From the NCBI GenBank assembly GCA_013389105.1, contig JACADZ010000078.1, positions 124,001-188,000 of the forward strand: a DNA stretch of 64,000 bases. Direction: 5' to 3'. This document shows positions 1-64,000 of the stretch, one piece after another; within the stretch, counting starts at the first letter, position 1, and the number at the start of each line of letters is the position of its first letter. A model generated the notes under the pieces. It was not told where the DNA came from. It searched no databases and saw only the letters and a list, made by a program, of their open reading frames with translations. Both the position numbers and the translations under genes were made by a program. This DNA comes from Parvularculaceae bacterium (GTDB lineage: Bacteria > Pseudomonadota > Alphaproteobacteria > Caulobacterales > Parvularculaceae).

Positions 1-502
1 TCTGGCCCGAGAGCCGCGCGCGCCCGAGCGGCTCAGGCAGGAGGGGCGGCAATTTCACCCCCTCAGCCGAGGGCGCGATCCAGTCTTCGAGCGCGAGCGG
101 CACTTCGAGCATCTGGCGGTTCCCCCGCTCGATCAGCACGCCCGACGCCCTAAAGGCTCGGCCGTCCTTGGCGGCGAGATCGAGCGAGCTCGTGCATTTG
201 CCCTGCGCGACGACGAGCACGGTGCGGACGTCAAAGGGCGAGGCGGGATCGGCGACGTAAAGCATGGGATAGGGACGCGTCGCGAGGACGCCGGTCACGC
301 GATGGACGGCGCCGGTTTTCCAGGCGCCGGCGCCGGGCGGGCCAAGACCTTGCGCCGACAGAAACCCGAGGCCCGCGGCGCCGGCGAGCGCGAAGGGAAG
401 ACTCCCAAGGATAAAGCGGCGGTCGGCGACCGGCGCCCTCGCCCAGCCGATGAAGAAATCCCTGTCGCGGTCGGGCGGGAGGACGCCGCGGTTGAGACTC
501 AT
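1..502 (-). CDS. Membrane-anchored hypothetical protein, 3' end beyond the window
   Basis: About 167 residues are visible; the C-terminus lies beyond base 1. After a charged start (MSLNRGVLPPDRDRDF) there is one hydrophobic segment around residues 28-50, preceded by ADRRF, so it looks anchored or exported with the rest outside the cytoplasm. The visible remainder is a soluble domain (for example TGVLATRPYPMLYVAD, then VAQGKCTSSLDL with a single Cys). I do not recognise the family. The ATG (502-500) overlaps the TGA of the Rieske/ferric-reductase gene (501-499), so it is translationally coupled to it. This suggests a partner of the membrane redox protein; that role is inference. Confidence 0.7.
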   Translation of the reverse strand, partial: MSLNRGVLPPDRDRDFFIGWARAPVADRRFILGSLPFALAGAAGLGFLSAQGLGPPGAGAWKTGAVHRVTGVLATRPYPMLYVADPASPFDVRTVLVVAQGKCTSSLDLAAKDGRAFRASGVLIERGNRQMLEVPLALEDWIAPSAEGVKLPPLLPEPLGRARLSGQ

Positions 503-1551
503 GGCGCGCGCTCCAGCATCGCGAATTTCGCCCGGGCGCCCGGGCGGTTCGGCCGCACGCGGACGAAGACTCGCCCAAGCCCTGAAAGGCGCACGTCATG
601 AGTGGCGATCTTCTCGGTGAAGGGCGGCGGCGACACGCCGGTCTGGGCCTCATATTGCCAGCCGTGCCACGGGCAGGTGACGCAGCCGTCGACGATCCGG
701 CCCTCCCCGAGCGGCCCGTTCTGGTGGCGGCAGACATTGGTGACGGCGAGGATTTTCACGCCGTCGCGAAAAACGGCGACGCGCTCGCCGCCCGGAAGCG
801 GCGCGATGACCGCGCGCTTGTCGGGAATGTCGGCAGGGTCGCACACGTCGATCCAGCCTTCGGGCGCCTTGACGCCGCGCATCGCGCCGTCGCGCCGCCA
901 TTCACGCAGGCCCGCCACGAGATGCGCGCCGGCCACCAGCGCGAAGGAGCCGAGCGACAGGGCGGGCAGCACGAGGCTGCGCTCGGTCATGAAGAAGCCG
1001 TAGGCGATGTGCGCAAGGAGGAGGGCGTAGGCGGCGTAAACCAGCATATGCAGCGCCTTCCAGACCGGCGCCGAGAGATTATTGAGCCAGTAATCATGGC
1101 TGGTCGCCGCCATTACGAGGAGGATCGCAAGGGCGCCGAGACCGAACATCTCGAAGGGGATCCCGGGCGGTCCGTCATTGGAGACGAAGAGCGAGACAAG
1201 AGGATTGAGCGGCCCCGAGCCGTGATACCAGACAAGCGTCAGCACGGCATGCGCGGCGGCGACGAAGAACGTCATCACTCCGAGATGGCGGCGGTTGTAA
1301 AGCCATGGATTGAAGCGCCGCGAGAGCCGCGCCAGCGGGCCGATCAGGAGGATCGCCGTCAGCATCAGGAAGGCGCAGATGCCAAGGCCGCGGATCAGAA
1401 GAATGACGGGGTCGGCCGCATGCCCCGCCTGCGGCGCCCGCATGCCCGCATAGAGAAAGACGCCGAGAAAGGCGACGACGCACAGCGCCGCATAGATGTC
1501 GTAAAGAATCTTGGCGCCGTTCCAGCCGACGGCCTTGTAGCGATGGCCCAT
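499..1551 (-). CDS. Ferric-reductase-like membrane protein with C-terminal Rieske domain
   Basis: About 350 residues. The first two thirds hold roughly six hydrophobic segments with paired histidines (YNRRHLGVMTFFVAAAHAVL, ATSHDYWLN, KALHMLVYAAYALLLAHIAYG), as in the haem-b ferric reductase-like transmembrane domain. The last third is a Rieske [2Fe-2S] domain with CRHQNGPLGEG and CPWHGWQYEAQTG, giving the two Cys-His ligand pairs. It probably moves electrons across the inner membrane; the donor and acceptor cannot be told. I chose the ATG at 1551 because it overlaps the preceding gene's TAA (TAATG). An upstream in-frame extension exists but is arginine-rich and lies inside that gene. Confidence 0.88.
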   Translation of the reverse strand: MGHRYKAVGWNGAKILYDIYAALCVVAFLGVFLYAGMRAPQAGHAADPVILLIRGLGICAFLMLTAILLIGPLARLSRRFNPWLYNRRHLGVMTFFVAAAHAVLTLVWYHGSGPLNPLVSLFVSNDGPPGIPFEMFGLGALAILLVMAATSHDYWLNNLSAPVWKALHMLVYAAYALLLAHIAYGFFMTERSLVLPALSLGSFALVAGAHLVAGLREWRRDGAMRGVKAPEGWIDVCDPADIPDKRAVIAPLPGGERVAVFRDGVKILAVTNVCRHQNGPLGEGRIVDGCVTCPWHGWQYEAQTGVSPPPFTEKIATHDVRLSGLGRVFVRVRPNRPGARAKFAMLERAP

Positions 1552-1697
1552 TACGGCGACTCCGCGGCGACGGCGGCGGGAAGCTCCGTCAGCGGATCGA
1601 CCGGCCGCGCGCCGATGGCGGCTGCAACGCCGAACGCAACGGCCGCGACGACGCCCGCCCACGCGAGCACATGGAGTCGGCGATGCGCGCCCCTCAT
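1551..1697 (-). CDS. Small single-span membrane protein (48 aa)
   Basis: A 48-residue protein (MRGAHRRLHVLAWAGVVAAV to AVAAESP) with a basic N-terminus, one hydrophobic helix at about residues 10-30 and a short proline-rich tail. No family is recognised. The ATG at 1697 overlaps the TGA of the gene before it (ATGA) and its TAA overlaps the ATG of the Rieske/ferric-reductase gene (TAATG). This double coupling is the main evidence that it is real. A longer in-frame start at 1766 would bury it inside the upstream gene. It may be a small subunit or assembly factor of the redox complex, which is inference. Confidence 0.6.
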   Translation of the reverse strand: MRGAHRRLHVLAWAGVVAAVAFGVAAAIGARPVDPLTELPAAVAAESP

Positions 1698-1936
1698 GGT
1701 TGGCGGTCCTCGATTGGCGCGTTTATCCGTCGCCCCGACAGCAGTCTTCCAACCATATACGGCCACAGGAGGATCGCCCCCGGGAGAATGGCGAGCCGGA
1801 ACCAGAGACCGGCGCCGGCCGCCGCATGGTCGGTCGTCGCGGCCCCGCGAAACGCCATGTACAGCCCGACCGGAACGCCGGCGGCGAGATAGAGCGCGAG
1901 AGCATTCAAAACGGATGCGGCCTCAGCAATGGTCAT
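1694..1936 (-). CDS. Small membrane protein, two helices (80 aa)
   Basis: An 80-residue protein with hydrophobic segments at about residues 8-30 (LNALALYLAAGVPVGLYMAF) and 43-65 (LWFRLAILPGAILLWPYMVG), then a basic tail. I do not recognise the family. It is the first gene of the chain 1936 to 1 on the minus strand and its TGA overlaps the next ATG. No good Shine-Dalgarno sequence precedes the ATG at 1936. The 227-base gap up to 2164 separates it from the divergent lipoprotein gene and should hold both promoters. Confidence 0.62.
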   Translation of the reverse strand: MTIAEAASVLNALALYLAAGVPVGLYMAFRGAATTDHAAAGAGLWFRLAILPGAILLWPYMVGRLLSGRRINAPIEDRQP

Positions 1937-2163
1937 GGCGGGGAGTTAGCACGGCGGGCGGGCCGTCGGAAATTATCGTCGTCATGCCGTGCGGTTATCG
2001 TCCCGCGCCGCCGACGGCGCGATGCTCTCTCTGGGTTTGCGCCGTCGAGGCGACGCAACTCCCGGCGGCTCGGTAGACCGCTATGGGGAGCGACCTCGCA
2101 ATATTGCGCGTTGGAGGCGAAGAGGCCAAAGTGGCGACATTCGCCGCCTTTGGGGGTATCGCC

Positions 2164-3444
2164 ATGAACCGGTTCGTCGCCCTGGCTTTTGCGGCGCTCG
2201 TTGCGGCCTGCGGCCCGAGGAACGCCGAAGCGCCCGATCCGGACAGTCTCGCCATCGCCGAAAACGATCTCGAAGTCTTGGACGACGAGGACGCGGACGA
2301 CCTCGATGGCGAGGCGGGCGAGGCGGGCGCCCCTGTGATCGCCGCCGCCCCGCCGGCGCCGGGAGCGTCGCCGTCCCAAGGGTCGCGCAATCTTCTGCGC
2401 TTCGAGCCCGCGGTCATCATCGACGCCGCTGGATTTGAGCGGCCCATGGGCGCCGCGAGTCTGTTCATTCCGCACGGATGGAAGACTGAGGGCGGCGTTT
2501 TCTGGGCGCGCGACTTCATGTGCACCAACGGCTACAATTTCTTCTGGACGGCGACATCGCCGGACGGCTCGATGAGCCTCGGCGTCACGCCGCAGGCCGC
2601 CTGGGCCTACGCTTCGGGCTCGGCGCCCCCCTCGCCCCAGCCCGGCTGCCCGGTCATGCAGATCACGAGCGTGCGCCAATATCTGGAGGAGAGCGTCAAG
2701 AGGTCGATGCCGAACGCGCGCGTCCTCGATTTCCGCGCCCGCCCCGATCTCCTCGCCGGCGCGCAGCCCTCGCGGACGCCGATGCCGATGGGCGAGATTC
2801 AGAAATACTCCGAAGCGGGCGAAGTTCTTTTCGCTTTCGCGGACGCGTCGGGGCGGGACATGCGCGGCGCAATGGCGGCGGTCGTCGAGTTCCAGAAGAT
2901 GATCACCGACATGAGCGGCATGTATGCTTCCGATCCGACGATCGTGCAGATGCCGAGCGCGCAGCAGATGCGCATGGAGCAGGTGAACGCATTCGCGTTC
3001 CCGGGCTTCGTGGCGACGGCGCCGAACGGTCAGCTCAATCTCGCCTTCTTCGAAGCGCTGCGGCGCACCATCAAACCCAACCCGCAATGGCAGCAGCGCA
3101 TCACCGGCCACAATCTCAAGATCGGCCAGGTCGCGTTGGAGGAGGGCCGCAAGCGCGCCGCCATGATCGCCCGGTCGAACGAGGAAATATCGCGCATCCG
3201 TCAGGAAACCTGGGAGCGCCAGCAGGAAAGCTCCGAGCGCCGGTTTCGGGAGTTTGGCGAAGCGCTGCGCGGCGTCGAGACTTACGCCGACGCCGACGCG
3301 CCGGGCGGAACGGTCGAACTTTCGCACATGTATCGTCACGCCTGGCGCCTCAATGACGGCAGTTATGTTCTGACGGACGATGCTTCTTTCGATCCCTGGA
3401 GAGACCTTCGCATGGAAGGCAAGCAACTGGAGGCGGTGCAATGA
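2164..3444 (+). CDS. Lipoprotein of unknown function
   Basis: About 426 residues. The N-terminus MNRFVALAFAALVAACG is a lipoprotein signal with lipobox VAAC, so the mature protein is lipid-anchored at that Cys. An acidic, alanine/proline-rich linker (residues 20-75) precedes a folded domain starting near FEPAVIIDAAGFERPMGAAS. Later stretches (about 320-390) are charged and helical (ERRFREFGEALRGVETYADA). I do not recognise the family. I chose the ATG at 2164 over the in-frame 2083 because it gives the clean signal peptide. The stop overlaps the ATG of the next gene, so the two form an operon. Confidence 0.85.
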   Translation: MNRFVALAFAALVAACGPRNAEAPDPDSLAIAENDLEVLDDEDADDLDGEAGEAGAPVIAAAPPAPGASPSQGSRNLLRFEPAVIIDAAGFERPMGAASLFIPHGWKTEGGVFWARDFMCTNGYNFFWTATSPDGSMSLGVTPQAAWAYASGSAPPSPQPGCPVMQITSVRQYLEESVKRSMPNARVLDFRARPDLLAGAQPSRTPMPMGEIQKYSEAGEVLFAFADASGRDMRGAMAAVVEFQKMITDMSGMYASDPTIVQMPSAQQMRMEQVNAFAFPGFVATAPNGQLNLAFFEALRRTIKPNPQWQQRITGHNLKIGQVALEEGRKRAAMIARSNEEISRIRQETWERQQESSERRFREFGEALRGVETYADADAPGGTVELSHMYRHAWRLNDGSYVLTDDASFDPWRDLRMEGKQLEAVQ

Positions 3445-4298
3445 ACCTCAGATGGACGGCGGCGGCGGCCGCACTGGCGCTTGCGGCGCCCGCGACAGCG
3501 ACGGCGCAGGACACGTTCGGCGGCCAGCCCGGGGCGCAAACGCAGCAGCCGCCGCAGCAGCAACCGCCCCCGGCCGGATGGCCGCAGCAGCCGCAACAGA
3601 ATTATCCGCAGGCCCAACCGCAACCGCAGTCTCAGCCGGGCGGCTGGGGTCAGCCGGCGCCTCAGGGGCATGGCGGCTGGGGTCAACCGGCGCCGCAACC
3701 TCAAGGTCAGGGCGGCGCGCCGGGCGGCAATCTCGATCAGATGATGCAGATCGAGCGGCAGGATTACGGGGTGCCGCCGACATCGTCGCTTCACGGGGGC
3801 CAGATGCATGGACCGACGCCCGCGAGCATTCCGGGCGGCCAGGTCATCACGACCAAAGGACTTGTCGCGCTCGTGCAGGGCAAGGACGTGCCCTATTTTC
3901 TCTTCGACGTGCTCGGCGGACCTGAAGTCCTGCCCGGCGCCATCCCGGCGGCGTGGCTGTCGCAACCCGGCACGTTCCAGGATCAGACCCAGCAGCAGAT
4001 GGTCGAAAGGTTCCGTCAGGGTACGCAAGGCCGCAACGACGTGCCGATGATCTTTTACTGCCTCTCGACCCAGTGCTGGATGTCGTACAACGCGGCGCTG
4101 CGCGCCATCAACGCCGGCTACAAAAACGTGCTCTGGTATCGCGGCGGCATCGAGGCGTGGAAGGCGGCGGGCCTTCCGGTCCAGCCGGCGCAGCAGGGCT
4201 ACGGACCGGCGCCGCAGCCGGGCTATTCGCAGCAAGGCTACCCGTCAGGACGGCAGCAGCCGGCGCCGCGGCAGCAGGGCGGGTGGCCGCAGCAATAG
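3441..4298 (+). CDS. Exported rhodanese-like CxxxxCW protein
   Basis: 285 residues with a signal peptide (MNLRWTAAAAALALAAPATA), a Gln/Pro/Gly-rich low-complexity region to about residue 95, a rhodanese-like domain at about 130-250 and a second Gln/Pro/Gly tail. The motif FYCLSTQCWMSYNAALRA resembles the CXXCW motif of small rhodanese-like proteins that accompany PQQ-dependent catabolism. NVLWYRGGIEAWKAAGLPV is the usual rhodanese C-terminal strand. No PQQ genes lie in this window, so only the fold and likely periplasmic location are supported. The ATG overlaps the preceding TGA. Confidence 0.8.
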   Translation: MNLRWTAAAAALALAAPATATAQDTFGGQPGAQTQQPPQQQPPPAGWPQQPQQNYPQAQPQPQSQPGGWGQPAPQGHGGWGQPAPQPQGQGGAPGGNLDQMMQIERQDYGVPPTSSLHGGQMHGPTPASIPGGQVITTKGLVALVQGKDVPYFLFDVLGGPEVLPGAIPAAWLSQPGTFQDQTQQQMVERFRQGTQGRNDVPMIFYCLSTQCWMSYNAALRAINAGYKNVLWYRGGIEAWKAAGLPVQPAQQGYGPAPQPGYSQQGYPSGRQQPAPRQQGGWPQQ

Positions 4299-4312
4299 CG
4301 CGAGCGCCTTGC

Positions 4313-4777
4313 TCAAAAGCGCCCTTGCGCGCGGTAGGCGGCGGCGAAGGGCGCATAATCCTTGGGCTGACCTTCGCTCGTGAGCGCCCCGAAGCGCACC
4401 CAGGTTTGCGCGCTCTTGGTCCAGATGTCGCCGACCGGCTCGACCCAGCTCGTGTCGTCGAGAGTGCCCGCGCGCAGGGAGAGCATCCCGCTCGAAGGGA
4501 CGGCGCCGTTGACGATCCGGCCGCCGCACTCTCCGCAAAAGAGGCCGTAGCGCAAAGCGCCCGAGTCGGCGCGCCACTCGACGCGCTTCGGCGCGCCCTT
4601 GGTGAACGCGAAGCCGCTCTCAGGGACGGCCGCGGCCGTCGTGAAGGCGCTCCCGGTGATTTTCTGGCAGTTCGTGCAGTGACAATTATAGATCATGACC
4701 GGCGGCGCCGAGAGGGCGTAACGGAGCGCGCTGCAGCAGCAGCCGCCTGTCTGAGGGAGCTTCGTTTTCGCGGTCAT
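4313..4777 (-). CDS. GFA family zinc-binding protein
   Basis: 154 residues. It carries the cysteine pattern of the GFA (glutathione-dependent formaldehyde-activating enzyme-like) family: GGCCCSALRY near the N-terminus, NCHCTNCQK at about 36-44 and FCGECGG at about 83-89, which together bind structural and catalytic zinc. Most members have no proven substrate, so a formaldehyde role is not claimed. I chose the ATG at 4777 because a good Shine-Dalgarno (AGGAGG) precedes it and the usual GFA start follows; an in-frame extension upstream overlaps flgK and is low complexity. It converges on the rhodanese gene with a 14-base gap. Confidence 0.88.
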   Translation of the reverse strand: MTAKTKLPQTGGCCCSALRYALSAPPVMIYNCHCTNCQKITGSAFTTAAAVPESGFAFTKGAPKRVEWRADSGALRYGLFCGECGGRIVNGAVPSSGMLSLRAGTLDDTSWVEPVGDIWTKSAQTWVRFGALTSEGQPKDYAPFAAAYRAQGRF

Positions 4778-4841
4778 CGGCGCCTCCTGTCGGAGTCCGG
4801 GATCTACCACGGATTCGCGGCCGCCGGCGGAAGCCGAAGCC

Positions 4842-4857
4842 TGGCGCGGCGGTTGCA
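4842..4857 (+). promoter_or_regulatory. Sigma-54 (-24/-12) promoter for flgK-flgL
   Basis: TGGCGCG-GCGG-TTGCA matches the sigma-54 consensus TGGCACG-N4-TTGCA at all but one position. GG (4843-4844) and GC (4855-4856) are separated by exactly ten bases. Transcription would start near 4868, about 140 bases before flgK. Caulobacter-type hook and hook-associated genes are commonly sigma-54 dependent, so the location fits. Confidence 0.75.
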
Positions 4858-4979
4858 ACATCGAGCCTTGAGATGAGCCGTCACCGACGATACGCCCCCG
4901 AAAACGCCGGAAGGCGCGCGCCCTTGCCGGCGCCGGCGCCGCGGCGCCCGGCAATTCCCGCCGGGTCGGACCCGCAAAG

Positions 4980-4996
4980 CCGGCAAGTCTTGCCGG
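4980..4996. repeat. Perfect inverted repeat in the flgK leader
   Basis: CCGGCAAG-T-CTTGCCGG, two perfect 8-base arms around one base, ends ten bases before the flgK ATG and abuts the G-rich ribosome binding region (GGGGGCGG). With a one-base centre it is a poor RNA hairpin, so a dimeric-protein binding site is at least as likely. No regulator can be named. Confidence 0.5.
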
Positions 4997-5006
4997 GGGC
5001 GGTCCC

Positions 5007-6353
5007 ATGAGCCTTACGGTCGCGCTCAACACCGCCGTTTCCGGCCTCTTCGCCAATCAGCAGGCGATCGCGGCGACGTCGGAGAACGTCGCCAACGTGA
5101 ACACGGCCGACTTCACGCGCCGCGAAGCGACGTTCTACACGGACGCCATTCCGGACCAGTTCGCAGGCGTCAGCGTCGAGATCACCCGCGCCGCGGTCGA
5201 CCGCTTCCTACAGGCCGGCGGCTATCGCAGCGCGTCCGAAGCCGCCGCCGCCTCGGCGATCAGCGACGCGCTCTCGCGCATCGACGCCTCTCACGGGGCG
5301 CCCGGCGAAAAAATTTCCTACGCGAACGCGCTCGACGACGCCTTTGCCGCGCTCGTCGCCGCAGCCTCCAATCCGTCCTCGCTCGCGGCGCGCGCGGACG
5401 CGCTCGCGGCGCTGGACGCAGCTTTCGCCGCCTTCGGGCGCACGCAGGAGGCGATCGATTCCGAAATCGCCGGCGCCGAAGGGCGGCTTGCCGCCGACAT
5501 TTCCCGCGTGAACGCGCTGCTCGCGGACATACACCGGCTGAATGCGATCGTTCCCGACAGCGCCGGCGCCGGCGACCTGCTCGACGCCCGCCTCGCCGAG
5601 CTCTCGAAGCTCGTTTCTATCAATGTCTCGCGCAACGATCTCGGCCAGGCGATCGTTTCCGCGGGCGACGGGACAGTGATCGCAAGCGCCGGCGGCTATG
5701 CGGCGCTCGGCTATGCGGGGAGCCTGCTGACGCTCTCCGCAGTCGACCCCGACACGGGCGGAACGACGCTGACCAACGGCGACGCCGGCAGCTTGTGCGC
5801 GGCCGGCGAGGTCGCAGGACTTCTGAAGCTTATCGGCGACGACCTGCCGGAGCTCGCGCAGCTTGTGTCCGACCGAGCCGGCGCGGTCGCGAACGCGCTC
5901 AATTCGGCCTACGCGCAGAACAGCGTGGTCGGCGCAAGCGCGCCGACGACGGACGCGCTGCTTGTCTCGAGCCCCGACGGGCGATGGTCGGTCAACGCCG
6001 CCCTGCTCGGCGATCCGTCGCGCTTTGCGATCGCACGACCCGTCGGCGGACCCGCTGGTCTCAACGACGGGGCCGGCGCGACGGCCCTCGCTTTAATCGG
6101 CGACAGCGCAGCAGCGCGCGACGTCGCCGAGTCGGTCGCCCTGATCGGATCGGCCGCGAAGAACGCGGGCCTTCGCGCCGAAACCATGAGCGCAGTCGAA
6201 CGCGAGATCTCGGCGCGCGTCGCCTCGGAGAACGGGGTCAATCTCGACGAGGAACTTTCAAACCTCATCCTTTACCAGCGCGCCTACGGTGCGAACGCCC
6301 GCGTCATCGCCGCCGTGGACGAGCTCTGGCAAACCCTTCTGAACGTGATCTGA
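5007..6353 (+). CDS. flgK: Flagellar hook-associated protein 1 (FlgK)
   Basis: 448 residues. FlgK forms the first junction ring between flagellar hook and filament and is secreted by the flagellar export apparatus. The N-terminus MSLTVALNTAVSGLFANQQA, with SENVANVNTADFTRREA, is the conserved rod/hook family start. The C-terminus SNLILYQRAYGANARVIAAV is the matching terminal helix. It is shorter than the enterobacterial protein (about 550), with the difference in the central exposed domains. It lies downstream of the sigma-54 promoter at 4842 and four bases before flgL. No damage is seen. Confidence 0.95.
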   Translation: MSLTVALNTAVSGLFANQQAIAATSENVANVNTADFTRREATFYTDAIPDQFAGVSVEITRAAVDRFLQAGGYRSASEAAAASAISDALSRIDASHGAPGEKISYANALDDAFAALVAAASNPSSLAARADALAALDAAFAAFGRTQEAIDSEIAGAEGRLAADISRVNALLADIHRLNAIVPDSAGAGDLLDARLAELSKLVSINVSRNDLGQAIVSAGDGTVIASAGGYAALGYAGSLLTLSAVDPDTGGTTLTNGDAGSLCAAGEVAGLLKLIGDDLPELAQLVSDRAGAVANALNSAYAQNSVVGASAPTTDALLVSSPDGRWSVNAALLGDPSRFAIARPVGGPAGLNDGAGATALALIGDSAAARDVAESVALIGSAAKNAGLRAETMSAVEREISARVASENGVNLDEELSNLILYQRAYGANARVIAAVDELWQTLLNVI

Positions 6354-6357
6354 TCTC

Positions 6358-7272
6358 ATGCCCCGCATCTCAGACATCGGCCTTCAGCACATTCTCCTTC
6401 AGAGCTTCCAGCGCGCGCAGGGTGCGGCGCAGGAGCGGCAGATCCAGCTGGCGACCGGCAAAGTCTCCTCAAGCTATGGCGGCCTTGAACGCGCCGCAGA
6501 GCTCCTCGCCGCCGAAGGCGTGCTGGCGCGCGCCAGCGCCTATGACGGCGCCGCCAAGACGGCCCTCGCTCGACTCCAGACGCAGGAGGCGGGCATGAGA
6601 ACGGTCGCCGACGCAGTCGCGCTTATCCGGGAGCGGATGGTTCAGGCGCTCGCGACCGGATCTTCCGAACTGCTCGTTCCCGAAGTCGAGACCGCCGCGG
6701 GACGCGTGATCGCCGGCCTCAACTCCAGACTCGGCGGCGTCTACGTGTTCGGCGGCGCCGACGGGACGTCGCCGCCGCTGGCCGCCCGCTCGCTCGCCGA
6801 TTTCGGCGCGGCGTCCGATACGGACGATCTTTTCCTCGACGCGGCGCGCGTGCGCCTGCCGGTCGAAGAAGGCGTTTCCGTCGATGGCGGCGCGACGGCG
6901 CTTGAGATCGGGGGCGCGATCGCCGCCGAACTGAAGGATCTCGCCAACGCGGAAGTCGCGCTCGGGCCCTTCAGCGGCGAGCTGACGGCCGCACAGCGCG
7001 ATTTTCTGATCGACAAGGTCGCGCGCCTCGACGCGATCGCCGCCGACGTCTATCGCGAACTCGGGCTCAACGGCGTCGCGCAGGGGCAGGCGGAAGACGC
7101 GCGCCAGCGCAACATCCAGCGCCGCGACCTCGCCGAAATCGTCGCCGCCGACATCGAGGACGCGGACCTCGCCGAGGTCGTCGCGCGACTCAATCAGGAC
7201 CGCCTCGCCGTCGAGGCCGCGGCGCGGTCGCTCAGCGTCGCGACCGAGCTTTCGCTGCTCAACTATTTGTAG
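6358..7272 (+). CDS. flgL: Flagellar hook-associated protein 3 (FlgL)
   Basis: 304 residues, the usual alphaproteobacterial length. FlgL is the second hook-filament junction protein and belongs to the flagellin fold. The N-terminal helix region (MPRISDIGLQHILLQSFQRA, then QIQLATGKVSSSYGG) and C-terminal helix (VVARLNQDRLAVEAAARSL) are flagellin-like. VYVFGGADGTSPPL sits at the start of the variable domain. The ATG follows the flgK stop by four bases, so the pair is one operon. It is convergent with the sulfotransferase gene, five bases away. Confidence 0.93.
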   Translation: MPRISDIGLQHILLQSFQRAQGAAQERQIQLATGKVSSSYGGLERAAELLAAEGVLARASAYDGAAKTALARLQTQEAGMRTVADAVALIRERMVQALATGSSELLVPEVETAAGRVIAGLNSRLGGVYVFGGADGTSPPLAARSLADFGAASDTDDLFLDAARVRLPVEEGVSVDGGATALEIGGAIAAELKDLANAEVALGPFSGELTAAQRDFLIDKVARLDAIAADVYRELGLNGVAQGQAEDARQRNIQRRDLAEIVAADIEDADLAEVVARLNQDRLAVEAAARSLSVATELSLLNYL

Positions 7273-7277
7273 AATCG

Positions 7278-8864
7278 CTAGGCGTCGTAGCCATAATATT
7301 CCGTCCACGGATTTATCAGCGGCAGGACGGGCTCCAGCTCCGCGCGGTAATTGCGCCACTTGCCGACTGACGAAGAGTAGAGCGGCTGTATCACCTGGCG
7401 CGCGCTCGGAGTCCTGATGTTGCGGGCCCGCGCCGTCTCGTGGAACCGCCGCAGATCGTCCGACCATGGAAGGTCGAGAAAAGCGAGGAGCCTGCCGATC
7501 TCGCCGTCGAAATCCGCGACCACGCGCTCGTAGCGGACCTCGTGGACCACCAGCGGCAGCTTCTTGCGCCAGAGGACGCCGAGGCGCATCACCTGATCGT
7601 AGTAGGCGGCGGCGGTCCCGAGATCGAGAAAGCGGTACATGGCCGCGTTCATGCCGAAGGTCTGCTGAAAGCAGCTCAAGACGACGTCGCGCGGGTCGCG
7701 CAGCGCAAAGATGATTCTGGCTTTCGGGAAAACGAGGTGAATGAGTCCGAGCAGGGCGGTGTCGAGCGGCAGCTTGTCGATCACAAGGCTTGCGTCCGCG
7801 CCTGCAAGCGCCTTCGCCCGCGCCCAGTAGGCGCCGCGCAGCCTCGCAATATCGGCGTCGGTCAGGTCTTTCCACCGCTCGAGAGCGCCGGGCGCCATGA
7901 CCAGCTCGAGCCAGGCGTCCTGAATGCATTCCTTTTCCTCGAGGACGCACAGCGTCGGGAATGTCGAAAGGATCTGGTCGAGCATGGTCGTGCCCGAACG
8001 CGGGAAGCCGACAAAAAAGACGGGGTCCGGATCGGCGAAGCCCTCCGTATGCCGCCAGATCGACGCCGGCGCCTCGCGCGCGAAGGCTTCCAGCCGCACA
8101 AGCGTGTCGGGGGTTCGCGGACCCGACACGCCGGAATAGGCCTCGGCGTATTGCGCGCGCATGACGGCGTTCGCCGCGGCGCAGTCGGCGAACGACTCGG
8201 CGAAGCGTGAGAGCTTTTCGAGCGCGCGAGCGCGCATGCCGTGGAGGATGGCGCGGTTCGCGGGCGCGAGCGGCAAGGCAAGCGCGTCGCTCGTGCGCGC
8301 CACGACGGCCGCATGGTCCCCGGCCCGGGCGTCGATGTCGGCGAGCGTCATGCGCGCCAGAGCGTTCTTCGGATCGACGGCGAGCGCGCGGTTCGCCATT
8401 TCGCGCGCACGTTCGATTTCATGCCGAGATTCAAGATGGCGCGCATACTTGCCGAGCGTCTCGGCGTGCCTTGGATCAAGCGCGAGCGCGCGCTCGAACC
8501 AGGATTCGGCCCCGCTGTCGCCCATCGCCGTCAGCGTCGATGCGAGGTTGTGAACCGCATCGATGAAAGCCGGCTGCGCCCGCACCGCCTTCTCGAGCGC
8601 GGCGCGCGACGCCGCGAGGTCGCCGCGCTCGCGGTAAAGGATGCCGAGCGAATTGAGGATCGGCGCATGATTCGGCGCTGCGCGCGCCGCCCGAAGGAAC
8701 GCGTCGAGCGCCTCGGCGTTGCGGCCCTGGCGCCACTTCACGAGGCCGAGGATCTGCAACGCGTTCGGATCACCAGGCGCGCGCGCCAGCACCGCCTGCG
8801 CGCCGGCGGCCGCGCGATCGAGATCGCCCGCGCGCGCTGCGGCCATGGCCGCCTCGATTGTCAT
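7278..8864 (-). CDS. TPR-sulfotransferase
   Basis: About 528 residues. The N-terminal half (to about 250) is a run of tetratricopeptide repeats (GDPNALQILGLVKWRQGRNA, APILNSLGILYRERGDLAAS). The C-terminal half is a PAPS-dependent sulfotransferase with the 5'-phosphosulfate loop FFVGFPRSGTTMLDQIL and the 3'-phosphate motif FALRDPRDVVLSCFQQ. It should move sulfate from PAPS to a protein or glycan; the acceptor is unknown. The ATG at 8864 fits the first helix; a TTG at 8879 would add five residues. It ends five bases from flgL on the opposite strand, so a link to filament modification is possible but unproven. Confidence 0.9.
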   Translation of the reverse strand: MTIEAAMAAARAGDLDRAAAGAQAVLARAPGDPNALQILGLVKWRQGRNAEALDAFLRAARAAPNHAPILNSLGILYRERGDLAASRAALEKAVRAQPAFIDAVHNLASTLTAMGDSGAESWFERALALDPRHAETLGKYARHLESRHEIERAREMANRALAVDPKNALARMTLADIDARAGDHAAVVARTSDALALPLAPANRAILHGMRARALEKLSRFAESFADCAAANAVMRAQYAEAYSGVSGPRTPDTLVRLEAFAREAPASIWRHTEGFADPDPVFFVGFPRSGTTMLDQILSTFPTLCVLEEKECIQDAWLELVMAPGALERWKDLTDADIARLRGAYWARAKALAGADASLVIDKLPLDTALLGLIHLVFPKARIIFALRDPRDVVLSCFQQTFGMNAAMYRFLDLGTAAAYYDQVMRLGVLWRKKLPLVVHEVRYERVVADFDGEIGRLLAFLDLPWSDDLRRFHETARARNIRTPSARQVIQPLYSSSVGKWRNYRAELEPVLPLINPWTEYYGYDA

Positions 8865-8912
8865 TGGATCGTTCGCCAATTGAGCGCTTTCTCCAAGGTT
8901 TGACCCGCGACC

Positions 8913-8940
8913 TTGCGCCCGCCGGCATATCGTTTATTTA
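8913..8940 (+). promoter_or_regulatory. Probable sigma-70 promoter of tRNA-Gly
   Basis: TTGCGC (8913-8918) and TATTTA (8935-8940) are separated by 16 bases, and a start about seven bases later would fall just before the tRNA at 8950. The match is partial but the position is right. Confidence 0.45.
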
Positions 8941-8949
8941 GAAAGGAGC

Positions 8950-9023
8950 GCGGGTATAGCACAATGGTAGTGCAGCAGCCTTCCAAGCTGAATACGCGGG
9001 TTCGATTCCCGCTACCCGCTCCA
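8950..9023 (+). tRNA. tRNA-Gly (anticodon TCC)
   Basis: A full cloverleaf can be drawn. The acceptor stem GCGGGTA pairs with TACCCGC (9013-9019), and discriminator T and CCA are encoded at 9020-9023. The D-loop contains AATGGTAG. The anticodon loop CTTCCAA has TCC at 8982-8984. The T-arm is CGGGTTCGATTCCCG. TCC reads GGA/GGG glycine codons. It stands alone between the sulfotransferase and the Rieske oxygenase genes. Confidence 0.97.
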
Positions 9024-9102
9024 GCCTCCCTCGCTCCATGCCGCGACTAACGCGCCGCCGCGCTCCTTCGGCGCCGCTCTTCACCGCGACATGTCCGCGC
9101 CG

Positions 9103-10278
9103 TCAGGGCGGCACGGCGCGCGCCGCCGCGAACGCGGCCGGCGACGGCCGCTCGGCGCGCCGGGCGATCGGGAGCACGCGCTTGAGGCGATCGGCGAAGT
9201 CCTTGAGGCAGATCTCGTCGCGGCTCAACGGGCCGGGCGCATAGCCGCCGGCCAGGCGCGCCGTCTCGTAGCCGGCCTGAACCCGCTCGATCAGATCCTT
9301 GTCCTCGACGTTTACGACGCGGTTGATGCGCCAGTTGAGATAGCGCGCAGCCCGCATTTCGCGACGCTCGTCGGGCAGCGCGTAGGAGATCTCACGGAGC
9401 AGAGTCCGGGTCGGCGACAGCGGAATGAACTGCATGAAATCGATCTGATCGGGGTAAATGTCGAAGGCGAGATTGGGCCAGAGCTTGATGTAGACCCAAT
9501 GGCGCCGACGATCCTCAGGCAGATGATCGACGCTCGGAAGGTACTTAAGATAGGCGCGCACCGAGCGGCCCTGCCCCGCACGCGAGGCGGCCTGCGACGT
9601 GATGTGATAGGCGCCGTTGGGCCGGACGGATAGCGCGTAGCTCGTCGAGACGAGGCTGTTGAGGCCGTCATGCGCGACCGGCAGATGCAGCTTGTCAACG
9701 TAATTGTCGGTCGCGACCTTCCAGTTGACTGCGCGCTCTCGAAGGGTAATGCGGCCAAGGGCCTTCATGCGGGTCGTGCGATAGCGCTCGAACTCCTCGG
9801 CGAACGGCGCGGAGAAGTCCTCAAAGCTTTCGCCGCCGGCTCCGAGGCGGACGAACACAAAACCGCCGCACGTTTTCAGCTCCAGCGGAATGAGGCTCAA
9901 CGCCTTCAGATCGATCGGCTCATAGCCGGCACGCTCGGGAACGCCGATGAGACGCCCCTCGAGATCATAAGTCCAGGCATGGTAGGGACACACAATTCGC
10001 GCGCCGCACGACCCGAATGGCTCGTCGAGCAGCCGGGCGGCGCGATGTCGGCAGACGTTCCGGAAAGCATTGAGGCGGCTGTTCTCGCCGCGCACGACCA
10101 GGACAAGGTCGCCCATGAACGCGAAACTGGCGTAGCGCCCGCGTTCGGCGATGTCGCTCTCGTGACAAACAATCTGCCAGCTGGGCGCAAAAACAGCCTC
10201 CCGCTCAAGCGCAAAGAAGTCGTCGTCCCAGTAGGTCCAGGGGGGCAGGCCCCGGTCGTCGTCGATTTCGGTCGGCAT
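9103..10278 (-). CDS. Rieske non-haem iron oxygenase, alpha subunit
   Basis: 391 residues. The N-terminal Rieske domain has CRHRAARLLDE and CPYHAWTYDLEG, the two Cys-His pairs for the [2Fe-2S] cluster. The C-terminal domain has NYVDKLHLPVAH, the histidine pair of the mononuclear iron site, and DIYPDQIDFM, a likely third ligand. The family includes ring-hydroxylating dioxygenases and betaine/carnitine monooxygenases; the substrate is not predictable and no reductase gene is adjacent. The ATG at 10278 gives the family's start; an in-frame 10365 start lies in the intergenic region. The gene is divergent from the lipocalin gene. Confidence 0.9.
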   Translation of the reverse strand: MPTEIDDDRGLPPWTYWDDDFFALEREAVFAPSWQIVCHESDIAERGRYASFAFMGDLVLVVRGENSRLNAFRNVCRHRAARLLDEPFGSCGARIVCPYHAWTYDLEGRLIGVPERAGYEPIDLKALSLIPLELKTCGGFVFVRLGAGGESFEDFSAPFAEEFERYRTTRMKALGRITLRERAVNWKVATDNYVDKLHLPVAHDGLNSLVSTSYALSVRPNGAYHITSQAASRAGQGRSVRAYLKYLPSVDHLPEDRRRHWVYIKLWPNLAFDIYPDQIDFMQFIPLSPTRTLLREISYALPDERREMRAARYLNWRINRVVNVEDKDLIERVQAGYETARLAGGYAPGPLSRDEICLKDFADRLKRVLPIARRAERPSPAAFAAARAVPP

Positions 10279-10411
10279 GGATGATCTCTTGTCCCGTGAG
10301 GAGATTAGCCTAGAGCCAAAGGATCGGGATCGGAACCTCGGCGGATAAGGGCCGCTCTGAACCACTCGGGCTGGGGGCCCGTATTCGCCGCAGCAGCCTC
10401 AAGGACCACGC

Positions 10412-10972
10412 ATGAGACTTCAATTCGCCCTCGCCTTAGCCCTCGTTCTTGCCGCCTGCGCGACGCCGCCGGTCAACCGGGATCGTTCGGTTCCGTTGAC
10501 GACCGCATCCAGCGTCGAGATCGATCGCTATCTTGGTCGATGGTACGAGATCGCCCGCTACGATAGCTCTTTCGAGCGGAACTGCGAAGGCGTCACCGCC
10601 GATTACAGCCTGAGGCCCGACGGACTGATCCGGGTCCTTAACACCTGCAGGGTCGGCGCTCCCGACGGAGACGTCCGGACTGCCGAGGGGAAGGCGAAGG
10701 TGGTCGATCCTGCGACCAACGCCAAACTCAAGGTGAGCTTTTTCGGCCCGTTCTGGGGCGACTACTGGGTGCTCTGGCGCGCGGATGACTACTCGGTCTC
10801 GCTCGTAGGCGAACCGTCCGGGCGTTTCCTGTGGATTCTGGCGCGCACGCCGGTTCTCGGCGCGGGCGCGACCGCCGACGCGCTCGGACGTCTCCGCGCG
10901 CTCGGATACAATACCGACGCGCTTTATTTCCCGAAGCAACCGCCGGCGCCGAATAATTTTTCAGGGGATTGA
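10412..10972 (+). CDS. blc: Lipocalin family lipoprotein (Blc-like)
   Basis: 186 residues. A lipoprotein signal with lipobox LAAC (MRLQFALALALVLAAC) precedes a bacterial lipocalin barrel with the GxW motif in YLGRWYEIARYDSSFERNC and later FGPFWGDYWVLWRADDYS and FLWILARTPVL. Blc proteins are outer-membrane lipoproteins that bind fatty acids or lysophospholipids. The ATG follows AAGGA by six bases. The symbol is by family resemblance. Confidence 0.9.
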   Translation: MRLQFALALALVLAACATPPVNRDRSVPLTTASSVEIDRYLGRWYEIARYDSSFERNCEGVTADYSLRPDGLIRVLNTCRVGAPDGDVRTAEGKAKVVDPATNAKLKVSFFGPFWGDYWVLWRADDYSVSLVGEPSGRFLWILARTPVLGAGATADALGRLRALGYNTDALYFPKQPPAPNNFSGD

Positions 10973-11026
10973 TCGTCCCTCGGCGCTGGAACGACGCCTT
11001 CGCAAATCGGACGCTTTAGATCCAAC

Positions 11027-12058
11027 TCAAAGTCGCGACATGGCCGCGACGATGCGATCAGACTCAGCGATGGGAGGCAGCGCGTTGAGCGCTTCCTGAA
11101 ACAGCGCTTCGGCCTCGGCGCGGGCGCCCTTTCTGGCCGAGATCAGCGCGCGGCCGACGAGGGCCTCGTAGTTGTCGGGCGTATAGGCGAGGAGGCGTTC
11201 GAAAACACCCTCGGCGGCGGCGAGATCCCCGCGGATCGCCTCGCAGAAGCCTATATCGACCATGGCGTCCAGCGCCCAGGCGTCCGCCTTGAGCTTGGCG
11301 TCGGCGGTCGCGCATTCGGACGCGGAGAAATTCCGTCCGAGGATCTGCGCGGCCTCAAGTCCAATGTCGACGCGCGGCCCCAGCAGCGATGCAGCCCGCT
11401 GTCTGTCGAGGACGAGCCGTGGACCGTCCTGAAGCGACGGGCGATCCAGCGTCGGGCGTCGGGCCGCCGCGGGCGGCGAGAGGCGTTCCGGCGGCGCGAG
11501 GCTGGCGAAGACGAGCTTTTCCTCGCCCGGCGCTTCGCGCAGGACCGGCCCGGCGTGCCCGAGCATGGGCGGCGGCTTTGCGGCCGAGTCCGGTTGAGGC
11601 GCGGCGGCGATCTCCTCGTCAAACTCGATGTCGATGCAGGAAGCAGGCGCTTCATCAACGACGCAACGCTTGATCGAGGACGCGACGATCGGCTTCGACC
11701 CCTTGACGGTCAGCTCCGCGCCGCCGGGCTCCGCCCTGAACACGAGACGCTGCGCGTTATTCGCCCGACCCTTCAGGTCGACCTCGAGGTCGTCGGCGAC
11801 TCCCGGCACGAAATAGACCCCGCTCGCGCGCGCGCCGACCCGGCAGTCCTCTCGACAGACGATCACGACGCGCGTCAGCTTGCCTCGTTCGCCGATCTGA
11901 ACGTCGGAGATGGCGTTCGCCGGGCGACTCAGACTGGCGACGCCTTGCGCGGCTGCGCCGGCCGCCGCAAAGGCGATGACGGCGAGCGCCGGAGACAGGG
12001 GCGCCAGCGGCAAAAGGCGGCGGAACATCTGCGTCGTTTTCCAGACGGAACTACGCAT
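11027..12058 (-). CDS. Exported TPR protein with AMIN-like N-terminal domain
   Basis: 343 residues. A signal peptide lies within residues 1-38 (RLLPLAPLSPALAVIAFAAA). A beta-rich segment follows (ISDVQIGERGKLTRVVIVC, then VDLKGRANNAQRLVFRAE) that resembles AMIN-type domains, with several Cys. A low-complexity linker precedes a C-terminal TPR pair (LAAAEGVFERLLAYTPDNYE). Function is unknown; a periplasmic, wall-associated location is inferred. Start codons at 12058 and 12028 (MFRRLL) are both possible and neither has a convincing ribosome binding site. It is divergent from the methyltransferase gene. Confidence 0.72.
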   Translation of the reverse strand: MRSSVWKTTQMFRRLLPLAPLSPALAVIAFAAAGAAAQGVASLSRPANAISDVQIGERGKLTRVVIVCREDCRVGARASGVYFVPGVADDLEVDLKGRANNAQRLVFRAEPGGAELTVKGSKPIVASSIKRCVVDEAPASCIDIEFDEEIAAAPQPDSAAKPPPMLGHAGPVLREAPGEEKLVFASLAPPERLSPPAAARRPTLDRPSLQDGPRLVLDRQRAASLLGPRVDIGLEAAQILGRNFSASECATADAKLKADAWALDAMVDIGFCEAIRGDLAAAEGVFERLLAYTPDNYEALVGRALISARKGARAEAEALFQEALNALPPIAESDRIVAAMSRL

Positions 12059-12130
12059 TGGACGTTCTAGGGAGTCGGCGAAACGGTCAACGCATTGCCG
12101 AGCGCGGTTCGAATCGGAGAGAGTGAAGTC

Positions 12131-13261
12131 ATGGCCGCGTTGACCTTTCTTGAGTTCTTCGCCGGCGGCGGGCTGGCGCGGCTGGGGCTCGGCGCGGGCT
12201 GGCGCTGCCTTTTCGCCAATGACGTCGATCCGCGAAAATGCGCCGCTTACCGCGAGAATTTCGGCCCCGAGCATCTGGTCGAGGCCGACATCGCGCGGCT
12301 TGGAGTTCGCGATCTGCCGAGCGTCGCGGCGGATCTCGCCTGGGCGTCCTTTCCCTGCCAGGATCTTTCGCTGGCCGGCGCGCGCGGCGGCCTGTCCGGC
12401 GCGAGATCCGGGACGTTTTTCGCGTTTGCGCGCCTGATGGCGGATCTGAAGACGGCCGGTCACGCACCGAGGACCGTTGTCGTCGAGAATGTGACCGGAC
12501 TCCTTACCTCCAAAGGCGGCGCGGACTTCGCCGCCGTCGCCGACGAAATCGCCGGCCTCGGGTTCCGGCTTTCGGCGATTGTCTTGAACGCAAGCTCCTT
12601 CGTGCCCCAGTCCAGACCGCGCCTCTTCATCTTCGGCTTTTCACACGACGCGCTCCCGATTTTTTCTGCGGCGCCCCTGCGCGGCGAGGCGGCGCCGCCC
12701 GCGCTCCTTGGCGCCGTGGCGCGGCTGTCGCCTCGCGCGGCGAGATCATGGCGATGGCTCGCAGCCGAGCCGCCGGCCTCCGTCGCGCGCTGGACTGAGC
12801 TACGTGACCTTGTGGATCTTGACTCCCCCGACTGGTCGGCCGATCGCGGGCAACGGGCCCTGGCGATGATGAGCGCCCGGCAGCGCGCCGCCGTCACAAG
12901 CCTTATCGACCGCGGTGAGAGCCGGGTGGGCGCCGCATTCTTCCGTGTCCGGCGCGAAGACGGCCGGCGCGTTCAGAGACTCGAGGCTCGTTTTGACGGG
13001 CTGGCGGGGTGGCTGCGCACCCCGGCCGGCGGCTCCTCGCGGCAACTGCTCCTCATGATCGAAGGTGAGGCCGTGCGGGCGCGGCGCCTCACGCCGAGGG
13101 AAGCCGCGCGTCTGATGGGGGCGCCTGACGCCTACCGGCTTCCGGTCGGCGCGACGGACGCCCTTAAGCTCATGGGCGACGGCGTTGCGCCGCCGGTCGT
13201 CCGCTGGATCGCAGACCGCATTCTTGAACCGGCGCTGTTGGCGCGCGCGGCGGCGGCGTGA
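12131..13261 (+). CDS. dcm: DNA cytosine-C5 methyltransferase
   Basis: 376 residues. The C5-methyltransferase motifs occur in order: FFAGGGLARLGLGAG (I, SAM binding), SFPCQDLSLAGARGG (IV, catalytic Cys), VVVENVTGLL (VI), VPQSRPRLFIFG (VIII), and near the C-terminus LTPREAARLMGAPDAY and KLMGDGVAPPVV (IX-X). The recognition sequence lies in the variable region at about 225-315 and cannot be read off. I chose the ATG at 12131; an in-frame start at 12095 adds 12 residues before motif I. Its stop overlaps the vsr start (GTGA). No restriction endonuclease lies nearby. Confidence 0.93.
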   Translation: MAALTFLEFFAGGGLARLGLGAGWRCLFANDVDPRKCAAYRENFGPEHLVEADIARLGVRDLPSVAADLAWASFPCQDLSLAGARGGLSGARSGTFFAFARLMADLKTAGHAPRTVVVENVTGLLTSKGGADFAAVADEIAGLGFRLSAIVLNASSFVPQSRPRLFIFGFSHDALPIFSAAPLRGEAAPPALLGAVARLSPRAARSWRWLAAEPPASVARWTELRDLVDLDSPDWSADRGQRALAMMSARQRAAVTSLIDRGESRVGAAFFRVRREDGRRVQRLEARFDGLAGWLRTPAGGSSRQLLLMIEGEAVRARRLTPREAARLMGAPDAYRLPVGATDALKLMGDGVAPPVVRWIADRILEPALLARAAAA

Positions 13262-13683
13262 GGCGCCGGACCGACGTCTTTTCGCCTGAAAAGCGCTCCG
13301 AGGTGATGCGTGCGGTGAAGAGCGCGAATACCGGGCCGGAAATCGCGTTGCGCCGCGCGCTGTGCGCGCGCGGCCTGCGCTACCGGCTGCACGGAGCCCT
13401 GCCCGGCCGGCCGGATCTCGTCTTCGCGCGGGCGAGGTCCGTCATTTTCGTGCACGGATGTTTCTGGCACGGGCATGACTGCCCGCGCGGGCGGCGCCTG
13501 CCGAAGGCCAACGCCGCCTATTGGCGGGCCAAGATCGCGCGCAACCGCGCGCGCGACAGGAAAGCGCTTGTTGACTTGAACCGCCTCGGCTGGCGCGCCC
13601 TCGTCTTGTGGGAGTGCGAACTCAAGGCTATTGACCGCGCCGCACGGAAGGCGGCGGCATGGCTGTCGAGAGGAGCGACGTGA
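13258..13683 (+). CDS. vsr: Very short patch repair endonuclease (Vsr)
   Basis: 141 residues with a GTG start overlapping the TGA of the methyltransferase gene. Vsr nicks next to T:G mismatches left by deamination of 5-methylcytosine. The family start is clear (RTDVFSPEKRSEVMRAVKSA and TGPEIALRRALCARGLRYRL), followed by GRPDLVFARARSVIFVHGCF with the catalytic Asp and WHGHDCPRGRRLP with the zinc-binding His/Cys. The coupling guarantees co-production with the methyltransferase whose mutagenic by-product it corrects. Confidence 0.93.
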   Translation: MRRRTDVFSPEKRSEVMRAVKSANTGPEIALRRALCARGLRYRLHGALPGRPDLVFARARSVIFVHGCFWHGHDCPRGRRLPKANAAYWRAKIARNRARDRKALVDLNRLGWRALVLWECELKAIDRAARKAAAWLSRGAT

Positions 13684-13961
13684 GCGACGACATACGGCAT
13701 CAGGCCGACGGAACGGGCGGCCGGTTCCACATTCCCGTCGAGGGCGGCGACGCGGAAGTGACCTACCGGCTCGGGGGCGGCGTCATGATCATCGACCGCA
13801 CTTTTGTGCCGCCGCCGGCGCGCGGCGGCGACTTCGCCATGCGCCTCGTGAGGCGCGCTGTGGAAGAGGCCGCCGCACGCGGCTTCAAGGTTGATCCGCG
13901 CTGCTCCTATGTCGCTCGGGTCTTCGACTTCATGCCCGAATGGGCGGCCTTGAGGGCCTGA
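13680..13961 (+). CDS. Small GNAT-type acetyltransferase (YjdJ-like)
   Basis: 93 residues from a GTG at 13680 that overlaps the vsr stop (GTGA) and has AGGAG at 13671-13675. It is the short GNAT family with HIPVEGGDAEVTYRLGGG, VPPPARGGDFAMRLVRRAVE and CSYVARVFDFMPEW, typical of the YjdJ/YidJ type. The acetyl acceptor is unknown. A longer ATG start (13659) would overlap vsr by 25 bases and lacks the ribosome binding site. The gene is the third member of the overlapping methyltransferase-vsr chain, which may be only positional. Confidence 0.82.
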   Translation: MSDDIRHQADGTGGRFHIPVEGGDAEVTYRLGGGVMIIDRTFVPPPARGGDFAMRLVRRAVEEAAARGFKVDPRCSYVARVFDFMPEWAALRA

Positions 13962-13971
13962 AGCTCAGGCC
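13955..13971. terminator. Inverted repeat across two convergent stop codons
   Basis: GGCCTGA-AGC-TCAGGCC forms a perfect 7-base stem with a 3-base loop, covering the stop of the GNAT gene and reaching the stop of the DUF885 gene. There is no T-run, so it is a possible bidirectional terminator or 3'-end stabiliser only. Confidence 0.4.
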
Positions 13972-15857
13972 GCCTTCTTGGACGCGATCCACTCGTCGAT
14001 CCGCCGCTCAAGAATGCCGAGCGGCAGCGCCCCGCCGCCTAGAACTGCGTCGTGGAAGCCGCGGATGTCGAACTTGTCGCCGAGCGCTTCCTGCGCTTTC
14101 GTCCGCAATTCCAGAATCTTCAGCATGCCGATTTTGTAGCCGGTCGCCTGCCCCGGCCACACGATGTAACGCCGGACTTCAGAGCGGATCTGCCCCTCGG
14201 CCGCAGGCGAATTGGCCATGAAGTAGGCGACGGCCTGCTCTTCGGTCCACTCCTTGTCATGCACGCCGGTATCGACGACGAGGCGGATGGCGCGCCAGAT
14301 CTCCGTCGTGAGCCGCCCGAAATCCGAATACGGATCGGCATACGCGCCCATCTCCTTGGCCAGCAGCTCGGAGTAAAGCCCCCAGCCTTCGGAATAGGCG
14401 GTGAAGTCGGCCTGGGTGCGGAACTTCGGCACGCCGGTCAGCTCCTGCGCGATCGAAATCTGCATGTGATGGCCGGGATTGCCCTCGTGATAGGCGATGA
14501 CCTCGAGCTGAGGGATCGGCATCGCGTTCATGTCGGACAGATGTGCGTAGTAGACTCCGGGGCGGGAGCCGTCCGGCGTTCCTGCGAAGTAATGCTGCGC
14601 TGCGCCCGGCTGCTCCCGAAACGCCTCCACGCGCTTCACGACGAGACCGGCCTTCGGCAGGAGCCCGAAATATTCGGGCAGCTTGCCTTTGATGAACGCG
14701 AGCTTCTCGTCCGCCGCTTTGATGTAGGCCGCGCGACCTTCGTCCGTGTTCGGAAAATAAAACTGCTTGTCCTCCCTCACGAACTTGAAAAAGTCCTCGA
14801 GCGAGCCCTTGAAGCCGACCTTCTCCTTGATCGACTCCATTTCGCCCCGGATGCGGGCGACCTCGTCGAGGCCGAGCTGATGCACTTCAGCCGCCGTCAT
14901 GTCGGTGGTCGTCGTCGCGGCGAGACGCTCTTGGTAGAATTCGCGGCCCCGCGGCAGCTTCCAGACGCCCGTCGCGATCTTGTCGGCGTTCGCCTTGTCG
15001 GCTTCGAACCAGTCGGCCAACGCCTGATAGGAAGGTCCGATCTTTTCGACGAGCGCGTTCCGCGCGCCGTTGCGCAGCTCCTCGGCCTTCGTCGCGTCGA
15101 TTTTGCCGTCTTTGAGGAGCGTGTCGATCTCGCTGTTGACGTCGGCCCAGATCGGACTGTCGCCGGTCCCCGCGAAGGGCGCCCCGGTGATGATGGCGCG
15201 CGCCTGCTCGATGACGCCTTCGTAGGCGAACAGCGGCGGGCGCACGCCTTCAGCGGCGCCGGCTTTCGCCCGGTCGAGGAGTTGATCGATCCCGCGCGCG
15301 ACGCCGGCGATACGCGCAATATAAGCCTCCATGTCCGCGCCGCTCTCGACTTTATGGAAGGCGATCAGGAACTGCGGCAGGAACGCCTGCGGCCCCTGCA
15401 TCTGCGTGAAGACGTATTGCTGTCGGCGGAACGCGTCCGCCTTCGCCGCTTGATCGTACTGGTAGATCCACAGGTCGTACGAAGTCTGCGCCTCGGGAGA
15501 CAGCTTGGCGCGGTCGAAGCCCGCCTTCAGTTCATCGACGGTCGCCTTTCGCCAGGCGAGTTGCGCATCTTCGCCGGCCTCGGAAAGATCGTCGATCTTG
15601 TCGTAATCCTTCTTGTCGCCGAGGAAGGTCCGGTGGATCGGCGAGAAGTCGAGCTCCTCCTCGTACTTTGCATCGAACCACGCGCCGAGCCGCTGCGATT
15701 CTGCAGCGATCTCCTCCGCCGTGGGCGCGACCGGCGCGGCAGGCGCCGCCGCTTCGGGGGCCGCGGCCGGCGCCTTGGCTTCCCGCTTTCCGCAGGCGGC
15801 GATCGACACGGACGCGAGCAGAACGAGCGTCAACCGACGCAGGTGAGGACGGCGCAT
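13965..15857 (-). CDS. DUF885 family lipoprotein (putative metallopeptidase-like)
   Basis: About 630 residues. It starts MRRPHLRRLTLVLLASVS with lipobox IAAC, followed by an Ala/Pro-rich linker, then the DUF885 fold. Near the C-terminal third it has VIAYHEGNPGHHMQISI, an HExxPGHH variant of the zinc-peptidase helix that marks this family, and TAYSEGWGLYSELL downstream. Members are predicted extracytoplasmic peptidases; no substrate is known. I chose the ATG at 15857 because it gives the lipoprotein signal; an in-frame 15932 start adds an arginine-rich stretch. Confidence 0.88.
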   Translation of the reverse strand: MRRPHLRRLTLVLLASVSIAACGKREAKAPAAAPEAAAPAAPVAPTAEEIAAESQRLGAWFDAKYEEELDFSPIHRTFLGDKKDYDKIDDLSEAGEDAQLAWRKATVDELKAGFDRAKLSPEAQTSYDLWIYQYDQAAKADAFRRQQYVFTQMQGPQAFLPQFLIAFHKVESGADMEAYIARIAGVARGIDQLLDRAKAGAAEGVRPPLFAYEGVIEQARAIITGAPFAGTGDSPIWADVNSEIDTLLKDGKIDATKAEELRNGARNALVEKIGPSYQALADWFEADKANADKIATGVWKLPRGREFYQERLAATTTTDMTAAEVHQLGLDEVARIRGEMESIKEKVGFKGSLEDFFKFVREDKQFYFPNTDEGRAAYIKAADEKLAFIKGKLPEYFGLLPKAGLVVKRVEAFREQPGAAQHYFAGTPDGSRPGVYYAHLSDMNAMPIPQLEVIAYHEGNPGHHMQISIAQELTGVPKFRTQADFTAYSEGWGLYSELLAKEMGAYADPYSDFGRLTTEIWRAIRLVVDTGVHDKEWTEEQAVAYFMANSPAAEGQIRSEVRRYIVWPGQATGYKIGMLKILELRTKAQEALGDKFDIRGFHDAVLGGGALPLGILERRIDEWIASKKAA

Positions 15858-15949
15858 AGCGTGGGTTCCCGAATAATGGCGGCCGCGCCGCCGGTCGGGC
15901 CGGAAGCTACGACCGATTCCGCGCGCGGGCAAACGGGCAGTCCGTTGTT

Positions 15950-17731
15950 TCAGAACGCCTCAGCCGGAAGCGCCATCATGGCGCCGGCCCCGGACTTCAG
16001 CTTCGCAAGGTGTGACTTCGCGTCCGGCAGGATGCGTTCGAGGAAATAGCGCCCGGTCGTCAGCTTGTTGTCGTAAAAGGGATCCTCTCCCCGCTTTTCG
16101 ATCGCCACCTTCGCCATGCGCGCCCAGCCCTCGGCAAGCGCGACCAACGCGAACAGGTGCAGGAGGTCCATCGACGCCGCGCCGGCATTGTCGAAATTCG
16201 ACATCGCGTTCCCGCCAAGCCACGCGATCGCCTCGCCGAGGTCCGATTTCGCGGAGGCGAGGCCGTCCAGGAACGGCGCCAACCCGGCGACGCCCGCGCT
16301 TTCGGCGATGAAGCCGTCGATATCCGCGAACCACGTCGTCCAGGCGCGGCCGCCGTCCTTCATCAGCTTGCGGCCGACGAGATCGAGCGCCTGGATGCCG
16401 TTGGCGCCCTCATAGATCATCGCGATTCGAGCGTCGCGGACGAACTGCTCCATACCCCACTCGGTGATGTAGCCGTGGCCGCCGAGAACCTGCTGCGCGT
16501 TCGACGCCTGCCAGTAGCCCTTCTCGGTGAGGTAGGCCTTCAGCACCGGCGTCATCAAGCCGAGATAATCATCGGCCTTCTGGCGGTCGGACTCGCTCGA
16601 CGACCGGCGATGCATGTCGGCCTGCAGCGCCGCCGAATACATCCAGGCGCGACCGCCCTCGATGGTCGCGCGCTGATCCATCAGCATGCGGCGCACATCC
16701 GGATGCACGATGATCGGATCGGCGGGCTTTCCAGGATTCTTCGGCCCGGTCAGCGACCGACCTTGAAGACGGTCCCTCGCATAGGACGCGGCGTTCTGGT
16801 AGGCGACCTCTGACACGGCGAGACCCTGCAGCGCGACGCCGAGGCGCGCCTCGTTCATCATGGTGAACATGGCCTTGAGGCCCTTGTTCTCCTCGCCGAG
16901 CAGATACCCGGTCGCCTCGTCATAATTCATCACGCAGGTCGAGTTGGCGTGGATGCCCATCTTCTCCTCGATCTTGCCGCACGAAACCCCGTTGCGGCGA
17001 CCGAGAGTTCCGTCGCTGTTGATATGGAATTTCGGCACAATGAAAAGTGAAATGCCCTTTACGCCTTCGGGAGCGCCTTCGATCCGGGCAAGGACGAGAT
17101 GGATGATGTTGCTCGTCAGATCGTGTTCGCCCGCGGAAATGAATATCTTCTGTCCAGACACAAGATAGGTCCCGTCCGCCTGCCGGACGGCCTTGGCGCG
17201 CAGAAGGCCAAGGTCGGTCCCGCAATGGGGTTCCGTCAGGTTCATGGTCCCGCCCCATTCGCCGGCGATCATCTTCGGCAGGTAGAAGCGCTTCTGCTCG
17301 GGCGTGCCGTGCGCCTCGATCGTCGAGGCGGCGCCCCGGGCAAGGCCCGGATACATCGCGAAGGCCATGTTGGCCGCCGACAACATCTCGCTGACGGCGA
17401 CGCCGACAACATAAGGCAGCCCCTGGCCTCCCCACTCTGGATCCGCCCCGAGCCCCTGCCAGCCCCCTTGCCTGTAGGCGGCGTAAGCTTCCCGGAAGCC
17501 TTTGGGCGTTGTCACCGAGCCGTCAGGGTGGCGCCGGCACCCTTCGCGATCGCCTGAGTGGTTGATGGGGTGAAGCACTTCACCGGCCAGTTTGGCGCCT
17601 TCCTCGAGGATCGCATCGATCACATCGACGGAGGCGTCGGCGAATCCGGGAAGATTGGAAAAGCGGCTGATCTGCAAAACCTCGTGCAGTAGGAACTGCA
17701 TGTCGCGAACGGGGGCGGCGTAGTGGGTCAT
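15950..17731 (-). CDS. Acyl-CoA dehydrogenase, DmdC-like long form
   Basis: 593 residues, the long acyl-CoA dehydrogenase type with an extra N-terminal part (MTHYAAPVRDMQFLLHEVLQ) and a C-terminal domain. MNLTEPHCGTDLGLLRAKAV is a FAD-binding segment and QVLGGHGYITEWGMEQFVRD and AMIYEGANGIQALDLVGRK are family signatures, the latter with the expected catalytic Glu. The subclass includes DmdC (3-methylmercaptopropionyl-CoA dehydrogenase) and broad fatty acyl-CoA dehydrogenases; sequence reading alone cannot separate them. AGGATG precedes the ATG. It stands alone, not in an operon with the DmdB-like ligase at 33492. Confidence 0.9.
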   Translation of the reverse strand: MTHYAAPVRDMQFLLHEVLQISRFSNLPGFADASVDVIDAILEEGAKLAGEVLHPINHSGDREGCRRHPDGSVTTPKGFREAYAAYRQGGWQGLGADPEWGGQGLPYVVGVAVSEMLSAANMAFAMYPGLARGAASTIEAHGTPEQKRFYLPKMIAGEWGGTMNLTEPHCGTDLGLLRAKAVRQADGTYLVSGQKIFISAGEHDLTSNIIHLVLARIEGAPEGVKGISLFIVPKFHINSDGTLGRRNGVSCGKIEEKMGIHANSTCVMNYDEATGYLLGEENKGLKAMFTMMNEARLGVALQGLAVSEVAYQNAASYARDRLQGRSLTGPKNPGKPADPIIVHPDVRRMLMDQRATIEGGRAWMYSAALQADMHRRSSSESDRQKADDYLGLMTPVLKAYLTEKGYWQASNAQQVLGGHGYITEWGMEQFVRDARIAMIYEGANGIQALDLVGRKLMKDGGRAWTTWFADIDGFIAESAGVAGLAPFLDGLASAKSDLGEAIAWLGGNAMSNFDNAGAASMDLLHLFALVALAEGWARMAKVAIEKRGEDPFYDNKLTTGRYFLERILPDAKSHLAKLKSGAGAMMALPAEAF

Positions 17732-17834
17732 GGCTGCATCCTGATGATCGGCGCCGTTCTAAGGGCGGCGCTCGTTGACGAAAGACCCCTTCAATTTAGG
17801 TAGACGTCGTCCCGGGTAAAGCTCGGGCTGCAGA

Positions 17835-17993
17835 GAGTCTTCGAGAACGCCGTTCACCCGCCATTAACGATGAAGCGCGCTCAATAGGCGCTGCATGGGA
17901 CATTTTACTCTTTGCGCGTGCGGCGAAGCACCTTACCGCTCGATGGATTTTCGAGCCCTCGCGCCGTGTCTCAACGTCAAGACAGAGGGATTC
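17835..17993 (+). promoter_or_regulatory. Possible cell-cycle control region of the PodJ-like gene
   Basis: The 277-base gap before the PodJ-like gene holds two GANTC sites (GAGTC at 17835-17839, GATTC at 17989-17993) and TTAACGAT (17864-17871), one base off the CtrA half-site TTAACCAT. CcrM methylation/GcrA and CtrA act through such sites in Caulobacter. Short motifs like these can occur by chance. Confidence 0.3.
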
Positions 17994-18008
17994 TGATCGG
18001 GGTCGGCT

Positions 18009-20651
18009 ATGAAATCTAGTGCGCCTTGGAGCGTGAAAGGGGTCGAAAAGGACGCCCGGGAAACCGCCAAAGAAGCCGCCCGCCGCGAGGGGATGACGGT
18101 CGGCGAATGGCTGAACCAGGTGATCTATACGGCCTCCGACCCAGCCTCTTCGAACGGACAGATCGAAGGTCTGAAGATTTCGGACCTTGTCAGCGCGATT
18201 GAGCATGTCAGTAAGAGGGTCATCGGCGAGGAGACGCGGAGCACCGAAGCTTTCGAGGAGATCGGGAAGAATCTCGGCGGAATCGTCGATCGGCTGCAGC
18301 GCCTGGAACGTCAGTCGGGAGAACCCGGAGGCCTTCCGGCCGAGCTTGAGGCGAGGCTCGCGCGGATCGAGGAACGAAGCGGCGGGCGCGATCGCATCGA
18401 GGCGTTGAAATCTCTCGAGCGAGCGGTCGGCCAGGTGGCGCTGCAATTCGACGCCGCACAGAAGTCGTCGAGCCAGCGCATCCAGGGTCTTGAGGAACAG
18501 GTTGGCCAGTTCGGAGCCCGCCTTGACGACATCGCCGCCAATAGCGGGTCGAGCGCCGCGAGCGTCGCCGCCATCGACCATCTGAAGAACACGATCGACG
18601 GAGTCTCCGCGCGCATTGCCCGGCTTGAACGGACGGCGCAGGACATCGCTAAAGCGGGTTCGTTGGGCGAGAGCGACCCGGAATTCGTTGAGCGCACTAC
18701 GGCGCGGCTGCGCGTCCTCGGCGACGAGGTCAAACGGGGCGGCGATCAGCTTCGCGCCCTTGAGGCCGTGATCAAGAAGCTCTCAGAGCAGATCGACGCG
18801 GCCGAGCGTCGTAGCGCCGAAGGCGTCCAAAAAGTTGCCGAAACGATCTCGGCTCTGCGCTCCCAGATACTTGAGGCGGAGGCGCACAAGACGCCGGACG
18901 CCCGAGCGCAGATCGAGGTGGCCCTGGCCGATACCGAACGACGCACGGAAGACCGCATCAACGCCCTTCAGCACTCCCTTGAGGCGGTCCTCGACCGGCT
19001 GGAGCGGGCGACGGGCGTTAGGCCCGTCTCGGAGCCCGCGCCGGCGCCGTCTTTCGCCGCAGACCCGGTTGCGGCTGGCCTTGTCGCCGCCGCTTCGGCC
19101 ACCACCGCTGCGGCGCCGCGGCCCGAAGCTGGCGGCGTCGTCTCCGCCATCGACCTCGATTTCAGCGATGACGACGCCGAGGCCGCGTTTGACGCCGACG
19201 ATTTCGATCTTGGCGATGACCCGCCGGCAGCGGAAACGCCGCGTTCGATCGGCGATGATATCCTGGCCGAGGTTGAGGCGGCTTTCTCCGGAACGCAGCC
19301 AGACACCAAAGCCGCCGCGCCGTCGGCTCCCCAGTCGGACGATATCGACTCCCTGCTCTCCGACCTTGAGGGATTTGGCGAGAACGAGGGCGGCGCGCTC
19401 GGGGCGGCCGAGCCGCAGTCTGAGCCGCAATCTGCTCCGACCGCTTCGGTCGCCGCCCCCAAGCCGAACTCCACCAATTATCTTGCCGAAGCCCGACGCG
19501 CCGCCAAGGAGGCCGCGGAGAAGGCGGCCGCGGAGGCGTCTGAAAAACGTCGCAAGCTGACGCCGAAGCAACGCGCCATTCTCGCCGCCAAGGTGAAGAA
19601 GAAGCGATTGGCCGCGGAACAGGCCACGCAGGCGGCCGGCGCGGCGCAGGCCGACATTCCGGCTCCTGAGTCACCCCCGGCGCCCGCCGGGCCCGCCGAA
19701 ACCGGGGGGGCCAAGTCCTTCATCGCCAAGGCCGCCGCCGCCATTGGCGGCGTGCTCCCGCTCGTCGCCAAAAAGGGCGTGGCGCAGGACGCGCTGACAT
19801 CAGGGACTGAAGAAACGGAACCGACGGCGTCGCTGCGCGCCAAGGCCCTGTCCGCCAAGCCCAAGGTGAAGCCGCTGACCGTCGCCCTCGGGGCCGCGGT
19901 GGTGCTGGCCGTCGCGTCGCTGGCTTTCGTCGTCAAGGACATGATCCTCGGCGGCAAGCCGAAGGCGCCGACGGCGTCGCGCGAACTCCCGCCGGCGACA
20001 GCCGCCAATCCCGCCGTCGCCATCAAGGACCCGGCCTCGCTTGAAGTGCCGACGGCGCCGGTCGTAAAGCCCCGCGCCCTTTACCTCGACAGCGTCGCCA
20101 AGCTGAAAAGCGCGGGCAGCGAAAGCGAAACGCTCGCCGCCATGAAGGGTCTCGAAGAGGCCGCCGCGCTTGGCCATCCGCCGGCGCAGCTCCAACTTGG
20201 CGAACTTTACAAGCTCGGCCAGGGAGCGCCTCAGGACGCGGCCAAGGCGCGCGCCTGGTATGAGCGCGCCGCCAATGGCGGCAACGTGCTGGCAATGCAC
20301 CGCATCGGCGTGATGTCCGCGCGCGGGCAAGGCGGGCCGGCCGATCAGGCCGCCGCCATCGCCTGGTTCGAGAAAGCGGCCAATCTCGGTCTCGTCGATT
20401 CGCAATACAATCTCGGAGCGATCTTCCATCCGGGAGGGGAGGGAGCGTCGAGCGGCGCGCAGGACGCCGGCAAGGCCTATTTCTGGTACTCGCTGGCCGC
20501 CAAGAACGGCGACTCCCAGGCTGGTGCGCTCGCGGCCGGCCTTGGCGCGGAGCTCTCGTCCGACAGGCGCCGCGCGATCGACGCCGATGTCGCCAAATGG
20601 CAGGCCCAGACGCCGGACCCCGACGCCAACGAAGTGGCCCCGGCCTCCTAA
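18009..20651 (+). CDS. PodJ-like polar organising protein with SEL1 repeats
   Basis: 880 residues. The N-terminus PWSVKGVEKDARETAKEAAR and GMTVGEWLNQVI are the conserved PodJ start. Long coiled coils follow at about 55-335 (SLERAVGQVALQFDAAQKSS). A Pro/Ala/acidic region and a Lys/Ala-rich helix (about 490-545) come next. A membrane span lies near 624-645 (VALGAAVVLAVASLAFVVKD), then about four SEL1/TPR-like repeats (AAALGHPPAQLQLGELYKLG, AMHRIGVMSARGQGG) in the predicted periplasm. PodJ localises polar factors for pili, flagella and holdfast. It is followed by a strong terminator at 20681. Confidence 0.85.
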   Translation: MKSSAPWSVKGVEKDARETAKEAARREGMTVGEWLNQVIYTASDPASSNGQIEGLKISDLVSAIEHVSKRVIGEETRSTEAFEEIGKNLGGIVDRLQRLERQSGEPGGLPAELEARLARIEERSGGRDRIEALKSLERAVGQVALQFDAAQKSSSQRIQGLEEQVGQFGARLDDIAANSGSSAASVAAIDHLKNTIDGVSARIARLERTAQDIAKAGSLGESDPEFVERTTARLRVLGDEVKRGGDQLRALEAVIKKLSEQIDAAERRSAEGVQKVAETISALRSQILEAEAHKTPDARAQIEVALADTERRTEDRINALQHSLEAVLDRLERATGVRPVSEPAPAPSFAADPVAAGLVAAASATTAAAPRPEAGGVVSAIDLDFSDDDAEAAFDADDFDLGDDPPAAETPRSIGDDILAEVEAAFSGTQPDTKAAAPSAPQSDDIDSLLSDLEGFGENEGGALGAAEPQSEPQSAPTASVAAPKPNSTNYLAEARRAAKEAAEKAAAEASEKRRKLTPKQRAILAAKVKKKRLAAEQATQAAGAAQADIPAPESPPAPAGPAETGGAKSFIAKAAAAIGGVLPLVAKKGVAQDALTSGTEETEPTASLRAKALSAKPKVKPLTVALGAAVVLAVASLAFVVKDMILGGKPKAPTASRELPPATAANPAVAIKDPASLEVPTAPVVKPRALYLDSVAKLKSAGSESETLAAMKGLEEAAALGHPPAQLQLGELYKLGQGAPQDAAKARAWYERAANGGNVLAMHRIGVMSARGQGGPADQAAAIAWFEKAANLGLVDSQYNLGAIFHPGGEGASSGAQDAGKAYFWYSLAAKNGDSQAGALAAGLGAELSSDRRRAIDADVAKWQAQTPDPDANEVAPAS

Positions 20652-20680
20652 ACCTGAGACTGCCGAGGTCTTCCAGACCG

Positions 20681-20711
20681 ATGAGCGGCTTGGGGCCGCT
20701 CATTGTCTTTT
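20681..20711 (+). terminator. Rho-independent terminator of the PodJ-like gene
   Basis: ATGAGCGGC-TTGGG-GCCGCTCAT is a perfect 9-base stem with a 5-base loop, followed by TGTCTTTT. It lies 30 bases after the stop codon. It also argues against a TTG start at 20703 for the next gene. Confidence 0.8.
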
Positions 20712-20726
20712 GGGGCGGCCGCTGCG

Positions 20727-21674
20727 ATGGAGAAAGTCCTGCGGCCCGACGCCACGCGACTGTCCATGCAGCTTTATCTTCCGATCGCAGAAATGCCGGT
20801 CGATCCGCTTATCATCATCGCGATGGGCGCGGCGGTGGGTTTCCTGTCGGGGATGTTCGGGGTCGGCGGCGGATTTCTGATGACCCCGCTTCTTATTTTC
20901 TACGGCATACCGCCGGCTGTCGCCGTCGGAAGCGAGGCCGCGCACATCGTCGCCTCGTCCGTTTCGGGCGCCGCCGCGCATCTGCGCCGCAGGACGGTCG
21001 ATCTGCAGATCGGGGCCTTTCTTGTCGCCGGCGGAGTTTTCGGCGCGCTCGTCGGCGTCGTGCTTTTCCGGTACCTGCGCGACAGGGGACAGATCGACAC
21101 CTTCATCGCCCTCGCCTATGTCGTTTTCTTGGGACTGGTCGGTTCGCTGATGCTGGCCGAAAGCCTTCGCGCCATCATCCGTGAGCCGAAGAAAAGCGCG
21201 CCGCGGCGGCGGCGGCGGACGGCGTGGATGTCCGCGCTTCCCTTCGCCATGCGCTTCAGGCGCTCGCAGCTGTATATCAGTCCGATTCCGCCGCTCCTCG
21301 TCGGCTTTTCCGTCGGGGTCCTGTCGGGCGTGATGGGCGTCGGCGGGGGATTCATCCTGATCCCTGCGATGATCTACATCCTGCAGATGCCGACCGCGGT
21401 CGTCATCGGCACGTCGCTGTTCCAGATCACCTTCGTCACCGCCGTCGCGACCATCAGCCACGCCGCCGCGAACAAAACCGTAGACATCGTGCTCGCCGCG
21501 CTCCTGATTATCGGCGGCGTTATCGGCGCGCAGCTCGGCGTTCGGCTTGGGGCCCGGCTCAAGGCCGAGCAGCTGCGCGCCCTCCTCGCGCTGGTCGTCA
21601 TCGCCGTCTGCTTGCGCTTGCTGTTCGAACTGACCCTACAGCCCGCGGCTCCCTTCCGCATGGAGGCGCTGTGA
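20727..21674 (+). CDS. TauE/SafE family sulfite/organosulfonate exporter
   Basis: About 315 residues with seven to eight membrane segments in two repeats. Each repeat has the TauE/SafE glycine motif (FLSGMFGVGGGFLMTPLLIF and VLSGVMGVGGGFILIPAMIY). A basic loop (KKSAPRRRRRTAWMS) separates them. The family exports sulfite, sulfoacetate or related anions. The ATG at 20727 has GGGGCGG upstream; an ATG at 20766 (MQLYLPIAEMPVDP) better fits many family members and remains possible. The stop overlaps the next gene (GTGA), the usual TIGR02186 partner. Confidence 0.88.
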   Translation: MEKVLRPDATRLSMQLYLPIAEMPVDPLIIIAMGAAVGFLSGMFGVGGGFLMTPLLIFYGIPPAVAVGSEAAHIVASSVSGAAAHLRRRTVDLQIGAFLVAGGVFGALVGVVLFRYLRDRGQIDTFIALAYVVFLGLVGSLMLAESLRAIIREPKKSAPRRRRRTAWMSALPFAMRFRRSQLYISPIPPLLVGFSVGVLSGVMGVGGGFILIPAMIYILQMPTAVVIGTSLFQITFVTAVATISHAAANKTVDIVLAALLIIGGVIGAQLGVRLGARLKAEQLRALLALVVIAVCLRLLFELTLQPAAPFRMEAL

Positions 21675-22450
21675 GGCTTCTCCTCGCCGCAGCGCTGCTT
21701 CTGGTCGCCGATGTAGCGGCCGCAAACGACGTCGCCATCGCCCTGACTGACGATCTCATCGATATCGACGCGGGGTTCTCCGGCGCCAAGATCGTGCTGT
21801 TCGGCGTGGTGACGAGCGACGAACCTGGCGCCTTTCCACAGCACGAGTTCGACATCGCCGCCATCGTACGCGGCCCGGCGACGACGTTCCGCATGCGTCC
21901 CTTCGAGCAGCGCCGGCTGATCTGGACTCCGGGTCCGGCTCTCGACATCGAGGCGCCCGGCGTGACGCTCACTCTGTCCACGCGTCCGCTCCCTGAGATC
22001 GCCGACCCCCCGCTGCTGGATTCGCTCATGCTCATCACGAGCGCCGAGCGCCTCGCCGACGACGTCAATCCGCAATCGCCGCGGGCCCGCGCAAGACTCG
22101 CCGCGCTCGGCGCGCCCCAGGTCGCGGCCGCATTCCTCGCCGAAGCGCGCCGCCGGCGCCTGATTGTCGACAGCGCCGGGGTCGTCGATTTCAGGAAGGC
22201 GGGCCTCTTCGCCATCGAGGTGGCCTTGCCGCCGACGACGCCGATCGGCGACTACACCGCCGAGGTTTTCCTGTTCCGCAACCGCCAGCTGGTCTCGCGC
22301 GACCTTGCCTCGCTTTCAGTGAGAAAAGTGGGCATCGAAAGCGCCTTCTACGAGTTCGCCCATCGGCGGCCGCTGGCCTATGGGGTCGCGTGCGTCGCCT
22401 TCTCGGTCGTCGCCGGACTCTTGGCTGCGGCTGCGTTTCGAAGATCCTGA
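21671..22450 (+). CDS. TIGR02186 family membrane-anchored protein
   Basis: 259 residues from a GTG that overlaps the exporter stop. A signal peptide (LLLAAALLLVADVAAA) is followed by a beta-rich extracytoplasmic domain (VLFGVVTSDEPGAFPQHEFD, TTPIGDYTAEVFLFRNRQLV) and one C-terminal membrane helix (YGVACVAFSVVAGLLAAAAF). TIGR02186 proteins are found next to TauE/SafE exporters in alphaproteobacteria and are thought to work with them; the biochemical role is not known. The overlap here supports a shared function. Confidence 0.82.
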   Translation: MRLLLAAALLLVADVAAANDVAIALTDDLIDIDAGFSGAKIVLFGVVTSDEPGAFPQHEFDIAAIVRGPATTFRMRPFEQRRLIWTPGPALDIEAPGVTLTLSTRPLPEIADPPLLDSLMLITSAERLADDVNPQSPRARARLAALGAPQVAAAFLAEARRRRLIVDSAGVVDFRKAGLFAIEVALPPTTPIGDYTAEVFLFRNRQLVSRDLASLSVRKVGIESAFYEFAHRRPLAYGVACVAFSVVAGLLAAAAFRRS

Positions 22451-22492
22451 TCTTGGTATAGAGTCGGCTATGGTTGGGGCGGGGGCGCTCGA

Positions 22493-22969
22493 ATGTCCGA
22501 TCGGCAGACAAGCTTCGGCGAGATGGGCCTCCTGGCCATGTCGCCGTTCATCTTGTGCTTTATGGCTGTCTGGTCCTCTCCCCTCATCCTTCCCGGAAGC
22601 GTCGCATACGATTTCCGCGAGTTTTCGCTCTTTTACGCATCGATCGTCGCGAGCTTTTTCGCGGGCTTCAACGCGAACGCGGTCATCTTCAAAGGAAGCG
22701 GCTCAGGCGAGTCGGTCCTGCCGGGGCTCGTCGGCGCCTCGGTCGCTTGGATCGGCGCCCTCCCCGTCGGGGCGTTCGGGATCGCGATGCCCAATGTCGC
22801 CCGCTTCCTCTTGGTAATCGGCGCGCTCATCTTCCTGCTCCTGCGCGATCTCAGAGCGGTGTCGATCGGGCTCCTGCCGCCCTGGTATGGACCCTTGCGC
22901 ATGCGCCTTACCTTTTGGGCGTGCATTTCGCTGATCCTGATCGGGTCAAGGCTGCTGCTGCGGATTTAG
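22493..22969 (+). CDS. Four-helix membrane protein, DUF3429-like
   Basis: 158 residues with four to five hydrophobic segments (LLAMSPFILCFMAVWSSPLI, FSLFYASIVASFFAGFNANA, FLLVIGALIFLLL, LTFWACISLILIGSRLLL). The arrangement resembles small DUF3429 membrane proteins, but the match is by eye and weak. No catalytic residues stand out. It is 42 bases after the TIGR02186 gene on the same strand and may be cotranscribed. Confidence 0.65.
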   Translation: MSDRQTSFGEMGLLAMSPFILCFMAVWSSPLILPGSVAYDFREFSLFYASIVASFFAGFNANAVIFKGSGSGESVLPGLVGASVAWIGALPVGAFGIAMPNVARFLLVIGALIFLLLRDLRAVSIGLLPPWYGPLRMRLTFWACISLILIGSRLLLRI

Positions 22970-23023
22970 GTTCGACGCGGTCCGCTGTAGGCTCTACCAC
23001 AGGAGCATCTGTCGCGAGACGTT

Positions 23024-24775
23024 ATGGCCTTCGACCTAAAGATCGCCAACGGCATGGTTCACGACGGAAGCGGCAGACCGCCGCGGCGCGCCGACATCGG
23101 CGTCCGCGACGGCCGCATCGCCGAGATCGGCGGGTGCCGGGCCGCCGCCGATCGCATCATCGACGCCGAGGGCGCGATCGTGACGCCCGGCTTCATCGAT
23201 CTGCACACCCATTACGACGGACAGATTTCGTGGGACGAAGAGCTGCGCCCGTCCGTCAATTTCGGCGTCACCACAGTGCTGATGGGAAATTGCGGCGTCG
23301 GCTTCGCGCCCGTTCGGCCGAAGGATCACGACCGCCTCATCCGCCTGATGGAGGGCGTCGAAGACATTCCCGGCACGGCGCTGCACGAAGGCATTCGCTG
23401 GGGCTGGGAGAGCTTCGGCGAGTATCTCTCGCGCATCGACGCGATGCCGCATACGATCGACTTCGCCGCCATGGCCGTGCACGACCCCATTCGCGTCTAC
23501 GCCATGGGCGAGCGGGCGACCCATCGCGAGCAGGCGACCGCCGACGAGCTGGGCCATATGCAGGCGCTGCTGAAAGAGGCGCTCGACGCGGGCGCTGCAG
23601 GCTTTTCCATCGGCCGCTCCGACATTCACCGCACCGCCGACGGCGACTGGACGCCATCTTCAGAAGCCAGCCGCGAGGAGCTGGTCGCGCTCGCCTCGGT
23701 TATGAAGGGCCGCAGGCGCGGCGTCCTGCAGATCGTCAACGATTTCAATCTCGAGCGCGAAGGCGATCAGTTCGCCGAAGAATTCGCGCTGGTCGAAGCC
23801 TTCGCGCGCGCCGGGGATCGACCCTGCTCGATCTCATTGATGCAACGCGATTTCGCGCCCGACCAGTGGCTGCGCATTTTGAAGGAGACCGAACGCCTCA
23901 ACGCCGACGGCGTCGATTTCCGCGTGCAGGTCGCGCCGCGCGGCATCGGCGTCTTCAACGGCCTCCAATGCTCCATGCACCCCCTGATGGCGCAGCCGCT
24001 CTATCAGTCGATCAAGGACCTTCCGCTCGCAGCGCGGGTCGCGATCATGCGCGACCCCGATTTCCGGCGCCGCTGCCTCGCCGACCCGCCGGTGAAGCTC
24101 TCGGGACCGGGCTCCTCCGTTCCGCCGATCGTCGATGCGCTCATCGCCGGCATCGGCTTCGTGGCGAACAAATTCTACCGCCTCGGCGAGACGCCTGATT
24201 ACGATCAGGGCGCCGAAGGATCGCTTGGGGCCGAAGCGCGGCGCGACGGCGTCTCTGTGATGGAGAAGCTCTACGACACGCTCCTCGAACTCGACGGCAA
24301 GCAGCTCATCTATTTCCCGATCTACAATTACTCCGAGTTCTCCTACGACAATGTCGGCCGCATGCTGCGCCATCCGAACGCCCTGCTCGGCCTCTCCGAC
24401 GGCGGCGCTCATGTCGGCACCATCTGCGACGCGTCGTTCCCGGCCTATCTCCTGAGCTACTGGACGCGCGACCGCGGGAAGGATCGCATCGCCCTGCCCC
24501 GAGCCGTGCAGATGCTGACCGCCGACGCCGCCGATTATCTGGGCCTGGAAGATCGCGGACGATTGCGCGTCGGCATGCGCGCCGACATCAACGTCATCGA
24601 CTATGACGGCTTGTCGCTGAAAGCGCCGCGCATGGTGAAAGACCTCCCCGCCGGCGGCCAGCGCCTCTTGCAGGACGCGCACGGCTTCCGCGCAACGCTC
24701 GTCAACGGCCGGCAGGTGATCGCTGACGATCAGGTGACGGACGAACGGCCGGGACGGCTGGTGAGATTCAATTGA
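23024..24775 (+). CDS. N-acyl-D-amino-acid deacylase family amidohydrolase
   Basis: 583 residues, a metal-dependent amidohydrolase of the D-aminoacylase group. After the N-terminal beta domain comes VTPGFIDLHTHYDGQISWD with the HxH metal ligands, then TTVLMGNCGVGFAPV with the family Cys. SDGGAHVGTICDASFPAYLL holds the catalytic Asp late in the barrel. The family hydrolyses N-acyl-D-amino acids or N-carbamoyl-like compounds; the true substrate is unknown. It is followed at 13 bases by a RidA gene and then an Fe-alcohol dehydrogenase, which suggests a small catabolic operon. Confidence 0.88.
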   Translation: MAFDLKIANGMVHDGSGRPPRRADIGVRDGRIAEIGGCRAAADRIIDAEGAIVTPGFIDLHTHYDGQISWDEELRPSVNFGVTTVLMGNCGVGFAPVRPKDHDRLIRLMEGVEDIPGTALHEGIRWGWESFGEYLSRIDAMPHTIDFAAMAVHDPIRVYAMGERATHREQATADELGHMQALLKEALDAGAAGFSIGRSDIHRTADGDWTPSSEASREELVALASVMKGRRRGVLQIVNDFNLEREGDQFAEEFALVEAFARAGDRPCSISLMQRDFAPDQWLRILKETERLNADGVDFRVQVAPRGIGVFNGLQCSMHPLMAQPLYQSIKDLPLAARVAIMRDPDFRRRCLADPPVKLSGPGSSVPPIVDALIAGIGFVANKFYRLGETPDYDQGAEGSLGAEARRDGVSVMEKLYDTLLELDGKQLIYFPIYNYSEFSYDNVGRMLRHPNALLGLSDGGAHVGTICDASFPAYLLSYWTRDRGKDRIALPRAVQMLTADAADYLGLEDRGRLRVGMRADINVIDYDGLSLKAPRMVKDLPAGGQRLLQDAHGFRATLVNGRQVIADDQVTDERPGRLVRFN

Positions 24776-24788
24776 TCCGGGAGAGATT

Positions 24789-25184
24789 ATGGAAAAGCGT
24801 ACGATCAATCCGACGCCATGGTTGCAGCATTTTCACATCAACCACGGGGTCGAGGTGCGGGGCGGAACGCGCACGCTCTATCTTTCCGGTCAGACCGCCT
24901 CCGCGCCCGATGGCGCGCCGCTTCACCCCGGCGACCTCGGCGCGCAGTTCCACGAGGCCTGGCGGCAGGTGAAGGCGGCGCTCAAGTCCGCCGATATGAC
25001 GCCGGCCAATATCGTGCGCCTCGGCATCTACACGACCGACGTCGATCGCTTCATGCGCGAGGCGGATGGATTGGTCGCCGTATTTCCGGCGGACGGCTGC
25101 AGCCTCTGCTGCACGCTGCTCGGCGTGACGCGGCTCTACGATCCCGCCATTCTCGTGGAGCTTGAGGCGACTGCAGTCGCCTGA
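24789..25184 (+). CDS. RidA family protein
   Basis: 131 residues of the RidA/YjgF fold: TRTLYLSGQTASAPDGAPLH, the amphipathic helix FHEAWRQVKAALKSADMTPA, and the final strand PAILVELEATAVA. RidA members hydrolyse reactive enamine/imine intermediates or act in specific catabolic pathways. GGGAGAG precedes the ATG. The position between an amidohydrolase and a dehydrogenase suggests a pathway-specific deaminase-like role, which is inference. Confidence 0.9.
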   Translation: MEKRTINPTPWLQHFHINHGVEVRGGTRTLYLSGQTASAPDGAPLHPGDLGAQFHEAWRQVKAALKSADMTPANIVRLGIYTTDVDRFMREADGLVAVFPADGCSLCCTLLGVTRLYDPAILVELEATAVA

Positions 25185-25194
25185 TCGGGGCATC

Positions 25195-26340
25195 ATGCGC
25201 TTCACCTTCCGCACCGTTCCCTCCATCATCTTCGAGACCGGGGCCTCCGCGCGCCTAGGCGACATCGTCAAGTCGCGGATGATGCGGCCCGTCGTCGTCA
25301 CCGACCAGGGCATCGTGAAGGCTGGACTCATCCAGCCCGCGCTGCAGAGTCTGAATAAGGCGGGGCTCGATTATCATCTCTTCGACAGGATCGAGGCCGA
25401 CCCGCCGGCGCGCGTCGTTCGTCAGTCCGTCGACATCGCGCGCGCGCACAAGGCCGACGGCGTCATAGGCTTCGGCGGCGGCTCGTCGATGGACACGGCG
25501 AAGGTGATCGCCGTGCTCCTCAACTCGACACAGCGGCTCGAAGACATTTACGGCACGGACAACGTCAAGGGCGGGCGCAGCGCCCTCGCGCTCATTCCCA
25601 CGACGGCGGGGACAGGATCGGAAGTGACCGACATCGCCGTCGTCACCACCGACGGCGACCAGAAAATCGGCATCCTCGGCGATCAGCTTTTCGCTGATGT
25701 CGCCATTCTCGATCCCGCTCTCACCTACGGCCTGCCGCGCCATGTGACGGCCGCGACGGGCGTCGACGCCATGGTGCACGCGATCGAGGCCTACACGAAC
25801 CGTCACCGCAAGAACCCGGTCTCCGACGCCCTCGCGCGCGAGGCGCTGCGGCTCCTGTCGCGGAACATCATCGCCGCCTGCGAGACGCCCGGCGACGCGG
25901 TCGTTCGCGCTAACATGCTGCTCGGCGCCATGCTCGCGGGACAGGCGTTTACCAACTCGCCCGTCGGCGCCGTGCACGGAATGGCCTATCCTTTGGGCGC
26001 GCTCTTCCACATCCCGCACGGGGCGTCGAACGCGCTGATGCTCGAGCCGGTGCTGAAGTTCAATCTATCGGCGGCGGCGCCGCTCTACGCCGAACTTGGC
26101 GACGTTATCGGCGCCAACGCCACCGGCGGTTTCGCCGAACGCGCCGCCGCCTTCATCGACCGACTGATGGAGATCGTCGCTGCGACCGGAGTCGAGCGCC
26201 GCCTCTCGAAACTCGGCATTTCTCACAACGATCTCCCGCGCATGGCCGAGGACGCGATGAAGGCGCAGCGCGTTATGCAGAACAACCCGCGCGAAGTGAC
26301 GTATGAGGCGGCTTTGACGATGTATGGCGAAGTGCTTTAG
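25195..26340 (+). CDS. Iron-containing alcohol dehydrogenase
   Basis: 381 residues. The NAD(P)-binding signature GVIGFGGGSSMDTAKV is followed by TTAGTGSEVTDIAVV. The metal site residues are visible in VDAMVHAIEAYTNRHRKNPV (Asp and His supplied nearby) and GAVHGMAYPLGALFHIPHG (two His). The group III Fe-ADH family reduces aldehydes or oxidises alcohols and hydroxy acids; substrate unknown. I chose the ATG at 25195, ten bases after the RidA stop; an in-frame upstream start would overlap ridA. Confidence 0.92.
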   Translation: MRFTFRTVPSIIFETGASARLGDIVKSRMMRPVVVTDQGIVKAGLIQPALQSLNKAGLDYHLFDRIEADPPARVVRQSVDIARAHKADGVIGFGGGSSMDTAKVIAVLLNSTQRLEDIYGTDNVKGGRSALALIPTTAGTGSEVTDIAVVTTDGDQKIGILGDQLFADVAILDPALTYGLPRHVTAATGVDAMVHAIEAYTNRHRKNPVSDALAREALRLLSRNIIAACETPGDAVVRANMLLGAMLAGQAFTNSPVGAVHGMAYPLGALFHIPHGASNALMLEPVLKFNLSAAAPLYAELGDVIGANATGGFAERAAAFIDRLMEIVAATGVERRLSKLGISHNDLPRMAEDAMKAQRVMQNNPREVTYEAALTMYGEVL

Positions 26341-26382
26341 CTCGCGCCGCCTCTTGCCCGCTCGCCGTTTAACCAGTCATTC

Positions 26383-26799
26383 ATGAGCCGCTCCTCATAC
26401 CCCCACATCCTCCCCATCCAGACCCGCTGGGCGGATAACGACGTCTACGGACATGTGAACAACGTCGCCTATTACGGCTATTTCGACACCATCGTGAACG
26501 CGTATCTCATCGCCTCAGGCGCTCTCGACCTCCACACCGGGGCCGTCATCGGCCTAGTCGTAGAAACGGGGTGTCGCTATTTTGCGCCGCTCGCCTTTCC
26601 CGAACAGCTCGAAGGGGCCTTGCGGGTCGCGAAGATCGGCAATTCCTCGGTGCGCTATGAACTCGCGATCTTCAGGGCCGGGGACGACAAGCCCGCCGCC
26701 GAGGGTCATTTCGTCCATGTCTATGTGGATCGTGAAACCCGCCGGCCGACGACTTTGCCCGACAAATTCCGCGCCGCTCTCGAACCGGTCCGCGTCTGA
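26383..26799 (+). CDS. Acyl-CoA thioesterase, 4HBT hotdog family
   Basis: 138 residues of the single hotdog fold. [20 protein letters not shown] contains the 4HBT catalytic Asp and the helix that follows it, as in YbgC/4-hydroxybenzoyl-CoA thioesterases. [19 protein letters not shown] is a typical second strand region. It probably hydrolyses short or branched acyl-CoA, consistent with the acyl-CoA genes that follow. It is convergent with the membrane protein gene at 26824. Confidence 0.9.
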
Positions 26800-26823
26800 C
26801 GGGATCGCGCTCTGCCGCGGTTC

Positions 26824-27312
26824 TCAACCGGCAGCGGCCTCGATGAGGCCCAGAACGTAAGAGAGCGCGAAGGGTGAAACTGCGGCAGTCGCAACGATCG
26901 CCATGTTGCGTATAGCGGACCGCGATATGAAAGGCCGTCCGTCGCGGCGTCCGCCCGCCTGGCGGACTCCCATAAACGCGAGTCGGACCGCCCCGGCGAC
27001 GGCGGACGCGAGCATGAACAGCAGAACTGGGAAAAGATAGGCCATGCCGGCAGGGCCCATTTTCTCTGCGGCGCCGACGGCCTCTAGCCCGATGAGAACG
27101 CCGACAAAGGCGATGACGAAGGCCACCGACATCTGCGCGGCGAATGCCCACCAGTCGCGCGAGAGAACCGAAAGTATCGGCAGCGCCGCCGCATAGCCGA
27201 CCATGGGCAGAACGACGGCCTCGCCCGCGCCGTCACGATAGACGGCGAGCGCCGCCGCGGCGACCGCAGCGAACAGCGCCGTCAAAACCCAAGGCACGCC
27301 CGCGCCGAACAT
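26824..27312 (-). CDS. Integral membrane protein, unknown
   Basis: 162 residues with five hydrophobic segments (VPWVLTALFAAVAAAALAVY, LPMVGYAAALPILSVL, FVIAFVGVLIGLEAVG, YLFPVLLFMLASAVAGAVRL, MAIVATAAVSPFALSYVLGL) and a basic loop before the last. No family is recognised and no catalytic motif stands out. It is single, between two convergent/divergent neighbours. The 130-base gap to 27444 should hold divergent promoters for it and for liuB. Confidence 0.68.
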   Translation of the reverse strand: MFGAGVPWVLTALFAAVAAAALAVYRDGAGEAVVLPMVGYAAALPILSVLSRDWWAFAAQMSVAFVIAFVGVLIGLEAVGAAEKMGPAGMAYLFPVLLFMLASAVAGAVRLAFMGVRQAGGRRDGRPFISRSAIRNMAIVATAAVSPFALSYVLGLIEAAAG

Positions 27313-27443
27313 GGCGACCCCCGCTGCGGGCCTATCCCGCCCGTTACTGCGTTTAGCATGAGACCGGCGGCCTGGCGACCTTCCGCCCGCCGTCGGGCTC
27401 TGTTAGACGAAAATAAACGCTGAGGAAGCGCTCCCGCTCGCCC

Positions 27444-29048
27444 ATGCCTGTCATCCAGTCGAAGATCGATACGCGTTCTGATGGTTTTGCCGCCAACGCC
27501 GCCGCCATGCGGAAACTCGTCGCCGAGCTGAAGGCGAACGCCGCGAAGATCGCGGCGGGCGGCGGGGAGCGTTATGCGGCGCGACACAAGGAGCGGGGCA
27601 AGCTGCTCGCGCGCGAGCGCATCGAGCGCTTGCTTGATCCCGGCGCGCCGTTTCTCGAACTTGGCAATTTCGCCGCCTTCGGCATGTATTCGGGCGACGT
27701 CAACGCCGCCGGGATCGTCACCGGGATCGGGAGGATCGAGGGCGTCGAGTGCATGATCGTCGCCAACGACCCGACGGTCAAAGGCGGCACCTATCACCCG
27801 ATGACGGTGAAGAAGCACCTGCGCGCGCAGGAGATCGCCGGGGAGAACCGGCTCCCCTGCGTCTATCTTGTCGAGTCGGGCGGCGCGTTCCTCCCCATGC
27901 AGGACGAGGTTTTTCCGGATAAGGACGATTTCGGGCGAATCTTCTACAACCAGGCCAATCTCTCCGCCGCCGGCATCCCCCAGATTGCGGTGGTGCATGG
28001 CTCCTGCACGGCCGGCGGCGCCTATGTGCCGGCGATGTCGGACGAGGCGATCATCGTGCGCCGTCAGGGCACGATTTTTCTCGGCGGCCCGCCGCTCGTC
28101 AAAGCCGCGACCGGCGAGATCGTCAGCGCTGAGGACCTAGGCGGCGGCGACGTGCATACGCGCCAGTCGGGCGTCGCCGACCATCTCGCCGAGGACGACG
28201 ACCATGCGCTGGGCCTCGCTCGCGCTATTGTCTCGCGCCTCAACTGGCGTAAACTTGGCGTACTGACAACCGCCGCGCCGGCGCCGCCCGCCTATGACGC
28301 GGAGGAGATCTACGGCGTCGTCGAGCAGGATATCCGCAAGCCCTATGATGCGCGCGAGATCATCGCGCGCATGGTGGACGCGTCGCGCTTCGACGAATTC
28401 AAGCCGCTCTACGGGTCGACGCTGGTGACGGGGTTCGCGCATCTGCACGGCTTTCCCGTGGGCGTGCTCGCCAATAACGGCATCCTGTTTTCGGAAAGCG
28501 CGGTCAAAGGCGCGCATTTCATCGAGCTCTGCTGCCAGCGCGGCGTGCCGCTCGTCTTTCTGCAGAACATCACCGGCTTCATGGTCGGCAGGGCGGCGGA
28601 AGCGGGCGGCATCGCCAAGGACGGCGCCAAGCTCGTCACTGCGGTCGCGACGGCGCGGGTGCCGAAATTCACGGTGATCGTCGGCGGCTCCTACGGCGCC
28701 GGCAATTACGGCATGTGCGGGCGCGCCTATTCCCCGCGCTTCCTTTTCATGTGGCCGAACGCGCGCATCTCGGTGATGGGCGGCGAGCAGGCGGCGAGCG
28801 TGCTCGCGACCGTCCGCCGCGAGGGCCTCCGCGCCAGCGAAGAATGGCCGCCGGCGGAGGAGGAAAAGTTCAAAAACGAGATCCGCGCGAATTACGACGC
28901 GCAGGGCTCGCCCTATTACTCTTCAGCCCGCCTCTGGGACGACGGCGTCATCGACCCGGCGCAGACGCGCGACGTACTGGGGCTTTGCATCTCCGCGTCG
29001 CTGAACGCCGCGATTGAGCCGACGAAGTTCGGCGTGTTCAGGATGTGA
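27444..29048 (+). CDS. liuB: 3-methylcrotonyl-CoA carboxylase, carboxyltransferase subunit
   Basis: 534 residues, the usual length. This beta subunit moves CO2 from carboxybiotin to 3-methylcrotonyl-CoA in leucine/isovalerate breakdown. [58 protein letters not shown] and [18 protein letters not shown]-type segments (28677-28735) mark the MCC rather than the propionyl-CoA carboxylase type. It is first of a cluster with liuC, a GNAT gene, liuD and liuE. No isovaleryl-CoA dehydrogenase (liuA) or MerR-type regulator precedes it in this window. Confidence 0.93.
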
Positions 29049-29056
29049 GGGAGCCA

Positions 29057-29842
29057 ATGGCGCCTGTTCTTCTCACCACCATCGATAACCGCGGCGTCGC
29101 GCGGCTCACCATGAACCGCCCGGAAGTCCGCAACGCCTTCAACGAGGCGCTGATCGGCGCGATCTGCGATCAGGCGGCTAAGCTTTCGACCGACCAGAAC
29201 GTACGCGTCATCGTCATCACCGGCGCAGGGTCCACGTTCTGCGCCGGCGCCGATCTCGACATGATGCGCCGCGTCGCCGATTACTCGCCCCAGGAGAACA
29301 AGGACGACGCGCGCCGCCTCGCGCACATGCTGCATTCGATCTATTCCTGCGAAAAACCGACCATCGCGCTCGTGAACGGCGCGGCGATGGGGGGCGGCGT
29401 CGGCATTCTCGCCGCCTGCGATATCGCCATCGCCGCCGAGGACGCCGTATTCGGCCTTACGGAAGTCAAGGTCGGGCTTATCCCCGCCGTCATCTCGCCC
29501 TTCGTCATGCGCGCCATGGGAACGCGCCAGGCGCGGCGCTTCTTCATGACCGGCGAGCGCTTCGACGCCGAGACGGCGCGGCGCATTTCGCTCGTGCACA
29601 TGGTGGCGCTCGGGAGCCAGCTCGAAGCGACGCTCGAGGCCGTCATCAAGGACCTGCTCGCGAGCGGCCCGGGCGCGCAGAAGGAAGTGAAGGAACTCAT
29701 TCGCGCGGTCGCCTTCCAGCCGGTCGATGAACGCACCATGGAGGATACGGCGACCCGCATCGCTCGCGTGCGCTCGAGTCCGGAAGGGCGGGAGGGCGTC
29801 CTCGCCTTTCTTGAGAAGCGGAAACCCGATTGGGCGAGATAG
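29057..29842 (+). CDS. liuC: Methylglutaconyl-CoA hydratase (enoyl-CoA hydratase family)
   Basis: 261 residues of the crotonase fold: GAGSTFCAGADLDMMRRVAD forms the first oxyanion-hole loop and LVNGAAMGGGVGILAACDIA the second, with FGLTEVKVGLIPAVISPFV beyond. In this cluster it should hydrate 3-methylglutaconyl-CoA to HMG-CoA. A GTG at 29045 overlaps the liuB stop, but GAGGGAG sits just upstream of the ATG at 29057, so I chose the latter. The assignment to liuC relies on context, since crotonases are hard to tell apart. Confidence 0.87.
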   Translation: MAPVLLTTIDNRGVARLTMNRPEVRNAFNEALIGAICDQAAKLSTDQNVRVIVITGAGSTFCAGADLDMMRRVADYSPQENKDDARRLAHMLHSIYSCEKPTIALVNGAAMGGGVGILAACDIAIAAEDAVFGLTEVKVGLIPAVISPFVMRAMGTRQARRFFMTGERFDAETARRISLVHMVALGSQLEATLEAVIKDLLASGPGAQKEVKELIRAVAFQPVDERTMEDTATRIARVRSSPEGREGVLAFLEKRKPDWAR

Positions 29843-30342
29843 TTCTGATCCGCCGTGCCGAGCTCCTCGACCGAGCGGCGGCGCTCGCTGTCGTGGCCAG
29901 CGCCTTCGGCCGGGAGGACGAGGCGCGCCTCGTCGAGCGGATGTGGGCGGCCAAGGCGATCGAATTCGAGATCGTCGCAGCGGCGAATGAGAAGATTGTC
30001 GGCTACTGCGCCTGCTCGGCCGTGACGATCGATCCGCCGGTCGAGTTCCGCGTGCTCGGGCTCGCGCCGTTGGCCGTAACGCCGGCGCGGCAGAAACAGG
30101 GGGTCGGCTCGGCGCTGGTCGAACGGATGCTGGAGGACGTCCGCCGGGCGGGAGCGGGCGCCGTCGTGCTGCTGGGGCATCCGCGGTATTATCCCCGGTT
30201 CAAATTCGTTCCGGCCGCGACCAAGAACGTGCGATGGGACGTGCGCGACGCCAAGGAGGCCTTCCAGATGATCGAGTTCGCGGCGGTCTTTGACGGCAGG
30301 CCGCGCGTCGTGAGCTATCATCCGGCGCTCGGAGGCTTATGA
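29830..30342 (+). CDS. GNAT family N-acetyltransferase
   Basis: 170 residues of the YhbS-like GNAT type: the acetyl-CoA loop VTPARQKQGVGSALVERMLE and VLLGHPRYYPRFKFVPA are clear. Substrate unknown. The reading frame opens with TTG at 29830, overlapping the liuC stop; no ATG lies nearby, so TTG is the likely start. It sits inside the Liu cluster between liuC and liuD and is probably cotranscribed, an insertion without a known role in leucine breakdown. Confidence 0.82.
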   Translation: MGEIVLIRRAELLDRAAALAVVASAFGREDEARLVERMWAAKAIEFEIVAAANEKIVGYCACSAVTIDPPVEFRVLGLAPLAVTPARQKQGVGSALVERMLEDVRRAGAGAVVLLGHPRYYPRFKFVPAATKNVRWDVRDAKEAFQMIEFAAVFDGRPRVVSYHPALGGL

Positions 30343-30492
30343 GCAGCTTGTTCCGTATGCGAATGGACGCTCAACGGCCGATGGCGGCTGCATCCGCCCC
30401 TCTCGCCCTGTGGGGGCAAGCGGAGGAGGTGGCCGGGCATCGGAGGAAGTCCGCTCGGTTGAAAGCGAGGACCGCCCGCCGAGAGAGCGCCC

Positions 30493-32511
30493 ATGTTTCG
30501 TAAGATCCTCATCGCCAATCGCGGCGAGATCGCCATTCGCGTCGCGAAAACGGCGCGGCGGCTCGGGATCGCGGCCGTCGCGGTCTATTCGGACGCGGAC
30601 GAAAGCGCCCCGCATGCGCGCTTCTGCGACGAGGCGATCCGTATCGGCGGCCCTAAACCCGCCGACAGCTACCTGCGGATCGATCGCATCATCGACGCCT
30701 GCGTGAAGTCGGGCGCTGACGCCGTGCATCCCGGCTACGGCTTTCTTTCCGAGAACGCCGAGTTCGCCGAGGCGCTGGAGAAAGCCGGCATCGTCTTCAT
30801 CGGGCCGACGGCGCAATCAATCCGCGCCATGGGCTCGAAATCGGCGGCGAAGGACCTGATGGAGAAAGCCGGCGTGCCGACGACTCCCGGCTATCAGGGC
30901 GCAGACCAGTCGCTCGACGTCTTCCGCCGCGAATGCGCGCGCATCGGCTACCCGGTCCTACTGAAGGCGACCGCCGGCGGCGGCGGCAAGGGCATGAAGA
31001 TCGCGGCGCGCGAGGCCGATCTCGCCGAGGCGCTGGCGAGCGCGCAGCGCGAAGGCAAGAACTCGTTCGGCGACGATCGCGTGCTAGTTGAAAAATACGT
31101 GCCGCGCGCGAGGCACCTCGAAGTCCAGATCGTCGGCGACGGAAAGGGCGAGGTCGTTCACTTCTTTGAGCGCGACTGTTCGGTACAGCGCCGCCACCAA
31201 AAGATCATTGAGGAGGCGCCGGCTCCGCGCCTCCCCGCCGATGTGCGCCGGCGCCTGCACGAGATCGGCGTCAACGCCGGCAAAGCGGTCCAGTACCGCG
31301 GAGCCGGCACGGTCGAATGCCTCTATGACGGCGGCGCCAACGTCTATTTCATGGAGATGAACACCCGCCTGCAGGTCGAGCACCCGGTCACCGAGATGAT
31401 CACCGGCGTCGATCTCGTCGAATGGCAGATTCGCGTCGCGGCCGGCGAGGGCCTGCCCTTGAAGCAGGACGACATCCACGAGCGCGGCCACGCGTTCGAG
31501 GCGCGGCTCTACGCCGAAGACCCCGACAACAGTTTCGCGCCGTCGATCGGTAGGCTGACGACCCTTCGCCTGTCCGACCAAGCGCGCGTCGATTCCGGGG
31601 TCGAGGAGGGACAGGAGATCACGCCCTACTACGACCCGATGATCGCCAAGATCATCACGCACGGGGCCTCGCGCGTCGAGGCTCTCGGCAGGATGCGCGC
31701 GGCGTTGCGCGAGACGCGCGTCGCCGGCGTCGAAACCAACGCGTGCTTCTTGCACGCGCTCTGCGCCGATGGCGATTTCGCGAGCGGCGACGTCTCCACG
31801 AAATACATCGACGAGCATCCTGATGGGCTGTTTGCACGACCGGCGGCCGACGCGCGGGTCTACGGAGCGGCGCTCCTGGCGAGGCATTTGGCGGCGCGCG
31901 CAGGCGGCGCCGATCCGTGGGGCGCTCTCACGGGTTTCCGCCTGAACAAGGCCGCGAAGGCGATCTACTGGATCGACGTCGATGGCGCCCCAGCCATCGC
32001 CCGGCTTTTCCGCCACGGCCAAGCGCTCGACATCGAGATCGAACCGCGCGCGACCGCGGCCGCGCGAAAGGAAGGCAAGGGCGGCGGCGAGTCCATGCGG
32101 TTTTCCGTTGCGATGCCCTCTCCCCCCGCTCATCCCGGCGGGGTTGGGCTTCGCTTATCCATCAACGGCGAGGCCTTCGACGCCTTCGTCGCGCCGCATG
32201 GCGGGAAGCATCGCGTCTTCATCGGCGCCGAGAGCTGGGATGTTTCGTTCCCCGATCCGCTCTCCGGCGCCGGCGGCCATCACTCTGTGGAAGGCTCCCT
32301 CGTCGCGCCGATGCCGGGGGTCGTGACTCTCCTCAAGGCGAAGCCCGGCGAGGCGGTCGCCGCCGGCGCCGTGCTCATGGTCATGGAAGCGATGAAAATG
32401 GAGCACGCCATCAAGGCCCCGCACGACGGAACCATCAAGGCGTTCCGCTTCAAGGCCGGCGATCAGGTGAGGCAAGGCGACATGCTGGTCGAGTTCGAAG
32501 AGACGGCGTAG
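30493..32511 (+). CDS. liuD: 3-methylcrotonyl-CoA carboxylase, biotin subunit
   Basis: 672 residues. The biotin carboxylase domain (about 1-450) opens MFRKILIANRGEIAIRVAKT and has KATAGGGGKGMKIAARE (ATP loop) and MEMNTRLQVEHPVTEMITG. A middle domain follows. The biotinyl domain ends the protein with VMEAMKMEHAIKAPHDG, where Lys635 of AMKM carries biotin. It charges biotin with CO2 for LiuB. The 150-base gap before it, after the GNAT gene, shows no clear promoter or terminator. Confidence 0.94.
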   Translation: MFRKILIANRGEIAIRVAKTARRLGIAAVAVYSDADESAPHARFCDEAIRIGGPKPADSYLRIDRIIDACVKSGADAVHPGYGFLSENAEFAEALEKAGIVFIGPTAQSIRAMGSKSAAKDLMEKAGVPTTPGYQGADQSLDVFRRECARIGYPVLLKATAGGGGKGMKIAAREADLAEALASAQREGKNSFGDDRVLVEKYVPRARHLEVQIVGDGKGEVVHFFERDCSVQRRHQKIIEEAPAPRLPADVRRRLHEIGVNAGKAVQYRGAGTVECLYDGGANVYFMEMNTRLQVEHPVTEMITGVDLVEWQIRVAAGEGLPLKQDDIHERGHAFEARLYAEDPDNSFAPSIGRLTTLRLSDQARVDSGVEEGQEITPYYDPMIAKIITHGASRVEALGRMRAALRETRVAGVETNACFLHALCADGDFASGDVSTKYIDEHPDGLFARPAADARVYGAALLARHLAARAGGADPWGALTGFRLNKAAKAIYWIDVDGAPAIARLFRHGQALDIEIEPRATAAARKEGKGGGESMRFSVAMPSPPAHPGGVGLRLSINGEAFDAFVAPHGGKHRVFIGAESWDVSFPDPLSGAGGHHSVEGSLVAPMPGVVTLLKAKPGEAVAAGAVLMVMEAMKMEHAIKAPHDGTIKAFRFKAGDQVRQGDMLVEFEETA

Positions 32512-32520
32512 ACTCGCGTC

Positions 32521-33417
32521 ATGGCGGCCGCGGTCAACATCGTCGAAGTCGGGCCGCGCGACGGGCTCCAGAACGAGAAGGAGATCGTCAGCGTCGGGAC
32601 CAAGGTCACGCTGATCGAGCGGCTGGCGTCGGCTGGAGCAAGAAGCGTCGAGGCCGGCGCGTTCGTGTCGCCGAAATGGATTCCGCAGATGGCGGCGACC
32701 GACGAGGTGATGGCGGCGATCAGACGAAAGCCCGGCGTCTCCTATCCTGTTCTGACTCCCAACCTGAAGGGCTACGAGGGCGCGCGCGCCGCGAAGGCGG
32801 ATACGGTCGCGGTGTTCGGCGCGGCCTCGGAAGCTTTCAGCCGGAAGAACATCAACTGCTCCGTCGCCGAGAGCATCGAGCGCTTCAAACCGGTCTTCGA
32901 GGCGGCGAAGGCGGAAGGCGTTCGCGTCCGCGGTTACGTCTCCTGCGTGCTCGGCTGTCCTTATGAGGGACGGATTCCCGTCCGAAACGTCGTGCGCATC
33001 GCCAAGGCGCTTTACGACCTTGGCGCCTATGAAATCTCGCTCGGCGACACCATCGGCGTCGGCACGCCGAGAGAGACCAAGGCGATTCTGAGCGCCGTGG
33101 CGGGAGAGGTTCCCGTCGCAAAGCTCGCTGGCCACTATCACGACACCTACGGTCAGGCGCTCGCCAACATCTGGGCGTCGCTGGAAGGAGGCGTCGCGAC
33201 CTTCGATTCTTCCGTCTCCGGCCTCGGCGGCTGCCCTTACGCCAAAGGCGCGTCCGGCAATGTCGCGACGGAGGACGTCGTCTATTCGCTGCACCAGTCC
33301 GGCCTTGCGACCGGAATCGATCTCGACGCGCTCATCGAGACGAGCCTCTGGATCTCCGAAAAGCTCGGCCGCCGCCCGCAATCGAAAGTGACGCTGGCGC
33401 GCATGCCGAAGGCATAG
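32521..33417 (+). CDS. liuE: Hydroxymethylglutaryl-CoA lyase
   Basis: 298 residues of the HMGL-like TIM barrel. EVGPRDGLQNEKEIVS is the N-terminal signature with the catalytic Arg-Asp, GHYHDTYGQALANI holds the metal-binding His pair, and SSVSGLGGCPYAKGASGNVA contains the active-site Cys loop. It splits HMG-CoA to acetyl-CoA and acetoacetate, the last step of leucine breakdown. It starts nine bases after liuD and is convergent with the ligase gene at 33492. Confidence 0.94.
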   Translation: MAAAVNIVEVGPRDGLQNEKEIVSVGTKVTLIERLASAGARSVEAGAFVSPKWIPQMAATDEVMAAIRRKPGVSYPVLTPNLKGYEGARAAKADTVAVFGAASEAFSRKNINCSVAESIERFKPVFEAAKAEGVRVRGYVSCVLGCPYEGRIPVRNVVRIAKALYDLGAYEISLGDTIGVGTPRETKAILSAVAGEVPVAKLAGHYHDTYGQALANIWASLEGGVATFDSSVSGLGGCPYAKGASGNVATEDVVYSLHQSGLATGIDLDALIETSLWISEKLGRRPQSKVTLARMPKA

Positions 33418-33491
33418 CGGACATCATCACAGGGCGCGAAGCGGCCGGACTTACGGATCGGACCGCCGCGGGTTCCAGGTCCTTCCCGCCC

Positions 33492-35096
33492 TCAGCCTGG
33501 CAGCTTGTAGTCCTGAAACATCTTGCGGAGCTCCGTCTTCAGCACCTTGCCGGTGGCGCCGAGCGGCAACTCCTTCACGAATTCAACGGCGTCGGGCCAG
33601 GCGATCTTGTCGAGCTTGTCCCTGAGAAACGCCTTGATGTCGTCCGGAGACGGATTATGCCCTTCGCGCTTCACAACGATGAGGAGCGGGCGCTCCTGCC
33701 ACTTCGGATGAGGAACGCCGATGACGCCGGCCTGCGCGACGCCGGGATGCAGCATGGCGGCGTTCTCGACTTCGATTGACGAAACCCACTCGCCGCCGGT
33801 CTTGATGACGTCCTTGGCGCGATCGGTGATGCGCATGAAGGCGTCGCCGTCGATGGCGGCGACGTCCCCGGTGTCGAACCAGCCATCCGCGGTCAGCGTA
33901 GCCGACTCGGCCTTGTAATAGTCCTTGACGATCCACGGCCCGCGCACCTGGAGACGTCCCTCCGCGACGCCGTCATGGGGTAGAACATGGCCGTCTTCCG
34001 AGACGATTCGCATGTCGACGAACGGCATGGCGCGGCCGGCTTTAAGTTGAACCGGCAGGCGCTCTTCAAGCGGAAGCGCGCGAATATGCGGGGGCAGATG
34101 ATTGACCGTGCCGAGCGGGCTCATTTCGGTCATGCCCCAGCCTTGCTGCAGTTCGATGCCGAGTTTCTCATAGGCGCGGATGAGCGCCTCCGGCAGCGCC
34201 GAGCCGCCGCACAGCCCCTTCTTCAGATGCGGCAGCGCTTTGCCGGTCTTCTCCATATACTGAAGCAGCGCGAGCCACACCGTCGGCACGCCGAGCGAAT
34301 AGGCGACCTTCTCCTGGTCAAGGAGTTCGAAAAGGCTCTCGCCGTCGAGCTTCGGTCCGGGCAGGACCAGCTTGAGCCCGCCCATCATCGCCGAATAGGT
34401 GATGTTCCAGGCGTTAACGTGGAACATCGGAACGACGGGGAGGACGACATCGCCTTCCTTGCAGCCGAGCGCCGTCGGCAGGAGGCTGCAGATCGTCTGC
34501 AGCACGAGCGCGCGGTGCGAATAGAGAACGCCCTTGGGGTTGCCGGTCGTGCCGGACGTGTAGCACATCGTGACGGCCGTATTCTCGTCGAACTCGGGCC
34601 AGTCGATGCGCGTCGACTGGCCGGCGATCAGCGACTCGTAACTCTGCACGCCGGCGGTATTCGCGTCCTCGGAAAGCGCGATGAAGGTCCTGACCGATTT
34701 GAGTTTGGGGCGAAGGGCGGCGACCAACGGCGCGAAGGTCGAATCGTAGAAGAGATAGGCGTCTTCCGCATGGTTGACGACGAAGGCGGCGTTGTCGGGC
34801 CCGAGACGTGGATTGACCGTGTGGAGCACGGCGCCGATCCCGCCAACGGCATAGTACATCTCGAACTGGCGATACGTGTTCCAGCCGATGACGCCAACCC
34901 GATCGCCCTTGCGAACTCCCATCTCCCGCAATGCATGAGCGAGCTGCGCGATGCGCCGACCCGCTTCGCCGATCGTATAGCGGTGAATAGGACCTTCGAC
35001 AGTACGCGTGACGATCTCCGTCGCGTGGTAGGTGCGCAGCGCATGCTTCAGAATCTCCGTTGTCAGCAGCGGACGATCCATCATCAGGCCCAGCAT
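33492..35096 (-). CDS. Acyl-CoA synthetase (AMP-forming), DmdB-like
   Basis: 534 residues of the ANL superfamily. [20 protein letters not shown] is the P-loop, [14 protein letters not shown] the adenine-binding motif, and [20 protein letters not shown] with [17 protein letters not shown] the hinge and A8 region. [18 protein letters not shown] supplies the catalytic Lys. The start ([20 protein letters not shown]) and length match medium-chain acyl-CoA ligases that include DmdB (methylmercaptopropionate-CoA ligase). AGGAGA precedes the ATG. The substrate is undecided; it lies between the Liu cluster and sqdB. Confidence 0.9.
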
Positions 35097-35467
35097 CGCG
35101 TCTCTCCTGTTGGCGTTCTCGCCAATATCCGGAAAGGAGGGGCGGCGGTCAAATCCGGGCGGCAGGGCGAGGCGCCGCCCTCAAGACTGAGCCTTCTGGC
35201 CGACCGTTGCTCGCATGGCGGGACCCCAACGACGCCACGGCGGGCCGCCGGGTCCGAGCGACCTTGCCGGAGCCTCGCCGCCGCCGGGCGGCGGCCGCCG
35301 ACTGATGGCGCGCATACTGACGAACTCGGCAGAGCTTCGGCCCGCCGACAGATGGGCCTTGCCGACGCTTGGCGGACATGCGCCTTGCGCCCAGCCCGGG
35401 GGGTTTCTAAAGACACCGCCGAAGGCGGGCGGCCTCGGGGCTTGCCGGGCATGGCGGCGAGGGCGGC
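35097..35467. other. Intergenic region between acyl-CoA ligase and sqdB
   Basis: 371 bases between divergent genes. Open frames here have no codon pattern or motif that supports a gene. A near-perfect inverted repeat, GCCGCCGCC-G-GGCGGCGGC (35277-35295), lies in the middle. No riboswitch or small RNA was recognised. Promoters for both genes should be here but none has a clear -35/-10. Confidence 0.6.
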
Positions 35468-36652
35468 ATGAAAATTCTGGTGATTGGCGGCGACGGCTTT
35501 TGCGGGTGGCCTACGGCTTTGCACCTATCGCATCTCGGCCACGACGTCGTCATCGTCGATAACCTCTCTCGCCGCAAGATCGACATTGAACTCGAAGTCG
35601 AAAGCCTTACGCCGATCCGGCCAGTCTCGGTGAGGCTCGCCGCGTGGAAGGAAGTTTCGGGACGGGACGTCCGCTTCAAGAACATCGACGTCGCACAAAA
35701 CTACGCCCGCCTGCTGAGGCTGATCGAGGAGGAGCGGCCAGAGGCGATCGTTCACTTCGCTGAACAGCGCGCGGCGCCCTACTCGATGAAATCTTCCTAC
35801 CACAAGCGCTATACGGTCGATAACAACATCAATGCGACCAACAACATCCTCGCCGCCATCGTCGAAGCGAGGTCGGCCGCTCATCTTGTTCATCTCGGAA
35901 CCATGGGCGTCTACGGTTACGGCACGGCGGGCCTAAAGATTCCGGAAGGTTATTTGCCGGTGAAGATTGAGACCGAAGACGGCCGCGAGATTCGCCAGGA
36001 AATTCTGTACCCGGCTAATCCGGGGTCGATCTATCACATGACCAAAACTCAGGATCAGCTCCTGTTCGCCTTCTACAACAAGAATGACGGCGTCAAGGTG
36101 ACGGACCTTCATCAAGGCATCGTCTGGGGCACGCAGACCAAAGAAACGCGGATGGACGATCGGCTCATCAACCGCTTCGATTATGACGGGGACTACGGCA
36201 CCGTTCTCAACCGCTTTCTGATGCAGGCGGCGATCGGCTACCCCCTGACCGTGCACGGCACCGGCGGGCAGACCAGGGCCTTCATCCATATTCAGGATAC
36301 GGTCCGCTGCATTCAGCTCGCGATTGAGAATCCGCCGCAACGCGGCGAACGCGTGCACATCCTCAACCAGATGACCGAAACGCATCGGGTGCGTGATCTC
36401 GCGCAGATGATCGCGGCCAAGACCGGAGCGAAAATCGCCAACGTTCCCAATCCGCGCAAGGAAGCGGCCGAGAACGATCTTAACGTCGAGAATCGCCGGT
36501 TGCTCAATCTCGGTCTCCATCCGATCACGCTGGAGGAGGGCCTCATGGACGAAGTCACCGAGATAGCGCGCAAATACGCCACTCGCTGCGATCGCACGAA
36601 GATTCCGTGCGTTTCCTATTGGACCGAAGAGCAGCGCGGCGGAGGGCGATGA
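35468..36652 (+). CDS. sqdB: UDP-sulfoquinovose synthase
   Basis: 394 residues of the extended SDR fold, matching plant SQD1/bacterial SqdB. MKILVIGGDGFCGWPTALHL is the NAD-binding start with the diagnostic GFCGWPT. HLGTMGVYGYGTAGLKIPEG gives the catalytic Thr, and NPGSIYHMTKTQDQLLFAFY the Tyr-x3-Lys. It converts UDP-glucose plus sulfite to UDP-sulfoquinovose, the head-group donor for sulfolipid SQDG. No sulfolipid glycosyltransferase (sqdD/sqdX) is adjacent, which is unusual. Inverted repeats follow the stop. Confidence 0.95.
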   Translation: MKILVIGGDGFCGWPTALHLSHLGHDVVIVDNLSRRKIDIELEVESLTPIRPVSVRLAAWKEVSGRDVRFKNIDVAQNYARLLRLIEEERPEAIVHFAEQRAAPYSMKSSYHKRYTVDNNINATNNILAAIVEARSAAHLVHLGTMGVYGYGTAGLKIPEGYLPVKIETEDGREIRQEILYPANPGSIYHMTKTQDQLLFAFYNKNDGVKVTDLHQGIVWGTQTKETRMDDRLINRFDYDGDYGTVLNRFLMQAAIGYPLTVHGTGGQTRAFIHIQDTVRCIQLAIENPPQRGERVHILNQMTETHRVRDLAQMIAAKTGAKIANVPNPRKEAAENDLNVENRRLLNLGLHPITLEEGLMDEVTEIARKYATRCDRTKIPCVSYWTEEQRGGGR

Positions 36653-36654
36653 CG

Positions 36655-36685
36655 GCGCCGCTAGCGCGGCGCGCGCAAATTGCGC
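36655..36685 (+). terminator. Two adjacent inverted repeats after sqdB
   Basis: GCGCCGC-TAGC-GCGGCGC (36655-36672) is a perfect 7-base stem starting two bases after the sqdB stop. GCGCAA-A-TTGCGC (36673-36685) follows directly. The run after them (ACGGTTTTGC) is only weakly T-rich, so termination is plausible rather than certain. Confidence 0.45.
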
Positions 36686-36760
36686 ACGGTTTTGCTCGCA
36701 AACGCCGCGACAAACAAGGGCTGGAGCGAGCGCCGTGATTCCGAATCATCGCGCGAAACT

Positions 36761-38431
36761 CTAGTCGGCTTCGAACCCCAAAAGAGCCCTTATGTCCTCC
36801 AGCGGCCGGTCCGCGGCGTTACGCCATTGATGCACAGAGTTGGGATTCAGGAGTTCCCCGCCAGCGGACAGAATCAGAATCGTCGGCGTTCCCATCAGCG
36901 TGTGAACGCCGAAACGCTTCGGCACGTCGAGATTGCGGTCGCGGCGGCCGACATCGACAAAAACCGTCTCATATCGCTCTCTCACGAGGTCGGCGATCGA
37001 CGGATCCGCCAGCATCATCGCGAAGCTGCGACTGTCATGGCACCAGTTGCCGCCAAGCACCAGGAGCACGCGCTTGCCGCCGGCCTCGGCCGCGCGGAGG
37101 GTCTCATCGACGTCGGCCATGGCGTCGCGCGCCTTGTCGAACGGCCGCGGCTCGCCGTCCACGCTGACGCCCGCTTGGGCCGCGACGGCCATGGCGAGGC
37201 GCACGAGCGGTTCTTCAACATCATAGAACGAAGGGTGGCCGCCGCGCTGCGGGGTCTTCGCGGTCCCGGTGATCGCGTAGGCGAAGCTCACCTGCCGGTC
37301 GCGCCCGCGAGCCGGATCGGCTGGTGCGCGCCAGAGCCCGGCCAAAAGCCCGTACGCTTCGCCGGAATGGCCGACAAGCTCGACGCCCGGCCAAAGAGGC
37401 CCCTCGCCCTTTATCGCAAGCGTGCCGATGCCGGCTGCAGGATACAAGCCGTCGGCGGGATCCCCCGTCGCCGCTTCCGGATCAAAGCGCCAGACAATTT
37501 CCACGTCGCCCCGCGCGTCGTGAAGGCGAAGCAGATCGAGAACGCTGGCGCGCAGGCCGCCCTGCGGCGAGAAGAGAGTGGCGTTGGCGCCGGGGACGTA
37601 GGCAGCAAGATAGGCCGCGGCGTCAAGCTCCTCAGCCCGAAGGAAATAAGGCCCGCTTGCCGCCAGCATGTCTGCGTCGTCGGTTTGGGCGGTCCATCGC
37701 CTGTTTTCGACCCGGTAAAGAGTCGCGGCGCGGCGACGGGCTTTTGGCGAAACGCCAGACCAGTTGAAGCCAGCATCGAGTTTCAGCGGCGCGAGAATCC
37801 GCGACCCGACGACCCGGTCGAACCGATCTCGCGCCGCCAGTTCCAGGACAGTGGCGAGCACGCCGTAATTGATATTGGCGTAGGTGAAATAATCGCCCGG
37901 TTTTCGCGATGCGCCTGGCTCGGGGACGGCGAAGGGGCGCGTCGCCTCGATCAGCGCTCGGAATTCTCCAGGCGCCGCAACCCAGTATTCGTCGGGGTCG
38001 CGCAGCGAAGACAGGTGCGTCATGAGCTGACGCGCAGTGATCGGCGCCTCGGGATAGGCCGGATTGCGAAGGGACCAGCCCAGATAGTCGGATACATCGC
38101 GATCAAGATCGAGAAGACCCTCTCTTTCCAGAGCGATCGCGGCCATGGCCGCGGCCATTTTCGAGATCGAGGCTACGCGCATCTTCGAATCCGGGGTCAG
38201 CCTGCGCAGGCACTTCTGGACAGGCGCGTCGTCGAAACTGGCGCAACCCGCCGCACCGGCATAGACGACCTCGTCGCCGACCTTGACCGCGATCACCGCG
38301 CCCGCAAGCGGATTTCCGGTCGCTTCGCCCGCGACGATCGCCTCGAGATCGCGGTCAAAGTGTTTGCTTCCGGCGGCGCCCGCGAAGCCCGGCGCCATGG
38401 CGAGAAGAAGACCTGCAAGCCGGGCGCGCAT
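36761..38431 (-). CDS. Serine hydrolase (beta-lactamase fold) fused to thioredoxin-like domain
   Basis: 556 residues. A signal peptide (MRARLAGLLLAMAPGFAGAA) leads to a class C beta-lactamase/DD-peptidase fold with SISKMAAAMAA (SxxK), FTYANINYGVL (YxN) and ELVGHSGEAYG (HxG). From about 430 a second domain begins, with KRVLLVLGGNWCHDSRSFAM, VFVDVGRRDRNLDVPKRFGV and MGTPTILILSAGGELLN, which is a thioredoxin fold with WCHDS in place of WCGPC and the usual cis-Pro in GTPT. Both parts look intact and should be periplasmic. It starts three bases after the aminotransferase stop, so the two are cotranscribed. Confidence 0.88.
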   Translation of the reverse strand: MRARLAGLLLAMAPGFAGAAGSKHFDRDLEAIVAGEATGNPLAGAVIAVKVGDEVVYAGAAGCASFDDAPVQKCLRRLTPDSKMRVASISKMAAAMAAIALEREGLLDLDRDVSDYLGWSLRNPAYPEAPITARQLMTHLSSLRDPDEYWVAAPGEFRALIEATRPFAVPEPGASRKPGDYFTYANINYGVLATVLELAARDRFDRVVGSRILAPLKLDAGFNWSGVSPKARRRAATLYRVENRRWTAQTDDADMLAASGPYFLRAEELDAAAYLAAYVPGANATLFSPQGGLRASVLDLLRLHDARGDVEIVWRFDPEAATGDPADGLYPAAGIGTLAIKGEGPLWPGVELVGHSGEAYGLLAGLWRAPADPARGRDRQVSFAYAITGTAKTPQRGGHPSFYDVEEPLVRLAMAVAAQAGVSVDGEPRPFDKARDAMADVDETLRAAEAGGKRVLLVLGGNWCHDSRSFAMMLADPSIADLVRERYETVFVDVGRRDRNLDVPKRFGVHTLMGTPTILILSAGGELLNPNSVHQWRNAADRPLEDIRALLGFEAD

Positions 38432-38434
38432 GGA

Positions 38435-39607
38435 CTAGCCGCCGAAATAGCGCTTCAGGCGCGCCGAGGCTTCGGCGAGCACTTCAGGCTTCTTGCAGAA
38501 GCAGAACCGTGCGAAGCGGCGGGGCGCATGGTCGTCGCCCTGCTGGTAAAAGGCCGAGACCGGAACGGCGCAAACCTTGGCCTTCGTCGTGATCTCGCGG
38601 CAAAAAGCCATGTCGTCGCCGTCGTATCCGACCGAGCGGATATCGACAGTCATGAAGTAGGTCCCGGCGCATGGGACGACGTCGAATCCCGCATCGGCGA
38701 GCCCCGCGCGCAGGAGGTCGCGCCGCGCCTGCATGCCCCTAACGAAGTCATCATAGTAAACGTCCGGGAAATCGAGCCCTTCCGCGACGGCCAGTTGAAG
38801 AGCGGGCGGGCAAGTATAGGCGATGAACTGATGCGCCTTCATCGCGCCGGCGATGAGATGCTCCGGACCCGTTATATACCCGATGCGCCAGCCGGTGAGC
38901 GAAAACGTCTTCCCTGCCGAACCGAGCCGGACCGTGCGCTCGCGCATGCCCGGCAGGGTCATGAGCGGCCGGTGACGCCGGCCGTCATACACGAGGTGCT
39001 CGTAGACTTCATCGCAGATGACGATAAGGTCGTGCCGGATAGCCCTGTCGGCGACGAGGTTGAGCTCCTCGTCGGAAACAACGCTCCCTGAGGGATTGTG
39101 AGGGCTGTTGACCACGATGAGCTTCGTCGCCGGCGTGATCGCCGCGTCGAGCGCGGCGCCGTTGATGCTCCACTTGGGCGGCTTGAGGTGGACGATCCGG
39201 GCCCTCGCGCCCGCCGCCTCGATCACCGGAAGATAGGAATCATAAAAGGGCGCGAAGATGATCGCTTCATCGCCCGGCTGCAGGAAGCCGAAGAAGCATG
39301 CGGCAAGACCTTCCGTCGCGCCGGCCGCAACCAGGGTCTCGGTCCGCCAGTCGACCTCAAGCTCGTAGAACCGCTTGTTCGCCCGGGCGACCGCCTCCCG
39401 GAGGACCGGCAAGCCGGATACCGGCGAGTACTGATTGGGACCCTCCAGGATGGCGGCAGCGGCTTTTTCGAGAATCGTTCGGGGACCGTCTTCGTCGGGA
39501 AAACCCTGGCCGAGATTGATGGCGCCGGCGTCGTCGGCGAGCGCCGACATCACCTGAAAGATCGTGACGGGCCGCTGGGAGAAAACCGTGTTGAGCGATC
39601 GGTCCAT
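38435..39607 (-). CDS. PLP-dependent aminotransferase, class I/II
   Basis: 390 residues. DAGAINLGQGFPDEDGP, NQYSPVSGLPVLREAVARA and VVNSPHNPSGSVVSDEELN are fold-type I markers. VICDEVYEHLVYDG supplies the PLP-pyridine Asp and Tyr, and LGSAGKTFSLTGWRIGYITG the Schiff-base Lys. The segment GQGFPDEDGP is typical of the methionine/kynurenine-glutamine transaminase (YbdL-like) group. I chose the ATG at 39607 because it gives the family's start; an in-frame 39694 start overlaps the upstream terminator. It heads an operon with the hydrolase-thioredoxin fusion. Confidence 0.9.
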   Translation of the reverse strand: MDRSLNTVFSQRPVTIFQVMSALADDAGAINLGQGFPDEDGPRTILEKAAAAILEGPNQYSPVSGLPVLREAVARANKRFYELEVDWRTETLVAAGATEGLAACFFGFLQPGDEAIIFAPFYDSYLPVIEAAGARARIVHLKPPKWSINGAALDAAITPATKLIVVNSPHNPSGSVVSDEELNLVADRAIRHDLIVICDEVYEHLVYDGRRHRPLMTLPGMRERTVRLGSAGKTFSLTGWRIGYITGPEHLIAGAMKAHQFIAYTCPPALQLAVAEGLDFPDVYYDDFVRGMQARRDLLRAGLADAGFDVVPCAGTYFMTVDIRSVGYDGDDMAFCREITTKAKVCAVPVSAFYQQGDDHAPRRFARFCFCKKPEVLAEASARLKRYFGG

Positions 39608-39663
39608 GGGCGTCCTTGAACCCCGGACGCCACTATGCCCCCCGACCGCGATTCCGCAAACAA

Positions 39664-39688
39664 AAAGGGCCGCATTGCGCGGCCCTTT
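39664..39688 (-). terminator. Rho-independent terminator of the small lipoprotein gene
   Basis: Perfect 10-base arms AAAGGGCCGC (39664-39673) and GCGGCCCTTT (39679-39688) with a 5-base loop. On the minus strand the stem is followed by TTTTTGTTT (39663-39655). It separates the lipoprotein gene from the aminotransferase gene. Confidence 0.88.
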
Positions 39689-39718
39689 CGTCAAATCAAT
39701 TTGCAGCTTCGCGCAAGC

Positions 39719-40057
39719 TTACTGCGGAGTCGCTTCCGTCGCTTCCTCGGCAGCTTCTTCCGCCGCGCCTTCGACCGCTTCGGCGGCGCCTTCGACCGCT
39801 TCGGCGGCGCCTTCGACCGCGCCTTCGACCGCTTCGGCGGCGCCTTCAACGGCTTCGCCGGTCGCTTCTACCGCTTCTTCAGCCATCGCGGCGCCCGCAT
39901 CAACCGCGTCGCCGGCGTCTTCGACCACCGCCTCAGCGGGGGCGGCCGCTTCTTCCGCCGCGGCCGGCGCTTCTTCTGTCGCAGCTTCCTTCTTGCTGCA
40001 GGCGACCAGGCCGACTGCGGCCGACATCGCCAGAACCATCAAAAACTTCTTGTTCAT
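39719..40057 (-). CDS. Small repetitive Ala/Glu-rich lipoprotein
   Basis: 112 residues. MNKKFLMVLAMSAAVGLVAC is a lipoprotein signal with lipobox LVAC. The mature chain is almost only Ala, Glu, Val and Gly, with 7-residue repeats of the type AVEGAAE, which would form a long amphipathic acidic helix. Function unknown; abundance in the envelope is a guess from its own promoter-like sequence and strong terminator. The repeats are also visible at DNA level (39767-39862) and would allow length change by slippage. Confidence 0.82.
   Translation of the reverse strand: MNKKFLMVLAMSAAVGLVACSKKEAATEEAPAAAEEAAAPAEAVVEDAGDAVDAGAAMAEEAVEATGEAVEGAAEAVEGAVEGAAEAVEGAAEAVEGAAEEAAEEATEATPQ
39767..39862. repeat. 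21-base tandem repeat in the small lipoprotein gene
   Basis: The 21-base unit beginning GCCTTCGACCGCTTCGGCGG occurs exactly at 39767-39787, 39788-39808 and 39821-39841, with a 12-base partial unit between (39809-39820) and a degenerate copy after (39842-39862). All copies keep the reading frame except that the partial unit shortens one repeat by three residues. Confidence 0.85.
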
Positions 40058-40247
40058 GACCCTTTTTCCCTCTGTTCCGTCGCCAAGCCTTTAGTCCTAG
40101 CGCGGGCGCGGTGCTCCCAGATTTTGAAGCCACAGTCAAAGAAATTGGCGTTCATCCGAAGCGTCCTAATAGCGCATTTCGACGCAGGCTTGCCTGTCCC
40201 AAGGACCTAGACCGCTTCGGAGCGGCGCGCTCGGGCGATTTGCCGGT

Positions 40248-40275
40248 ATAATATTACGTTTTAGCAATGAAACAA
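40248..40275 (-). promoter_or_regulatory. Candidate sigma-70 promoter for the small lipoprotein
   Basis: Read on the minus strand, TTGTTT (40275-40270), a 16-base spacer and TATTAT (40253-40248) resemble -35 and -10 boxes in an AT-rich island. The leader to the start codon at 40057 would be about 185 bases. Confidence 0.4.
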
Positions 40276-40308
40276 TTCCGTGTGGGAACCGTTGACAGAT
40301 GCCGATCC

Positions 40309-40345
40309 GCCGCGCTGCGGGTGTTACAGATTGTTACAGCGCGGC
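40309..40345 (+). promoter_or_regulatory. Inverted repeat enclosing a direct repeat; possible operator
   Basis: GCCGCGCTG (40309-40317) and CAGCGCGGC (40337-40345) are perfect 9-base arms. Within the 19-base loop and the right arm are two copies of TGTTACAG (40322-40329, 40332-40339), exactly ten bases apart. It lies about 90 bases before the methyltransferase start. It could be a regulator site or an RNA hairpin. Confidence 0.4.
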
Positions 40346-40433
40346 ATTTTCCGTACCCGCTGGAATTCCATTGAATGATGCCGCATGTCGCAGACCCATG
40401 AAAGCGAAGGCCCCGCAAGGAGGAGAACGCACC

Positions 40434-41282
40434 TTGGTCGATAGGCCGGAACCCGCCGCGCTGCGAGGCGACGTTTTCGAACGAGAGGAAACGGTCGCCG
40501 CTTGGGACGACGACTATTATCATCCGCTTGCGGCGCGCTATTACGACCGAGCGTTGCCAGACATGCTGACCGCAATGGGGGTCAGGCCCGGAGATTTGGT
40601 CCTCGACGCTGGCTGCGGTCCCGGCGTCCATTCGATCCGCGCCGCCCGATTCGGCGCGAAGGTTAAGGCGATCGACGTCTCGTCGGTGATGCTGGCGCAT
40701 GCGCGGGCGCGCGCCGAGCGCGCGGGCGTCTCCGCCATGATCGACTTTGCGAAGGACGATCTCACCAAGCTCTCGCTGGAACCCGGGGCCTTCTCCTTCA
40801 TCTTCAGCTGGGGCGTCCTCATCCATGTGCCGGACGCCATGTCCGCGCTCGATCACCTCGCGAGGAGCGCGGCTCCCGGCGGCAAGCTCGCGCTCCACAT
40901 CCTCGCCAAGGACTCGCTCGACGACATGATCGAGCAGGGCCTGCGCCGGCTCCTGCGCAAGCCGCTCAAGAACCTTGAGGAAACGCCTCTCGGCCGCGGC
41001 AACTGGTACGACTTCAACGGCGAGCGGCTTTGGGTGCAGCGGTTCGATATCGGCAAGCTCGAGCGCGTCATGGCCGAACGAGACCTGAGGCTCGTCGGGC
41101 GGCGGGGGGCGGAGTTTTCCGAATTCCAGCGGCGCGCGCCGAAACTGCTGAGGCCCCTGCTGCTGCTCGCCAACAGGCTCGCCTACGATCTTCGCCTGCC
41201 CGCCGCCTTGTTCTGCACACAGATAGTTATCTTCGAGAAGCCGCCAGAACGGCGCAACCGGATTGACGGATCAGCTCCGTGA
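40434..41282 (+). CDS. Class I SAM-dependent methyltransferase
   Basis: 282 residues from a TTG start. The Rossmann motifs are clear: LVLDAGCGPGVHSIRAARFG (I), KAIDVSSVMLAHARARAE (II), and FSFIFSWGVLIHVPDAMSAL (post-motif). The C-terminal third is helical and basic. The acceptor is unknown. TTG at 40434 is preceded at eight bases by AAGGAGGAG (40417-40425), the best ribosome binding site in the neighbourhood. An ATG at 40398 is in frame but has none, so I prefer TTG. Its end overlaps the convergent EamA gene by 12 bases. Confidence 0.87.
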   Translation: MVDRPEPAALRGDVFEREETVAAWDDDYYHPLAARYYDRALPDMLTAMGVRPGDLVLDAGCGPGVHSIRAARFGAKVKAIDVSSVMLAHARARAERAGVSAMIDFAKDDLTKLSLEPGAFSFIFSWGVLIHVPDAMSALDHLARSAAPGGKLALHILAKDSLDDMIEQGLRRLLRKPLKNLEETPLGRGNWYDFNGERLWVQRFDIGKLERVMAERDLRLVGRRGAEFSEFQRRAPKLLRPLLLLANRLAYDLRLPAALFCTQIVIFEKPPERRNRIDGSAP

Positions 41283-42206
41283 GAGCCGGCTGACGGCGAC
41301 GCCAGTCAGCACGATGATCAAGGCGACGAAGGCGCTCCAGTGCAGGCGTTCGTGAAAGAGCAGGGCGCCGAGCGCGACGGCGCAAACCGGCGTCAGATAG
41401 TTGGCGAATGCCATGAAACCCGCTCCGACGCGCTGCACCACGATGATGATCAGCAGCCCGGCGATCCCGGTCGGCCCGAGGCCGAGGGCCGTCACGCTGA
41501 GAACGCTGCCGAGCGACCAAGCTGCGGGATCAAGATCGACGAAGAGCAGCGCGGGGGTCGCCAGGATCGCGCCGCCGAAAACCGTCACGAAGGCGAAGAT
41601 CTTCGGCGGGACATAGGCGGCGCGGCGCGAAATAATGACGGAGACGGCGTAGCACAACGTCGCGAGCGCCAGCGCGGCTTGCGCCGTCAGCGACGAGGTC
41701 GCCGCGCCGGCGAGCGCGTCGCCGCCCATCAGGATGCCGACCCCGACGAATCCGAGCGCGAAGCCTGCGGTTTTGACCGGCGTCAGCTTTTCGCCGGCGA
41801 AAAAATGCGCCAGGCCGATCGTCCACAGCGGCATTAGCGCCATATAGAGGCCGGCAAGACCGCTTTCGACAAACTGCTGCGCCCACGGAAAAATCAGGAA
41901 TGGAACAGCGTAGCCGACGGCGCTCACCGCCAGCATCGAGGCAAAGGCCGGCGTTAGACGCAGACGCCCGGTTGAGCGGGTCAGCATCGGCGAAGGCTTC
42001 TCGCCGCCGAGCCGCATCACCGTATAAAGGAAGGCGGCGCCGACCCAGAGCCGCCCGACGGCGACGACGGCCGGCGGAACGCTTGAGATCGCTTCCTTGA
42101 TGAAGGCGAACGAAGAGCCGCCGATCGCAACCAGCGCGGCGAAAAGCGCCCAATCGAGCGCATCCGCGCGTCCTTCGGCCTTAATCTCTCTCGGAGCGGC
42201 GTTCAT
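41271..42206 (-). CDS. EamA/DMT family transporter
   Basis: 311 residues with ten hydrophobic segments in two EamA repeats (DWALFAALVAIGGSSFAFIK and, in the second half, AALALATLCYAVSVIISRRA). The segment FANYLTPVCAVALGALLFHE is the family's characteristic ninth/tenth helix region. Members export metabolites or amino acids; the substrate is not readable. The ATG at 42206 gives the normal start; an in-frame 42281 start adds an uncharacteristic tail. Confidence 0.88.
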   Translation of the reverse strand: MNAAPREIKAEGRADALDWALFAALVAIGGSSFAFIKEAISSVPPAVVAVGRLWVGAAFLYTVMRLGGEKPSPMLTRSTGRLRLTPAFASMLAVSAVGYAVPFLIFPWAQQFVESGLAGLYMALMPLWTIGLAHFFAGEKLTPVKTAGFALGFVGVGILMGGDALAGAATSSLTAQAALALATLCYAVSVIISRRAAYVPPKIFAFVTVFGGAILATPALLFVDLDPAAWSLGSVLSVTALGLGPTGIAGLLIIIVVQRVGAGFMAFANYLTPVCAVALGALLFHERLHWSAFVALIIVLTGVAVSRLSRS

Positions 42207-42362
42207 CAGGCGTGGCGGATTGTTAAAAATCTCGCGCGTGATCGCGCGTTGCGCTTGGCATGCCCGGTAACCAAGGCGCAAGCGATTTTCGGCTAGGCGT
42301 AGCGAATAGCTGTTATTTGCTCCGACCCATTGACGGACGGGCGCGGATGCGGAGAGATGTCA

Positions 42363-42418
42363 TTGGGCCACGCCTCCCCAACGAGGCGCGACCCATCTGC
42401 AAGGATGGGAGTTAAAGA
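42363..42418 (+). ncRNA. serC leader RNA (two hairpins before serC)
   Basis: Two hairpins stand just before serC: CGCCTC-CCCAAC-GAGGCG (42371-42388) and CCCATC-TGCAAG-GATGGG (42392-42409). The second contains the ribosome binding sequence (GGATGGGAG), so folding would block translation. TTGGG (42363-42367) can pair with CCCAA in the first loop (42377-42381), a possible pseudoknot. This matches the idea of the alphaproteobacterial serC RNA motif, known only in 5' leaders of serC; its ligand is not established. I could not run a covariance search. Confidence 0.6.
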
Positions 42419-43576
42419 ATGACGACGAAGCCGACGACGCGCCCCGCGCGTCCTTTTTTTTCATCCGGTCCCTGCGCCAAGCGCCCGGGCTGGTCAGCCG
42501 AAAAACTCGCCGCGCCGACGCTCGGACGTTCGCACCGCGCCAAAATCGGCAAGTCGCGCCTCAAGGAGGCGATCGATCGCACGCGCGCGCTCCTTGAGAT
42601 TCCGGCGGACTACAGGCTCGGCATCGTGCCGGCCTCCGACACCGGGGCCGTCGAAATGGCGATGTGGTCGCTGCTGGGACCGAGGCCGGTCGATCTCGTC
42701 GCCTTCGAGAGCTTCGGCGAGGGCTGGGTCTCGGATGTTCAAAAGCAGTTGAAGCTTAAAGGCCGCGTTATCGGCGCGGACTACGGATCCCTGCCCGATC
42801 TTTCCTCGGTCGATCCTGCGAACGACCTCGTATTCACCTGGAACGGCACGACCTCCGGCGTCCGCGTTCCGAATGCGGATTTCATCTCGCCGAGGCGCGA
42901 GGGCGTCGTCATCTGCGACGCGACTTCCGCGGCGTTCGCCCAGGCGCTCGACTGGGAAAAGCTTGATGCGACAACCTTCTCTTGGCAGAAGGCGCTTGGC
43001 GGAGAGGCGGCGCACGGGATGCTCGTGCTGTCGCCGCGCGCGGTCGAACGTCTTGAGAGCTATTCGCCGCCCTGGCCGATGCCGAAGATCTTCCGCATGA
43101 CCAAGGGCGGTAAACTGCAGGAGGACATCTTCGAGGGCGCGACCATCAATACGCCGTCCATGCTGTGCGTCGAGGACTGGATCGACGCGTTGACCTGGAG
43201 CGAATCGGTCGGCGGCCTCAATGGCCTGTTGGCGCGGGCCGATGGAAATCTCGCCGTGATCGAGAAATGGGCCTCATCATCGCCTTGGGCCTCGTTCCTG
43301 TGCGCCGACAAGGCGTCGCGCTCAAACACGTCCGTTTGCCTGAAGATTGTCGATCGCCGAGTCTGCGAACTGTCTGAGGATGGGCGGCGCGCGTTCGTCA
43401 AGAAGATGGAAACAGTTCTCGAAGCCGAGAAGGCCGCTTACGACATCGGCGGCTATCGCGACGCGCCGCCGGGTCTGCGGATCTGGTGCGGCGCCACGGT
43501 CGAGCGCGCCGACGTCGAGGCGCTCACTCCCTGGCTCGACTGGGCCTTTTCGGAGGCCGTGAAGTCGGCGCTGTGA
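42419..43576 (+). CDS. serC: Phosphoserine aminotransferase
   Basis: 385 residues, the alphaproteobacterial long form. It converts 3-phosphohydroxypyruvate to phosphoserine with glutamate. [20 protein letters not shown] is the conserved start, [19 protein letters not shown] the PLP-phosphate region, [16 protein letters not shown] the pyridine Asp and [19 protein letters not shown] the Schiff-base Lys. The ATG follows the leader hairpins. serA lies 94 bases downstream on the same strand. Confidence 0.95.
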
Positions 43577-43670
43577 ACGGCAACGGAGGCGGGTGGAAGA
43601 AGCGCAACCCGCCTCAGCGAGCCCGCCGGCGCGGGCATTGCGCTTCACTCCAGCACCCCGCAGGACACAA

Positions 43671-45251
43671 ATGCCAAGAGTTCTCATTTCCGACGCCCTA
43701 AGCGACGCCGCCGTCAACATCTTCAAGGAGCGCGGCGTCGACGTCGACTACCTCCCGGATCTTGGGAAGGACAAGGACAAGCTCCTGTCCGCTATCGATA
43801 AATATGAAGGCCTCGCCATTCGCTCGACCACCAAGGCGACCTCCGCCGTCATCAAGGCAGGATCCCGCCTTAAGGTGATAGGCCGCGCGGGCATCGGCGT
43901 CGACAATGTGGATATCCCGGCCGCGACGGCCGCCGGAATTGTGGTGATGAACACGCCTTACGGCAACGCCGTCACGACGGCCGAACACGCCATCGCCATG
44001 ATGTTCGCTCTCGCCCGGCAACTGCCGCTGGCCAGCGCCTCCACGCACGCCGGCAAGTGGGAGAAGAACCGCTTCATGGGCGTCGAGCTCTTTGGCAAGA
44101 CGCTCGGCGTGATCGGCTGCGGCAATATCGGCTCCTTCGTCGCCGAGCGCGCCATCGGCCTCAAGCTCCGCGTCATCGCCTACGATCCGTTCCTCACCGA
44201 CGCGCGGGCCGTCGAGCTTGGCGTCGAGAAGGTCGACCTTCCCGCCCTGCTCGAACGCTCGGACATCATCACGCTCCACACGCCCCTGACCGATCAGACG
44301 AAAAACATTCTGAGTGCGGAGAACCTGAAGAAGACGAAAAAAGGGGTATTCATCGTCAATTGCGCGCGCGGCGGCCTTGTCGACGAAGCGGCGCTGAAGG
44401 CGCTGCTCGATTCAGGACATATCGCCGGCGCCGGGCTCGACGTATTCGCGGAAGAGCCCGCGACCAGCCACCCGCTCTTCGGACATGATCGGGTCGTCGC
44501 CACGCCGCACCTTGGCGCCTCAACGCGCGAGGCCCAGGAAAACGTCGCGATCCAGATCGCCGAGCAGATGGCCGACTACCTCATGAGAGGCGCGGTCTCG
44601 AACGCGCTGAACAGTCCTTCGATCACGGCCGAGGAAGCGCCGCGGCTTCGTCCCTTCATTCGTCTTGCCGAGCTCCTCGGGCTGTTTGCCGGCCAGCTCA
44701 CGGAGACCAGCGTCAAGGCGGTTGAAGTCGTTTACTCAGGCGGAGTCGCGAAGCTGAACACCCGGCCGATGACGGCGGCCGCCATCGCCGGCGTGCTCCG
44801 GCCGATGCTTGCCGAGGTGAACATTGTAAACGCTCCCGTAATCGCCCGGGATCGCGGCGTCGCCATCGCCGAGACCTATCGCGACGACGCGCAGAACTTC
44901 GAAAGCGTCATTCGCCTGCGCATCGTCACTGAGCGGCAGGACCGGTCGATTTCGGGGGCGCTGTTTGGCCAGACGCCGCGCGTCGTCGAGATCAAGGGCG
45001 TCGAGATGGAGGCGTCCTTTGCGCCCCACATGCTTTACGTCACCAATGAGGACAAACCGGGGTTCATCGGCGCGCTCGGCCAGATCCTCGGCGACGCGAA
45101 CGTAAACATTGCAACCTTCAACCTCGGCCGTTCAGGGCCCGGCGCGGACGCCATTGCGCTGCTGGCGGTCGACGATGCGGTCAATGAAACCGTCCTGAAG
45201 CGCGTGCGGTCGCTCCCCCATGTGAAGCAGGCGAAGGCCCTAAAGTTCTAG
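43671..45251 (+). CDS. serA: D-3-phosphoglycerate dehydrogenase, long form
   Basis: 526 residues: N-terminal substrate/nucleotide domains, an intervening ASB domain (about 320-450) and a C-terminal ACT domain (LYVTNEDKPGFIGALGQILG). GVIGCGNIGSFVAERAIGL binds NAD. The catalytic Arg lies in NCARGGLVDEAAL and the His in ATPHLGASTREAQEN. It oxidises 3-phosphoglycerate in the first step of serine synthesis. I chose the ATG at 43671 (MPRVLISDALS); an in-frame 43593 start adds a tail without family match. An inverted repeat follows the stop. Confidence 0.95.
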   Translation: MPRVLISDALSDAAVNIFKERGVDVDYLPDLGKDKDKLLSAIDKYEGLAIRSTTKATSAVIKAGSRLKVIGRAGIGVDNVDIPAATAAGIVVMNTPYGNAVTTAEHAIAMMFALARQLPLASASTHAGKWEKNRFMGVELFGKTLGVIGCGNIGSFVAERAIGLKLRVIAYDPFLTDARAVELGVEKVDLPALLERSDIITLHTPLTDQTKNILSAENLKKTKKGVFIVNCARGGLVDEAALKALLDSGHIAGAGLDVFAEEPATSHPLFGHDRVVATPHLGASTREAQENVAIQIAEQMADYLMRGAVSNALNSPSITAEEAPRLRPFIRLAELLGLFAGQLTETSVKAVEVVYSGGVAKLNTRPMTAAAIAGVLRPMLAEVNIVNAPVIARDRGVAIAETYRDDAQNFESVIRLRIVTERQDRSISGALFGQTPRVVEIKGVEMEASFAPHMLYVTNEDKPGFIGALGQILGDANVNIATFNLGRSGPGADAIALLAVDDAVNETVLKRVRSLPHVKQAKALKF

Positions 45252-45581
45252 GGCCCATTCCGAAAAGCGCGACGCCGCCTTCGGAACGACCCGAAAACCA
45301 CGGCCACGCTTCCCCGCTCGCCTTCGGAAACATGGTCTAACGACGCCCGCTATTCGATGCTGAAGGCGGGAGCGCCGTCCCCGTAAACACGGCGCCAGTC
45401 GGCCGAGGCCCGCCGTGGACCTCTCGGGCGGACGAAAAGTCTCCGGAGGCCGGTTGCTGCTGTTCTCAACAATCTCATCATGGTGTCGCTCCCGTCTCTC
45501 CCGCGCCCGATCCGTCGGCGCTTCTCGGGTAATGTGGCGGGCGCGGGACTGCCTGCCTGTTACCGGCATCACAGGTCGCGA
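45252..45581. other. Intergenic region after serA
   Basis: 330 bases between the convergent serA and glycosyltransferase genes. TTCCGAA (45258-45264) and TTCGGAA (45280-45286) form an inverted repeat seven bases after the serA stop, a possible terminator or REP-like element without a T-run. The rest shows no gene, RNA or promoter that I can support. Confidence 0.55.
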
Positions 45582-47051
45582 TCAGTTGATGCGGCGAAGC
45601 GCGTCCGCACGCCTCTCCCGCGCGGCGGCGCTCAAGCCGTGGACGGTCTTCTCCCAGTGGTGCGGGTTCTGAAAGAGCTGAAATACGGCGCGCCACGCGG
45701 CGATCGATGCGAGCTGCCAGTAGATCGGGGCGAGCAGCGCGTAGGGAACGAGCCGCCGCCAGCCGCGCCGCGCCGGCGCGACCGCGGCGAGGAATACAAG
45801 CAGCAGATTGCCGGCGACCAGCGCGGCGAGGTTCGCGGCCTCGATCGCTGGAGGATAGGCTGTCTGGGCGGCAAGCGGCCACACAAGCGCCAGCGCCCAC
45901 AGCAGCGGGCTGAGAAGCGCGCTAAGGACATTGCCGGCGACAAAGAGCTGGAGAGCGGCGATGCCGCGCCATCCCGCGGCGCGGCGAAAGGCGTGCGGGT
46001 CGCGCATGTGGACAAGCCAGGTTTGCATGTAGCCCTTCATCCAGCGCGAACGCTGGCGGATCCAGTTGCCGAGCCTGCAATTGGCCTCTTCGAAAGTCGT
46101 CGAATCGAGGACCTTGGTGCGATAGCCAAGCCGCGCGAGCCGGAGGCCAAGATCGGCGTCTTCCGTCACGTTGCAGGGATCCCAGCCGCCGACGCTGCGC
46201 AGGATGTCCGTGCGGAAAATATTCGACGTGCCGCCGAGGGGTATCGGCATCCTCAGACGTTCGAGCGCGGGAAGCAGCAGGTCGAACCACAGCGCATATT
46301 CGAGCGCAAAAAGGCGGGTCAAGAAATTGTCGTCGGCGTTGAAGAAATTGAGCCGCGCCTGCAGGCAGGCGAGGTGGGGAGCCCCATGCGCGAACATGGC
46401 CGCTGCTTTGCGAAGCTGATCTGGTTCGGGCTCGTCCTCGGCGTCGTAGATGACGACGAACTCGCCGCGCGCCCCCGCAAGTCCGAAATTGCAGGCCTTC
46501 GGTTTTGTCTTCGGACCGCCCTCCGGCACGATCACGCAGTCGAATCGCCGATCTAGGCCAAGGCGGAACGCCTCGGCGATCGTCGCCCTGTCCGTCTCTT
46601 CGAGGAGCAGTTTGATGTCGAGCTTTTCGACCGGGTAGTCGAGACGCGCCAATGCGTCGGCGAGCGTCGGCAGGCCTTCAGCCTCGTCATGCACGGGGAG
46701 CAGGATGGTGACCGTCGGCAGAATGTCCTCCGTCGTCGGGAACGCAACCGGCTTCGGCGCGCCCCCGGATCCGATGACCGCGAGGGCCGCCCGAAATAGG
46801 ATCGAGAGCAGGAAGAACGTCGACGCCGCGAGGCTGACGCAGGCGAGCGTCAAGATCGGCGACGCGATCATGAGGGTTGCAAGGATTGCGGCCGCGAACC
46901 CCGCCGCCAGCTTCTGCCGCGAGGTCAGCAGGAAGTGCGCCGAAAGTCCGGGCGACCGGCGCCGAAGTCCGAAGATCGCCGCATCAAGGTGCGCGTCCCG
47001 CATGTTTCGCTGCGGCGGCGCGGCGGGGACATCGACGCGCGCCTCGGACAC
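45582..47051 (-). CDS. Family 2 membrane glycosyltransferase, XagB-like
   Basis: About 489 residues. Two membrane helices at about 40-90 precede the GT2 catalytic domain: TVTILLPVHDEAEGLPTLAD, VVIYDAEDEPEPDQLRKAAA, NVTEDADLGLRLARLGYRT and RQRSRWMKGYMQTWLVHMRD (QxxRW), which mark a processive polysaccharide synthase. Several helices follow. The combination resembles XagB-type synthases. A GTG at 47051 has GGAG at seven bases and starts two bases after the upstream stop; the ATG at 47003 has no ribosome binding site, so I prefer GTG. Confidence 0.85.
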   Translation of the reverse strand: MSEARVDVPAAPPQRNMRDAHLDAAIFGLRRRSPGLSAHFLLTSRQKLAAGFAAAILATLMIASPILTLACVSLAASTFFLLSILFRAALAVIGSGGAPKPVAFPTTEDILPTVTILLPVHDEAEGLPTLADALARLDYPVEKLDIKLLLEETDRATIAEAFRLGLDRRFDCVIVPEGGPKTKPKACNFGLAGARGEFVVIYDAEDEPEPDQLRKAAAMFAHGAPHLACLQARLNFFNADDNFLTRLFALEYALWFDLLLPALERLRMPIPLGGTSNIFRTDILRSVGGWDPCNVTEDADLGLRLARLGYRTKVLDSTTFEEANCRLGNWIRQRSRWMKGYMQTWLVHMRDPHAFRRAAGWRGIAALQLFVAGNVLSALLSPLLWALALVWPLAAQTAYPPAIEAANLAALVAGNLLLVFLAAVAPARRGWRRLVPYALLAPIYWQLASIAAWRAVFQLFQNPHHWEKTVHGLSAAARERRADALRRIN

Positions 47052-47052
47052 G

Positions 47053-47856
47053 TCAGAACTCCGCCCACAGAGCGACGAAATACCCCGCCCCGCGTTCGAG
47101 ATTGCGTGACGCCGCCTCGTAGGAGACGCCGGCCTGCACCGACCATCGCTGGCCCTGGCGCCATACAAGCGAAGGTTGAAGGATCAGGACGTCGTAGTCG
47201 GCGCCTCCCGGCTTCTCATTGCGCAATGAGAGACGCGACTGCGCCTCCACGAGAACGAGAAGTCGCCGGGTCGGCTCAAGTCCGAGCAGCACGTCGCCAC
47301 GAATCTGGTCGGCGCCGTCGCCGAACCGTCGCCTGTACCCGGCCTCCGCCGTCGCGTAGACCTTGAAGGGCTCGCTGATCAAACTGCGGCCGTAAAGGAC
47401 GCGCAGTTCGGCGTCGATTCCGTCGCTGAAAACGCCGGGCCGACCGCCCTGCTCAAATCGCGTCGGCGTGATCCCGGTCGCCTTGACGCTCAACGCGCCT
47501 TGCCGGCCGTTGAGGACGGCGTATTGAACGCTCGCCTCGATCTCGGCGATCCCGTCGACCTGCGACTCGAAGAAGCCGTCGTAAAATCGCGCATGGCCGT
47601 AAACGATTTTCGCGCCGAGCGTCACGCCGCGGAGCAATCCGTATTCGGCATAAACGTCGCCGTCGAAGCGTTCGAAAACAGGCGCTCCCCCGCCGCCGAC
47701 CGGCGCTTCGTCGCCTGTCGACTTGAAGTAATTGGTCTTCGCGGCCACGAAGAGCCGACCTTCCTCGCGCGGCCATGGCGAGGCGGCCGCTGCGGTCGCC
47801 GTGCTGAGCAATGCTGTCGCGAGCAGGCTCGCGCGTGCGACGCTGCAGGTCATCAA
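47053..47856 (-). CDS. Putative outer-membrane beta-barrel protein, XagA-like
   Basis: 267 residues with a signal peptide (VARASLLATALLSTATAAAA). The mature part alternates short amphipathic strands and turns (YAEYGLLRGVTLGAKIVYGH, ASVQYAVLNGRQGALSVKA, VEAQSRLSLRNEKPGGADYD) and ends in an aromatic strand (AGYFVALWAEF), as outer-membrane barrels do. PWPREEGRLFVAAKTNYFKS resembles XagA proteins. It is translated just before the XagB-like synthase (two-base gap), so a role in exporting or anchoring that polysaccharide is likely but inferred. Confidence 0.75.
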   Translation of the reverse strand: MMTCSVARASLLATALLSTATAAAASPWPREEGRLFVAAKTNYFKSTGDEAPVGGGGAPVFERFDGDVYAEYGLLRGVTLGAKIVYGHARFYDGFFESQVDGIAEIEASVQYAVLNGRQGALSVKATGITPTRFEQGGRPGVFSDGIDAELRVLYGRSLISEPFKVYATAEAGYRRRFGDGADQIRGDVLLGLEPTRRLLVLVEAQSRLSLRNEKPGGADYDVLILQPSLVWRQGQRWSVQAGVSYEAASRNLERGAGYFVALWAEF

Positions 47857-47999
47857 AGCCTCGCTGAGCGGAGGTGTCCCGGATCAACAGGGCAAGACTT
47901 GAACTCGACTGATGGCGACTTATCCGGCGGCCCCTCAAGACTTGAGCAGGGTAAAGCCGGACAGTCCCGACGCCAGCAATCTGCAGTTGTGGGGAAAAA

Positions 48000-48401
48000 T
48001 CAGGAGGCGGCGCGAGCCGGCGTCGAAACCGGGCCGGCGACAACGCCGATTTCAGCGAGCTTGGTCTGCAGCGCCGGAGCGTCGAACGGCTTCAGAATGT
48101 GATGCGCGGCGCCGGCGGCTCGGGCGAGCGTGAACTGCTGGTGATCGTTCTCTGTCGCAATGAGGACGATGACAGGGCGCAGCTCCGGCTCGAACGCGCC
48201 GACGCCGCGCAGGAAGTCGAGGGCGCCGAACTGCGGCAGATCCCAGTCAAGCAGGACGGCGTCCGGCTTCTTTTCGCGGCACATTTCAACGGCGGCGGCG
48301 GCGTCAGCCGCCTCGCGCGTTTCGACCCCGAGATCCTTCAGTATGCGGACGGATATCTCCCGCATGATGGCGGAATCTTCGACGATAACGACGTTCTTCA
48401 T
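48000..48401 (-). CDS. Single-domain response regulator
   Basis: 133 residues, a lone receiver domain: NVVIVEDSAIMREISVRILK gives the acidic pair, VLLDWDLPQFGALDFLRGV the phosphorylated Asp (second D of LLDWD), IVLIATENDHQQFTLARA the conserved Thr, and HHILKPFDAPALQTKL the Lys. There is no output domain, so it acts by protein contact or as a phosphate sink. It follows chpT by 73 bases on the same strand and is a plausible partner of that phosphorelay, though it is not CpdR by obvious features. Confidence 0.9.
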   Translation of the reverse strand: MKNVVIVEDSAIMREISVRILKDLGVETREAADAAAAVEMCREKKPDAVLLDWDLPQFGALDFLRGVGAFEPELRPVIVLIATENDHQQFTLARAAGAAHHILKPFDAPALQTKLAEIGVVAGPVSTPARAAS

Positions 48402-48474
48402 GGGTCTGTCCCGTTACGGCGCAATCGAGCGCGGCGGCGTCGAGGACCCTAGCTCGTGCTTGGTTAGTCCTGCG

Positions 48475-49134
48475 TTAACGGGCTGCGACCCGCTTCGTCG
48501 CGCTGACGAACCTCCCCTTGAGGACGACCCGCTCGCCCTCGAGCGCCGCGTCGACGCCGCCCCCGGTTTCGCGGGCGAGGAGCCCGGCGATATAGGCCGG
48601 CGCAAATTTCGGCTTCAACTCCGCGACGTCTCCTGCGAGAGCTGAAAGAAGTTCGGCATGCAGCATGGCGCGCGGACCCGCCGCTTCGACAAGGTAGCCT
48701 TCGCCCGTCGCGCTGACCGTCACCTTGCCGCCCCGCGGCACGCAGTCGGCGGCCGCCTGCGCGAGAATGAGGACGACCTTCACCTCCTCTTTCGAGGCGA
48801 GGCCCGGCGGCACGCGCCAGTCGAGTTCAGCCTTGCACCAGTGGTAGATCTCCTTGATCGCCGCTTCGGCTTCCTCCATCGGGATCTGCGCGCCGAAGCC
48901 GCCGGCCGCGCCGTAAGCGAGGCGGGCGAACTTCAAAAGCGCGATCGACTTCTTCCCGCCGGACTTGATGAGATCGTTCGCCGCGTCGCGCATCGGCGGG
49001 TCGAGATCCTTGTCCTCAAGCACTTCAAGGCCGCTGCCGAGCGCGCCAACCGGATTGATGAGATCGTGGCAGACGCGGCTCGCGAGCAGTGACGCGAGAG
49101 CGACGGGGTCAAGAGGCTTCGAAACGCCGGACAT
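48475..49134 (-). CDS. chpT: Histidine phosphotransferase ChpT
   Basis: 219 residues. The dimerisation helix pair carries ASRVCHDLINPVGALGSGLE with the phosphorylated His, followed by a degenerate ATPase-like domain that does not bind ATP (VVLILAQAAADCVPRGGKVT). ChpT passes phosphate from CckA to CtrA and CpdR in the alphaproteobacterial cell cycle. GGAGGG precedes the ATG. Upstream lie a GANTC site (GATTC at 49176-49180) and GGTTAA (49191-49196), the reverse of a CtrA-like half-site. Confidence 0.93.
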   Translation of the reverse strand: MSGVSKPLDPVALASLLASRVCHDLINPVGALGSGLEVLEDKDLDPPMRDAANDLIKSGGKKSIALLKFARLAYGAAGGFGAQIPMEEAEAAIKEIYHWCKAELDWRVPPGLASKEEVKVVLILAQAAADCVPRGGKVTVSATGEGYLVEAAGPRAMLHAELLSALAGDVAELKPKFAPAYIAGLLARETGGGVDAALEGERVVLKGRFVSATKRVAAR

Positions 49135-49210
49135 GAAAGCGAGCCCTCCACAGCTTATGGAGCACTCTTACCGGCGATTCGGGTCCAAGAGGTTAATCAG
49201 GATTAGGAAT

Positions 49211-49227
49211 AAGCCTCCTTGAGGCTT
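49211..49227 (-). terminator. Possible terminator after ydbL
   Basis: AAGCCTC-CTT-GAGGCTT is a perfect 7-base stem with a 3-base loop between ydbL and chpT. There is no strong T-run on the minus strand after it, so the call is weak. Confidence 0.4.
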
Positions 49228-49263
49228 GCGCCCGGAATAAACGTCGCAGCCGCCTGGTCCGCC

Positions 49264-49611
49264 TCAGGGTTTTCTGAGCCACACGCCGCTGGGGTCCCGC
49301 ACGCACTGTCCCGACGGCGCCCCGTTCACTTGCTGCTCGGCGAAGATGGCGGCGGCCGTCTCCACGGTGATGCCGTTTTTCTCCGCGAAGTCGGCGTAGA
49401 TCGACTTGCGCTGCTGATTGTTGGCGCGCACCTCGCGCTTCAGGTTCGCGTCGGCCTTCGAAGCGTCGATGAAGCCGAGATAGCCGTCCGACTGTTCGCC
49501 AACAATGCATTGGGCCTTGGCGTCCTCGATCGCAGGGCTCGCGGCCGCGACAGCGCCCGAAAGGGCCAGGGCGCCCGCCGCCGTCAGCATCAAAATCGTC
49601 TTCTTCACCAT
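49264..49611 (-). CDS. ydbL: YdbL family protein (DUF1318)
   Basis: 115 residues with a signal peptide (ILMLTAAGALALSGAVAAAS). The mature domain has DAKAQCIVGEQSDGYLGFID and REVRANNQQRKSIYADFAEK, then TVETAAAIFAEQQV, the DUF1318 pattern. Two Cys (in QCIVG and GQCVRD) may pair. It is the third gene of ydbH-ynbE-ydbL, as in Escherichia coli, and probably assists YnbE/YdbH in the periplasm. I chose the ATG at 49611 for the signal peptide. Confidence 0.87.
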   Translation of the reverse strand: MVKKTILMLTAAGALALSGAVAAASPAIEDAKAQCIVGEQSDGYLGFIDASKADANLKREVRANNQQRKSIYADFAEKNGITVETAAAIFAEQQVNGAPSGQCVRDPSGVWLRKP

Positions 49612-49642
49612 CACTCTCCGCCGTCTCTCCCGCATCCTACGC

Positions 49643-49686
49643 GCGCGCTCCCGAAAAGTGGATGCCGGTTTTCGGGAAAAGCGCGC
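49643..49686. repeat. REP-like palindrome between ynbE and ydbL
   Basis: Two nested stems: GCGCGCT (49643-49649) with AGCGCGC (49680-49686), and CCCGAAAA (49650-49657) with TTTTCGGG (49669-49676), with a 3-base bulge. The core GAAAAGTGGATGCCGGTTTTC is like the dispersed GAAAAGTGG...CCGGTTTTC palindrome seen in many alphaproteobacterial intergenic regions. Here it falls inside an operon. Confidence 0.6.
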
Positions 49687-49694
49687 CGGACGCG

Positions 49695-49910
49695 CTAAAA
49701 CACATCCGGGTTCTTTGCGATCAGGTCCTGGACCTCCTTGTCCAGCTTGACCCTTACCTCCTGATCGATCTTGACGTTCAGATTGATCTCGATCGGCTTG
49801 TCCGGCGCCTCCACTTTCACCGTCGCGCAGGCGGCGAGAATAAAGCCGGCGCCGAGAATCGCGAACGCCGGCAGCCCCGCTTGCGCGGTTCGAATGACGC
49901 CTAAAGCCAT
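49695..49910 (-). CDS. ynbE: YnbE family lipoprotein
   Basis: 71 residues. A lipoprotein signal with lipobox LAAC (ILGAGFILAACATVKV) leads to a short domain, VEAPDKPIEINLNVKIDQEV and VRVKLDKEVQDLIAKNP, closely following the YnbE pattern. YnbE is an outer-membrane lipoprotein that partners YdbH in lipid transport between the membranes. It lies between ydbH and ydbL. Confidence 0.9.
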   Translation of the reverse strand: MALGVIRTAQAGLPAFAILGAGFILAACATVKVEAPDKPIEINLNVKIDQEVRVKLDKEVQDLIAKNPDVF

Positions 49911-50051
49911 GACCCAGCCTCTGTATGTTCGGCCCCGCGTCTGTTGCGGCCGCCGGTCGTCCGGCCAGTCGCGCGCGCAAGGTCCTTCGACGCGATTACC
50001 ATGGGTCGCCGATTTGGCGAAATGTAGGCCGGCTTGGGGCGGGCGCCGCCT

Positions 50052-52880
50052 TTATTCGGAGTCATCGACCGATCCTCCCGCCCTTTCGATCTGCAGCGTG
50101 ATGTCGGAAGACAATCGCGCCTGATCGATGAGCGCGAGCAGCGGCGCCTCGATGCTCATGCGATAGACGACCGGCGACGTCACCGTGCGCTCATCGACCG
50201 TGACCCGGTTTGCGCCCTTGAAGACAATGTTGAAGTTCAACGCGCCGTCGAGAGGACCGTCGATCTTGGCCGTGAGTTCCTCGAAGTGGAGGTCGCGCAG
50301 AATGTCGAAGGCGAGCTTGGCCTGCTTGTTCGCGCCGCCCGCCGCCTCCCCCGCCTTGCCGACATAGCGAATTACGCCGGGGCCTTTGGCCGAGAAGAAT
50401 CCCTCGACGATTCGCGCCTTGCCGTTGACGATCTTCAGCGGCAGCTCGCCCTCGATGAGGCCTTCGCCTGAAAGCCCGTCAATCTTCAGATAGTCGAGCA
50501 GGAGCGCCAGATCGACGTTCTCGGCCTTCAGCGAGGTGTCGATGGCCGCGCCGTCGAGCGCGGCCGTCGCGTCATAGGCGCCGAGCCTGCCGCCGAACCA
50601 GGGAAAAGTGGCGGAAGCGACGCGAATGGTCCCGTCGCCGGGGAGTTCATAGGCGATAACGCCGTCTTCAAGCTTCAGGGCGTCCATATCGACAGCGCCG
50701 ACACGGATCTCCTGCACGCCTTTGGTTTTCAGCGGCGTCAGGCTTTCAAGGTCGATGTCGCCGCTGACGGCCGAGGTGCGATTGACCGCGCGGCCGGGGC
50801 CGACAAAGGTCATCTCTTCAAGCGACAAAAACCCCGAGGAGCGGAAATCGGAGGGCTTTCGACCCCAGGAGAATTTTGCGTCGGCCGAGGCGGCGCCCGT
50901 CGCCCCGGAAACGATCCCGGTCAGGGCGCTGACGATTTCTGCAGGCTGCAGTTTCCCCGGCGCGAAGGCGAGCGGGCCCGAGCGATAGGCCGTCGCCCCG
51001 ACGCCCCGGCGGACGTCGTGCCATCCCTCGCCGCTGCCAATGCGGCGCCCGGCGCCCGTCGCGGCCGCGTATTCGAATGTCACCCTTTCATCGAGCAGCC
51101 GTGCGGAACCGGTTGCAGATATCGGCGCGAGCTGCGGCGCGGGGACATTCTGCGTCAGCACGACCTCCGCAATCGCCGCCTCGCCGGAAAGCCCTTGGGG
51201 ATCAAGCCTCCCGGTGAGCCGACCCTTTGCGTCGGTCGCCACCACCACGCCGTTGATGACGACGACGCCGTTCGAAAAGGTTGCCGCGACATCCGTCTGC
51301 TGAAGTTTCGGGCGGTACTGCGCCTCAAGATCGACCGCCGGCGGCAGGCCGTCGATGCGAGTCGCGCCGAGCCGGTAGGAGCCGGTCTTCGCCGTCAGGA
51401 GGCCCCTGACCTCGGCCTGCGGCGCATCGCCTCCGCGCCAGGCGATCAGGGGTCCGTCGCCGCGGCAAAGCCGGGCGCCGGACAGCTCGGTATCGCTGTC
51501 CTGGCCCTCAAGCCGGAATCGCCCCCGCGCCATGCGGAGGCAGTCTTCAGCGTCGCTGAAGAAATCATAGGCCAGCTTCGCCGTATTCATCACGATGCGA
51601 AGATCGCCCTCGACGGGCGCTTCGAGAATCGTAAGGCGCCCGACTTTGGCCTCCTGGACGGTCGTCCTCAGGTCGGCGTCCGCCGTGACAATGCCGTCCT
51701 CGACCGCGCCGGCCGCCGCCAGCGTCGTGGCGCCGAGCTTCCAGGTCCACAGCGTTTGGTTCTGGAATGCGCTTTCGAGCCGGAACGACCACGGCCCGCC
51801 GTTGGACCGTTCCGCACGGAGACTCGCGCCGCCCCCAAGCGCGGCGCCGGAAACATCCGCCTTCACGGCGAGGACCTCTTTTCCTTGCGCCCGCTGGAAC
51901 GCCGGCGCGCCGGCGCCGGCGGAGAGGAGCAGCGCGTCGCCGCCATTGCTCCGGATACGGACGGCGCCGGTGTCGCCGAAAGAAACGGTCAGCGAGCCGG
52001 GTTTGGCGACCAGCATCGCCGCGCCGTCGACTTCGAAGGTCTCGGCGTCCGGACCCCGGCGGATGGCGAAAACGGAGCGCAGCAGCGGATTTTCGGCCGC
52101 CGGCGACGGCGCTGACCTGAAGGACAGCCGGGCCTCGCCCTCGAGCGCCGTGCGCGTCCCGGCGAGAAGCTCCTTCCAGGGGCCGCCGGACGCCTTGAGA
52201 TCGAGGGTCGCTGCGCGCAGGAAGACGCCGCTCGCGCCCAGATCGCCGGCGCCGCGTGTCGTGAGGACGGCCGATCCGTCCTCGGCAAGCGACAGCGCGC
52301 CCTCCTCAGTCCAGTCCTTGAGCTTCGCGCCTCCGATACGGAAATCAGCCGTGCGCGCGGTGAAAGTCATGCCCCCGCCCCGCCGGCGATCGAGCCCGCC
52401 CTCGATTTCGCCCTCGATCAACCCGTGCGCCGAGGTGGCGCGGTAGGCGAGACGATCGACCTTGACGGCGCCGACCTGGACGCCGCTTTGGCCGGGCGCC
52501 CGGCCGCCGATCTTCAGGCTGGCGATTCTGACCGTTCCGTCCGGCAAGATGGAAAGTTCGGCCTTGCCGGGGCCGAGCGTCACCCGGTCGATCGCCCGCT
52601 CGCGCCACAGCCGGCCGAGGTTGAACTCGGCCGAGACGGAATCGAGCGCGAGGTCGTCGCCGCTTCCACCCGGCTTGGGGACGGTCAGGCCGACGAGCAC
52701 CACCCGCGACAGACCGGCTTCGCGAACGGTAAATCTTGCATTCTCAAGCCCGGCCCGGTCGAACGATCCCTTCAGGATGAATCCGAGGATCGGGGCGCGA
52801 AAAATAAAGACCGTCCCCAACGCCGCCACGAGGAGGCCAAGCGAAACGAGGAAAAACCGGGCGACCCCAAGGCCTTTCAT
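50052..52880 (-). CDS. ydbH: YdbH family AsmA-like intermembrane lipid transport protein
   Basis: 942 residues. One N-terminal membrane helix (FFLVSLGLLVAALGTVFIF) anchors a very long periplasmic chain of beta-strands, as in AsmA-like/TamB bridge proteins (SFDRAGLENARFTVREAGLS at the start). The C-terminal part (SGEGLIEGELPLKIVNGKAR, FSAKGPGVIRYVGKAG, LHFEELTAKIDGPLDGALNF) matches the dicarboxylate/AsmA end typical of YdbH. In E. coli YdbH is one of three redundant bridges carrying phospholipids to the outer membrane, with YnbE as outer partner. It is followed by ynbE and ydbL. Confidence 0.9.
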   Translation of the reverse strand: MKGLGVARFFLVSLGLLVAALGTVFIFRAPILGFILKGSFDRAGLENARFTVREAGLSRVVLVGLTVPKPGGSGDDLALDSVSAEFNLGRLWRERAIDRVTLGPGKAELSILPDGTVRIASLKIGGRAPGQSGVQVGAVKVDRLAYRATSAHGLIEGEIEGGLDRRRGGGMTFTARTADFRIGGAKLKDWTEEGALSLAEDGSAVLTTRGAGDLGASGVFLRAATLDLKASGGPWKELLAGTRTALEGEARLSFRSAPSPAAENPLLRSVFAIRRGPDAETFEVDGAAMLVAKPGSLTVSFGDTGAVRIRSNGGDALLLSAGAGAPAFQRAQGKEVLAVKADVSGAALGGGASLRAERSNGGPWSFRLESAFQNQTLWTWKLGATTLAAAGAVEDGIVTADADLRTTVQEAKVGRLTILEAPVEGDLRIVMNTAKLAYDFFSDAEDCLRMARGRFRLEGQDSDTELSGARLCRGDGPLIAWRGGDAPQAEVRGLLTAKTGSYRLGATRIDGLPPAVDLEAQYRPKLQQTDVAATFSNGVVVINGVVVATDAKGRLTGRLDPQGLSGEAAIAEVVLTQNVPAPQLAPISATGSARLLDERVTFEYAAATGAGRRIGSGEGWHDVRRGVGATAYRSGPLAFAPGKLQPAEIVSALTGIVSGATGAASADAKFSWGRKPSDFRSSGFLSLEEMTFVGPGRAVNRTSAVSGDIDLESLTPLKTKGVQEIRVGAVDMDALKLEDGVIAYELPGDGTIRVASATFPWFGGRLGAYDATAALDGAAIDTSLKAENVDLALLLDYLKIDGLSGEGLIEGELPLKIVNGKARIVEGFFSAKGPGVIRYVGKAGEAAGGANKQAKLAFDILRDLHFEELTAKIDGPLDGALNFNIVFKGANRVTVDERTVTSPVVYRMSIEAPLLALIDQARLSSDITLQIERAGGSVDDSE

Positions 52881-53068
52881 CCGATCTCGGCCCTCCCTGT
52901 CGCGCGCATTAGGCCCTGCGGCTTAAGCATTTCGCAATTGCTCCGATCACAATTCGTCGAATCGCCTGTCTGCGCGAGGACGCAACGTTTGAACCCGAGA
53001 GGAAGCCGTGCCATGAGGCCCGCGATGTTCGACGGATCAGCGGCGCCATCCTGGCCGCATTCAGAGCA

Positions 53069-54862
53069 ATGGGCGGCGATTCGTTGCGCGAAGTTTTGAG
53101 CGAATTTCGCCACGTCGGAGTAGCAGGGCGCCGACCGACGGCGTCGAGCCCGGCCGCGGCCATTCTTGTCGCGATGCTCGTAATGCTGGTCGGCGCCTCC
53201 GTGGTGGGCCTTCTGGCGCGGCGCGAACCCGAGGCCGTCGCCGCATCGGCCGTGCAATCGGCATCGCTCCCCCCGCCGCCGCTTGACCAGCCCGAGAAGA
53301 CCGCGCCCGCCGCGCCGGCCATCCGCCAAGTACCGCACGCGCCAGTCGCCGAAACGCCGCGGCCGGCTAAGGTCGGCCAGGGGACCCTCGCGGCGACCGA
53401 CAAAGGATCCGGCGCGGAGCCCATGCCGAGACTTGCTCCTCGGCGGGAGGCCGACGGCGAGTCGGTCGATGCGACCGGCGAACCGCGGCTGAAGCCCGGG
53501 CCGGCCGGCCCGACCCCCGTCGTCGCGGCAGACGCGCCGGGGAGCGAACTCCTTGTCCTTGGACAAACCCTGCTCGCCATGGACGAGCGGCGGCCCTCTT
53601 TCTATTTCGACGACGAATTTGCCGGGCCTGTCGCCTTGCCTGCGCCGCCCGCGGTCAGCCTCGCCCGCGACATCGACGAGGAGCCGGGCGTCACCAGCCT
53701 CAAGCTCGCCAGAGGCGAGAATTTTGTCGATGCGCTTCGCCGCGCCGGGGTCCGGGCCGAAGACCGCAACGCCGCCGCCGCCGCTTTCGGCAGGCTTTAC
53801 GACCTTCGCCGCCTTCGCCCAGGACAGGAACTGCGGCTGACCACGGCGGCCCCCGCGCAAACCCTGTTCCAGATGGTCGCGGAGGGCCACGAGCCGCAAT
53901 TCTATCTTCTCGGGCTCGATTTCAAGGTCGATGCCGCGAACCGCGTCGTTCTCAAACGCCTCGCTGACGGGACCTACGCGGCAAAGCCGGTCGCGGTCAG
54001 ACTGTCGACGCGGCTCGCCTCCGTCAGCGGGCGCATCAATGGCAGCCTTTACAACACCGCCAAGCGGATCGGCGCTCCCGACAAGGTGGTCGCCGATCTC
54101 GCGGCGATTTTCGCCTATGACGTGGACTTTCAACGGGAAGTGTTCGGGGGGGACGAATTCGAGGCGGTGTTCGAGGCCCGTTATGACGAGGACGGCCGTT
54201 TGGTCGAGGCCGGGGACGTTCTTTACGGCCGCATGAAATGGAAGGGCCGGCAAAAGGAGAAGGGCTACTACCGCTTCGCCTCGGCCGACGGCGGCGCGCG
54301 GGCCGACTATTTCGACTGGAGCGGCGAAAGCGCCAAGCGCCTCTTGATGAAGACCCCGATCGACGGGGCCCGGCTCTCGTCCGGCTTCGGCGCGCGCCGA
54401 CACCCGATTTCCGGCTACAACCGCCAGCACAAAGGCGTTGATTTCGCGGCCCCGCGCGGCACGCCGATCAAAGCGGCCGGCGACGGCGTGGTCGAGCGCG
54501 CCGATCGCTACGGCGGCTACGGCAACTATGTCCGCATCCGCCACGGCCAAGGCTACAAGACCGCCTACGCGCATCTTAGCGGCTTCGCCAAGGGCATGCG
54601 GGCCGGCAAGCGGGTCGAGCAGGGCGACGTCATCGGCTATGTCGGCTAGACCGGGGCCTCCACCGGCCCGCACCTTCATTACGAAGTGCTGCACGAGGGA
54701 AAGCATGTGAACCCGCAGAAGCTGAAGGTCGCGACCGGCGTTTCGCTGTCCGGAACGGACCTCAAGAAGTTCAAGGAGGCCCGCGACCTCATCGACGCCA
54801 TGCGACGGGCGAGCAGCGAGGCCGAGCGGCTCACCGAGGACGCTGCCGCCAAGCAACTTTAG
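53069..54862 (+). pseudogene. M23 (LytM) peptidase gene with an in-frame amber codon
   Basis: A 597-codon frame with one internal TAG at codon 527 (54647-54649). Before it are a membrane helix (about 29-50), a Pro-rich linker, a LysM/OapA-like region (TSLKLARGENFVDALRRAG), and most of the M23 domain: GFGARRHPISGYNRQHKGVD (His454, Asp458) and YAHLSGF (His502). After the TAG the same frame reads TGASTGPHLHYEVLHEGKHV, with the catalytic HxH at 535/537, and continues to 54862. Relatives have Ser in GYVGSTG, so TCG to TAG explains it. The truncated protein would lack a zinc ligand. Sequencing error or readthrough cannot be excluded. Confidence 0.85.
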
Positions 54863-55239
54863 CACGGATCAAGCCTCGTCTCGAACAGCCCTGGCAACTC
54901 GGGGCGCACCCCTGCATCACCTTGCGAGGACCGCGCGGGGAACGTCGTCATGGCTTTTTCACCTCCTTTCGTGACGGTCGCGCCGATCATACGTCCGTGG
55001 CGGAGGTGTGGGATAACTTCGACCCTTTTCCCCCAGGGGTTGCCGGCTTGCTGGGCTCCCATGGTTAATTTCGGGCCGTCAACCGAGAGCGCCGCCTGAC
55101 CATCCGCCTGTTGATCCCGATTGCGAAAAACCCCGGCTTTGATAGGAACAATCTATCGATACCGCCGCGAACCCCTTGAAATCCCAAACCAAACCTCCCA
55201 CTATCTCCGTCAACGGGCTATGCAGGAGCACTTCACCCC
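54863..55239. other. Intergenic region before the YccA-like gene
   Basis: 377 bases without a supported gene. It has a patch of lower GC (about 55110-55215) including TTGCGA (55121-55126) and the inverted repeat GATAG-N7-CTATC (55141-55157), a likely promoter/operator zone for the YccA-like gene, but no clean -35/-10 pair. Confidence 0.55.
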
Positions 55240-55971
55240 ATGAACGACATTCGCAGGAACTATGGCGGCGCCGTCGCCGGCGCCGGCGGCGTGGCGATTG
55301 ACGCGGGTCTGCGTCAATACATGCTCGGCGTCTACAATTACATGGCCCTCGCCGTGGCCGGAACGGGCCTCGTCTCGTTTTTGGTGGCCTCCAACCCCGC
55401 GCTGGTGACCACGATCGCCGGCACGCCGCTGAAATGGGTGATCTTCGCGGCCCTTCTCGGCGTCGGCTGGTTTGCGCCGAAGGTCATCTACAGCGGCTCG
55501 AAGACGGCCGCGCATGGCCTCTTCTGGGGCTATGCCGTCCTGTGGGGTCTGCTGATCGCGCCGATGCTCTTTTCGTTCCGCATGCAGGGCGCTGCGATCG
55601 AAATCTATCGCGCCTTCTTCATGGCCGCGACCGCGTTCGGGGCCATGAGCCTCTTCGGCTACACGACCAAGAAGGACCTCTCGGCCTGGGCGAAATTCCT
55701 GTTCATGGCGACCATCGGCCTTCTGGTTGCGATCGTCCTCAACGCGCTCGTCTTCAAGAGCGAGATGGCGAGCCTCGTCACCTCCGGAATCGTCGTGCTG
55801 GTGTTCTCGGCGATCACCGCGTTCGAGACCCAGATGATCAAGTCGCTGTACACGGAAGGCGGCGCCGCCAACGACCGTTCGGCGATCTTCGGCGCCTTCG
55901 CGCTCTACGGGTCGTTCGTGACGCTGTTTGTGCACATCCTCAACATTCTCGGGATCATGCGCAGCGAGTAG
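55240..55971 (+). CDS. Bax inhibitor-1/YccA family membrane protein
   Basis: 243 residues with seven hydrophobic segments, from YMLGVYNYMALAVAGTGLVS to LFVHILNILGIM. The segment GAMSLFGYTTKKDLSAWAKF is a BI-1/YccA signature and TAFETQMIKSLY contains the acidic residue used in pH/Ca gating of the family. YccA relatives restrain the FtsH protease; function here is inferred. A strong terminator follows. Confidence 0.9.
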   Translation: MNDIRRNYGGAVAGAGGVAIDAGLRQYMLGVYNYMALAVAGTGLVSFLVASNPALVTTIAGTPLKWVIFAALLGVGWFAPKVIYSGSKTAAHGLFWGYAVLWGLLIAPMLFSFRMQGAAIEIYRAFFMAATAFGAMSLFGYTTKKDLSAWAKFLFMATIGLLVAIVLNALVFKSEMASLVTSGIVVLVFSAITAFETQMIKSLYTEGGAANDRSAIFGAFALYGSFVTLFVHILNILGIMRSE

Positions 55972-55988
55972 CGACCCGCATCACACGG

Positions 55989-56017
55989 AAAACCCCCGGC
56001 GCGCGCCGGGGGTTTTT
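55989..56017 (+). terminator. Rho-independent terminator of the YccA-like gene
   Basis: AAAACCCCCGGC (55989-56000), GCGC loop, GCCGGGGGTTTT (56005-56016): perfect 12-base arms with a T-run of five (56013-56017), 17 bases after the stop. It would also work on the opposite strand. Confidence 0.92.
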
Positions 56018-56084
56018 CTATAGCCCGACGGCATCGCTGTAATGCGTTGCGGCGTGTCCTTCGATCTGGCTATAGGCTCCGCGC

Positions 56085-57293
56085 ATGTCAGTTCGCGATG
56101 CCTATGATCTGCCGATGTCGGCGGCCGACGACGCCGTCGGCGCCGGCTATGACGCCTATGTCCGTGAGTTCCTGAGTTACGGCTCGAAACTGCGGGCGCT
56201 GTTCGAGATTGCGGACGCCGCACCGCAGAGCGCGTTCCTCAACGCCCATGCCGCCGCCCTGCATCTCGCGTTCGAAGGCGCGGAAGGATGGGCGGCCGCC
56301 CTCCCCTATCTCGAGAGAATGAGCAGCCGACGCGGCTCGGCGCTTGCGCGGGAAGCGCTGTTCTGCGACGCCGTCGCCGCCTGGGCCCGTCGCGACTTCG
56401 CCGCCGCTCTCGCCGCGCTCGACGAACTGACCGTGCGCTGGCCCGCAGACCTCTGCGCTATCAAATGGGGCCAATATCACGCTTTCAATTTGGGCGACCA
56501 GGCCGCCCTGTTGCGTTTCGGCGAACGGGCGCGCCTCGTTCATGAAGAAACGCCCTACGCGCAGGGCATGATCGCCTTCGCGCTCGAGCAGAATCACCGC
56601 CTCGCCGAGGCCGAAGAGGCCGGCATGCGCGCCGTTGAGATCGCGCTCGACGACGCCTGGGCGCAGCACGCTGTCGCGCATGTCTATGAGACCGAGCGGC
56701 GTCCGCGGGACGGGGCGCGGTGGCTCGATCATTGCGCTCACACCTGGGAGAAGAAAGGCGTCTTCATTCGCGACCACAACTGGTGGCACGCCGCGCTCTT
56801 CCGTCTTGGCCTTGGCCGCCCCGAGGAAGCGCTCGCGATCTATGACGCGCGGTTATGGGGCGCCTGGCCGGAATTTCCGCAGGAGCAGATCGGCGCCGCT
56901 TCGATGCTGTGGCGGCTCGAACTGCGCGGCGTCGATGTCGGCGCGCGCTGGAAGCCGCTGGCGGCGCAGGCGCGCGGGCGCGCGAACGAACATCTCTTCC
57001 CTTTCCATGACCTTCACTACCTCCTCGCACTTGCGCGCGGCGGGGAGCCTGGCGAGGCGAGGGCGTTTCTTAAGTCGATGCCGCGGGAGGGCGGCGCCTG
57101 GTCGATCGCGGCGCTCGCCGGCGAGGGCATGCTCCATTACGCGCGCGGCGAGCCGACAGAAGCCGCGTCCTGTCTTGCCGCCGCCGCCCCGCGGCTCAGC
57201 TGCATCGGCGGGAGTCACGCCCAGCGCCATTTGTTCGCCGAAACCATGGCGGCCGCGGCGCCGGCGCGGCCGGCGCGCGCCTCCAGCCCATAG
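56085..57293 (+). CDS. TTC38-like tetratricopeptide repeat protein
   Basis: 402 residues of helical repeats. HNWWHAALFRLGLGRPEEAL, together with WAQHAVAHVYETERRPRDGA, is the hallmark of the TTC38 group of TPR proteins found in bacteria and animals. There is no signal peptide or membrane segment, so it is cytoplasmic. Function unknown. It lies between a terminator and the RNase D gene and may have its own promoter in the short gap. Confidence 0.85.
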   Translation: MSVRDAYDLPMSAADDAVGAGYDAYVREFLSYGSKLRALFEIADAAPQSAFLNAHAAALHLAFEGAEGWAAALPYLERMSSRRGSALAREALFCDAVAAWARRDFAAALAALDELTVRWPADLCAIKWGQYHAFNLGDQAALLRFGERARLVHEETPYAQGMIAFALEQNHRLAEAEEAGMRAVEIALDDAWAQHAVAHVYETERRPRDGARWLDHCAHTWEKKGVFIRDHNWWHAALFRLGLGRPEEALAIYDARLWGAWPEFPQEQIGAASMLWRLELRGVDVGARWKPLAAQARGRANEHLFPFHDLHYLLALARGGEPGEARAFLKSMPREGGAWSIAALAGEGMLHYARGEPTEAASCLAAAAPRLSCIGGSHAQRHLFAETMAAAAPARPARASSP

Positions 57294-57362
57294 GGTCGCT
57301 CTCTGGCTTTCCTCCCGCGTGCGGCGTAGTAAGCCGCGCTCCACTCGGCACGCGGACAGCTT

Positions 57363-57977
57363 ATGGCCAACCATCTCCATCAGGGCGACCTCCCCGACGG
57401 TCTCGATCTCGGCCGCGTCGTCGCCGTCGATTGCGAGACGATGGGCCTCAACACATGGCGCGACCGGCTATGCCTCGTGCAGCTGTCCTCGGGCGACGGT
57501 CACGCCCATCTTGTCCAGTTCCGTCAGGGCGCCTACACGGCGCCTCGCCTAAAGCGGATGCTGGCTGACCGGACCTGCCTTAAAGTCTTCCATTTCGCGA
57601 GGTTCGACCTCGCCGCGCTCAGGCACTGGCTCGGCGCCGAGGTCGGCCCGGTCTATTGCACCAAGATCGCTTCGCGCCTGACCCGCACCTTCACTGACCG
57701 GCACGGCCTCAAGGATCTGGCGAAGGACCTTCTCGGGGTCGAAATCTCCAAGCTCCAGCAGTCCTCGGACTGGGGCGCCGAAACGCTGACCCAGGCTCAG
57801 ATCGACTATGCGGCGACCGACGTGCTTTACTTGCACGCGCTCCGAGAGCGACTAGACGCCTTGCTCGCCCGGGAGGGGCGGAAATCCCTGGCGCAGGCCT
57901 GCTTCGACTTCCTTCCCGCCAGGGCCGAACTCGATCTCGCCGGCTGGTCGGAGGTCGATATCCTGGCCCACGCCTGA
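57363..57977 (+). CDS. rnd: Ribonuclease D-like 3'-5' exonuclease
   Basis: 204 residues: only the DEDDy exonuclease domain, without HRDC domains, as in many alphaproteobacteria. VVAVDCETMGLNTWRDRL (Exo I, D and E), CLKVFHFARFDLAALRHWLG (Exo II Asp) and AQIDYAATDVLYLHALRER (Exo III, Tyr and Asp) are all present. It trims 3' ends of structured RNAs such as tRNA precursors. Confidence 0.92.
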   Translation: MANHLHQGDLPDGLDLGRVVAVDCETMGLNTWRDRLCLVQLSSGDGHAHLVQFRQGAYTAPRLKRMLADRTCLKVFHFARFDLAALRHWLGAEVGPVYCTKIASRLTRTFTDRHGLKDLAKDLLGVEISKLQQSSDWGAETLTQAQIDYAATDVLYLHALRERLDALLAREGRKSLAQACFDFLPARAELDLAGWSEVDILAHA

Positions 57978-58032
57978 CGCACTTCTTGCGTGCAACCGGG
58001 GCCGGGAAGCCTATATTCGGCAGGACTCTTGA

Positions 58033-58821
58033 ATGGCGCGACGGGCTCAGGGGAGCGCGCCCATGGATGCGATGACCGACGAACCGGCGATCCTGGAAGA
58101 CGCGCCGCCGAGGGCTGAGCCCCGCCGGCGTCTGGAAGCGCTGCCGAGCCGTCAGCGTATCACCGGAGAACAGGCGGCCGCCCGCAGCAAGCTGGTGCGG
58201 CGGCTGCGGATCGCGCTGCCGGCCGTCGCGCTGGTTCTCGTCGCCGGACTTTTCCTCAATACGCGCAATGAGCGTCCGGATGACGCCTTCCTTGAGGACT
58301 TCAAGGACATGACCGCCACCCCCGACGAATACCAGATGGCCAAGCCGTCCTTTGCCGGCGTCGACAGCAAGGGCAAGCCCTACGAGATCAAGGCGGACCG
58401 GGCCTCGCAAGCCGCGGGGAATCAGGAAGTGGTCGAACTGGTGAGGCCCCGGGCGGTGACCCGCGGGCCCGACGAGGAGACCGAGGTCAGCGCGGAAAGG
58501 GGCGTCTTCCGTACCGACACCAGCCGACTCGACCTCAGCGACGAGGTGACCTTGAGGCGCCGGATCGGCAACGAGGTTTATGTGCTGAAGACGCCGGCGG
58601 CGACGGTGTCCATGAGCGACGAGACCGTGCTCAGCGACGCCGGGGTCGAGGGATCCAGCGAAGCGGGGTCCTTGCGCGCCGACAGAATGCGCGCATACAA
58701 CGCCGAAGGCCGGATGGTTCTTGAAGGCAATGTCCGTATGCGCATTTATCCGAACAAGCTGAAGCTCGGCGAGGAGCGCAAGACCGGCGAGGAACCGGCA
58801 GGGAATGGGACGCCGCAATGA
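58033..58821 (+). CDS. lptC: LPS export protein LptC
   Basis: 262 residues. One membrane helix near residues 55-75 (LRIALPAVALVLVAGLFLN) is followed by a periplasmic beta-jellyroll (DEYQMAKPSFAGVDSKGKPY, RADRMRAYNAEGRMVLEGNV). LptC links the LptBFG transporter to LptA. A -10-like TATATT lies at 58012-58017. A second Met at codon 11 is also possible. The stop overlaps the lptA ATG. Confidence 0.9.
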   Translation: MARRAQGSAPMDAMTDEPAILEDAPPRAEPRRRLEALPSRQRITGEQAAARSKLVRRLRIALPAVALVLVAGLFLNTRNERPDDAFLEDFKDMTATPDEYQMAKPSFAGVDSKGKPYEIKADRASQAAGNQEVVELVRPRAVTRGPDEETEVSAERGVFRTDTSRLDLSDEVTLRRRIGNEVYVLKTPAATVSMSDETVLSDAGVEGSSEAGSLRADRMRAYNAEGRMVLEGNVRMRIYPNKLKLGEERKTGEEPAGNGTPQ

Positions 58822-59303
58822 ACCCTAGAACTCTCGTTTGCGCCGCAGCGCTCGCCTTCGCCGCCGCAAATCCGGCGGCCGGCCAGATCGAAATGAACAG
58901 CGATGAGCCCATCGACGTGCAGGGCGACGCCGGCGAAACCCTCGACAACGTCATGACGCTGACGGGCAATGTCAGCGTCGTGCAGGGCGAATCGATGCTG
59001 CGCTCCGACAAGCTCATTGCGAGGCTTTCCGACGAGAATACGTTTGAGACTATTGAGGTCGCGGGGAGCGTGCGCTACTGGAACGGCAAGGAGGCGATCG
59101 CTAGCGACAGCGCTTTCTACGACGCCGGGGCGCGCACGATCACCTTTACCAACAATGTGGTCATCACCCAGGGCGAGACGGTGATCACCGGCGGCAACCT
59201 GGTCTATTGGCTGGACACCGGGCGCATCAAACTCGACGCAGCGAACGGCGGCAGGGTTCGCGGCATTTTCCACACGAAGGCCGGCAGCCGCCCGCAGCTT
59301 TGA
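58818..59303 (+). CDS. lptA: LPS transport periplasmic protein LptA
   Basis: 161 residues with a signal peptide (LVCAAALAFAAANPAAG). The OstA-like beta-jellyroll is clear: EPIDVQGDAGETLDNVMTLT, VSVVQGESMLRSDKLIARLS and ITFTNNVVITQGETVITGGN. LptA polymerises into the periplasmic bridge that carries LPS from LptC to LptD. Its ATG overlaps the lptC stop (ATGA) and lptB follows. Confidence 0.93.
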   Translation: MNPRTLVCAAALAFAAANPAAGQIEMNSDEPIDVQGDAGETLDNVMTLTGNVSVVQGESMLRSDKLIARLSDENTFETIEVAGSVRYWNGKEAIASDSAFYDAGARTITFTNNVVITQGETVITGGNLVYWLDTGRIKLDAANGGRVRGIFHTKAGSRPQL

Positions 59304-59335
59304 GCGATGACCGTTTTGAGGAGAGGCGCCGCGTA

Positions 59336-60154
59336 ATGGCCGATGACATGACCGTTTCCGCCGGAGGCGCCGGCAAAAGTCCAAGCGCGCGCCCCCGGCC
59401 GGCCAAGTCCCGGCCCAAGCTGGTCGAGGGCGGCGGCGGCCTCTTCGCAGAGAACATCAGGAAATCGTTCAAGCGCCGGCCGGTCGTGCGCGGCGTGTCG
59501 ATGAGTTTGAAACGTGGCGAGGTCGTCGGCCTTCTCGGACCCAACGGCGCCGGCAAAACCACCTGCTTCTACATGATCACCGGCCTTATTCCGGTCGACG
59601 CGGGCACGATCACCATCGACGGCCATGACGTGACCCGCCTGCCTATGTACCAGAGGGCGCGCCTCGGAGTCGGCTATCTGCCGCAAGAGGCTTCTATCTT
59701 CCGTGGACTGACGGTCGAGCAGAATCTGCGCGCCGTGATTGAGCTGGTGGAACGCAACAAGGACCGCCAGCAGAAGCTCATCGACGACCTGCTCGCGGAA
59801 TTCAACATCACCCACATCCGCAACGCCTCGGCCCTCGCCCTCTCGGGCGGCGAACGGCGCCGGGTCGAGATCGCGCGCGCCCTCGCCACGGGCCCCGCTT
59901 TCATGCTGCTCGACGAGCCGTTCGCGGGCATCGACCCGCTCGCCATCGCCGACATTCGCGAATTGGTAATACATCTTAAGCAACGCGGCTTGGGCGTGCT
60001 CATCACGGACCACAACGTCCGCGAGACGCTCGACATCATCGACCGCGCGTACATTATTCACGAAGGCGAGGTATTGATCGAGGGAAAGCCGGGGGACATC
60101 GTCGGAGACAAGGATGTCCGGCGGGTCTACCTCGGCGACCGTTTCCAGATGTGA
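59336..60154 (+). CDS. lptB: LPS export ATPase LptB
   Basis: 272 residues. LLGPNGAGKTTCFYMITGL (Walker A), GVGYLPQEASIFRGLTVEQN (Q-loop), LSGGERRRVEIARALATGP (signature), FMLLDEPFAGIDPLAIADIR (Walker B) and LITDHNVRETLDI (switch His) are intact. It powers LPS extraction with LptFG. The alphaproteobacterial N-terminal extension (about 35 residues, Pro/Lys-rich) is present. I chose the ATG at 59336, preceded by GAGGAGAGG. Confidence 0.95.
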   Translation: MADDMTVSAGGAGKSPSARPRPAKSRPKLVEGGGGLFAENIRKSFKRRPVVRGVSMSLKRGEVVGLLGPNGAGKTTCFYMITGLIPVDAGTITIDGHDVTRLPMYQRARLGVGYLPQEASIFRGLTVEQNLRAVIELVERNKDRQQKLIDDLLAEFNITHIRNASALALSGGERRRVEIARALATGPAFMLLDEPFAGIDPLAIADIRELVIHLKQRGLGVLITDHNVRETLDIIDRAYIIHEGEVLIEGKPGDIVGDKDVRRVYLGDRFQM

Positions 60155-60172
60155 GGCTTCCCCGGGGGCGTT

Positions 60173-61674
60173 GTGGCGTTAGCTCCGAAACTAGAATTCA
60201 GGCAATCCCAGCAGCTGGTGATGACGCCCCAGCTGCAGCAGGCGATCAAGCTTCTGCAGCTCTCCAACCTCGAACTCGCCGAGTTTGTCGAAGACCAGAT
60301 CGAACAGAACCCGCTGCTCGAGCGGGCGGATGGGGAGCCGGGGCCCGCCGAGGAACCGCCGGTTGAACCTGACGCCGCCGACGGCCTCGACGACGAGGCC
60401 CCGATCGATCTGTCCCGAGATGACACGGCGCTCAAGGCCCGCGACGATCTCGACAGCGATTCCGACGACGAGCCAGGGGCCGGGCGAACCGCCGAAGCCG
60501 ACTTCAAGGTCAACGAATGGGCCTCCGCCGCCGGCGGCGGCTCGCTTGACGACGACGAGCGCGAATTCGGCGCGACGCTGAAGCAGAACATTTCGCTTCG
60601 AGATCATCTCGGCGAACAGCTGAAGCTTGCGACCCGCGATCCGTTCGAACTCTTTCTCGGATCTTATCTCATCGATCTCATCGACGACGCCGGCTATCTC
60701 GGCGAAAGCCTCTCCGCCATCGCCGAACGTCTCGGGGCGGACGAAGCGGATGTCGAGCGCGTGCTGAAACTAATCCAGACCTTCGATCCGAGCGGCGTCG
60801 GGGCCCGAGACTTCAAGGAGTGCCTGCGCCTGCAGCTTATCGAACGCGACCGTTTCGATCCCGCCATGGCCGCCTTCGTCGACAACATCGAATTGCTGGC
60901 GAAAGGCGATCTCAAGGCGCTGATGAAAGTCACGGGCGCTGACGAGGAAGACGTGCGCGACATGATTTCCGAGGTGCGTTCGCTGACGCCCAAGCCGGGC
61001 TACGCCTACGGGGCGAAACAGTCCAGGTCGTCGCGCCCGACGTCTTCGTGAGCAAAGCGGCGGACGGCGGCTGGAAGATCGAACTCAACAACGACACTAT
61101 GCCCAAAGTGCTGGTGAACCAGCGCTATTACGCGGAGATATCGCGGGCGAGTTCGCGCGACGCCGACAAGACGTTCCTCAACGAACAACTCGCCAACGCC
61201 AACTGGCTGGTGAAGAGCCTCGACCAGCGGGCGCGAACCATCTTGAAGGTCGCGAGCGAGATCGTGCGCCAGCAGGACGCCTTCTTCGTACTCGGCGTGA
61301 AATATTTGCGCCCGCTCAATCTCAAGGTCGTGGCCGACGCCATTTCCATGCACGAATCAACGGTGAGCCGCGTGACCGCCAACAAATACATGGCGACGCC
61401 GCGGGGTCTGTTCGAACTGAAGTACTTTTTTACGGCGGCGATCGCCTCGAGCGAAGGCGGCGAGGCCCACTCCGCGGAAGCAGTGCGGCATCGCATTCGC
61501 GAACTGATCGCCAGCGAGGACCCGGAGAATGTCCTGTCGGACGATCGAATCGTGGAAATCCTGCGGGCGGACGGAGTCGATATCGCGCGACGGACCGTCG
61601 CCAAGTATCGCGAGACGCTGAACATTCCCTCCTCGGTGCAACGCCGCCGACAGGCGGCGCGGGCGGCGATTTAG
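60173..61674 (+). pseudogene. rpoN: rpoN (sigma-54) interrupted by a one-base frameshift
   Basis: From GTG at 60173 the first part reads region I (MTPQLQQAIKLLQLSNLELA, EFVEDQIEQNPLLERADG) and the core-binding region to about residue 280 (LTPKPGYAYG). It then runs out of frame and stops at 61049-61051. The other frame continues with VVAPDVFVSKAADGGWKIEL, the HTH (ISMHESTVSRVTANKYM) and the RpoN box ARRTVAKYR (61585-61611), ending 61674. One extra G in the GGGG run at 61010-61013 restores a 500-residue sigma-54. It may be a real lesion or a homopolymer sequencing error. It lies between lptB and hpf, the usual order. Confidence 0.9.
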
Positions 61675-61768
61675 AGGGGCGGGGACCCTTTAAACCGCGG
61701 CCGAAGCGCCGATATGAATTTCGTCCCCTGGCCGGCGCCGAGGCGCCGCCCCACCATGAGAGGCGCTT

Positions 61769-62344
61769 ATGGAAATTCAGGTCTCCGGCAAGAACATGGA
61801 TCTCGGCGCCTCGCTCCAGACCCATGTGAACGACCGGCTGAAAGACGGCGTGACCAAGTATTTCGGCCGCGGGGTCGAGGCCGAGGTCGTATTCGCCAAA
61901 GAGCGTTTTCAGGTTGAATGCGAACTGACGACCCACCTCGCCTCAGGCGTGTTCCTCGCCGCCCATGGCGAAGGCGGCGACGCCTACAGCGCTTTCGAGG
62001 ACGCCCTCGAAAAGCTCGAAAAGCGCGTTCGCCGCTACAAGAGGCGCCTCAAGAACCATCACGCCAGCGGCAAGGAGCTGCCGAGCGAGCAGGCCTCTTA
62101 TTACCTCCTAAAGCCGCTCGAGGAGGAAACGGAGGAAGGGGGGGAGGGCGCAGACGACCTGCAACCGGTGGTCGTCGCCGAGAGCCAGACCAGCCTTAAG
62201 GAGATGACGGTCGGCTCAGCCGTCATGCAGTTAGACCTTGCGGAAGCCCCGGTGATCGTGTTCAAGAACGCCGCCCATGGACGGTTAAACATCGTTTACC
62301 GAAGGCGCGACGGACACATCGGCTGGATCGATCCGGCACCCTGA
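61769..62344 (+). CDS. hpf: Ribosome hibernation promoting factor, long form
   Basis: 191 residues. The N-terminal HPF/RaiA domain (MEIQVSGKNMDLGASLQTHV, DAYSAFEDALEKLEKRVRRY) binds in the 30S decoding channel. An acidic linker follows (about 115-135), then the C-terminal dimerisation domain (VMQLDLAEAPVIVFKNAAHG, LNIVYRRRDGHIGWID) that joins two ribosomes into 100S particles. Location after rpoN is conserved in proteobacteria. Confidence 0.94.
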   Translation: MEIQVSGKNMDLGASLQTHVNDRLKDGVTKYFGRGVEAEVVFAKERFQVECELTTHLASGVFLAAHGEGGDAYSAFEDALEKLEKRVRRYKRRLKNHHASGKELPSEQASYYLLKPLEEETEEGGEGADDLQPVVVAESQTSLKEMTVGSAVMQLDLAEAPVIVFKNAAHGRLNIVYRRRDGHIGWIDPAP

Positions 62345-62390
62345 ACTCCCACGAAAATTGCAAGAGAGACTGAGGCGCAAGCCAGGTTAG

Positions 62391-62864
62391 GTGCTTTTGA
62401 TCGGCCTTGAAGAACTTCTCTCGCCGGACGCGGTGGTCGCCAGCATGAAGGCGCGCTGCAAGCGCGACGTCTTGGCCCAGCTCGCCGAAAAGGCGGCAGA
62501 GCTCACCGGCGAGCCGGCCGAAGAGATCCGCCGGATCATCGCCGACCGCGAACAGCTTGGCTCGACCGGCGTCGGACGCGGCGTCGCCATTCCTCACGGC
62601 AAGATCGAGGGCCTGTCCCGCCTCGTCGGCGTCCTCGCGCGACTCGACAAGCCCGTCGCCTTCGAGTCGGTCGACGACCAGCCGGTGGACCTCGTTTTTC
62701 TCATTCTCGCGCCGATCAGCGCATCGGCCGCGCATCTTAAGGCCCTCGCCAAGGTTTCGCGGCTCTTTCGCGACGAGCACGCCCTCGCCGCCATCAGGGG
62801 CGCGAAGTCAGCCGACGCCATCTTCGCGATTGCGATCGACCCGGCTCGTCCGGACGCGGCCTGA
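62391..62864 (+). CDS. ptsN: Nitrogen-regulatory PTS EIIA protein (PtsN)
   Basis: 157 residues from a GTG start. The EIIA domain has GSTGVGRGVAIPHGKIEGLS with the phosphorylated His, preceded by LSPDAVVASMKARCKRDVLA. PtsN takes phosphate from the EINtr-NPr relay and regulates potassium, nitrogen and stress responses by binding partners. It follows hpf by 46 bases, as in the common rpoN-hpf-ptsN cluster. Confidence 0.93.
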   Translation: MLLIGLEELLSPDAVVASMKARCKRDVLAQLAEKAAELTGEPAEEIRRIIADREQLGSTGVGRGVAIPHGKIEGLSRLVGVLARLDKPVAFESVDDQPVDLVFLILAPISASAAHLKALAKVSRLFRDEHALAAIRGAKSADAIFAIAIDPARPDAA

Positions 62865-62892
62865 GACAAACGGTGAGACTTCGCCGGCCGCT

Positions 62893-63186
62893 CTAATGGA
62901 CGCTCACGGGATTCATTTCGTGCTGGCGCGCCGCCGCAAAAGCCAGGTCACGATCTCCGACCAGCGCGATTCGCTCGCCGTCGGCGGAATGGACCGAGTA
63001 AAGCGTCGTGTCGCCGGGCACGTCGATCACCACGCCGCCCTCATCATCGATAAGCTCATCCCGCACGTCGCGAGCGAGAACGGTTCGGACATAGACAAGC
63101 TTGCGCCCCCCGAGTTCGGCGAATTCACGCTCCGTCAAAAGCCGCTCGGGGGCGGCTTCGGGGTGAACTTGCTTGGGACCAGCCAT
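62893..63186 (-). CDS. DUF1150 family protein
   Basis: 97 residues. LLTEREFAELGGRKLVYVRT, VVIDVPGDTTLYSVHSADGE and ERIALVGDRDLAFAAARQHE follow the short alphaproteobacterial DUF1150 pattern. No signal peptide, no known function. A GGAGG lies upstream of the ATG at 63186; an in-frame 63294 start adds a stretch without family match. It converges on ptsN with a 28-base gap. An AT-rich TTATAAAAT (minus strand, near 63280) may be its -10 region. Confidence 0.82.
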   Translation of the reverse strand: MAGPKQVHPEAAPERLLTEREFAELGGRKLVYVRTVLARDVRDELIDDEGGVVIDVPGDTTLYSVHSADGERIALVGDRDLAFAAARQHEMNPVSVH

Positions 63187-63315
63187 TTTTGGACGTCCTC
63201 CGTGGAGAATTCGGTCAGTTTCGCCGCGATTGGCTGACAAACCGTGAAGGATAACCTTCTCGTCCGAATCTAGGGCTATTTTATAACATTGCAATGGCAG
63301 GATTCGGGCCCAGGG

Positions 63316-64000
63316 TTAACGGGTCTCGCTGAGGATCCCGGCAAAAACCGCGAGATCGACGTTTCCTCCGGAGAGCACCACGCCGACGATTCTCCCCTTC
63401 GCATCAATTTTTCCGGCGAGCACCGCCGCGAGCGCCGCGGCCCCGCCCGGCTCGACCACCAGCTTCAGATATTTGAAGGCGAACCGGATCGCGGCTTTCA
63501 CATCTTCGTCAGAAACCGCGGCGCCGCCGCGCACGAGACGGCGCATCACCGGCAGGGTGAGATCGCCCGGGGCCGGCGTCGCGATCGCATCGCACAGGGT
63601 CGGCTTGGTCGAATCGGCGCGCTTCCTCTCGCCGGAGGCGATCGAGCCCCATGTCTCGTCGTAGAACTGAGGCTCCGCGATGAAGGTTTCGCAACGCGGG
63701 GTCAGCTCCTCGAGCGCGAGCGCGCAGCCCGCGGTCATGCCGCCGCCGCCGCAAGGGATCACGAAACGGTCGAACTCGGCTCCAAGATCCCGCGCTTGGG
63801 CGACAGCTTCGACCGCAAGGGTCCCCTGGCCCTCGATAATATCGACGTCGTCAAAGGACGGCGCAAGCGCGAGGCCGCGCTCCGCCGCGATCCGCCGACC
63901 GATGATTTCGCGATCATCCGTATAACGATCATAGGCGATGATCTCCGCCCCGTCGGCCCTGACGCGCTCGGCCTTGATCGCGGGCGCGTCCTTCGGCATG
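63316..64000 (-). CDS. Threonine/serine dehydratase (PLP fold type II), 5' end beyond the window
   Basis: About 228 C-terminal residues are visible; the N-terminus, with the PLP-binding Lys, is beyond base 64000. RFVIPCGGGGMTAGCALALE is the PLP-phosphate glycine loop, and VVEPGGAAALAAVLAGKID and VVLSGGNVDLAVFAGIL are the C-terminal hallmarks of IlvA/TdcB-like dehydratases and serine racemases. No ACT regulatory domain follows, so it is the catabolic/serine racemase-like short form. A Met at the window edge is internal, not the start. Confidence 0.88.
   Translation of the reverse strand, partial: MPKDAPAIKAERVRADGAEIIAYDRYTDDREIIGRRIAAERGLALAPSFDDVDIIEGQGTLAVEAVAQARDLGAEFDRFVIPCGGGGMTAGCALALEELTPRCETFIAEPQFYDETWGSIASGERKRADSTKPTLCDAIATPAPGDLTLPVMRRLVRGGAAVSDEDVKAAIRFAFKYLKLVVEPGGAAALAAVLAGKIDAKGRIVGVVLSGGNVDLAVFAGILSETR

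Follow-up and report, generated by a model that had tools for sequence, protein, structure and literature searches.

Comparison among related genomes indicates that positions 4842–4857, upstream of flgKL, are a genuine and widely conserved Caulobacter-type sigma-54 promoter with predicted activator sites downstream. Our reading, which we hold to be very probable, is that this is the flaN-type promoter of a late flgKL operon, driven by FlbD from downstream, and that the rpoN frame break in the same DNA most probably reflects a mistake in the assembly, a minority allele or a very recent mutation. The window, that is, the whole stretch of 64,000 nucleotides analyzed, is contig C25, positions 124001–188000, from a draft genome of a Parvularculaceae bacterium (3.03 Mb in 234 contigs). 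Its relevant features are collected in Table 1.

Table 1. Features of the flgKL control region, the adjoining genes and the two parts of rpoN, in window positions.
Feature	Position	Strand	Basis or remark
GFA-family gene, divergent from flgK, in the place of the relatives' hook operon	4313–4777	-	PF04828, 98.5 bits
Sigma-54 promoter of flgKL (-24 TGG / -12 TTGCA)	4842–4857	+	motif; conservation upstream of flgK
Predicted 139-nt flgKL leader with activator sites	4868–5006	+	predicted from the -12 element
First FlbD/ftr-like inverted repeat, CCCGGCAATTCCCGCCGGG	4947–4965	.	center about +89; relatives have repeats of this kind
Second FlbD/ftr-like inverted repeat, CCGGCAAGTCTTGCCGG	4980–4996	.	center about +121; palindrome save the central three bases
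flgK, hook-associated protein 1, 448 aa	5007–6353	+	TIGR02492, 191 bits, above the equivalog cut-off of 170.75
flgL-like hook-associated gene, 304 aa	6358–7272	+	NF006489, TIGR02550; place after flgK
rpoN, N-terminal part (activator-interacting, most of core-binding domain)	60173–61051	+	PF00309, PF04963
rpoN, C-terminal part (DNA-binding domain), other frame	61048–61674	+	PF04552, 236 bits

The sigma-54 promoter upstream of flgK

The sequence TGGCGCGGCGGTTGCA on the forward strand at 4842–4857 reads TGGCGCG-GCGG-TTGCA, precisely the TGGCGCG-N4-TTGCA motif with exact -24/-12 spacing that an earlier note on this DNA had described: GG at 4843–4844 is followed by ten bases and then by GC at 4855–4856 (GG-N10-GC). 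Its single departure from the sigma-54 consensus TGGCACG-N4-TTGC is G for A in TGGCACG, and a search of the window for TGGCRCGNNNNTTGCW with up to one mismatch returned this site alone. From the -12 element at 4856, the predicted +1 of flgKL falls at 4868. The downstream gene of the pair scores 79 bits against the flagellin profile NF006489 and 60 bits against the FlgL profile TIGR02550, both under cut-off. A TPR-sulfotransferase gene (7278–8879) lies convergent with it.

Genome-wide, TGGCRCGNNNNTTGC gave 14 matches, most of them inside other open frames, versus 10 with the reversed pattern. The motif alone is thus not enriched, and such counts were dropped as a discriminator, true sites being inseparable from chance matches. 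These matches could suggest that the one before flgK is itself due to chance and that flgKL is transcribed from a different promoter, but this is very improbable in view of its conserved position. Among flgK loci sampled from the same genus, family and order, 19 (the window's own counted in) have a flgK similar to the window's, and 17 of the 19 carry TGG-N8-TTGC 160–226 bp upstream of the flgK ATG, against an expectation of 0.56 loci from dinucleotide shuffles; in the window's genus and its neighbors the site stands at -165 to -170. No like-placed TGG-N8-TTGC site occurs on the opposite strand of the 19 loci, nor upstream of any of nine flgK genes of the other type. One of the two exceptions to the strict pattern, G004, shows a comparably placed AGG-N8-TTGC, spotted by eye; at the other, G016, there is no clear promoter site. 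The named relatives are mostly Parvularculaceae, Marinicaulis MAGs among them, and ten named flgK loci give the same result, several being genomes already in the main sample. We judge the flgKL promoter real because of position and conservation, the motif taken alone being weak evidence. Through the 17 of 19 loci, the proposal of a sigma-54 promoter before flgKL now has stronger support than the earlier note could give it.

The other type of flgK (about 487 aa) is found in some genomes of the same genus or family (L046–L055), where it has neither a sigma-54 site nor ftr-like repeats. A few genomes, such as G007, have both types.

Downstream repeats and probable control by FlbD

Both inverted repeats sit between the sigma-54 promoter and the flgK ATG. 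The repeat at 4980–4996 scores 14/14 positions and was matched by 0 of 200 shuffles, under a model defined from these sequences plus known ftr sites; putative FlbD binding is read from that model, on which we take the repeats at 4947–4965 and 4980–4996 to be FlbD/ftr-like. Repeats of this kind close to the flgK ATG beat 95% of shuffles in 17 of the 19 loci. Genome-wide, the core palindrome was found six times, and three of these copies lie within about 26 bases upstream of flgK, fliO and fliQ. Similar repeats accompany the flagellin gene on another contig (C17), together with a -24/-12 site that is a weaker match because CGG replaces TGG.

Five clear sigma-54 activators are encoded in the genome. 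FlbD exceeds its equivalog cut-off (NF050807, 775 bits against 750) and belongs to the gene run fliG-fliN-flbD-flhA-flhF; a PspF-like activator adjoins pspA and pspC, and NtrX and NtrC-like activators are also present. FliX was detected as a partial match of 58.5 bits that begins at position 50 of the profile; a contig end appears to truncate the gene. The genome encodes both FlbD and, in partial form, FliX, and ftr-like repeats lie near the promoter, as in the FlbD/ftr-controlled class III promoters of Caulobacter. Caulobacter FlbD, which has FliX as its partner, recognizes ftr sites and activates sigma-54 genes, while some of the early genes are repressed by it (PMC3930126; PMC3096577), and flaN/flbG divergent units with a sigma-54 promoter and downstream ftr2 and ftr3 are described in the title of a 1993 paper cited in PMC3096577.

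By analogy, sigma-54 RNA polymerase would bind the -24/-12 elements at 4842–4857, and FliX would restrain FlbD until the early flagellar parts had been built. FlbD would bind the inverted repeats downstream of the start, which are centered within the leader near +89 and +121; bound FlbD would drive open-complex formation and so turn flgKL on late in flagellar assembly. The flgKL promoter is one of an already known type, sigma-54/FlbD. It resembles that of Caulobacter crescentus flaN in that a flgK-type gene is preceded by a sigma-54 promoter with two ftr-like elements downstream of the start, and in that the genome encodes FlbD and FliX. The likeness extends to the Caulobacter class III/IV hook and flagellin promoters, in that sigma-54 sites with ftr-like repeats precede fliK-flgD-flgE and flagellin here, although the flagellin site differs by its CGG. 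Sigma-54 also serves mid-stage flagellar genes in the gammaproteobacterial FleQ/FlrC hierarchies, whereas the putative activator here is FlbD with FliX. Caulobacter uses no FliA (review PMC3930126).

The divided hook-operon and flgK control region

The hook-associated gene flaN of Phenylobacterium adjoins, and is divergent from, a hook-length gene, flgD and flgE (PMC2529317); of this layout, the window contains the flaN half. All 12 named relatives with flanking sequence have the hook operon just before flgK in divergent orientation, and a second sigma-54 site lies there on the opposite strand. In Caulobacter, too, the two units are divergent and share the region between them, whereas in this genome fliK-flgD-flgE stands behind glyQ on contig C175, apart from the flgK contig C25, with a sigma-54 site and enhancer-like sequence of its own. 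The promoter region of this hook operon aligns with those of the relatives over about 130 bases, the enhancer-like sequence lying within the alignment. This alignment argues that a rearrangement separated the hook-operon and flgK halves and that the sites were kept on both sides. Both genes are interior to their contigs, which is evidence against a contig-end artefact behind the split.

The two halves of the control region correspond to window 4779–4842 and L117:2021–4408, each with a sigma-54 site and enhancer-like repeats. SciP, an inhibitor of CtrA, is encoded directly after flgE (L117:1577–1906), and the phage-shock group pspF-pspA-pspC, another user of sigma-54, lies near the hook operon (L117:6240–9200).

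The rpoN frame break and the expression of flgKL

The earlier note had also reported a frameshift in rpoN within this window and had argued that, if it was real and no second rpoN existed, flgKL should be silent. The N and C parts are indeed in different frames; rpoN has lptB on one side and hpf on the other, and all RpoN domains are present over the two frames, with a sequencing error possible. The search for another rpoN that the note had proposed found no second copy in this 94.4% complete draft. Both parts of rpoN are conserved. The reading frame changes next to four G residues (GGGG, 61010–61013), and the C part extends for 220 codons without a stop, keeps the RpoN box and is 75–89% identical to intact relatives, reaching 89% with G005. 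By its RpoN C part, this genome is nearest to G005, a genome without FlbD-type flgK. Every relative with a full-length match has rpoN in one frame; the match in G012 is short at its end, and G015 (78% complete) gave no rpoN match.

A frameshift scan over 0.67 Mb of this genome, comparing about 150 gene regions with relatives, returned seven cases, of which rpoN was the only convincing one. The six others, all on C18, were judged to be N-terminal extensions into neighboring genes, by eye at the junctions and with no formal test. Since the sampled genes have no other convincing frameshift, general indel noise does not explain the break in rpoN. The comparator genomes contributed three similar frameshift-like cases to the scan; such pairs lie at G003:C55:59959–62593 (L175–L176) and G007:C2:39503–41687 (L162–L163).

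An assembly not riddled with indels and a single rpoN would both agree with a break that is real and fixed, leaving a lineage without sigma-54 in which flgKL, the hook operon, flagellin and the phage-shock genes would be silent. We nevertheless regard such a loss as rather unlikely. The GGGG run at the break, the open and conserved C part and the intact genes of the relatives all speak against it, as do the open frames of the sampled sigma-54 users, namely FlbD, PspF, the hook operon, flagellin, flgK and flgL. These features are at least as compatible with an artefact, a minority allele or a very recent mutation as with a settled loss, and a single consensus error or very recent mutation could be the cause. 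That sigma-54 is made as two chains, an N part ending at TGA 61049–61051 and a C part restarting at GTG 61048–61050, is scarcely credible and the least probable of these alternatives: the stop does overlap a possible start, but the relatives have one frame, the cut falls within the core-binding domain, and the GTG has no clear upstream ribosome-binding site. With a draft assembly and the same features at and around the break, the proposal that flgKL should be silent proved unsupported. Because the break in rpoN appears to be either recent or an assembly slip, flgKL cannot be called silent from sequence, and its silence is unproven.

We therefore favor a flaN-type, FlbD-driven flgKL promoter in a genome whose rpoN is recently or only apparently broken. 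There is a lesser chance that the break is real and that sigma-54 was lost so recently that its flagellar and stress regulon remains intact, which would make this bacterium a natural knock-out caught before decay. If so, it would offer a clean natural test of a whole sigma-54 regulon after loss of its factor. The conservation described here extends the flaN arrangement, with its downstream-activated sigma-54 promoter, across the Parvularculaceae and related families, and the separated flgK and hook-operon units would be a natural case of a shared control region that was split with its sites kept on each half.

Follow-up and report, generated by a model that had tools for sequence, protein, structure and literature searches.

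In the Dcm-Vsr system of E. coli, the genes for a C5 methyltransferase and for Vsr form an operon, in that order (PMC12907096). According to the same source, solitary cytosine methyltransferases are prevalent in the Alphaproteobacteria, their role being essentially unknown. Cells of Caulobacter crescentus without the solitary methyltransferase ScmA are outcompeted there, and both the SOS response and the fitness loss depend on the Vsr-like protein VsrA, so that ScmA loss is costly through a Vsr-like nuclease, which was proposed to hold the methyltransferase in place (PMC12907096). An m5C methyltransferase acting on GGCGCC, CCNA_03741 of C. crescentus and Bresu_0174 of Brevundimonas, is described as having no partner nuclease and as conserved between these two Caulobacteraceae genera (PMC7987155). 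A trio of methyltransferase, DUF4928 protein and Vsr is mentioned for SGI1-related elements (PMC9035990), and the Pseudomonas plasmid pNECK1 carries the same trio with its genes touching.

The locus described here lies in a window, that is, the whole stretch of DNA analysed, of 64,000 nucleotides from a Parvularculaceae bacterium (assembly GCA_013389105.1, contig JACADZ010000078.1, positions 124,001 to 188,000). As in E. coli, a C5 methyltransferase gene is followed by vsr, and the Vsr is identical to that of E. coli at 52 of 124 aligned residues. The methyltransferase, unlike Dcm, belongs to another subgroup, scoring 51.6 bits with PRK10458 against a cut-off of 710, and orthology with E. coli Dcm was rejected on this ground. 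The likeness to ScmA/VsrA is one of description: both loci have an alphaproteobacterial C5 methyltransferase that is solitary, in the window probably so, whereas VsrA is of the DUF559 type and unlinked to scmA, and the window has a classical Vsr gene overlapping that of the methyltransferase (PMC12907096). The cassettes of pNECK1 and of the SGI1-related elements (PMC9035990) resemble the window in having a Vsr gene after a methyltransferase from this family (52% identity) but, unlike the window, carry DUF4928 between the two. CCNA_03741/Bresu_0174 is perhaps the ortholog of the window methyltransferase, a guess made from distribution and not from sequence. In the literature searched, no paper was found on a methyltransferase-Vsr pair in Parvularculaceae or on a Vsr-methyltransferase-acetyltransferase operon.

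The evidence presented below indicates that the locus probably holds a domesticated, locus-bound methyltransferase-Vsr unit of Dcm-Vsr-like type, related to mobile restriction-modification-Vsr cassettes.

Gene Organization of the Locus

Three genes were found in a row on the + strand. The first (12131..13261, ATG start) encodes a C5-cytosine DNA methyltransferase of 376 aa, probably solitary (PF00145, 4.7e-46; TIGR00675 above cut-off), the second (13258..13683, GTG start) a Vsr-family T:G mismatch endonuclease of 141 aa (PF03852, 3.9e-31), and the third (13680..13961, GTG start) a small GNAT-like protein of 93 aa (PF14542, Acetyltransf_CG, 1.3e-20). The GTGA overlap that the earlier note had read at both joints was confirmed, at 13258..13261 between the methyltransferase and Vsr genes and at 13680..13683 between the Vsr and GNAT-like genes, both on the + strand. 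The first overlap goes beyond chance, since 26 of the 34 Parvularculaceae loci in which methyltransferase and Vsr are on one stretch also offer a −4 start; the second is available in 4 of the 16 loci that bear the GNAT-like gene.

Downstream, on the − strand, are a DUF885 gene (13965..15932; PF05960, 7e-186) and an acyl-CoA-dehydrogenase-like gene (15950..17731; PF00441, PF02770, PF02771 and PF12806), which lie outside the unit and are conserved neighbours that mark the locus by synteny. The upstream neighbour of the methyltransferase gene, on the opposite strand, is a gene with TPR matches. No restriction enzyme gene is therefore found beside the methyltransferase-Vsr pair, the flanks being the TPR, DUF885 and acyl-CoA-dehydrogenase genes, and here too the earlier note was right. 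Of the PADLOC models, DruM2 (PDLC00028) scored highest with the methyltransferase, at 385 bits, and MTase_II (PDLC03243) came next at 335 bits; the neighbours scanned beside this DruM2-scoring methyltransferase were the same three genes.

Two kinds of control site were considered. Of 38 loci, 14 have a GANTC site (CcrM-type) in the 120 bases upstream; the LexA-type site GTTC-N7-GTTC gave no match at window positions 11901-14100. The host genome (G000) is an assembly of 3.03 Mb in 234 contigs with 3.46% contamination.

Methyltransferase and Vsr Sequences

The methyltransferase gave a full-length match to the PF00145 profile and contains the PCQ, ENV and QxRxR motifs, which are catalytic motifs of C5 methyltransferases. 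In an alignment of nine rows, P75 C76 Q77 (PCQ), E119 N120 V121 (ENV) and Q160, R162 and R164 (QSRPR) were invariant. It is the product of the only PF00145 gene in the host genome.

The Vsr protein, likewise the only Vsr match in the host genome, scored above the curated TIGR00632 cut-off and had E. coli Vsr (1cw0, 2e-28) as its best PDB match. It keeps 10 of the 11 E. coli Vsr positions checked, T63 being replaced by V, and has the active-site set E25, D51, H64, H69 and D97 (E. coli numbering); the zinc positions of Vsr are C66, H71, C73 and C117. Judged by these residues, the methyltransferase and Vsr enzymes look intact.

Low dN/dS values in close pairs of Parvularculaceae genomes, none of them including the window's genome, place all three genes under purifying selection in relatives: 0.10-0.25 for the methyltransferase (eight pairs), 0.05-0.32 for Vsr (nine pairs) and 0.08-0.30 for the GNAT-like gene (five pairs). 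With a C5 methyltransferase and a Vsr encoded side by side, a single PF00145 gene and no adjacent endonuclease, the Dcm-Vsr type assignment made in the earlier note is supported as far as sequence can tell.

Methyltransferase-Vsr Pairing across the Parvularculaceae

Parvularculaceae and Caulobacteraceae are placed together in Caulobacterales by GTDB and in two orders by NCBI. Of the 298 genomes searched in the GTDB order of the host, 164 gave a methyltransferase match at E ≤ 1e-60, and these represent 30 of 48 genera.

Within the family, 62 genomes were surveyed with cut-offs of E ≤ 1e-60 for the methyltransferase and E ≤ 1e-48 for a close Vsr. A methyltransferase match was obtained in 37 genomes, and 36 of these also had a close Vsr, a co-occurrence that does not amount to 36 independent events because the genomes are related. 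Among the 25 non-carriers, some of which are fragmentary assemblies, a close Vsr was found in none and a more distant one in four; one of the 25 (G033) has a partial methyltransferase. Both genes were on one stretch in 34 genomes, and in 32 of these 34 loci the DUF885 or the acyl-CoA-dehydrogenase gene adjoins the pair. In G047 and G048 methyltransferase and Vsr are on separate contigs, and G029 has the methyltransferase without Vsr. None of the three genes was found in 20 further loci of the family examined at the acyl-CoA-dehydrogenase gene, in stretches of 3-12 kb, that of G041 ending at a contig end. The real unit of the locus is thus the methyltransferase-Vsr pair, its genes overlapping or adjacent.

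Some individual loci differ in arrangement. In G043 an opposite-strand gene of 260 codons (L144, 6050-6829) separates methyltransferase from Vsr. In G025 the two are read in a single open frame of more than 500 codons (L128, 5802-7343), which is either a true gene fusion or the result of a frameshift in the assembly. Eleven genomes of genus g6 share, around the locus, a conserved small ORF of some 60-90 codons that is absent from the window (L121, L122, L123, L124, L125, L126, L137, L139, L140, L142 and L143).

The GNAT-Like Gene

The third gene product scored 73.7 bits with the PF14542 profile, whose cut-off is 30, and its GNAT-like PDB matches were At1g77540 (1.7e-5) and YjdJ (0.017). Its GTG start is uncertain, since the open frame also offers an upstream ATG at 13659, which would give a protein of 100 aa. 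GNATs have an RGxGxA motif in which the fourth residue is usually glycine. Six of the 17 copies have glycine here, and the other 11 have D, S, N or K; the window copy has D, and acetyl-CoA binding by this protein is for this reason not to be assumed.

The earlier note counted the GNAT-like gene as part of the unit. Such a three-gene module, in which the GNAT-like protein would tune methylation or repair by modifying the methyltransferase, Vsr or some other DNA-repair protein, is favoured by the GTGA overlap in the window, by the purifying selection on the gene in the five pairs of relatives, and by the position of the 17 strongest family matches (E ≤ 1e-18, each from a different genome), which are all at the methyltransferase-Vsr locus: 16 follow Vsr on the same strand, and that of G045 is at a contig start. 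The distribution of the gene argues the other way. It is present at 16 of the 34 linked loci of the family and absent at 18, and a tree of 33 methyltransferase-Vsr rows requires eight changes between presence and absence, well-supported branches making at least five of these gains or losses unavoidable. The 4-base overlap with Vsr is possible through GTG in the window's genome and through TTG in G003, G004 and G006, and in another four of the 16 loci the gap exceeds 400 bases (400-830), three of these four having a small opposite-strand ORF in between. Among 80 named related loci the gene occurs in two, both from Parvularculaceae. Together with the lack of the RGxGxA glycine in most copies, these observations make a three-gene module unlikely, and the GNAT-like gene is probably a separate neighbour, found at the locus in certain lineages, and no core part of the unit. 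To judge from the sequences, its coupling to the pair is local and dispensable.

The survey of relatives proposed in the earlier note thus bore out the chain for methyltransferase and Vsr and not for the GNAT-like gene. Lack of conservation of the latter, which that note had named as the observation that would speak against its reading, was found in part: the gene is kept at about half of the linked loci, and its close coupling to Vsr is not.

Nuclease-Bearing Relatives and Origin of the Unit

In relatives outside the family, the methyltransferase gene is often followed by one for a nuclease, of the DUF4928, PD-(D/E)XK-like or GIY-YIG type. A DUF4928 match was obtained in 21 of the 80 named loci, 11 with Vsr downstream and 10 without; the PD-(D/E)XK-like and the GIY-YIG proteins were found in four loci each, all eight with Vsr downstream. 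DUF4928 was sought by profile across the loci, and the other two labels come from reading ORFs in 18 loci, so that further loci could hide divergent PD-(D/E)XK or GIY-YIG genes; many contigs in this survey end near the methyltransferase.

PADLOC classes both DUF4928 (PDLC03543) and the PD-(D/E)XK-like protein (PDLC03501) as type II restriction enzymes. A predicted model of DUF4928 (mean pLDDT 81.9, pTM 0.61) gave no Foldseek match at E ≤ 0.001. In a second structure comparison the first seven rows were restriction enzymes (EcoT38I, R.BspD6I2, MspJI, AspBHI and FokI); EcoT38I was aligned with Z 11.9 and rmsd 12.9 over 265 residues and with Z 8.8 and rmsd 4.1 over 142 residues, the next entry having 7.7. 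The model suggests that DUF4928 likely has a restriction-enzyme fold.

A tree was built from 102 methyltransferases. Excluded from it were L005, L023, L029 and L035 (methyltransferase match absent or shorter than 1,000 bases), the identical copies L032, L033, L038 and L069, and the window copies L001 and L002; L103 and L105, whose DUF4928 matches are weak, were labelled as having no nuclease. All 26 nuclease-linked rows fell in one half of the tree (53 rows), spread over phyla; among them, copies from Rhizobiaceae, Sphingobium and Burkholderiaceae are nearly identical. No nuclease was found for the remaining 27 of these 53 rows, which include overlapping methyltransferase-Vsr pairs of Methylopilaceae, nor for any of the 49 rows of the other half, to which the window belongs. 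That half comprises Parvularculaceae, Hyphomonadaceae, Caulobacteraceae and Maricaulaceae, together with records named only Alphaproteobacteria, Caulobacterales or Proteobacteria.

The methyltransferase-Vsr unit shares ancestry with the mobile methyltransferase-nuclease-Vsr cassettes. The simplest and most likely origin is a mobile cassette that would have lost its nuclease and settled in the lineage of the window. The opposite direction, gain of the nuclease, keeps some probability, since the tree was midpoint-rooted, the support of its deepest split (93/92) falls short of the starred level, and no nuclease was found for 27 of the 53 rows of the nuclease-bearing half either.

In locus L103, two weak DUF4928 pieces lie between methyltransferase and Vsr, from about 6176 to the Vsr gene at 6418, and this is perhaps a nuclease in the process of loss. 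On a Methylocystis plasmid (L274, 1988-4714) a methyltransferase of the family, a PD-(D/E)XK-like nuclease and a GIY-YIG protein are found together, with no Vsr annotated in that stretch; given this co-occurrence, the GIY-YIG protein may be an accessory protein and not the restriction enzyme.

Search for a Nuclease Elsewhere in the Host Genome

The methyltransferase could also still belong to a restriction-modification system whose GIY-YIG nuclease is encoded elsewhere in the genome; the earlier note had pointed to an endonuclease elsewhere as evidence against its reading. The host assembly was searched for the DUF4928, PDLC03501 and GIY-YIG partner types. Neither DUF4928 nor the PDLC03501 nuclease was found in it, the positive controls being detected. 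For the third type, a C-terminal fragment was found (G000:C176:20163-20435), covering model positions 138-228 of 238 and showing 64% identity with residues 138-222 of the GIY-YIG protein from locus L077. An intact copy hidden by the assembly would mean that the methyltransferase is not solitary, and the GIY-YIG gene adjoins a methyltransferase of the family in all four plasmid loci read, out of 15 matched records. Against this, the catalytic N-terminal half of the type was not found in the host genome at E ≤ 0.1, and although 37 of the 62 family genomes carry the methyltransferase, the fragment is the only GIY-YIG match among the 62 that is better than E = 0.016. It comes, moreover, from an assembly whose 234 contigs and contamination have been given above, and may be a remnant, a gene cut at a contig end or contamination. 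A GIY-YIG partner encoded elsewhere is accordingly considered improbable, more so than the three-gene module.

That the pair is a non-functional remnant, drifting since nuclease loss, agrees with the lack of an adjoining nuclease but is very improbable in view of the retained catalytic residues, the low dN/dS in relatives and the presence of the methyltransferase across 30 genera.

Target Motif

Word statistics were collected from three carriers (G000, 660,687 bases; G001, 289,222; G018, 400,000) and one non-carrier (G049, 400,000), and then from pooled loci. In the comparison of carriers with non-carriers, which differ by ancestry as well, GCCGGC seemed relatively enriched in carriers: of 68 palindromes with a length of 4 or 6 bases, it was the highest-ranking one of 6 bases, with TGCA above it. 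GGTGCC was depleted in carriers (rank 15 of 2,080). This depletion was rejected as evidence for GGCGCC and was attributed to general composition, since GATGCC, GTTGCC and GCTGCC were likewise depleted and CNTGCC words enriched. No clear signature of Vsr repair was seen in the statistics of the three carriers, the non-carrier and the pooled loci.

In 31 nuclease-bearing loci, CCGCGG was the most avoided 6-base palindrome, with 129 occurrences against 259 expected. The ratio was 0.46 for loci with DUF4928, 0.45 with the GIY-YIG protein and 0.75 with the PD-(D/E)XK-like protein, and 0.72-0.85 for the sets without nuclease. Eco29kI, a GIY-YIG enzyme specific for CCGCGG, was considered as a relative but dismissed, since the identity of its methyltransferase is 27% over 198 residues and the nuclease gave no significant alignment. 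As motif candidates, CCGCGG and the GGCGCC reported for the possible ortholog are leads only.

Proposed Function and Significance

In the preferred reading, that of a locus-bound methyltransferase-Vsr unit, the overlapping genes would allow both proteins to be made together. The methyltransferase would place 5-methylcytosine in a short motif; deamination of this base to T would give a T:G mismatch, beside whose T the Vsr would nick, and resynthesis of a short patch would restore the C. Vsr might in addition stabilise the presence of the methyltransferase, as proposed for ScmA/VsrA of Caulobacter, since Vsr activity where methylation is missing may harm the chromosome. The same logic could explain why both genes are kept in nearly all carriers of the family.

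A further step is more tentative. A former restriction-modification-Vsr cassette kept across many genera without its restriction enzyme could owe its persistence to Vsr acting as a threat. Cells could not then easily lose the methyltransferase, because Vsr would damage the unmethylated DNA, and the pair would form a long-lived, self-stabilising module with a repair enzyme as its building material. This is a possibility that we regard as doubtful, less so than the alternatives weighed above.

Among related genomes, Vsr overlaps the methyltransferase, is unlinked to it (G047, G048), is absent (G029) or is in frame with it (G025), and the relatives of the methyltransferase offer three kinds of nuclease partner. 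With this variation, the idea that Vsr stabilises the methyltransferase can be tested by comparison and by gene deletion, and it is in making this hypothesis testable that the unit matters.
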